DNA from: Halichondria panicea
Taxonomy: Eukaryota; Porifera; Demospongiae; Suberitida; Halichondriidae
Direction: 5' to 3'
DNA length: 64,000 nucleotides
Assembly: GCF_963675165.1 (NCBI RefSeq)
Contig: NC_087378.1
Span: forward strand, 1,015,001-1,079,000
The translations under genes were made by a program, and so were the position numbers. The notes under the pieces are model-generated. The model did no database searches. It worked only from the letters and a program-made list of their open reading frames with translations, and was not told the DNA's origin. Below are positions 1-64,000 of the stretch, piece by piece (position 1 is the stretch's first letter; each line of letters opens with the position of its first letter).

Positions 1-64
1 TTTGCAGTAAATACCGTTTGGTTTGAATAGTACTGTTGTTCCCAATCTCCAGCCCCAAAAGAAA

Positions 65-2702
<2,638 letters not shown>

Positions 2703-2893
2703 TGTATGTTGTTGTATGGACTTAGGGACAGTATAAGACAAACAATTAAATCATTTACCTGTTACAAGTTGATTACTATTAGGGATTATTATTGCATAGT
2801 GCACTCTTGTCTGTTTATCAGTGGAAATGGACAGCAGCTATTTAGAAGGAAAAAAGATGGTTTGTAATTTTGATTCTACTGATTTTTGCTGAC

Positions 2894-2899
2894 AATAAA
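2894..2899 (+). terminator. Polyadenylation signal of EEF1A
   Basis: AATAAA lies about 190 bp after the EEF1A stop codon and about 190 bp before the NHLRC2 start codon. Confidence 0.7.
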
Positions 2900-3090
2900 T
2901 TTGTTGCACCATGAATGATGTGACTGGAAGAGAAAGAAAATATGTTGAAACATTCTAAGTAGGTATGGGTCGTGGGATTATGAAGTATAATAAGCCAAGC
3001 CATGCAAAAATGATTTACTAGTTACATTATCTTTACCTAATATTTAGGATTGTTCCTAGCTAGCTAAAATAATAAGCTATTACATCGGCT

Positions 3091-4957
3091 ATGTCTACTC
3101 TGATTCCCCCATTAGAGCATAAATCAGTGAAGGCTAAGCTCTCATCATTGAGATTCTCTATCGAACAAACAGAAGTTCTCCGTGAGAAGCAGTCAGCTAT
3201 CACCACTCATCTTCAAGCCACTGAGAATGATCCCCTCTTCCAATTGGACCCTGAATTCCCATCATCTTTGGACTGGTTCAACTCAAAACCTCTGTCTTTT
3301 TCGAAGGAGCTAGCTGGGAAGATTGTGGTGTTGGATTTCTTCACCTACTGTTGTATCAATTGTGTGCATATTCTCCCCGATTTGGAGAGATTGGAACGTA
3401 TCTATTCTCCGTCCGATGGTGTGGTTATCGTCGGTGTACACTCGGCCAAGTTTGGTAATGAGAAGGTGTCGGACAACATTCAAAATGCCATTGAGAGGTA
3501 AATTGGTTAATAAGTTTCTTTGTGGATGGATGTATGGCAGCATTGTTTTAGGATAAAGCATCTGTTCACACTCAATACTCTGTTTATAGATTATTGTTAT
3601 TCCTTCCCATGCATGTTTATATAGGTATGGTATCAAACATCCAGTTGTGAATGATGTCAACATTGAACTCTGGGAGAGGCTAGGAATAACTTGCTGGCCC
3701 ACTCTGGTAATTATCGGTCCTAATCGACAACTACTGCATTACATCATTGGAGAGGGGCATGCCGACGAGTTCCACATCGTCATGGATACAGTCGTTGCGT
3801 ACTACAAGGACAGGTTGAACCTCGATGACATTCCGCTGGGGATGGGGGTAACAAAGATGGAGGCTCCCTCCTCGCTCGGTTTAAAGTACCCGGGAAAAGT
3901 TTGCTTAAGTGAGGAGAGAGGTGTCTTATTCATTTCAGACTCCAGCAACCATCACATCTTATCTGTGGAGAAGACAAGTGGTATGTACAGTTACAGTTGG
4001 AAAGCACATTCACGTTACTGTTTCTAAGTTTTAATTTCTATGCTCCTTACCAAGTTTATTGATTGTGTTCACACACATACACATGCAGGAAGTGTTGCTG
4101 GTATCTACGGTAGTGGTGTGGCAGGTCTAAAGGACGGGGGTAAGGGAGAGTGTCAGTTCAACTCCCCTCAGGGAATACTCTGTCACCAGGGAGCACTCTA
4201 TGTGGCCGATACCAACAACCATGCCATTAGGAAGGTAAGCCCTGGAACAGCTAATTCTAGTAGAGTGAATCTAGTACAGCTGAGGGAATTGATATTAGAT
4301 TGTGTACATGTAAATTAGCCTCTGTTTCTTGTGGTGACCACAATATTCATCTGCAGATTGACTTGGCTGCTGATACTGTTACCACAATAGCCGGAACTGG
4401 TTGCCAAGGCAGCGACAAGGAGGGAGGGGCAGTGGGCACGGCTCAGGAAATATCTTCTCCGTGGGACCTTGAACTAGGGACATCCCCTAACTCTGACCAC
4501 CCTAATCTGCTGTTCATTGCTATGGCAGGCTCTCACCAAATTTGGATACACTTCTTGGAAGATGCAGACTGGACTAAAGGAAGGTACGGTTGTGCTTTCA
4601 ATTGACTGTTCTATTCCCTCCACTTTACCCCCAGGCACTACTCTGCCGGGACCACACTCCGTTTCTCCGGCTCAGGGGATGAGGCAAACAAGAACAACTC
4701 GTATCCTCACAAAGCGGCCTTTGCTCAACCCTCTGGACTCACACTGGGTGGAGGGGGTAACCTGTACATTGCCGACAGTGAGAGCTCTACTGTGCGCTGC
4801 GTAGGTGTTCCAGAGGGCGGGACTAAGGCCTTGGTTGGAGGAGCTATTGACCCTACGGTATGGCACAAAATGGCAAAATGGATGGATATGTAGTTAGCTC
4901 TTGTGATAGAACTGTTCGTTTGAGCGTCTGTACTTTACAAAATACCCCCCCCCCCCG

Positions 4958-4990
<33 letters not shown>

Positions 4991-7957
4991 ACAGGATTTG
5001 TTTGCCTATGGTGACAAGGACGGAAAGGGTCGAGATGCTCGACTACAGCACCCACTGGGAGTGGTCTGGAATCAACAGGACAGTAGACTCTATGTGGCTG
5101 ACTCATACAACCACAAGGTACTTGCTAAACACGTAGACCTGCTACTGTACATTATCTGTGTGCACATTATTTCCTCTCAGATCAAGGTGATTGACCCCGC
5201 TACAAAATACTGCACCACTCTGGCAGGCACTGGGACAGCTGGTCTCGTCAACGGAGCTACTTCGCATGCTCAGTTCTCAGAGCCGGGTGGATTGTGTCTT
5301 GGGCCAGAGGGAAAGTCCCTATTGGTAGCCGACACCAACAATCATGTGATACGAGTGGTAGATCTGGACACCAAACAAGTGACTCAGGTAAGCATGAGTG
5401 TGGTATATCTTACCTTGATTTCCACAAGTTTTTAGTATTAAGAAAAGCTACATGTGTTTGCAATTGTCCATTTTTGAGGTTAAGACCTGATGAGGTTCAT
5501 TAGTGACACTCAGCTGCACGCTGCTTGTTGTGCCTTGATTTACTCATGAATTTGAGATCACTACCAATTATAGTAATTTGCCACCATGGCTACCATATTG
5601 TATCGAAGTGCCTGGATTGTTGAAACCGTACAAGATCCTCTAGCGATTATAATTGTTTGCATTCACTTCAATTGTATCGTTAATCAGAAGAAATTACCAC
5701 ATAATTATTATTTGATATGTGTTCACTATGACTTGTAATTGCCTTCACGTACTATAATATTATACTGTACATAGATGGATCTGCACTTCCCGGCAGCACC
5801 TGTCAAGCGGTTGACTGGGAGAAGAGCCGTCAATGTGAACTATGATCCAATTTCTGTTCCTAAAAGAGGCTTGGTTACCATAGTTATACAATTCCGCCCA
5901 CCCCCCACTTGTCATTGGACGGAGGACGCACCCAGTGCCTGGCAAATTCTAACAGGTAAGGTATGCAGTAGCTTCATATACGTACGTGCACATGATGAGT
6001 ATATATATTCTATTCTTTTAAGCAAATTACAAGCACTTGAAAAACCTTTGTTCTATTGCACGTAGAGTTGTAGCAATTTGCTGTGTACTCCCAACATGGC
6101 TGTAAGGGGGCAGCTGTACTCTTAGTTTGGGCTAGAAGTAATGGTCCACTATATCCAACGTTATTGAAAATATTTTTAAAATATTTTTAAAAGTACAGCA
6201 TTACTTGGTTACTCCCACTCACTCATTTTTTTATGGGAATGAATGTTCAGTGACTAATTGTTAAGTAAAACTAGTAGCAACAGCTGTAGGAAACTCAATG
6301 AGGTGTTGAATGAATCACACTTTAGAGCTGTGTGTTGGTTTCCCAAGAGCACACCCACTTTTCTTAAGAATTCTTTCGTACATGCAGTGACGTGGCGGAC
6401 GTATTGATATTAATAGGCCATGTTTGACTGTTGTATTGATATATCAAATCCCTTTTAGCATGTGTCGTGTGTCAGCCTGGTCTTTTCACTCTGCAGCTGA
6501 TACTAATAATCTATGAGAAGAATGTATCCCAAGAATTTGTTTTGTATATTTAGAAGCTATCGTAGCAGCTCCAATAGTTATGTTGCTAAACACACATCAT
6601 CATCATCATTTCTACTCAGTACTCCTCTTTGTAACATGATATTCACTTGCCTAAAGCAATTTTTGGCTGTAGCTATTTTTGCCATGACATAGCACACTCT
6701 TTGTGCTTCTGTTGACTGACTGTTAATGTGTGATAGTCAGTCCTTGGGGTGAAATGTCGTCATGTATGGTGACTACCTCACCTTTAAAGCCGTACATGGG
6801 GTGACTTAATTGTAATGGCTTGAGATGGAATGTTATATTGTACTTCTGTGACTGCTTCAGACCAGCAATAATACTTAGCTCTGTTGTATAGTATCTAGAG
6901 GTTCCATACCATGCAGTATACTGATCGCTGCATATTCATCATTTCAGCACTGCTCATTTTTTCTATTTTTGGTTTTTGCAGATCAACCGAGTGTGTACAG
7001 CCTTGTCCCTGATCAAGCTACCACTGGCAGTGTTAGTGCTGGAGCAGTGATCAAAATGACCACCCAGTTTGATGCCCCAGACAGCCCAGCAGACATTGAT
7101 TTTCAGGTAGGAAGCACACATGTAATTAACACTGTTAATGTCTGGTATAATAATTAGAGCACCTGTATCCTCAAAAGTTGCTAAGGAAGTCAATGCAACC
7201 TTCAGTTGTACATGTAATACTGTAACAATTAATGGTCTCTTGAGTATACATACACTAATGACTTAAGCATATCTATTTTCCAATTCAAGAGTTAGGGATT
7301 TTCAATAGTCAGCTTGTCTATGGTCGTATTATTATTGTGCATGCTAAGGAGATACCTTTAGTACCTTTCTAGTTAATTATGTGATCCCCATGACGATTTT
7401 TGATGCACATTATTCAGCACCTACTATCTAGAAATTCCTCACATTAATGGTAGCTCCACTAAGCCGTATAGATGAGGTGTAAACAACAATACAATACGAA
7501 TTAGAGCATTGCAAACATTCCAGGCCACAACAGGCGGCCATAACAGGCGCTGAGAATTGTGTCTCTTGGGAAAGCAAGTAGTTTAAGACCTACATTTTAG
7601 TAGCTTCGTATGTACTTCCAATAGTGTCACTGTGCAATTTACACATGTCATTCTAATCTAGCAAATGAACATGCACACTTTACATGATGCACATCTGTAT
7701 TATACACCACATCCAGCCGTGTATCAAGTGCACGTATAGGGAGCTCTCCTGTGTATACATTCCTACACGATTAAGACACTTTACTTTGAAATCAATACCC
7801 CTCTTCTGTGCAGGTTGAGGCAGCTTGCTACTACTGTGAGGAGTCTGGTGTTTGTCACATGACTGGAGCCGTCCTGACAATCCCGCTAGTCCCTGATGAG
7901 TCATGTGACACTGCAGAGGTGAATACGTCCATAACCTACCAGCCCACATTATCATGA
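3091..7957 (+). CDS. NHLRC2: NHL repeat-containing protein 2, thioredoxin-like plus NHL beta-propeller, 10 exons
   Basis: Exons: 3091-3497, 3625-3980, 4089-4234, 4357-4583, 4635-4857, 4995-5117, 5181-5387, 5775-5955, 6982-7106 and 7814-7957. The total is 712 residues; human NHLRC2 is of similar length. A thioredoxin-like domain (about residues 70-220) has [19 protein letters not shown], with the CCINC motif typical of NHLRC2 in place of CxxC, and the cis-Pro region [12 protein letters not shown] repeats follow (about 250-570), with recurring [14 protein letters not shown]-like and [10 protein letters not shown]-like strands, and then a C-terminal beta-rich domain. The last exon is read through to the TGA at 7955-7957; another donor after GCAGAG would be possible. 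NHLRC2 is a conserved cytosolic protein needed for viability in vertebrates; its reaction is unclear. AATAAA at 8092 supports this 3' end. Confidence 0.93.
4924..4988. repeat. Poly-C plus (CA)n tract in NHLRC2 intron 5
   Basis: A run of C followed by CA dinucleotides ends a few bases before the acceptor at 4994, so it probably forms part of that intron's pyrimidine tract. Confidence 0.9.
5956..6981 (+). other. NHLRC2 intron 8, about 1 kb, no further feature seen
   Basis: AT-rich intron sequence without an ORF or clear repeat, apart from a duplicated AAAATATTTTT near 6170-6190. Intron 9 (7107-7813) is similar. Confidence 0.6.
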
Positions 7958-8091
7958 CTTTGAACAATACTAAATCAAATGCTCTAGTTCGTGTTATTTT
8001 ACAGTAATTTGGCAGTTTTAAGTATTTCAATCAAGTTTTCACATGCATGCTTACGACTGATTTGTATTTACTAACATTTTGGTTTTAATAC

Positions 8092-8097
8092 AATAAA
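8092..8097 (+). terminator. Polyadenylation signal of NHLRC2
   Basis: AATAAA followed by GTTTTTGTG lies 135 bp past the predicted stop. Confidence 0.7.
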
Positions 8098-8449
8098 GTT
8101 TTTGTGAATTTCACAAGTTGTGATTGGTCAACCTTACGTACCAACCTCGTACTAACTGGCAGTACCTAAATAATTGAGGATATGATACAGTGTCACTATT
8201 TCTTGAATTTCCTGAAGCGATGGAAATGGTTGATTCTCAGAACCAGCTGCCATGGTCCATCTCCGGTCTAGTATAATTATATGTCACAGTGATGTTTGTG
8301 TTTGTACAGGGTAATCAATACTAGTTAGCTAAAATATCAGTATATGACTATGTGCTCGTTTCCATGAAAAATGTCTGAAACAAGGAAGAATCATGTCTGT
8401 TAGTGCAGCTTTCTCACATCAGGATATATCTTGCATGCCAGTGGTGGAC

Positions 8450-8704
8450 AGTCCTAGTGATGCATTTCCCCTTCATTCAGAGCACCGCAATAATTAGCTT
8501 ATGGGTTACTATACAACATAGAATTATGCTGCGTTGTCAGAATGTGTCCACCTTAAAAGCTACATGTATATAATATATACATGTAAAGTGTATAGCTTTT
8601 AATGTGGATACATTCTAACATGCAGCATAATTCTATGCTGTATAGTAACCCATAAGCTAATTATTGCAGTGCTTTGAATGAACGGGAAATGTATCACTAG
8701 GACT
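8450..8704. mobile_element. Palindromic foldback/MITE-like element, about 255 bp
   Basis: The two halves are inverted copies: AGTCCTAGTGATGCATTTCC at the left end matches the reverse complement of the right end (8684-8704), and pairing continues nearly to the centre at about 8577 (ACATGTATATAATATATACATG). It has no ORF. It lies in the 1.9 kb gap between NHLRC2 and the next gene. No target-site duplication could be assigned. Confidence 0.8.
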
Positions 8705-8954
8705 ATCTTTATGGCTCTGTTTGTTGTCTCGGGGGAAATCACTGATAATTTTTTGATTTACCAATAATGAAACGAGACACTGACACTGCGTAGGTTTTGT
8801 TTATAGTTTATAAGGATTTGTTTGAAGAGATAGTAATTAAGCGTAGTGCTGTGACACTTAATACTGTGTCACATTTGCTTTCATAATGCTAGTAAATAAT
8901 GGCATAGGGTGCTCAGAGAATCAGCAAGGTTCGGTAGACCATACCGTGATGTAG

Positions 8955-9025
8955 TAGTCTCATGTATCAGCCGCACCTCTAAGGGAGGAACTTCCCAAAA
9001 GAAGGGCGGCTGATTCATGAGACTA
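8955..9025. repeat. 71-bp short inverted-repeat element
   Basis: TAGTCTCATGTATCAGCCGC at the left pairs with GCGGCTGATTCATGAGACTA at the right, 19 of 20 bases. The sequence CGTGATGTA occurs just outside both ends, a possible imperfect target duplication. The rest of 8098-9980 holds no gene that I can support. Confidence 0.65.
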
Positions 9026-10009
9026 ATCGTGATGTACGTATGTGTACGTATGTGTGATGTACTTTGATTAATTAAGCGAGTTGATTGCGTACTGTCATAG
9101 AAATGGTGTCTACCTTATTGAATTACGTGGTTGGTAAAGTTGGCAGTACAAAGGGTACCTTTTGGTCAGTCTCGTTAATTAGAATCCCACTAAGTGAGCA
9201 TTCAGTGGTACAACAAAGAGTGTAGGAGTTAAGAAAAGATTCATTCAAAAGTTAAAAGTGTGTCGAGTCGAATACAGTGAGTAGCTCTATTTTTAAAATT
9301 GATAGATATTAAGTGAATAGATATTAAGTGGAAACTTTAGCAGTTTGGAATGTAGATAGTCGTGTATTCCACTACTTCCTTTCCTATGAACTAAATTCTT
9401 TCGGTAACTTGAGAGTGACTACACTACTTAAGCTGCATTTCTACAGCTACTGTCGTACAACTAAGCAAGAATAGTTACAGTTGGACTGTTTAATAGTAGA
9501 GGACTATCCTCCCTCAAATTAAGAGAGTGTGAGAGCAACAGAAGCTCAGACTATTGGATTAGCTGAGCATTTGGCATTCTTTGCCCACGACAGTCCAAGT
9601 AAACAAGTGATTCCAACTTCTCTAAAGTGTCTGTGTGTTGACTGAAGTCTCCAGTAAACAAATTAACTGTTTTGTTGATACTCTCAAGGGAAAACATCAA
9701 GAAAAAAGGTAAAAACAAACAATGATATAATATTTTTCTACTTTAATAGAGTCTAGATATTTTGCAGATGCAGATGGTTAGTACCTCTTTGTCTAGATCT
9801 AGACTAGAGCTAGTTACAGCTGTGTGAGATAGTAAGCCTCTCAGTGCCATTGGCTTTTGCATGTGAGCAGCTACATTGTACATACATGGAGCTGCAGTCA
9901 AGTGGCAGTGGGTGTAGAGTACAAGGCCACGCCCACAAACGAGCCCCTCCCTCTTTAGCTTGCAGCCACAAAATATTCATTGTTGTTTACACACATTCTT
10001 CAGATTCCT

Positions 10010-11649
10010 ATGGAGATGCCAAGCAGGCGACCACACTCGTATATCAACAGCTTCTCTGCAAACGACTACACAGTAGTGGAAGGTCTTGCAGGTCCCTTGC
10101 ATAGAGCAAAGTCTAACAAAGAACTGAGCACCTCTCAACCAGCTGAGTGCAGCTATCGATACTCAAGATCAAATTCGCAAGGAGCTGATTTCCAACAAGC
10201 TGTTTCTACTTCTTCACCCAAAGAAGACAAGGAGTTTGACATACAGTGTGAGATTGCACTAGAAGAACTAAGAGAGCAGTTAGAACAAATTCCCTTCAAG
10301 AAGAAGTACGCATCTGTAACAGTTCCTCTGTCTATCAAATATTCAACAATGACTAGCAGGCCAAGATCCCCTAAGAAAAACAACGAGCTGGCTGAGCAGC
10401 TAGAGCAGGAGAAACTGCAGGAAGAATTGGACCAGTCACTCTTTAAAATCAGAGAGCAACTGGTAAGCTTGTGTACTCTAGTATGATTTTGGCTAGCTAT
10501 CTGTTGTCAAAACATTTTCCGTTGTTGCTGCCTGCATGTAGATCTAGTCTACTTAGTTATACTATAGCCTAGCTAGCTCCTTGTATATGTTATAGAACAT
10601 GTGCCTGCAGTGTCTAGTTCTCTCGTCAGATTTTAATTATGCTTTCTGCTCCCCCCCCCCAGAACATGCTCACATCTGAACGAGTCAACATGGAGAAACA
10701 CATGGAGGATCTCACCAATGACATCCACGAGGCACGCATACAATGCCACAACCAGTGCCAACAGAGATTTTTTTCTACTGGAGTTCGAAGAGTTCGAAGC
10801 TCCACCTACACCCCAGAGATAAAAAAGAAGCGCACAACACCACCCAGCCAAAGGAAAGCACCACATGAAAAACGTGCATCCCAACCAGCTCTTCTCTCTC
10901 CCGATTCCTGTGTCAGCAGTCCGGAGTACATTGTTCAGGGACATAAGAGTCTGGGCTATACCGACAGTGGTTATGGATCGCTCAATAGAAGGGAACTACG
11001 AGTGAGAGCAGCAAGCTTTGCCACCTCAACTCCAAATGTTAGTCTGAGCCAAGGAAACGATTACAACCCAACCATCCCTGAGTTACCCGAGTCTCCGTGC
11101 TTCTCCCAACAAACACCTTCCCATCATCTAAGAGATCGAGTCAGGAGCAATCCCACCCTCCATTATGTCTCCCATACTGCTCCAAGACACCATCGCAGTC
11201 AGTCTGCCATAGTCACACCCATAATCAGCATCACATCAAGTCCCGATCTTTCAACTCGCAGAAGACACGACGGGAAATCGTATCAGTTGTCCCATCGCAA
11301 TTCACTGCCCGAGTCAGTGATGAACAAAATAGTTGAGGATGAAATTGATTCAGTCAGTGTGAGCGACACTCTGTCACAAGCTAGTCTGTCTCAACTGACG
11401 GATGAAGGCGGCTCTCCAAAAAGCCAGAGCAGTACGGTCATTGTGAGAAGAAGTTCACTAACAGGGCAGGTTGAACACATTCGACGTCCCAGAAAGATAA
11501 ACAGTTTTAGTGGAGCCACAGAGATTGAATTGAAATTGAAGAGTTCATACTATAAGACTGACCCCGAATATAGAGTATTGAACACTGGGTTTAAGCGAAA
11601 CAGAAAAAATAGAGTCATACTACCAAACAGCATCGAAACAACTGTTTAG
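10010..11649 (+). CDS. Orphan coiled-coil / disordered Ser-rich protein, 2 coding exons
   Basis: Function and family not recognised. Exons are 10010-10462 and 10663-11649, giving 479 residues if ATG 10010 (MEMPSRRPHS) is the start. CTTCAG just before 10004 could be an acceptor, so an upstream exon is possible. Residues about 75-110 and 125-175 are charged and look like coiled coil (EIALEELREQLEQIPFKKK; NELAEQLEQEKLQEELDQSL). The C-terminal 300 residues are rich in Ser, Arg, Pro and Thr, look disordered, and contain a GYTDSGYGSL motif. This suggests a cytoskeletal or scaffold phosphoprotein, but that is inference. The long exon 2 with animal-like codon use and a clean GT-AG intron argue for a real gene. 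No AATAAA was seen nearby. Confidence 0.75.
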
Positions 11650-12940
11650 GACAGCATTTTTTATTATGTGTTACAGAATTGTTTGTGTGTGTTGTACTGC
11701 ATAATTATTATTTGTTTTCTCATCATTATATATTACTGGTGTCTGACAAGTGGTAAATTAGGATAAATGCCATGTGATAATTGGGTGATTATAGATGTGG
11801 TATTGATAGCATGTGAACAATAACTGCATGTGTACATACAGTACTAAAACAGATAATTCAGGCCTCATTACATGAAGCACCCTCTAGCACATTCGTTTAA
11901 GGAGATTATCCTACGTCATTGCATACCCGTCTTGATTAGGACTAACTCAATTGCTTCATGATCAGCAGGCAACCATACATCACATCATGGGGGCTGTCAC
12001 ACACTCTCACACAGCTAGTGATAACTTATTGTGATATTGTGGTTTGGCACACATGTTTGGGGAGATGAAAGGATAGAACACAATGGGGTGAGTGCATGCA
12101 CACCATTGAGTCTCACTCCAGTACTACATTGTCTAGTCCTGTGGAGTAACACTGCTTGGATAAAATTCAAACATGGTTGTCCTAGGATCAGATTCGTCTG
12201 GAACATTGGCTAGAGCTTATGGCCGAAACAAGAGTTGTGTCTAGTAGGAGTGGGATGGTTGTTACGGGGCACTGTCATTTTGACATGTCTAGAATAATGA
12301 TTTCGTGCAAACAGCTAAGTTTCCCTGCCAAACCTTGGTTGAATAACTAAATGAAGGAAGCTCATTTCTGTTGGCATTAGTGATACTTGGCCAATTAGTT
12401 CCCTCTTTGTCTTCATGTTTGTTCAAGTGGATAAAAGCCCCTAACTGATTATTGCTCACAAGCAAATAATTAGAGTTATTATGTCATTACAGGCTTGGTT
12501 GGCATCAAACTTCTAACCCACTTTGTTGGGTACCTATTTAGAAGGGCACACACATGCATAGAAACTTCCGTAGCTGAATAGGCATAACTATCCCCCATAC
12601 AACACTCCCACTGATTACTGGAGATCACCTAACCCAGCTAGGCTGAAAATACACCCCCAAAGGAGTTTTACGATTGTGTTTGCCCATTTTTTAATTACTC
12701 CCAACCACTCCCTGCAACCAAGGGTAAATCACACACAGATGTTACATGCAGCGATATAATGTGTCTATACTTGGTCAATATCACTGGAAACACAGCATCA
12801 CAATAATATAAAGGCTGATAACTAAGAGACGAACATGAAACATAAACATGGGGGTGTAATTGCTAACACACATAGTGCTTCATCTAACAGACGGGTGTCC
12901 TAAAGTTCTATTTCTGTATTCACATGATCAGTTCTGCCAT
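11650..12940. other. Intergenic region between the orphan gene and the iPGM 3' end
   Basis: About 1.3 kb between convergent genes. It contains the 3'UTRs, but I found no canonical polyadenylation signal for either gene, no ORF that reads as coding and no clear repeat. Confidence 0.6.
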
Positions 12941-13091
12941 CTATGATTTCAGCAATAACGATTGTCCAGTCATTTCTTTGGGTATGTCCAGTCCCATCAG
13001 GTCCAGTACTGTGGGAGCCACGTCTGAGAGCCCTGGGTCATGTGACAAGGGCCGGTAACAATGTCCACTGGTGCTGTGCATCATAAACGGC

Positions 13092-13145
<54 letters not shown>

Positions 13146-16100
13146 CGTGCGTGTGTGTGGTGAGGTAGTCATGGGTGTGTGTGTGTGTGACATAAAACCT
13201 TAAGGGTGCTGGAACACCTACGCCCACGTACGCCCACACACACGTTGCTAGGGAAAGCTAACTATGAAACTACCTGCAGGGGAGACATGGATCCTTCACA
13301 GGATTATGAAGCAACACTCTACTAGTGTGCATTCCAAAAATGGAGAGGAAAGGATGATGACAACAGATTTTACACTTGATTTTCATCATATAGCTAAAAG
13401 AAGTTCCGCTTAGGAAACCAGTAGAGCTATGGACTTGATTGTTTGTTTGCAGGTGCACTACACACAGCTCTTCAACATTACGAAGAGCTTTTGTTGTAAA
13501 ATCCCTTTGTTATCTATTTATGAGAATTTTTTGTCATGACACACCCTCTAGAGAAAAATCTAGACCGTATATGGACAAAGTCAGCCCGTAACTTTGTTCA
13601 CCTTACCTAATTATAGCAGCATGCTAAATATAGACCAAGTCCTGTACGTAGATAGTCAGATCGAACACTTTTTATATCTGGCTCTAGCGTACGCGTACGC
13701 TAGAGTATAAATTAAGACGTAAGCCTGTAGACCACGCCCCAATTGCGTACGTAGAGTGCAGAATTAGCGTTGAAGATCAAGAGCCATTTGTTAGTAGCCT
13801 GAAGAGAAGAGATAGGCAACGCTGGGGCTACAGACAGCGCTGACAATTGGCTGGCTCATAGACTTCTGCCAGGGTTGGCTGCTGTTTTGATGGACTTTGA
13901 AGGTAAACTATGAACTAGCTTTGCTAGCTTGATACACAGGGCCTTGCTTTTCACTCCCTTCCCCTTCAGAGCTTCCATGAAAGCCTGTGTGTAATACCAC
14001 TCTTGGACCTCAGTGTCACCAGAGTGCTGTGCTCCAGGCCAAGTTGGACCAGTCTCTTTGTCTGGGCTGCAGTAATGCTTGGCTTCCCCGGGCATCGGAT
14101 TGGTGGAACCTCCGCTTTTGTGAGGTCCACACAGCTCCATCTGCTTATTAGCAGACCGAATAGGGAGGTTGGGGAGGCAGCTGATCAGTGAATGGTGTGT
14201 CGTAACTGCCTCCATCGCCAGGACATCTGGAAATGAGCTTCTGTGAGTGTGATACATAAAATAAATAATAGCACAGATTGCCAACCTTCCAGACGAGTTC
14301 CTAGCGTGTTTGTAAGTATAGGTCCTCCATCCCAAGTTTTTTGCCAGAAAGGTGACTGTCCCCTTCATCTGGACAATACATGTGCATGTACAGTGAATAA
14401 TTATGTAGTGGCACCGGGTCAGGTAGAATCCATCCATAGGAACCAACCTATTTTTGTCATCGCCCCTGTTCACAATATTTTTTTCGTACCTGACCACAGG
14501 ACCATTCTGCTAACTTGGTGGCAAGGATCTCCAGCTTCTGAAGGATGCGATGCCATTGTGTGCTGGAACATGGTGGAAGACCCAACCAGCCACTCAACCG
14601 GACGTATCAACATGCAGGTGGCCATTGAGGAGAAAGGACAACACTGGATAGTGCCATGAACAGCTCGAATCGTGGATAGTACACGTCTAAAGCACTGAAG
14701 AGAAACGTCTCCACTCGACACAAATGAAGACAGTGTGTATTAACATTAAAAGACAATCCAACCTGCTGTGTGACTAATGCTAGTTGAGGAACTCGGACAC
14801 TTGTGCTGATTGTACTGAGACTGGGGTCTATTGGCACACTTACGTTTCTCCCATCTACTACTGAAGGCACTCCTTTGCTACAAATCTGGCTCTGTATTTA
14901 TTGGATTGTGTTATTTTGTTATTGATTTATTAGTTTGTGTAGCTACCTGATTTTCTTTTGCAGCTTGTAGTTAATTTAATTGAAGACATTCTCACAAAAC
15001 CACTATGTTGTTACTTGTGGTTACTACTATACTAGCGCACGCATTGAAATTAAATACTGCGTGTGCAAGTCTCAGGATCTAAACGTTGCATTTTTGTGGT
15101 TAAATTATGTCAATTTGTTACTATGTGCGGGCACCCTTAAGTACTTACTCATGGCATCATTATGAGCACTTCAAATGGAACCAATTAGTGACGTAGGTAT
15201 AAGGTGATAACTAGACATGGTGAGAACCAGACATTGGTAACCTCATCAGTGAAACATTAGCTGCCCACATCAACTCCACCATTTCTACCATTAGACAGCC
15301 AATAATGAACAGGGTGCATCTCTACCGGTAGACATCCAATAATGAACAGGGTGCATCTCTACCATTAGACAGCCAATAATAAACTGGGTGCATCTCTACC
15401 GTTAGACATCCAATAATGAACAGGGTGCATCTCTACCATTAGACACCCAATAACAAACAGGGGTGTATAGCAGACCAACTAACTCCAGATAGAAAAGAGG
15501 TTAGGAAACCATTAATGGTACCAAGGCTATGTATGTGGTTAGGTCTAGAGTTAGGTGTATTATGGTAGGGGCTTTTAGGCCTAGCTATGGCTAGCAATGA
15601 TAGTTTCACTTAAGCTAGGGTAAGTACAATAAAGTAGGGAGCAAAATTTGGGTATTTACGTAGTCTAGGGACTGCCACAGTTTGACAATAATTATGAGTG
15701 ACACAGCTGATGATACGTACAGGGTGCAGCTGTGTGTTGCATAGCAGAGCAGGAAGTATTGGCACACACTCACCATCAGTGACATTCGTGTTGACCCAGA
15801 GTGAATATTTCAACTAGGCAGTTAGTTACATATGCACTATGTAGCTTGGTAGCAATGATTGGTCCCATATGTTTCCATAATTACGCGTATGATTAACTAG
15901 GGAATTACAACAAACCATATATGGCTACAAATTGTAGATATCTGTTGTCATGAATAGCACAGACAGATAAAAATATAAACTCAATGAGGTAGACCTGGTC
16001 AATCCAAAACAAACACATTCCAGGTACAAAACTCCCAGGTCGCAAATCTCCAACCATCTTGTCCAAAGTGATTAGCATTGTACCCACATCACAGAGGAAC

Positions 16101-19100
16101 CTTTAAACAAGCTGACCGAGTTAAAAAATGTCTACAGTGGCGTAGGAAGGGGGGGGGCTCCAGGGGCTGGAGCCCCCCCCATCTTTCTTAGAGATGACTT
16201 ATCCAAGCTGCACTATGTCAATAGCCTTACCCTTTTTCCATTCAAAAAACTAGAACCCCCCCCCCCCCCCAATTGAGAAATTGCTTCCTACACCATTGGT
16301 CTATAACGTACCTCTTGAACACAACGACTACTCTAAATCGAGGCAGTATTCTAATGCTTAGGAGGGGAAGTAAATACATAATGTCCACTGACACTTGAAA
16401 GGAAGATTTATTGCAAGTTGCACATTTATAGGCATGCCATAGACTTCACACAGCTACATATGTATAAGCAAGAGCTCACAATCTTAGCGACCTTAAAGGA
16501 TGTATGCTAAGTACCGCTAATCGTTAATAACTGGTTTTCAACAAGCGAGAACAAGTGAGAATCACTGTTTGCAGGGAAAAATGGGTCCAGTTCATCTATA
16601 AAATAGATAAAAATTAAAGGTCATCTGCATACTTCCTGAGGAATGCGAGCAATAAGTGGGTGATTCGATCGCTGCCTGGTACATTAAACACTGAAATTCA
16701 TATTAAGGTCAGGTGATTATTTCGGGCACCTACCTGCATGATGTGAGTGGGTGGAAGGATGAAAACACACGCACAGTTACAGCTGTGACCTACAGCGATT
16801 GTTGCAACTACTCTAAGAGTTCTGTGGACTATTAGACTAGACTGTGTATATATGGAGCATCCATCCCACACACTCTCTCGTGTAACTAGGGGGGCACATG
16901 ATCCTTATGGATCAGGTGGGAGCTACACACACTGAAAATTAACTTCTCTCTCTCTCATTCTCTCTCTCTCACATCTCTCTCTCTCACACACACACAAGTC
17001 CATTTATTGTGGCTGCCCTAAATGGATGGGTGGTTGGAACAGAGACCTACGTATGTCAGTCTACCAGGCACTCTCATAAGAGAATACATGAATAATGAAT
17101 AGCAGGCCTACAATCAATGCCATACAGGTCATGATTAGCCTTTGGATTCATAGACAGACCTAGTGGCTATATTTGTTGTACAAAAACATAGATCGAGTAC
17201 ACAAAGCTCATCTACTCCACTGTGGAATGCAAAACATGTAATTTGTGGTTAGGTTAAGGGCCTATGAATATCATTAACCACACCCAGGGAGACACGACAA
17301 ACAATGACCAATAAACAGCAAGTCCCGGGTAGTCCCCGGGGTGCACAAACAACCTACACTGGAGCACTAGTCATAGCAAGCCCACTAGGTAGCACACAAG
17401 TCCCGGGTAGTCCCCGGGGTGCACAAACAACCTACACTGGAGCACTAGTCATAGCAAGCCCCAGCCAGCCAGGCTCAGTGTAAAGGTAACACCCCTACTA
17501 CTTTAGAAAGTAAGGTGGAAATCAAAGGTTAAATAATAGCAGCTTCAGACAGTAATTATACATTATGAGCCTATCATGCAAACAAAGGAAGTACACGTAT
17601 CCTGAGGTTTCTAATTATCCATACTCAAATTCAATTTACAATACACGATACCGGTAATAAACTTTTACTACATGTAGTCTTCTAGTGAAACCCTCTCAAA
17701 TATGTAGTTTCAATGAAATGCAACAGACATCCATCCGTACTAGGACAGTACACTGAGCCTTGTGGCAACACATTCCCTGCATATTTCCCATGTGCTAGAA
17801 ATCAACTGTGGTGTTTGGCAGCTTATGCTCAGAAGGGATCTCTTTTAACCATCCTATAGCTCCAATTTCTCAAGTAAATTACAGCCGCCTTTGATGTACT
17901 AATCTCACAGAACTTGTGCGGAGGTATGAAATTACAAAACAAGACTAACCAAGCCGACAAAGTGGTCCTCATGCCTGAGTAGCTAATCGCACACTTTCAA
18001 CACTACAAATAGCACCGTTAGTCCCCCTAGCAACAATATTCATAACATCAGTAGTTTACAATACAATCTTGTACTTCTAATAAAACACCGTATGGCAATA
18101 CCACTCGAACCAGTCATACACATCGTACATGTAGATAACTGTAATTACAGGGGCACCCCCCCCCTCTGTACTCAATTACAGGAACATCTTTCCCTCTGTA
18201 CCTGGTGCGCTAATTACAGGGGCACCCTCCCTCTGTACCTGGTGCGCTAATGACAGGGGCACACTCCCTTCCTAGATCCTCTGTACCTCTGTACCTGGTG
18301 TGCTAATTACAGGGGCACCCTCCCTCTGTACCTCTGAATGTGGTATGCTTAGTGACTGGTTTCCCCTGCTCATCGATCATCCTCTCAGCATTGCCGTGAT
18401 CTGAAGTTACGAGCATCACAAAGCCAGCCTCCTCACAAGCCACCTGGATATCACCAATAGCCTTGTCTGTACAGGAGAGAGAATGATGACAGATTGTAAT
18501 AGCCTTTCTACATGTCCTGGGTCCAGGAAATAAGAAATCTGTCAAATGCACTAATGTGACATCCTTAACCCTTACACATGGCCTTTACATGTGGCAAGCA
18601 AAGGTAAATTGATATTAAGCCGAGTGGGTGATAGATTAAGTACATTAGTATTAGCGTACACACAGCTGCATGCAAGACCATTGAGCTCAGCACTTCTTAG
18701 AGGATATACCCTCAGGGAAAACTGCTCAGGTGTATAGCGTAGTGTCATCATTGCTCAACAAGACCATGGAATGGTCAGTACATGGGAGGAAGTCTTTGGT
18801 TTCAACCAAGGGAAGAGCATCCATTCATGTGAAAGGAAAACTAGCATAAACAGTGTAATTACACTATGATACAATGTCAACACACACTGGGGAAGCTACC
18901 GCCACTGTAACAGTATAGACTTTCAGTTGTGAACCAGAAGACGTACATTACATACCTGTAGCAGAACAGGCGACCATTGCAGCCTCGTACACTCCAGTGT
19001 GACCCACCATGTCAGGGGGAGCAAAGTTACACATCACAAACGGGTACTTGTCACTCTTTATAGCCTTCACCATCTGGAATTAAAACGAGTTAATGGTCAG

Positions 19101-22100
19101 TGTATTCATCATCGAAGTAAAATGTGTATAATAATCCTTATAATATAACCTCCTACAAGCAACCACACATGTAACTAGAAGGCTGTGCAAACACATAGAG
19201 CTCAGCACTTCTTAGAGGATATGCCCTCATGGCAGACAGCTCAGGTGTAGTGTAGTGTCATCATCACTCACATGGGACACACATTATATCATGAATAGTA
19301 AGTAGTCTAGTCGTAAGAGATGATGTAGTTGCAACAGTAAGAGATGATGTAGTTGCTGTTGCTACACAAAACATAATTACTTTATAATTATAGTCATGTC
19401 ATACCAATTAAATAATCAATTAGGTGTGCAAAAGGCAGCTCTTCTCCTCATGTTCAGGTACAAATGATACAAGCTCAACCTTTAATGTTTGTAGTAAACA
19501 GTGATGAAATGGAAGTACTTTCTAAATCCCCTCCCCCTCACACCATAACCACACACACAGAGGGCATAATTCCCCATATGAGAAAAGGATGTATAGTATG
19601 AAAGAAAGTTCGTACCTGATGACAAAAAGGAAGTTATCAACAGTGCTTCATTACAGGGTTGTTTTGCCCATAGCTACCTCAAACCATATCCCTCACTAGG
19701 TTCAGCTCTAAAGCTTTGTTGGTAAACAACGGGCATTCCTAGCAATGAGAGCACCTTAGAACATGGTGACATTTGATACCAATTACCCAGCACCCCCATA
19801 ACTGCCCTAAACCCAGACAACTGCCACAACTCGCTACGGTATCCCACATACCAATACACCCACTAAATGCAGGTATTCAACATCAAATAGAGGCAAATTA
19901 CCATATTAGTCAAATTATTGCATCGAGACAGTGGGTGATGCATTTTACATACGTATACTAATCGACATTCTGTAACCGACAGTTCCATTAGTGGTGATGT
20001 AATGTGGTGAAATGTGTGTTTTTACGTCACACACTAGCTACCAAAAATGCTCTCACAAACTCGTCACTAGAGTATTTGTTAGGTACCTTTATTAAGACAT
20101 TCACCAACTGTACACATGTGCGCACTGTTGCTACGTCACCCATTGAAACTAACCATACTCCTATACTACTAGCTACCATATTGTTATGAACACAATTCAC
20201 CCCCACTATAATCTCGATGCATATTATGGATGTTGCTTAACACTACATGTACATACCGCATGGTTTATTTGACTACTACATACCGTACTACTAGAATATT
20301 TTGCACGTGAAAAACTTTTGCGAATGAGCCAAATCAGCAGAAAAGTTGACCCTTTTTCGATCTAACAATTGCTACCTGGCAAGGATCGTGTGCATTTACT
20401 AGTAGTTTTGCGATTTTATTGTTGCGAATTGATCAACCCTCGCAAAGTTCGCATATGTTTGATGCTCGCAAAATATTCTAGCAATACGGTACTGAATATC
20501 CCCCTTTACTTACTTCCCTGGCCACTCCCTCAGCGTTCATCTCTGGCTGGAGGTCGTAAGTGGGCACCTTGGGTGAGGGGACCATGAGCCTCTCCTCCTG
20601 ACTAAAGGCCTCCTCACGACCACCATTGAAGAAGAACGTCACATGAGCATACTTCTCAGTCTCTGTGCACACGGTATAAAACATGAACATGAGGCTGTGG
20701 GTATGGCCAGTGGGTAAAGATCACAACACTAGAAAACCTAAAACGGAGCTCAGAGTAAATGAAGTGGAGTGATTTCCTTCCCTAGGCTAAACTAATAAAC
20801 TAGGCCTTCAAATATTACTTGTTAGTACCTGCACAGTGAAACTGTGGTACTCCTTTCTTAGCCAGCCACTCTGCTAGTGTGTTGGTGGGGATCTCGGGAG
20901 GGAACAAAGTGACAAACGGGAATTCTTTCTTGTACTCTGTCATGGTGTAGATCTTCAAGCCACTCGGGATTACAGCTGTGTCAAACTGAGGCTTCAGTCC
21001 AAAAGCCTCCACTATTTGTCGCATACGGTCAGACCGGAAATCAATAAAGATCAACGTGTCGTTGTCTGAAATAAAGGCCATTATAACAATACGTCTTGAC
21101 TACAATATTGTGCGTACCTCTGATGAGTCCTTCCTTGTTGAGAATGATTGGCTTCATGAATTCATCCGTCTGTCTCTCACTTCCCTCCTTGGCATAGAGC
21201 TCTTCCATTACCTACACAGGCACACACACAGTGCAGTACTGACATGCTGTGGAGGCACACACACAGTGCAGTACTGACATGCTGTAGAGGCACACACACA
21301 GTGCAGTACTGACATGCTGTAGAGGCACACACACAGTGCAGTACTGACATGCTGTGGAGGCACACACACAGTGCAGTACTGACATGCTGTAGAGGCACAC
21401 ACACAGTGCAGTACTGACATGCTGTGGAGGCACACACACAGTGCAGTACTGACATGCTGTGGAGGCACACACACAGTGCAGTACTGACATGCTGTAGAGG
21501 CACACACACAGTGCAGTACTGACATGCTGTGGAGGCACACACACAGTGCAGTACTGACATGCTGTAGAGGCACACACACAGTGCAGTACTGACATGCTGT
21601 GGAGGCACACACACAGTGCAGTACTGACATGCTGTAGAGGCACACACACAGTGCAGTACTGACATGCTGTGGAGGCACACACACAGTGCAGTACTGACAT
21701 GCTGTAGAGGCACACACACAGTGCAGTACTGACATGCTGTGGAGGCACACACACAGTGCAGTACTGACATGCTGTAGAGGCACACACACAGTGCAGTACT
21801 GACATGCTGTGGAGGCACACACACAGTGCAGTACTGACATGCTGTAGAGGCACACACACAGTGCAGTACTGACATGCTGTAGAGGCACACACACAGTGCA
21901 GTACTGACACGCTGTGGAGTTACCTAGACACAAGCATACACATGGTGATTTACTGACAAGCTTTTTTAGGAATTACCTATACAGGCACACACACAGTGCA
22001 TTACTGACTTGCTACAGAGTAGACTCTATATGTTATAGTCAAAAAGCTTGACATTCAGCTATATTTCAGAGAGCCATTGTGTGTACTCACTGTAATGAGC

Positions 22101-23603
22101 TGGTCAGTAGACACATCCTTCCCGATACCCTGTGTCATTCCCTCAAATGCAAGCTTGGTCCTCTCGTACCTCTTGTCCCTGTCCATGGCGTAGTATCGTC
22201 CAGCCAGAGTGGCCAGGGAGCCGTACTGTAGGGTGGACATGTAGTCCAGCACCTGTCTCACATATGTCACTGCGGAAACAATCAGTTAGTCCTAATCAAA
22301 TTCAGGAAATGGATGGAATTTAAAGACGGTTTTGATCTACTTTAATCGTGTCCATAGAGCTCCTAAACAGCCATCGAATTCCTTTGAAACAGACAATCCA
22401 AAATAAGGTTATGGGCTCCCAAAATGATGTATTTATAATGTATAATCTATGAGTCAAAACAGCAAGGCATTAAATACAAGTTAAAGACTATAGGCATTAG
22501 GCATAATATATAGCCCACCTCCACTGGTTGGACCTGTGTCCCTCCCGTCAGCAAAGAAATGCACAAACGACTGTGGCACTCCAGCTGTCTTGGCAGCTTT
22601 GAGCAGAGCCTCCAGGTGAGTGATGTGACTGTGGACCCCTCCATCGCTAACCAGGCCTAGGAAGTGAAGCCGACCACCATTGCTCTTTGCAGACGTGAAT
22701 GCTTCCACCAGATGAGGACGATCTTGTAGAGTGTTCTCTGTGATAGCTCGATTGATGGCCACTATATCCTGAGTAAGAGTAAAGAAGTTAACGTCGACCT
22801 AAATGAAGCATCTTTGAACAACCAAAACTTTTGTTCTGTTGGTCCAATCACTAAAGCTTACAATGAGCTCGTTCTTTTTGGCCTGTTTCCGAAAATGAGA
22901 AATTATCCTGTTTTGACATTTGAGGCGTACCGCCTGAAAAAGCTTCTTCTAAGCTTTCAAAATTGGACCATTAGATACAGAGCCGACTCTAGGACTCTAA
23001 AAATGCTGGGGATCTAATACATGGCAGCACGTGCACACTGTAGCAATCACAGAACGTTATTGACTGCAATGGCCGATGAGCTCAGTACTTCTTAGAGGAT
23101 AAACCCTCATGGAAAACTGCTCAGGTGTTAGTGTAGTGTCATCATCGCTCACATTGCTTTGTACACAAAAACAAAAATCAGGCAGAACTTTTCTACTGGC
23201 ATTTTTCATTCATGAATTTGGGGTTTATGATAAAAAATAAAAAGTGTGCATGCAGAGCTTCTGAATAACACTACTCCTCCCCCCCGTACGTACGTACCTG
23301 ATACACAACCCTCCCAGTCCCTATGGTGAAGTGGCCGACCTCACTGTTCCCCATGAGCCCCTCAGGCAAACCCACGGCCAGACCACTAGCATCGACTGTC
23401 AGGTACTGCTCCTTCACGTTAGTGAGTGTATCCATGACTGGGGTGGCCGCATTCTTGATAGCATTACCTGGGCACAAAGAAAAATGAGTCGTGCTTAAAT
23501 TTATATTGGAATTCATCATTTTAATATTTGCAATTTTTAACACACCTTTGGTTTCTTCCGAGATTCCCCAGCCGTCAATCACAATCAGGCACACTTTAGA
23601 CAT
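12941..23603 (-). CDS. 2,3-bisphosphoglycerate-independent phosphoglycerate mutase, 10 exons
   Basis: Interconverts 3- and 2-phosphoglycerate in cytosolic glycolysis, using two metal ions and a phosphoserine. Exons in transcript order: 23546-23603, 23298-23467, 22519-22768, 22091-22269, 21118-21211, 20829-21065, 20514-20662, 18956-19073, 18332-18466 and 12941-13092. The 513 residues are the normal iPGM length. Hallmarks are VIDGWG at the N terminus, LMGNSEVGH with the catalytic Ser, [75 protein letters not shown] and a [20 protein letters not shown] end. The enzyme is unrelated to vertebrate dPGM. The last intron (13093-18331) is 5.2 kb; a minisatellite abuts the acceptor at 21211 and another starts at the donor at 18331. 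Confidence 0.96.
13094..13159. repeat. (GT)n microsatellite at the iPGM last acceptor
   Basis: On the gene strand this is (CA)n running into CACAG, the acceptor of the terminal exon at 13092. Confidence 0.95.
13682..13705. repeat. Perfect 24-bp palindrome
   Basis: CTCTAGCGTACG followed by its exact reverse complement. No role is known. Confidence 0.85.
13856..14870 (-). pseudogene. Coding-like remnant of unknown family inside the iPGM last intron
   Basis: The minus strand has overlapping open stretches (13856-14497, 14470-14721, 14607-14870) that read as protein-like but change frame. One segment ([12 protein letters not shown]) is followed by a change of frame. Another ends in SRMVLWS before a good donor (TCAG|GTACG), and a plausible acceptor (TTGTCCAG) precedes [16 protein letters not shown] in the matching phase, which then hits a stop. 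I could not join these into an intact gene or assign a family. It may be a decayed gene copy or a nested gene with exons I missed. Confidence 0.3.
15288..15470. repeat. 37-bp minisatellite, about 4.7 copies
   Basis: Units starting near 15294, 15331, 15368, 15405 and 15442 share the core CCAATAATGAACAGGGTGCA with substitutions. Confidence 0.9.
16135..16298. mobile_element. Small TIR element, hAT-like ends
   Basis: The left end CAGTGGCGTAGGAAG pairs with the right end CTTCCTACACCATTG, 13 of 15 bases. GTCTA flanks both sides (16130-16134 and 16299-16303) as a probable 5 bp target duplication. The interior is 164 bp with G and C runs and no ORF. The CAGTGGCGTAG terminus resembles hAT-type non-autonomous elements, although hAT duplications are normally 8 bp. 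Confidence 0.65.
16940..17000. repeat. (CT)n/(CA)n low-complexity tract
   Basis: Interrupted CTCTCT and CACACA runs within the iPGM last intron. Confidence 0.9.
17320..17464. repeat. Direct duplication of a 65-bp GC-rich block
   Basis: The block starting CAAGTCCCGGGTAGTCCCCG occurs twice, about 17 bp apart, and is nearly identical. It contains near-palindromic CCGGG/CCCGG. Confidence 0.9.
18146..18332 (-). repeat. Minisatellite at the iPGM intron 9 donor
   Basis: On the gene strand the intron starts GTACAGAGGGAGGGTGCCCC. Variants of this donor-proximal unit (about 38-45 bp) recur about four times downstream, each with a GTACAGAG-like donor sequence and TGTAATTAGC. The array starts at the exon boundary. 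Confidence 0.85.
18683..18757. repeat. iPGM intronic dispersed repeat, copy 1
   Basis: A unit of about 75 bp starting GAGCTCAGCACTTCTTAGAG and ending GTGTCATCATTGCTCA. Related copies are at 19198-19272 and 23078-23152, all in the same orientation and all in introns of the same gene. Confidence 0.85.
19198..19272. repeat. iPGM intronic dispersed repeat, copy 2
   Basis: Same unit as 18683-18757 (GAGCTCAGCACTTCTTAGAG), in intron 7. Confidence 0.85.
20281..20491. mobile_element. 211-bp MITE with TACCGTA termini
   Basis: TACCGTACTACTAGAATATT at the left matches the reverse complement of the right end (20468-20491) at 22 of 24 positions. A TA dinucleotide lies at both ends, as expected for a mariner-type TA target. 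It sits in iPGM intron 7 about 20 bp downstream of the donor at 20513. It shares its terminal heptamer with the element at 48541. Confidence 0.8.
21212..21925 (-). repeat. 35-bp minisatellite, about 20 copies, abutting an iPGM acceptor
   Basis: The unit is GGCACACACACAGTGCAGTA followed by 15 more bases. Copies are almost identical and differ mainly at one site (CTGTAGAGG or CTGTGGAGG), which roughly alternates. On the gene strand every unit contains GTGTGTGTGCCTC(T/C)ACAG, an acceptor-like sequence, and the array runs up to the real acceptor of the exon ending at 21211. Because 35 is not a multiple of three, all three minus frames stay open; these ORFs are not genes. Confidence 0.95.
23078..23152. 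repeat. iPGM intronic dispersed repeat, copy 3
   Basis: Same unit as 18683-18757, in intron 2. Confidence 0.85.
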
Positions 23604-23737
23604 CTTCAGTAGTTGCTGCAGTGATGAGAGAAAGATGAGCTCCAGAGATCTTGAGACACATGCAGTACAGCGTACTTACTTGTGCCAGGTGACCTTTAAT
23701 ATCTCCAAATGCAGCACATCCACCCACATGGTCAGTG
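23604..23737. promoter_or_regulatory. Divergent promoter region of iPGM and PAAT
   Basis: Only 134 bp separate the two start codons, so the two genes must share promoter or 5'UTR sequence. No TATA box was recognised. Confidence 0.55.
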
Positions 23738-25061
23738 ATGGAGATAAGATCTCAAGTTGCCCTCAGCTCCTCTTGGGGAATATCTGGAGACCTTCAGAAT
23801 GTCCTATTCATCAGAAACAGGTATCCCATACATCATGCATCAGTATGGGTAGTCGATTAATGCAGTTCCTTGTAGATCAATCTGTCAGGCTGGTCTACAT
23901 AATTATATACATGTACACGTACCATGTGTACATACATATATAGACAATGTACTGATAAAATTATATATCGTACACCTAGCCACACTCCCCCCTGACACAG
24001 TACGACTGGTGTACCCCTGGATGAGCCACTATCATCTGAGAGATCACCTGCTACACCTCTAACGCTAGATCGCCCTGACGGCGATGAGCTTTGCTACCTC
24101 AACGTTGACCTAACTGGCCTGAGGGGCTACTTGCCTTCAGGGCTCGAGCTCCTCAGTGAGTCCAGGACCATCGAGGTGTACGACAAACAGAGAGACGAGT
24201 ATCTGGATACTGTCAGGGGAGTCATGGTCAAGACACGGGATGGGTAAGTGTATACATACGCATGTGGTGTTAGGCAAAGAAATAACAAATAATTATGTAT
24301 ATTCTGCTTCCTACAGATGCAAGCTGTATTCTTGTGTGTTTGATCTCTCCAGTGATAACATCTTCAACAATATATCGGTCAAAGTAAGTACCCTCCCCCC
24401 CTACACACACAGGACTCTGTCTAATGTTTCTAGCCCTGATTTTACTCTCCATTCATTTTCTTCATTGCAGCTACTATCGCTCAAGGGTAAAGAACATGTT
24501 CATCTCCGGAAACTGCTCCTGGATGTCAGTGAAGATCACGGTGGAAGTAGGGAAGAAACAAGCTCCAAATCGTCCTCAGCATATCATCACCAACTGCTCT
24601 CCTCGTTGGCCTCACAGAAGCTCCCACCCTTACTACAAGGTTTGGTCTCCTCCCTACAGTTGGCTTCATCGAGGGACCCAGGCTCTAACGCACCCTCTGA
24701 TCTGATAGGAATGTCCCATGCCCTCAGAGAAGTCCACAGTGTTCTATCACCACCCCCCGTCAACGAGCCTACACCGACCACCCAGACAACTACTGAAGAG
24801 CCTAATATCGAGGAGCCAGCTACTGTTTCTGATGTAACCGCATCTCAACCTTACCAGGATGAACTGTTATCTAAACTCGAAGAGAGACTGAAAACTTACA
24901 TAGACACTAAGTTTGCTGAATTGGAACAGAAAATAGAAACCCGATTGGAGAGTATTTTCACGGACAGAGTTAATGGACCGCCCCCGACTCTACCTCCTCA
25001 TGTAAACAATGAAGAAACTAACTGTTATGGTTTAGTAGAAGATCTAAGTCAGCTAGATTAA
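23738..25061 (+). CDS. PAAT: PAAT (C10orf88) homologue, ATPase associated with ABC transporters
   Basis: Exons are 23738-23820, 24001-24243, 24317-24383 and 24471-25061, giving 327 residues. The N terminus MEIRSQVALSSSWGIS matches the SSW start of C10orf88. LLSESRTIEVYDKQRDEYLD resembles the human ARNMEVYLGEEYCGT region. A low-complexity Ser/Thr/Pro middle is followed by a C-terminal coiled coil (about 265-300, LLSKLEERLKTYIDTKFAE), like the YIDQRI coiled coil of the human protein. In mammals PAAT is linked to mitochondrial ABC transporters. The protein is shorter than the human one. ATG 23738 is the first in-frame start; the exon 1 assignment rests on weak similarity. Transcription diverges from iPGM and converges on the UBTD gene. 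Confidence 0.78.
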
Positions 25062-25085
25062 TTACACTGTAGTACAGCAGCAATT

Positions 25086-25091
25086 TTTATT
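25086..25091 (-). terminator. Polyadenylation signal of the UBTD gene
   Basis: AATAAA on the minus strand, about 75 bp after the UBTD stop and within 30 bp of the PAAT stop, so the convergent 3'UTRs should overlap. Confidence 0.6.
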
Positions 25092-25123
25092 GTCATTATT
25101 ACAAAAACAGAAGTGAAATGTGA

Positions 25124-25129
25124 AATAAA
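25124..25129 (+). terminator. Polyadenylation signal of PAAT
   Basis: AATAAA 63 bp after the PAAT stop. It lies beyond the minus-strand signal at 25086, so the two mRNAs would interdigitate. Confidence 0.65.
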
Positions 25130-25165
25130 ACTGACAATGTACAGGCAGCAAATGAGACTCACGGC

Positions 25166-26343
25166 TTACATAACAACAGCTTGTATAACAAAACCTTTAG
25201 GGATCTCTAAATCCTTGAGAAGTGTCCCATTGTTCAGTACTCTACCAGAATATAACATAGTCAGTTTCCTAGGGTCCACACTCTGATCAGTAGCCAACTG
25301 TCTCTTTAAGTCCTTCACTCTTGCAGTCTCGAGTACAGTTACTTTAGTGTCTTTGGACAGCGTTGACAGTCTCACTTTCACCACCATGGTAAGGCCAGTG
25401 TCCTGGGGGAGTCGTCTTCGTATTTCACCAGAGCCACTGGCTTTCCTAGAGGGGGAAGTGGGAGTGGGCGGTCCCTGTAACAGTTTAGTGGTGCTATCAA
25501 CAATCTCCTCGATATCATCATCATTGTGGTTGGCTGCTGCCATGTTGGTGGGTTTACTAATACAGTACTTTGGTATGACGTAGCGATTTCCAAGTTCATC
25601 GTAACACTCAGTAAGTCGACCTGCAGATAGGTAAAAAAGAGACATCTGCTAATGACATAGCCATGCATCATGCATCATGCAGTACATTGAATCACTTGTT
25701 AAAACCACACTATGAATGCACTGAATAGTATGCAATGATAAAGGCTATTATTAAGGTACAGATGTGCACACAAAAGATCATAGAACCCATATCTTGTATC
25801 ACTAAATGTCATACATTTACACCCAATAATATCTATGGTACATACCCTCTATGCATACACACATTCTGAGGAATTACCAAACCTTGCGCTCTGTACACAG
25901 TAAATTTCCCCAAACTAACCTCTGGGTAGCGATATACTGGCTCCCTGAAGTATCGCCTGAGCCAGCTCATAATCCCCCTCATCAGTGGCCTCGCAAGCCG
26001 CCCTCAAGGCATCCCATATCTCCCGTCGACCCTCATACACCGGAGCCGTCTCCCAGAAGGTGTCCCTCTTGCCTTGAAGGGATCCCTCTGTTAGTGCGAC
26101 CTCAGAGAGCCAGGCCTCCTGTTCTTGTCTCAGGGGCTGATCTTGTCCCAATGCAACTGGAGAGGACAAAATGTGTATTGTATTAAATCTAGTAGCTGTC
26201 TGTGCTTCAACTTCAATAATTATATCATGTTTAATAGCTCAGCAGTTATCAGAGATGATAAGCCACTTACATTGCCCATCTTCATCATCCCCACACATCA
26301 GGAGTGAGTCTGAGTCCCTCCGATTGCCGAGACAGTTTCCCAT
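25166..26343 (-). CDS. Ubiquitin domain-containing protein 1/2 homologue, 3 exons
   Basis: Exons in transcript order: 26271-26343, 25920-26156 and 25166-25620, 254 residues (human UBTD1/2 about 230). MGNCLGNRR at the start is the N-myristoylation-type MGNC of UBTD proteins, so I chose ATG 26343 over an in-frame upstream ATG at 26424. The UBTD-specific domain (about 35-125) has KRDTFWETAPVYEGRREIWD, ELAQAILQGASISLP and CYDELGNRYVIPKYC. A C-terminal ubiquitin-like fold (about 175-254) has TMVVKVRLSTLSKDTKV and LTMLYSGRVLNNGTLLKD. It binds ubiquitin-conjugating enzymes in mammals. The linker TSPSRKASGSGEIRRRLP is low-complexity. Its upstream region also contains the DNAJC19 3' end. Confidence 0.92.
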
Positions 26344-26595
26344 AGCTCTCGCTTTTCTTAATTCTGTATTACAGTCGATCGACCGACCTCTGTAAACAAA
26401 TCTGCCTCGATCATACACTTCCACCTCGGAGTCAGACGCAATTCCTCGATTACAGGCCGCATGAGGACATTATTTTTCAGTGTCATTTTTTATTTTTATA
26501 TATCAGGAGCACATGAGGAGATCATAAACAAAGGAAAATAAATGTACATGATATGCACGACATAAATAACAAAATAAATATTCAGACATGTAGAT

Positions 26596-27025
26596 CTATA
26601 GTCCTCTGGCCGACTTTCCACCAGTTTCGAGATAGTCTTTTGCTTCGTTGATCTTAGTAGCTAGATACGGTGATCCTCCTCTATCCGGGTGATTTAGCAA
26701 CATGATCTTCTTATGAACTTCTTTTATTCTGTCTTTAGGAGATGATGGGCTGATACCTGCATGAAGAAATTAGGTATTAATTAAAACACTAGCCGTCCAT
26801 GTATTAAATTTCGTACTATCTGATAAAAACCAACTTACCTAATATCAACCCAGCTTCTCTCTTTGACATCTTTGGGTCAAATCCACCTTTGTAGTAACTT
26901 GTGAACATTGGTGATTTGGGGAGTTGAGATGCCGACTTCTGGAACTGCTTGAAGCTGCCCATCAGTATCCTAGCCGCCAGGGCAGTGCCAGCTATGCCCA
27001 GTCCAGCAAGCATCAAGGATGTCAT
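26596..27025 (-). CDS. DNAJC19: Mitochondrial import motor J-protein DNAJC19/TIM14 (PAM18), 2 exons
   Basis: Exons are 26839-27025 and 26596-26756, 115 residues, the family length. The N-terminal membrane segment ([20 protein letters not shown]) is followed by a matrix linker with [20 protein letters not shown] and a J domain. That domain has the [19 protein letters not shown] helix and the HPD tripeptide in [20 protein letters not shown]. It stimulates mitochondrial HSP70 in the TIM23 import motor at the inner membrane. Transcription diverges from the F-box gene 221 bp away. Confidence 0.95.
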
Positions 27026-27246
27026 TGCGATCCTTAGACTGGACTCTTTACATGCGCTATGCAGGCTTGTCCAATTCTCTTCATAAAACTCCTGGCCGAT
27101 ACTATCTGGTTATGATCGTGTTGATTGCATCAGACCATAGATTATGATCAGAATTTGAGAATGATGTAAGCAGTAATGACGTACTAAAAATAGAAATACA
27201 TGTAAACAACTTGTAAGTGGCTTATCAATTTGACCACAACAAATAC
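27026..27246. promoter_or_regulatory. Divergent promoter region of DNAJC19 and the FBXO gene
   Basis: 221 bp between two start codons on opposite strands. No TATA box or known operator was recognised. Confidence 0.5.
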
Positions 27247-28883
27247 ATGATGAGTTCTTCTGGTGAAGAATGGATAAAGACGGAATGTGGATGGAAACTT
27301 CTACCCATCCATCCAGAAGTTCTGGTTGAAGTAGGAAGTTCATCGGCCAGCAGCAGAACCGGTTGCACAAAAATCAACGAGCCAGCTGATGGAACAACAT
27401 CATCAAAATTGGAATGCTGGTGAGTACTTATCACTCCATGATTAATCCTGACCTGCGAACTATGCTATTTCACTTGCAGCTCAGCTCCAGAAGAAAACGA
27501 GAAGATCTCTAAACAGCAAAAGGAGTTAAATATGATGTTACGTAAGTTAAATATAAATTATTATAATTATAGACCAATAGCTAATTTGTTCAATCTCCAG
27601 ATCAACGTTGTGTGTCTGCAATGCCGTCTACAAAAGAGGTTTGAAATTATATGTTTAACTAAATGCTTCACCTCCCTACAGAGCAGTCACTACTCAACTA
27701 TTTCTGACGCTGTCAATAAACTCAATTTTGAGCAAGCTCTGAATAACGATGGCTGCTTCCCCTTCATATGTCAGGTACTATTTGTAAATGTATTCATCCT
27801 ACAATAATTTCTATAGACCCTCACTCTTCAGGTAATTGCTCAACTCTTCAGGAAACCTCAATGCACACTCAGTGGAAGCATGCAAAACACATTACTGAAG
27901 CTCATAGGCAAAGCCAAAGACATCAGTGAGCTGGCAGCATCTTTATGAGACACTGTGTTAGATTTATGTTTTTCAGGTATTGCATCCGAGTCTGCCACTG
28001 AGTATAGTGCTCGGGTCCTTGAGATGATTTCTAGTGGTATTTTATGGTTTGAGAAATGTGAGAATCAAGGCTCTTATTTTGTTTCTTAATTAGTATAATT
28101 GTTTCCGTACAGTGCAGAAGGAGCAGTTTACAAGTTATAGTGTGAGGAATATTGACACAAAGATTAGGACTCTTCTGACTATGAAGGAACAACTTAACGA
28201 ACACCTAGCAAGCTTAAAAGATCAGACTTCATCCACAGCTCAACTGGAGCTGGACGATCTACCAGTTGATTGTATACAGCATATTGCTAAATACTTGACT
28301 CATCCAAGAGACCTTCTGAACCTTGGAGCAACAAACATGTAAGTAATAATAAACCTACAATGCATGCAATTGTGCCTTTGTACATATAATCAGAAGACTT
28401 CATGAGATAACTGAAGGCAATCATATTTGGAGAGGATTAACTGTATTCCACTATGGGCATCATGTGAAACCTGACTCAGCATCAATTAGGTGGAAGAATT
28501 TGTTTATGAAACACTACAGGTATGTACATCGCGTGCAATCTATGTTTGTTCTAATTTCGTGTTTTACAATTCATAATCATTGCTGGTTCCTTTAAACAGA
28601 GAAGGAACGGTCAAATTTGAAAGAGTGATATATGGGCAGTCAGATGCTGTTCGCTTGTGTGAAAAGTGTAACTTTGTTTTCTGGAAGGTGAGAAATTAAT
28701 CTGAAAGAAACTGAAACACAAGTCCATCCTTCATATACTTATATGCAGGCATACAGTCATCCCTGTGCCACTGTGAGATCATCTCAACCACGCCATCATG
28801 TAATTGCTAGGAAGGAAGAACAGAAACCAGTGAAACATGACCCTCTAACCCCTGAACAATTTCTACTATTATTTGTGTTCTAA
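27247..28883 (+). CDS. F-box only protein of the FBXO25/FBXO32 (atrogin-1) family, 10 exons
   Basis: Substrate receptor of an SCF (SKP1-CUL1-F-box) ubiquitin ligase. Exons: 27247-27419, 27480-27541, 27601-27638, 27682-27774, 27832-27925, 27977-28036, 28113-28338, 28394-28519, 28600-28687 and 28749-28883, giving 364 residues against about 355-367 for human FBXO25/32. EEWIKTECGWKLLP matches the WIKTEDGWKR start of the family. LDDLPVDCIQHIAKYLTHPR with DLLNLGATN is the F-box (about 225-265), followed by HEITEGNHIWRGLTVFHYG. The C terminus HDPLTPEQFLLLFVF matches the conserved family tail. ATG 27247 is followed at once by a second ATG. It predates the vertebrate FBXO25/FBXO32 split, so no single symbol applies. 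Confidence 0.93.
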
Positions 28884-28912
28884 TATCTGTTTCAAGAACC
28901 ATCCAAACTAAT

Positions 28913-28922
28913 TTTATTTATT
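28913..28922 (-). terminator. Overlapping polyadenylation signals of SNRNP200
   Basis: Two overlapping minus-strand AATAAA motifs (TTTATTTATT on the plus strand), about 150 bp past the SNRNP200 stop and only about 30 bp past the convergent FBXO stop. Confidence 0.6.
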
Positions 28923-29070
28923 TTTATGTGTTTAACAATCAAGGTAATAACTTTTCATAGCAAATTGTATATTATATTTATCTCAATTACAGCAAAAGAA
29001 AATTATGCGATCGCGAGCAATTATCATGTCACAGTCAGTAATTATATAATTATGTGAGCCAATGAAATGT

Positions 29071-50548
<21,478 letters not shown>

Positions 50549-50872
50549 TCTTTCTGCTTTAGCTATACGAGTGACTCCTGCTTCTTGCTTATATAACTGC
50601 CCTTTGCTCTTTATCCAGAGAGAAACGTTGCACTGCAGGCCAGGCTAATACAACGACACTGGAACGTCAGTGAACGCGCAGTGAACGTACAGAAACTGTA
50701 CACCTTTGATCGACCACATGGACGTGGGCGTGGTCATTCTCGCTAACCTTGCCCTAGCCCTTTGATCAATAGAGCTATTTCATCACGTGATCCATTTCAT
50801 CCATCCGCCCACGCATGGTGTACTGTTCAACACAGGCAGGTGTAGCAAATACGGCATTTAGCTATCGTGCAG

Positions 50873-52338
50873 ATGCAGCATCTATCTTCATACGCTGCAA
50901 CTCTGGGATTGGAGGCTATAAAGCGATACAAAGAGAAAATAGCAGTGATTGGTGGTCTAGATCCATTTTCAGCAGCCCTTGGAAAGCCAGTAGATCATGT
51001 TCCACCACTAGAGGCAAGTGATATTGTCTCTTACTTGATCCTGCAGACTAGTTTCATCACATCTAAACAATTCCAAGCCAGAAAATCGCTTGAAGCATAC
51101 AATCAGTTTGTTTGTGGATGGGTCAAGGATGTCAGTACCTGGACAGTGTGTGGATCATACCTCACAGTTGGCCGTGTAAGTGCATAGATAATGAGATGCA
51201 TGTACTGATTATGACACTGATGAAGTAGTATGCAATGCTTGAATTCACTTGCTCATGTAGCTTACATGTAGATACGTATGTACTATATGGACAGTAAACA
51301 AATCTTTTCTATAAATTATAGGTTCGACATTCTCAGCGCTTAAACGATACTCCTTTGGCATGTTGGATCATACTTGATTTGACAGGTGCTGTGTCTTGTG
51401 CTCACTGTAATTGTATGGCTGGCCTTGGAGAGGTTTGTACGCATATAGCGGCAGTACTGTTTTATCTGGAAGCTGCTTACAGGATTAAAGGAAAGGAAAC
51501 GTGTACGCAAACCAAGTGTGAATGGCTTTTGCCATCTTTTTTGAAGAAGATAGAATACAAACCCGTCAGGCACATTGACTTCACTTCTACAAATAGTAAA
51601 AAAAGAAAATTGGACGAAATGATCGATTCCTCCTCTACTTCTAAACAGCAACAATCTGATAATCATCCTGCTACTAGCACAGAGCAAAAGGTATACACAA
51701 ATATCCCTGATGAAAAGGAAATGAGTGATTTTTTTGAGAGCTTAAATCATTGCGGTACAATACCAGTAGTACTCTCATTGGTTCCTAATTATTCGGACAA
51801 ATTTGTAAAATGTAATGAACTTCCTAGGCCTCTTCAGTTGCTTCATGATCCTAAATTCATGACTCTAGAATATCAAGAGCTCCTTAACGAATGTGCATCA
51901 CTTAAGATACTTTTAACTAAGAATCAAGCAGAAAAGGTTGAAATCGAAACCAGGAATCAGGCTAAGTCTAATCTTTGGTTTAAATTTCGAGCTGGAAGGG
52001 TGACTGCGTCAAAAATGAAAGCTGTTTGTCACACCGATGCCTTAAACCCTTCCCAGAGCTTAGTAAAACGTGTTTGTTATCCCGAGGCTTTTTGTTTCAA
52101 AAGCAAGCAAACTACCTGGGGTTGCAAACACGAAAAACCAGCAAGAGATCGATATTTTGCAAAATCTACTCAAGTGCATGCTGAGTTTGAAGTACGAGAC
52201 AACGGTTTATTCATTAGTAATGAATGGCCATATATCGGTGCCTCACCAGATGGTATAATCAATTGCACATGCTGTGGAACAGGTGTATTAGAGGTTAAAT
52301 GCCCTTACTCTCATCAAGGTGAACGTATTTCTGAATGA
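50873..52338 (+). CDS. SWIM zinc finger plus YqaJ-type recombinase/nuclease, 2 exons, C-terminally short
   Basis: Exons are 50873-51175 and 51322-52338, 439 residues. The SWIM zinc finger is CAHCNC...EVCTHIAA with ligands C130, C132, C140 and H142, a probable DNA- or protein-binding module. KKRKLDEM is a possible nuclear signal. A YqaJ (lambda exonuclease-like, PD-(D/E)xK) domain starts near residue 320 (WFKFRAGRVTASKM). It has PARDRY, YIGASPDGII (D411) and LEVKCP (E425, K427), so the catalytic triad is visible. The protein then stops after only 12 residues, whereas YqaJ domains normally run on for tens of residues more. It may be truncated, or it may splice onward from CAAG|GTGAAC at 52318. 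It overlaps the THAP gene tail to tail. Confidence 0.75.
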
Positions 52339-52634
52339 ATCATTTGTTTCTCATGGCCAAGGTGTAAGGAAGGCAGCCAGTCAGGATTATTCTTATCAAA
52401 AAGATAGGCGGGCTTCCCAGAAATGAAATGTCTTGAACAAATTCGATCGTTCACCAATATCTTATTGGTGAGACCTTCTCGTGAAATGGCAGCCAGAAAT
52501 CCGTTTCTCCTTTTTTTACTGAGCTCTTTCTCAACAGCACTCCTGCCATTTATTATAGCAGGAATTCTATAGAAGGATACTTCTTTATCTCGCCCAGAGC
52601 GCTTCGAGCAGCCTATCACTACGCACAAAACCAT
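52314..52634 (-). CDS. THAP zinc-finger protein, single exon, short
   Basis: 106 residues. The start MVLCVVIGCSKRSGRDK, then FYRIP, then ICSRHF and DWLPSLHLG form a C2CH THAP DNA-binding domain with ligands C4, C9, C66 and H69. THAP domains occur in P-element-like and other transposases and in host factors that came from them. Little follows the domain, so this is either a stand-alone THAP protein or a fragment of a longer one that lost its C terminus. Its stop overlaps the 3' end of the YqaJ gene by 25 bp, and its promoter side is the right TIR. Confidence 0.8.
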   Translation of the reverse strand: MVLCVVIGCSKRSGRDKEVSFYRIPAIINGRSAVEKELSKKRRNGFLAAISREGLTNKILVNDRICSRHFISGKPAYLFDKNNPDWLPSLHLGHEKQMIHSEIRSP

Positions 52635-52909
52635 GACTGTGATTTATAGTATCTATGGTGAGCCCCACCCTTCTTTTTGGCTGTGATATTATGAATATCT
52701 GTACACCAACATGGCTGACTAGGCATTTTTCACGTGACTGTGACGTCACATGAAATAGCTCTATAATAAGACTAGCTGACACACCCATTATTTTATCTCA
52801 GTGTAAAGTGTCTTCTGGCTAGCTCTAGACGTACGTAGACAGTAACTTCATGAACTCAAGGCTGCTTTGACTTTCCTACTGAACTAATATACAGCAACAA
52901 TCTCTCGAG

Positions 52910-55900
52910 ATGTCTGCAGATCCCATAGTGTACAAAGAGGGGATGCTATTGAAGAGGCAGAGAGGCTTACACACCAGCAACACAAGGAAGCTCAAGTTCC
53001 AAGAACGGTTTTGCTGTTTGACAAACACCTCTCTGGACTACTATGACCCACTACCCAAGAAGAGGGTAAATAATGATTGTAATGTAAGGTGTATCTTCTG
53101 TGTAAAATGGTAATACTATAGCAAGCTTGTTAGTTTTGCTGAAATACTAGCTGATTTCTCCCAACTGTACATATCAATCACATTTGCATCAATCAAGCTT
53201 GCACTAACTTCAGTTTCATGATGCCTACTAAACAAGTTGTTTGCTCTTGATAGTGATCACATTAATTTGTACTGCATACCAAGTATTTAGCTGAAGTTAA
53301 TGAAAAATGTAACCTTAGGGGTAATCAAATTACTTACTAACTGGTAACCTGGTTAGCTGTGTACATAGGTCTGAGTCAATTGCATATTGTAACTTAAGAT
53401 TTTATTGGGTGTGTGAAACCAACTGGTTATCTTTTTAGCTGCTAACTGTTGTTTTATCTTCCCACATGAAGAGTTAATCATGCAAGCATTTGTTCAACTT
53501 CACCAACTAGAACCCTGTCTCCTATAAAGAATGTATGTTTGCATTGTACTGCACCTGTGCTCTCTCTCATACAGTGCTAGGAAAGCTGTTAATGGTTGGT
53601 GGCCCGGAGTTTATACTCACTGATTTATCGTGCTAATTTTATGCGCTTGCCACTGCATTTTCTCACTTACATCCCATGGCATATGTTTTGTCTTTCTAGT
53701 CAACACCCTTGAGGTTTACCTCCTTGGAGAAAACTCATGACCAAATTAGTTCATTTTTTGCCCCAAATCGACATCGGTGTCCAAGTGTTAGTAATAATAG
53801 GTTGTTGTGTGTTATAGGACTAAATGTTTTTGTGTTATATATCCTGAAGTGTTAGTGCATGTTGTTCCTTCGAACTGCTGCCAAGTTTCCCCATAATTCC
53901 AACAATAGTTTTCAAGAGGTGGCACTTACTTCGAGTGGTTTTGTCATTGCTGCAGCACAAGGCTACATAATAGCTTGTACCAAAACAACATCAGTTTAGC
54001 TTGTATTTTGCATGTACCAGCTTGTAAGCCTAACCATTGTATTTTCATCCTTTTTTGTGACATTCCAACATCAATTAATAGCTTTGTGTAAACAGTTAGA
54101 GCACGTCTTGTTTGATCATGTGCGTGTGCAGAGAGACCTCACAATGAATTTTAGCACGGTTAAGAGTGTTTTGAAACTATACAATGGAATGTAGTCTTAT
54201 TCAAGTTATTATTATTAATAGTCTAGTTTCTTGACACTCTTTTCAACCTCACTCTCTCTCCCCCTAACCTCGTGCACAGCAGTCTGAGGGGCCCAAGGGT
54301 CAGTTTGCCGTGGAGAAGATGAAAATCATCGAGCCAATGAAAACAGACATCTTTGGGAGAGAATACAGATATGCTGTTCAGGTAAGTTGCTTTCTACTCA
54401 CACCTTGCTTGTTTGGGTGATAGACGCAGCGCAAGTAAACAGTGTTTGTTAGTGTTGGGAAATATTTTTGTCAACTGTCAGCATCAAACACAATGAGCAG
54501 TCTTTGTTGGGATGATTCGTAGGTGTGTGATTTAGTATGAGACTGCGGCTGAGTAGTATACTGTTCACAATGGGAGTTAGTTACATCACAATGGAGTCAT
54601 TTCTGTTTGTACACATTCTCCCTCAGACACACAATTCTGTAGCAGCCGGCTGTATTCCCTGGCTACCATTTATATTTGTAGTAACAAAGAACTAAACCCA
54701 CTCTGCATAAAGAGCCTCCCTCCTCCCCCCCCACCCCTTCCATACACACTAACCCAAGAGACATCTCTACCACACACACACACACTTACAACAGATTGGA
54801 GACCAGCAAGAGATCATGTATTTTGTGACAGAGTCAGAAGTAGTACGGGACCAATGGCTGGAAGCTTTCAAACTTGGTAAACAATAGCTGTTATTTTGGT
54901 GTGGGATTAAATTGGTTTCGGTATTAGCTACAACAACATGTCAGTTATTGTATCCATGGCATTCAAAAGTGATGCTGATTGTTGTATACAGAAATTCTCT
55001 AAGGAAACACTGTGTGTGTGTAGCTGTGTGTTTTTTGGGCCCATATCTATTCTCCTAAAACCTTTGATTATGCAACTGCACACACACATCACTCATACAC
55101 ACCACACACACACACACACACACACACACCACACACACACACACACCACTCACACACACCACACACACACACCACACACACACCACTCACACTCTGCACG
55201 CACACACAGCCTCCAGAGATGCCACTGTGGTGATGCTCCCCCAACACCATCATGGCGCATACGGGCTACTGAACAAGGGCCGCTGGAGTTGCTGTGCTAA
55301 CACTCGGAGGGACACCATCGGATGCTCCACTTCTAGTATCTCCAGGAAAGGTAGGTCACAGATCAGGGCCTAATTCTTGTGCTTAATTATTGACTTTTCA
55401 CAGATTTAACTCTAACTTTTCCATCACCATCACCTTCGAAATTACCCTCCCTTGTTGAGTTAAAGACCTCCTCCCTCCCACGGAATAATGCCGACACCCC
55501 TCAGTCTGCCCCACCCCCCATCACCATGGAAACAGGAGTGTTCCTGGCTCCAACTATACGCAGATTCACCACAACTGACCCTCTCATGAAACCAAAGTAA
55601 GCCGCTGGAAGCCATGACAGACGAATCTCAGAGGAAGTATTATAATGTGGCCCTATTGTGAAGGATTATGCCAGCAAGCTCCTCTTAGTAGCATGGCAGT
55701 AAATATTGTGTATCCCATCTCTAAGGGTCCCTGTACTGTACATTGTAGCCGAACATTTTTGAGTAATACTGTGAAATTCTATTGTTCTAATTTAGTGCTA
55801 TGAGGTTGAGGAAACTACGTCAGTCGGTGGATTTTGACAGCGACAAGATTTCTGAACTCGATGAAGAGGAAGAGCCTCCAAAATCTCCTAAGATCATCTC

Positions 55901-56697
55901 CCCTGAAATGATTTCTGAACTCAATGAGTTGGAGGAGGAGCCTCCTAAGATCATTTCTCCCGAAAAGATTTCTAAGTTAGAGGAGGAGCCTCCAAAGTCT
56001 CCTAAGGTCATCCCTACAGGTCGACGGCCAAATGGGAAGGCAGCACCAACGATTGCAGAAATTACCAATGGACACAGAAGTGGTGCTAGTTCACCTGCTC
56101 CTAGTGATGGTAGGTGCATGTACTATATAAGCTACTGATGTGCAGTGTGTGCAGCATTCGTGCAATAACACTGGGTTTACTAATTAATGTACATATCATT
56201 GACGGGTAGTCAGCACTTTCTTTGGAGGGGTACATTTGTAATTTTGCATCACTTAGTATGGAATGACAAAATTTACTTTTCCGTCTTGGTGAACACCCTA
56301 CTAGTACATCTAAGGCTTTTTGGCATGGCGATAAAGGGGCCATGCACCCAACCTATAAAATATCTGTATCTGACATTAATTGTATGAAATTAGAGCTGTT
56401 ATGTGAATATGTGTTTCCTTGTGCAGTGTAGCTGTGAATATGTGTAGTGTGAAGTAGTTATATGTGCATGAAAGAGCTGAGTATTGTCTTGAGGTTTTAC
56501 GTTATGCAACAAAGGTCATAGCTTTGCTCATAACATTGTGATTCCTGTGTATATCCATCACCAACTGCTTATTGGGGATTACCTCACACCTGAGTCACAG
56601 CCTGCATGTCTAGGGTGCAGTGTAATAATAATGTTTCCTTTAAGGCTTATATAAAACTGAGCTTCCTAGCTATTTCTATACATAACCCCCCCCCCTT

Positions 56698-56732
<35 letters not shown>

Positions 56733-59700
56733 GTGGACGTGGTACCAGTGCGGGCAACTCACGGCCTAACTCCCAGATTGAGGACAACAGAATTCGTGCT
56801 GAGAGCTGGGGCAAGAAGCCGAATCAGTTGACGATACTCGAGCAGAAAGAAGAAGAACCGATACTAGTCAAGCAGGAACAAGTGGAAGGTATGTATGGTA
56901 CACATGTAGTGTGTGGAGGGCCTGCAATCTGGTACTTCACAATCACCCTCCCCAGGTTCTGCTGATTCATCCAAGACAGTGACCCCGGAGGTAACTCCTG
57001 TCAGGCAGCGAGGTTCTATACACGAGGAGACAAGAAAAGACTTAGAGAAGACAGTGGAGGCAGAGGAGACAGTCCCTGACGATGAAGGAGATGATGAATT
57101 GGACGGTGGTGTTCACAAGAAAACCGTTCGTTCGTCAAGTTCCCCCGCTCCGTTTGAGCCAGCGTTGCAGATAATTCAGGACACTACCCGCCGGCCCCTG
57201 TCAATGTGCAGTATTAGCGAGGGTGGGGTGGAGGGCGCTCTCACGGGGTCAGGGTCCGAGATGTCGTTAGAAACCCCCCGACATAGAAGTCTCAAAGAAA
57301 AGATGATGAATAGTCCTAGGATGAGTGAGAGACCCAGGGTGAGGGTGCATGTGTGGTTGGCCATGTAAGTAGTTGTGTGTGTGTGCTGTACTGTTGGCAT
57401 TAAACTGTGTGTGTGCCTACAATCAATCCATTAACTAATTTATTCTCCTAATGTATCCACCATTCCCACAACCCCTAACCGTGCCTGAGTCCTCATTAGG
57501 CCATGCTCTGACTACATGCAATGAGTCTATAGGGATTACATGTGATTGATAAGCTCATTTTCAACATATCTTTGCACCCAATGTAATCAAACATTTGCAA
57601 TCAAACATTTGCAACGAATTGAACGACTTATTATTGCAGATTGCAGTTTCCTTTTAGTTTTACAAGCAGCCTAGCTGTCCTTAGTGTGATTATTCTTATG
57701 AATCCTAACAGGAACAGCCTGCCCACTCAATCGATCTGTTTACCTAAGTAGGAGTCCCTTAATTGGCATAATATTATGTGCATCTGATGTTTATGTGTTC
57801 ATGTCCTAATACAGAGCTTTCTAGTGAGAGGCTTCTCTATTGGGCTACCACAGTACAACCAGCTCCACCAGGCCTGCAAGGTGACTACTACTAGCTAGTG
57901 CTCAATTATGTTATCATTTGTACCTTCCTTTTGAGGCATTGTCAATTTCTCACCACCCTTTCAAGTGTAGTGGCCACAAAAGCTTCTAAATGCTCACTCA
58001 TTTACATGTAGCCTCTGCTCCCATACAATACAATGATGTGGCCACAAAAGCTTCTAAATGCTCACTCATTTACATGTAGCCTCTGCTCCCATACAATACA
58101 ATGATGTGTACCCACTATTACCCTTTATATTGAACCCACTATAGGATGGTAGTCTTGAGGAGTTGGGCAAGGCCCTGGGGGACAGTAGGTTCATGTGCTC
58201 TGACATAGTCAACCTGGAGGAACTCTCCAATGAGGAGGTCCCACACACCCCACTCTTTATTGCCTTCATCAACGACCACTTCCAGGTACAGTAAGCTAGG
58301 GGCTTGTAATCTGTATTAGCCTGCCTTTAGACTTATATCACATACTCCATAGGGACTGTATTTAGCTGTCAGTTGTCAGTAGAATCCTAGTAACTGCTCA
58401 CGACCTTGGAGGCTTTGGAGTGATGCCATAAGGACATCCTTAATTTGCATTGAGGGGTTCATTTATCATAATTATACTTGTCTGTACTAGTCATAATTAT
58501 AGTAATTGTTTTGTTTGTATGTTTAGTCTCTTTCCATAGGAACTCTAATCATGTTTTGTTCTGTGCAGACTATGGTACGGCTGCTGGAGCATGGTGCCAA
58601 CCCAAACAGTACAGAGTCTGTACAGAAAGCCTCGCTACTCCACTGGGCTTGTGCTAAGGGGTGCATGGATGTACTAGACTTGCTGGTCAAGTACAAAGCT
58701 GATGTGAACAAGAGGGACAGTTCAGGCAACACTCCTCTCATGCTGGCCTGTAAGAATGGACATATGGACATTGTGGAGTTTCTGCTAGCAAAGTGAGTAG
58801 AGCTCGACCGTGTCAAATAGTTTTAAACTGTGAAAACCCCCCTTGTTGAATTGTACCCATTGAGTGCACTTGTACCCTTTGTGTTAATGACATCCTCTCA
58901 CACACGCACACATTACTGACATCACATGATACGTACTGACATCAGTATAACCCTCTACACACCAATGGTACTTACAACTTTCAATATGCTATATATTTCC
59001 TATGTGCAGTGGTGCCAATGTGGAGAGTGAGAGTAGTGCTGGACGCACTCCCCTCCATGAGTCCTGTGAGAGTGGCAAGGCTGAGATTGTGGACCTCCTT
59101 CTGAGGGTTGGGAGGGCTGACCCCACTGTACGAGACCAAAAGGAGCTCTCCCCTTACGATATTGCATTCAACAACAAAAACAATGAGGTATGTTGGTACA
59201 GTAGATGGTGTGAATGATAAGGTTTGGTTTATGTTTGATCTGTCAGATAACAGTTTCTGTGTGAATGGCTTATCACACTGATAAGGATTACATTTTTGTT
59301 TCCCAGAAATTTACACAAGGGGGGATTTTGGTTGATATTGAAAGTTTTTCTAGGTGACACCTGTTTGGAGGTGTGTGTTTCCCAACTCAGATAATATAAA
59401 CTAATGCCATTACAACTTAGTGTTTGTAGATGAACACTCACCTATGCAGACACACGTGCATTTCTACATGCACACATTCTTTGTACACCTGAACAGCTTT
59501 CACTATCCCATGGGATGTTTTCAATGGGTTCTGTATACAATCTTACCCCCCCCTCATACACCCCCCCCTCACACACAATCTTACCCCCCCCCCTCACACA
59601 CACACACACAGATAATGTCAATGCTGCAGCAGGTGACTCCTGAGATTGTGCGTCCCTACACTGTCCGGAACACCCACACCGCCACGGGGGGACAGATGAT

Positions 59701-61718
59701 CACCTCCCTCTCATTCAAGGGCAACGACCTACTCATCACAGGATCACATGACACTCAGGTGAGCAAAACACTGAATAAATCCTGAATATCAATTGACATA
59801 GGCTTGAAACAAGCATAGCTGTTTATATATAGGAGAGAAACAGAGTTGAAACCTGTTCTTATGTGAATATAATCATACTGAACACTCTTTACTCCCGTAT
59901 GTAGGCTTGTTTCCTGAATACGACTGACCTGACTGAGGTGGCCTCCCTGCATTTCACAGACACAGTTCTGGACCTGGCTGTCTATGACCACACCCACCTA
60001 GTCATAGGCTCCACCTCCATACAGATCGTCGATATAGATGATCACGACAAGAGACAGACGGTAGCAGACGACACTAGTGACGATGAAAGTCTCGAAAACC
60101 CTCCCCTGCACTTGGCCAAGTTTGGCCCTCAGGGTCGACTGGTGACAGCCAGTGCTGAGAACAATGTAGTAAAGCTGTGGCCCCCAGTGGTGACCCAGAC
60201 AGGGGGCATCGTTACAATGCCTGAGGCTATGCTTGCAGTGGGTGAGGAGAGCCAGGGACGAGGCTCCATCTATTGGTGAGCTATAGTACAGTGTGTTGTA
60301 TGGGAGTAGAGGTGGGAATCAAGGTGGGAATTCTTGCCAACTGTGAGTGTTTTATTTAGTTGTTGGCTTGAAAATTTTCTTGAGTAGAGACGACATTGTA
60401 CAGTGTATGTTCCTAGTCTATGTAGAGCTTCAACTCTGTATTTCTTGCACCTTGTAACTACATGTATCTTCATATTTCAACCTTCCTCCATTCAGTCTGA
60501 GTGTGTCCCCCTCCCCCAATTGCCCGTGGTTGGCCGTGGGGTTCCAGCCTGGCAGGACGTTCTTACCACGAGGAAACAAGCTAGTCTACATTTATGACTG
60601 GGAGAGGAAAGAACTCAAGCAGATATTCGATGCAGGTACTTGCACAACTTTTACTGTGGGTATGGCTTCACTTCTATGTTGTTGTGCACGTAGCTAGAAT
60701 TATACAGTAAAGTGTAAGTTGTGGTGATCTGAAGTACTTATTTGAAGTGTATCTTCGTATAATATTATGGTGTGTTTTTATGACTACTTGCAGGTGAGGG
60801 TGGTCTACAGACAGGAGTCTATGTGACCTTCTCTCCTTGTGGCAGGTAAGCACCTTATTTCTATGAATGTGGGCTTGAAGGCACACACACCTATAGTCAA
60901 GTGGTTTTACCCTTATTTAAGAGTGAAAATGTTAACTGTACATTAATTAGGCAATGACGTTAATTTTACCTGCAGATTTGTGGCCATTGGATGTGCCAAA
61001 ACATTGTGTATCTGGGACCCAAAGAGTGGGGACCTCGTTCAAAAGTTCACCATTGAAAATGGTAAGTGTACACAACAACTACATTGCACTAGTGTATGGC
61101 TATAAATTCACAATTTCTACTTACTTTTATTATTATTATTTACTGTATTTAAATCCTCCAGGTGCTAAGATTAGCAGTGTGACATACTCTCCCAATGGCT
61201 GCCACCTAGCTACAGGGCTGAGCAATGGAGAGGTGCAGGTATTCGAGACCTCCTCTAGCAGTCCCGTCTTCTACCTTATGAGACACAAAGTGAGGGCACT
61301 ATAGTAGCCCCAGTACCAGGAGTACAGTACTTACTTAATGGCTAAATCTTTGACTGAATGATAGCTATTGTTTTACTGCTGTATATTAGTTGTTCCTCGC
61401 TCCGCATTTTAATGGCTTGTTCTGTTCGCATTCCTTCTACAGACTTCCCCAGTCACTGCAATGGCCTACTCTGAGAATGGCAAGCTCTTTGCTACTGGAC
61501 AACAGAACGGATGCTTACAACTCTGGGAGGGTGAGTTTTTTTCGAGCACTCTATGATATAACTCCCTTCATAGCAATTGAGCCGTTTCTGCCCCAGCTTA
61601 TGATCATAAAAATGTTACCATTTCCTAAACGTGCATTTTTTTGTATTTTGGTTTTATCCCCTCCTCCTCTCCCTGTACAGCCTATGGATGTGTGGTCTCA
61701 AACTCGACTGACAGTTAG
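52910..61718 (+). CDS. PH - BTK zinc finger - ankyrin - WD40 multidomain protein, 20 exons
   Basis: Exons: 52910-53065, 54280-54381, 54795-54876, 55210-55350, 55404-55596, 55796-56109, 56730-56888, 56956-57338, 57815-57880, 58145-58285, 58569-58792, 59010-59187, 59612-59758, 59905-60275, 60496-60635, 60794-60845, 60976-61061, 61162-61289, 61443-61530, 61681-61718. Total 1062 residues. PH domain (about 8-112): YKEGMLLKRQRG to RDQWLEAFK. BTK-type zinc motif (about 120-150): H-rich, GRWSCCANTRRDTIGC. Acidic linker with repeats EEEPPKIISPEKIS (about 225-330), then a disordered region. Ankyrin repeats (about 580-710): LLEHGANPNST, GNTPLMLACKNGHMDIVEFL, GRTPLHESCESGKAEIVDLL. WD40 blades (about 715-1060): HLVIGSTSIQIVD, GRFVAIGCAKTLCIWDP, ATGQQNGCLQLWE. 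PH-BTK suggests phosphoinositide binding at membranes; ankyrin and WD40 suggest scaffolding. I know no vertebrate protein with this order. Confidence 0.82.
53066..54279 (+). other. Intron 1 of the PH-BTK gene, 1.2 kb, no further feature seen
   Basis: AT-rich sequence without coding-like ORFs or obvious repeats. Confidence 0.6.
55079..55209. repeat. (CA)n-rich tract forming the exon 4 acceptor
   Basis: Interrupted CACACA/CACTCA runs end in CACACAG at the acceptor of exon 4 (55210). Confidence 0.9.
56688..56729. repeat. Poly-C and (CA)n tract at the exon 7 acceptor
   Basis: Runs into CACAG at the exon 7 acceptor (56729). Confidence 0.9.
57971..58107. repeat. 68-bp tandem duplication in intron 9 of the PH-BTK gene
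   Basis: Two nearly identical units starting TGGCCACAAAAGCTTCTAAA, at 57971 and 58039. Confidence 0.95.
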
Positions 61719-62507
61719 TCTCCATTGACGAGGACAACAGCTGGCGCACACACAACACTAATGGAGCACTCTAATACATGACTCACTGAACGTTTCAACT
61801 CTTGCAAACCTTTTTTTTCGTTTTGTTGCATGTGTGTGTGTATGTTGATATTGTGTGTGTATTTTTATCTGGCATATAAACATGTTTTTCATCACCTGCT
61901 TTCTTTTTATTTAAGTGTTTGGGCTGATACAATAATTATAGTAAAATTGTTGCAACAAAAATTTTTATGGTTGGTCAATTAATAATTGTTTGAGGGCGGC
62001 GGGTAAGCTGCTCTTGTCAATTATAAAGGGGATCCCCGGGGAGTTTCCCTAATATCTCGCATTGTGTGCGTATTTACGTACGTTACATGCAGGCCAGCCA
62101 GCTAGCCTTCATACTTGGTTATAATACCTCCAACAAGTCAAGGATCTATTACTGATTGAGGTGATTATGATAGTGCCAATGTTTAGATCTATTCCTCCAT
62201 TCAGTGTATATATAATAGGGTTGTACCAACAGGCACACTTATAAACTGCATGCATGTGCACACATTATGTAACTTATTATCCTCATACCCTAATGTGTAT
62301 GTGCATGTCGTTAAGTTTTTAATCGATATATTTGATATTCGATATTCAGTATTAAACGTACAGTAAAATTTGGGAAAGAAGCAGTTCTGATTCTGATCTT
62401 GTGTGGTACCTCCTCTAATATTATTCATAACTTTCAGTATGATGCAAAGATAAGCACAAGGAATGTGCCCACTGTGCATTACAAACCACCTTCTTTTGTC
62501 TGCATAG
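61719..62507. other. Gap between the PH-BTK gene and the macrodomain gene
   Basis: Holds the 3'UTR of the upstream gene and presumably the 5' end of the next, but no start codon that splices in frame to 62508 could be chosen with confidence. No repeat of note. Confidence 0.5.
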
Positions 62508-64000
62508 GACTACAGCCCCAACCTCGTGAGACGAATGGCACAATCTGATTTAGCCGCCTGTAGCTACACGTACACAGTGGTGCTGCTTGAGAATGTTCCA
62601 CCAATCAGCAAGAACACTGATGAACAGACTAGACAGGTAGCTTGCATTATTCTGGTGTTACTTATGACATTTTGCTCTCCTTGCAGAAAGTACTGATTCC
62701 ACTGGGGTACAATGAAGGCAGGCTCACCAACATTATGTCTGCCAGCTATGTTGGTGGTGGAGAAGAGGTGAAGTCAGGAGCTGTCTACAAACTCTACGGA
62801 AGTAAGTTTTGTTCAGCATATTCAAACCTGATGTTATTCTAATCTTACATGTCCACTTCGCAGAGAAAAATGTTACAGAGCTCAAGTCTGTGAAACTGCT
62901 GGTACGTGAATACAAATCTAGCATGCTAACTTATTCATTTTTCACTGTTATTACACACAGTATCACATGACTGAGACTATATCCAACTCGGTGAAGATCG
63001 AAATTAGCAGCACTTCAATAATTGCCAAGGCTTTGATGAAAGCCAAAAATGGATATCAACACTGCTTGACATTTAGCAAGGCTGGAGGCCGTAAAGCTAT
63101 TATCAGTGGTCCGTCCGCGACTGTGGAAGCTTTCTGTGACTACCTCAATGAGCAAAGTGCTGAGCTGCTACTGTCAGCCTCAACCAATCCACCAATTCCT
63201 GATGAAACGTCAATCCACAATACCAAACCAGCCAATTCTGTTGCACCAGCTAAGGAAACCATTGATGACTCTGTTCATGCGGCTACTGCGATGCCTTTGA
63301 CAACCCCTCCTCAGAGTGTGTATGACAATATGAGTCCTGATGCATTGGCCCTTCTTGAAAAGCTACCCATAGGCCAAATCGAGGGTGTCTACTACAACCC
63401 CACGGCTGGGAAGGTTCTCATTGACAAGGAGAGTGCTGAGAAAGAAGATGAGAGAATCACGAAGTTCCAAACTGCATACCAGTCCATTTTGAGTAGAAAA
63501 GTGAAGACTATTGAAGTGCCAATCCCTGCAACTGTGTCTCCCGATGCTCTGGCTAATCTCATTCATCAGTATAACCAGACCTACGACCAGTGTGTATTCT
63601 CAGTACAAGAAGGGGAATTTCCCTGTGTGAAGATTGTCTCAACCTCTTCTCGACAACACGATCAAGCCAGAACTCTCTTAACAGAGGAACTTGTCAAAAT
63701 GGTTAGCCTTATTCTACCTGCTGTCAGCAAGTGTGAAGTCATCCATCTTTCTAAAACTCGGACACTGACACTGAAGAAGGCAAACATTGTGGAGGAACAA
63801 GTTGACATCATTGTGAATCCAGCAAACGATAGATTGTCTCACGGAGGTGGTGTTGCAGCTGCATTGGATAATGCTAGCCAAGGGCAACTACAAACGTTTT
63901 CGAATCGTTACACTAAAAAAAAAGGCAAAGTGCCTGTTGGGAACATTGCAATCACACCCGGAGGGGGGGCATTGAAGTGTGACAATGTGATTCACGCTGT
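62508..64000 (+). CDS. Macrodomain protein, PARP14-like, partial at both ends
   Basis: Visible exons: 62508-62636, 62687-62801, 62864-62901 and 62961 to beyond the window, about 440 residues. The N-terminal part (YTYTVVLLENVPPISKNTDE; ISNSVKIEISSTSIIAKALM) looks like RRM-like or beta-alpha repeats, as in PARP14-type proteins. A macrodomain starts near 63760 with LTLKKANIVEEQVDIIVNPA, the loop LSHGGGVAAALDNA and PVGNIAITPGGGALKCDNVIHAV. This fold binds ADP-ribose. Whether more macrodomains, a WWE or a PARP catalytic domain follows cannot be seen. The start codon is not identified; the first exon drawn begins at an acceptor (GCATAG). Confidence 0.75.

Follow-up and report, generated by a model that had tools for sequence, protein, structure and literature searches.

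A probable non-autonomous ISL2EU-type element and its full-length relatives in the genome of Halichondria panicea

An inverted-repeat element and its copies

The window, a 64-kb stretch of the Halichondria panicea genome on contig C2, contains an element of 1,996 bp, the AT dinucleotides of both tips included, in which the remains of two convergent genes lie between short terminal inverted repeats (Table 1). The 15-bp repeats had been described as perfect, and they indeed pair without mismatch. The subterminal sequence that the two ends were said to share is also present: the 64 kb contain the palindrome TCACGTGA at two places (starting at 50783 and 52730), both of them subterminal, and nowhere else. 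Domain searches identified both a YqaJ domain (PF09588, E=6.7e-19) and a THAP domain (PF05485, E=3e-09) in the window and revealed no DDE domain within the unit, consistent with the initial annotation, which had seen no DDE transposase there. The proposed SWIM finger could not be retained: its basis was a CxC-x7-CxH motif, which we take to be the SWIM consensus, and the spliced window protein gave no Pfam SWIM match at E<=10.

Table 1. Features of the element in the window (window positions)
Feature	Position	Strand	Remarks
Whole element, probable non-autonomous ISL2EU-type derivative	50769..52764	.	C17:1105731-1107726 holds an identical copy; the ends recur in longer copies on C8, C3, C6 and C15
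Left terminal inverted repeat	50769..50783	+	AT at 50769-50770 probably target duplication
Subterminal palindrome TCACGTGA, left	50783..50790	.	
YqaJ-protein gene, coding part of exon 1	50873..51175	+	Spliced reading; putative start codon
Putative intron	51176..51321	+	GTAAGT...TATAG, in phase
YqaJ-protein gene, exon 2, shortened by deletion	51322..52338	+	439 aa spliced, compared with 618 in full copies
THAP-only stub of transposase gene	52314..52634	-	106 aa, of which the final 7 are encoded past the junction; 516 aa in full copies
Deletion junction	52337..52338	.	1,892 bp (full-element positions 1570-3461) missing
Subterminal palindrome TCACGTGA, right	52730..52737	.	
Right terminal inverted repeat	52750..52764	-	AT at 52763-52764 probably target duplication

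We searched the source genome (131 Mb, 39 contigs) for further copies of the ends. The exact 15-mer was found at 19 sites, 14 of which form the paired ends of seven elements while the remaining five are single. When up to one mismatch was allowed, the number of sites rose to 37, compared with 6 for a backwards-read control pattern. Because the 15-mers occur in pairs and exceed the control, the inverted repeat is more than a chance match. Elements with both ends, referred to here as complete copies, reside on C2 (the window copy), C3, C4, C6, C8, C15 and C17, and these seven properly paired copies establish that the unit is repeated. They measure 3,888 bp (C8 and C3), 3,725 bp (C6), 2,477 bp (C15), 1,996 bp (window and C17) and 1,736 bp (C4), and all seven share the 15-bp ends and the AT at both tips. 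In addition, a genome search with positions 50700-52830 yielded at least 27 matches, several of which stop at the inverted repeats.

Full-length copies and classification

Longer copies had been suggested as a place to look for an additional reading frame, and the full-length copies on C8 and C3 carry the DDE transposase that is absent from the window copy. Between these two copies, 3 of 3,888 bases differ, and each has both ORFs open. One strand encodes a 516-aa transposase with the domain order THAP-HTH-DDE_Tnp_4; in the C8 protein, Pfam matches were obtained for THAP (PF05485, E=5.4e-08), HTH_Tnp_4 (PF13613, 1.1e-15) and DDE_Tnp_4 (PF13359, 8.1e-52), the last covering residues 342-510. Motif reading points to D340, D415 and E462 (numbering starts at the first M) as what are presumably the catalytic residues. 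The opposite strand encodes, convergently with the transposase, a two-exon 618-aa YqaJ protein (PF09588, E=8.1e-22 in C8), in which the domain match extends to profile position 146 of 150 and the CxC-x7-CxH motif is also found.

The window copy corresponds to the C8 element minus the segment listed in Table 1, plus one base change at position 306. The missing segment includes the DDE domain, a PHD finger and the last part of YqaJ. What is left of YqaJ in the window covers profile positions 2-117 of 150, whereas the THAP match is whole (1-86 of 87) and its frame reaches a stop 7 codons beyond the junction. No microhomology was seen in the letters at the 52337/52338 junction. The THAP piece, initially taken for a separate gene, is the amino end of the 516-aa transposase. 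Likewise, the two convergent reading frames do overlap at their 3' ends (52314-52338), as had been reported, but they are not two complete genes: since the overlap spans the deletion junction, it is a by-product of the deletion. The raw sequence looked new because this deletion took out the core of the transposase and joined what was left of the two genes.

The C17 copy is identical to the window copy letter for letter and has the same junction. We compared position 306 among the seven complete copies, aligned by sequence context, and found C in the window and C17 copies and A in the other five (C8, C3, C6, C15 and C4); a decayed copy on C12 is unreadable at this position. Other deleted copies retain other parts of the transposase, namely a 285-aa stub in C15 and residues 51-519, lacking a start, in C6.

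This organization is closely similar to that of ISL2EU transposons of the PHIS superfamily, which are described as elements of about 4,840 bp, found only in animals, that have an AT duplication, one ORF with DDE, HTH and THAP and a second ORF with YqaJ (PMC4482050). The same two-ORF plan was repeated in 2022 (PMC9179366). Like ISL2EU, the full copies are about 4 kb in length and combine a THAP-HTH-DDE ORF and a YqaJ ORF with short terminal inverted repeats and AT at the insertion site, and the 13-15 bp repeats of the window element fall inside the published range of 6-259 bp (PMC4482050). Because the architecture of the full copies matches the published plan, we file the window element as an ISL2EU deletion derivative. 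Judged against the published description of ISL2EU, it is very probably a non-autonomous, internally deleted copy of such a two-gene transposon. The proposal of an undescribed transposon class is therefore not upheld, since the same architecture is already in print for ISL2EU (PMC4482050), and the candidate is settled as a shortened version of an element type already described.

Several features set the sponge family apart. Excluding the AT, the element tips are AG, in contrast to the usual GG start of ISL2EU (PMC4482050), and the flanks are mostly T-AT-A instead of A-AT-T. The window copy lacks DDE and keeps only the THAP domain of the transposase ORF, and the YqaJ protein of the full copies has an ING-type PHD finger that goes unmentioned in the portions of the ISL2EU descriptions compared. 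PHIS elements were also stated to be absent from sponges, among other groups (PMC4482050). Spy, another PHIS lineage, has a related DDE transposase but consists of a single ORF with no YqaJ protein, and shows no duplication at its AAATTT target (PMC4482050). Since the authors of the 2022 paper knew of no reported demonstration that ISL2EU transposons are active (PMC9179366), the near-identical full-length pair on C8 and C3 may be useful.

Insertion sites, movement and alternative origins

At the seven insertions, the base preceding the AT is T in five copies and A in two, and the base following it is A in all seven. We joined the flanks of each insertion and compared them with the genome, scoring the best 40 of 42 candidates. 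With the C17 flanks, this comparison brought out three related sites on the same contig (87-91% identical) that are continuous through the insertion point, and each has exactly 2 bp, GT, at the place of AT...AT in the filled site; the alignment took in these three of the five matches spanning the point, the other two being weaker (75% and 82%). As far as the sequences go, the three C17 sites are compatible with duplication of 2 bp at a TATA-like target, one base being different. Either this base differs between the repeats or the duplication is inexact. A 3- or 4-bp reading of the TATA type yields an identical C17 empty site, with the 4-bp reading entailing a mismatch in two of the seven copies. 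The C8 insertion gave no clean empty site: it lies in a repeated stretch, the two related copies aligned both lack some 52 bp adjoining the left tip, and the joint does not simply match, so that C8 speaks neither for nor against the AT reading. These 52 bp are perhaps a trace of faulty repair. No related empty site was found for the other five insertions among the best 40 of 42 candidates. We additionally observed that the stretch of about 52 bp left of the C8 element (L009:380-500) holds a second copy of GAGTGCGAATT, absent from the two aligned related sites, and that C17:1084106-1112315 is a cluster of related repeats, one of which hosts the identical deletion copy.

The flanks of the window copy and the C17 copy differ although the copies themselves are identical, and one derivative has therefore reached a second site. 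Together with the ends shared by seven copies, this supports the initial view that the unit is mobile. Both copies lack a DDE domain, and the transposase would therefore have been supplied from elsewhere. Three explanations had been offered for the missing transposase, and the third, a deletion derivative mobilized in trans, fits best, given the presence of full DDE copies and of one and the same derivative at two places. The first, a YqaJ-driven mechanism, is not sustained, as the same ends bound full copies with a DDE transposase in the architecture published for ISL2EU (PMC4482050). Because the two identical copies occupy unrelated sites, we consider it most likely, judging from the sequences, that the window derivative was moved in trans by intact copies.

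In the mechanism we envisage, the THAP and HTH domains of the transposase would bind the element ends, its DDE site would cut them, and insertion would take place at TATA-like targets with duplication of the AT. One deletion, arising most likely through gap repair after excision, would have cost the window copy its DDE domain, YqaJ end and PHD finger; with both ends kept, this copy would then have been mobilized in trans by intact elements. The 106-aa THAP protein that remains might act as a competitor for the ends, by analogy with the repressors made from deleted P elements.

A stronger form of this analogy, that the THAP-only protein acted as a KP-like repressor and aided the spread of the derivative, appears doubtful. 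KP and other internally deleted P elements are likewise non-autonomous derivatives in which both ends and a portion of the transposase gene survive; in the window element this portion is a THAP-bearing stub. The transposase superfamily is a different one, and any repressor activity of the window stub is suggested by analogy. The deletion leaves the THAP match intact, with a stop soon after the junction, and the same derivative was found twice. Moreover, truncated transposases with a THAP domain are described as repressors, small P elements encoding, for example, the 207-aa KP protein (PMC7776569). However, two copies are all that were found, a number that drift can yield, and the C15 and C6 deletion copies keep other parts of the transposase.

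Trans-mobilization of an ISL2EU derivative was also weighed against three far less probable origins. A new transposon class in which YqaJ cuts and THAP alone recognizes the ends would account for the missing DDE domain and for a unit at two sites, but the full-length copies with an open DDE_Tnp_4 transposase have the same ends, and the window YqaJ domain is itself shortened; we give this reading very little credence. Membership of another THAP-bearing superfamily, the P element or Kolobok, would explain a THAP domain at the amino end of the transposase. P elements duplicate 8 bp of target and Kolobok elements TTAA, whereas tips and empty sites here point to AT/TATA, with TTAA absent at the tips from the flanks of all seven complete copies. 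The catalytic domain is DDE_Tnp_4, and no P-type transposase domain (split RNase H, GTP-binding insert) was matched by Pfam at E<=1 behind the THAP domain of the C8 transposase, which makes such an assignment highly improbable. Equally improbable is a fixed host gene pair of transposon origin. A YqaJ/DDE pair on C13 offers a precedent, as its reading frames are long and open and the surrounding DNA examined showed no clear end repeats, but this is not transferable to the window, where the element is one of seven copies that have identical ends in different surroundings.

A PHD finger, neighbouring host genes and other YqaJ genes

At its end, the YqaJ protein of the full copies carries a PHD finger of the ING type (L009:2344-2607 in C8), with PHO23 (4.8e-18) and ING2 (1e-16) as best PDB matches; in Pfam, two PHD models match the C8 finger, both under their cut-offs. 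By PDB comparison, the YqaJ protein of the C1 family also ends in an ING-type PHD finger (L021:2170-2343; ING2, 5.6e-16), for which Pfam shows no PHD match. None was evident in the C13 YqaJ protein by reading and in a Pfam search of part of it. ING fingers read H3K4me3. We found no report of a PHD finger in an ISL2EU YqaJ protein in the literature searched; Repbase, which lay outside this search, may already file the family or the finger. The term PHD is absent from the main text of PMC4482050 and of PMC12730594, and in 2015 the role of the additional ISL2EU ORFs was described as unknown (PMC4482050).

Of the seven complete copies, four are found no more than about 350 bp away from a putative host start codon, as deduced from ORFs. 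The window copy is situated between the putative starts of two divergent host genes that would be roughly 370 bp apart without the element (window 50548-52910). About 220 bp to its left is the predicted start codon of a Brr2/SNRNP200-like gene, the next exon of which matches the U5 200-kDa helicase (5.2e-14), and on the right the putative start of a PH-domain-like gene (match at E=0.00055, under the cut-off) is 146 bp away. A deoxyhypusine hydroxylase gene (3.6e-91) lies about 293 bp from the C6 copy, and an MFS gene (3.1e-18) is at about 46-200 bp from the C15 copy. The C4 copy is about 350 bp from the start of an NAD kinase 2-like gene (3e-10), apparently within it. For the C3, C8 and C17 copies, the ORF list showed no such neighbour in the 1.4-1.5 kb on each side. 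Nearness to host starts in a compact genome may reflect chance, open chromatin or selection against damage. A more speculative possibility, which we consider rather improbable, is that this ISL2EU lineage picks its landing sites by a histone reader, the PHD finger of the YqaJ protein holding the transposition machinery at active promoters. This would be in keeping with the four copies near starts and with the position of the window copy between divergent genes, and the finger offers a testable idea on targeting.

Finally, we surveyed YqaJ in the genome as a whole and obtained 15 matches: five belong to the family of the window element, four lie beside a transposase match and six have no such neighbour among 32 transposase matches. 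The four YqaJ/DDE pairs with a transposase neighbour, all convergent, are located at C1:9026206, C13:1854168, C8:3975574 and C3:2079710. The C3:2079710 element has 71-bp inverted repeats (94%) and shows AT-GG...CC-AT inside A-AT-T, the published ISL2EU pattern, and its transposase has internal stops. For the C1, C8:3975574 and C13 pairs, no convincing end repeats were found in the surrounding DNA examined. The C13 pair (C13:1852497-1855676; L046, L027) consists of a THAP-DDE frame of 454 aa and a YqaJ frame of 560 aa stop to stop, both open, and L029 on C15 resembles a close relative of its YqaJ part. At L034 (C3:3898816-3902205), a YqaJ ORF lies closely behind a Mutator-like transposase domain (PF20700, 5e-51), so that YqaJ accompanies at least two transposase types in this genome; the protein text of L031 and L033 is similar to that of L034, indicating a second group of YqaJ genes. 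Separately, L066 (C1:5280527-5280718), the sole COX1 match reported, is a COI fragment with two in-frame TGA codons and is probably a nuclear copy of mitochondrial DNA.
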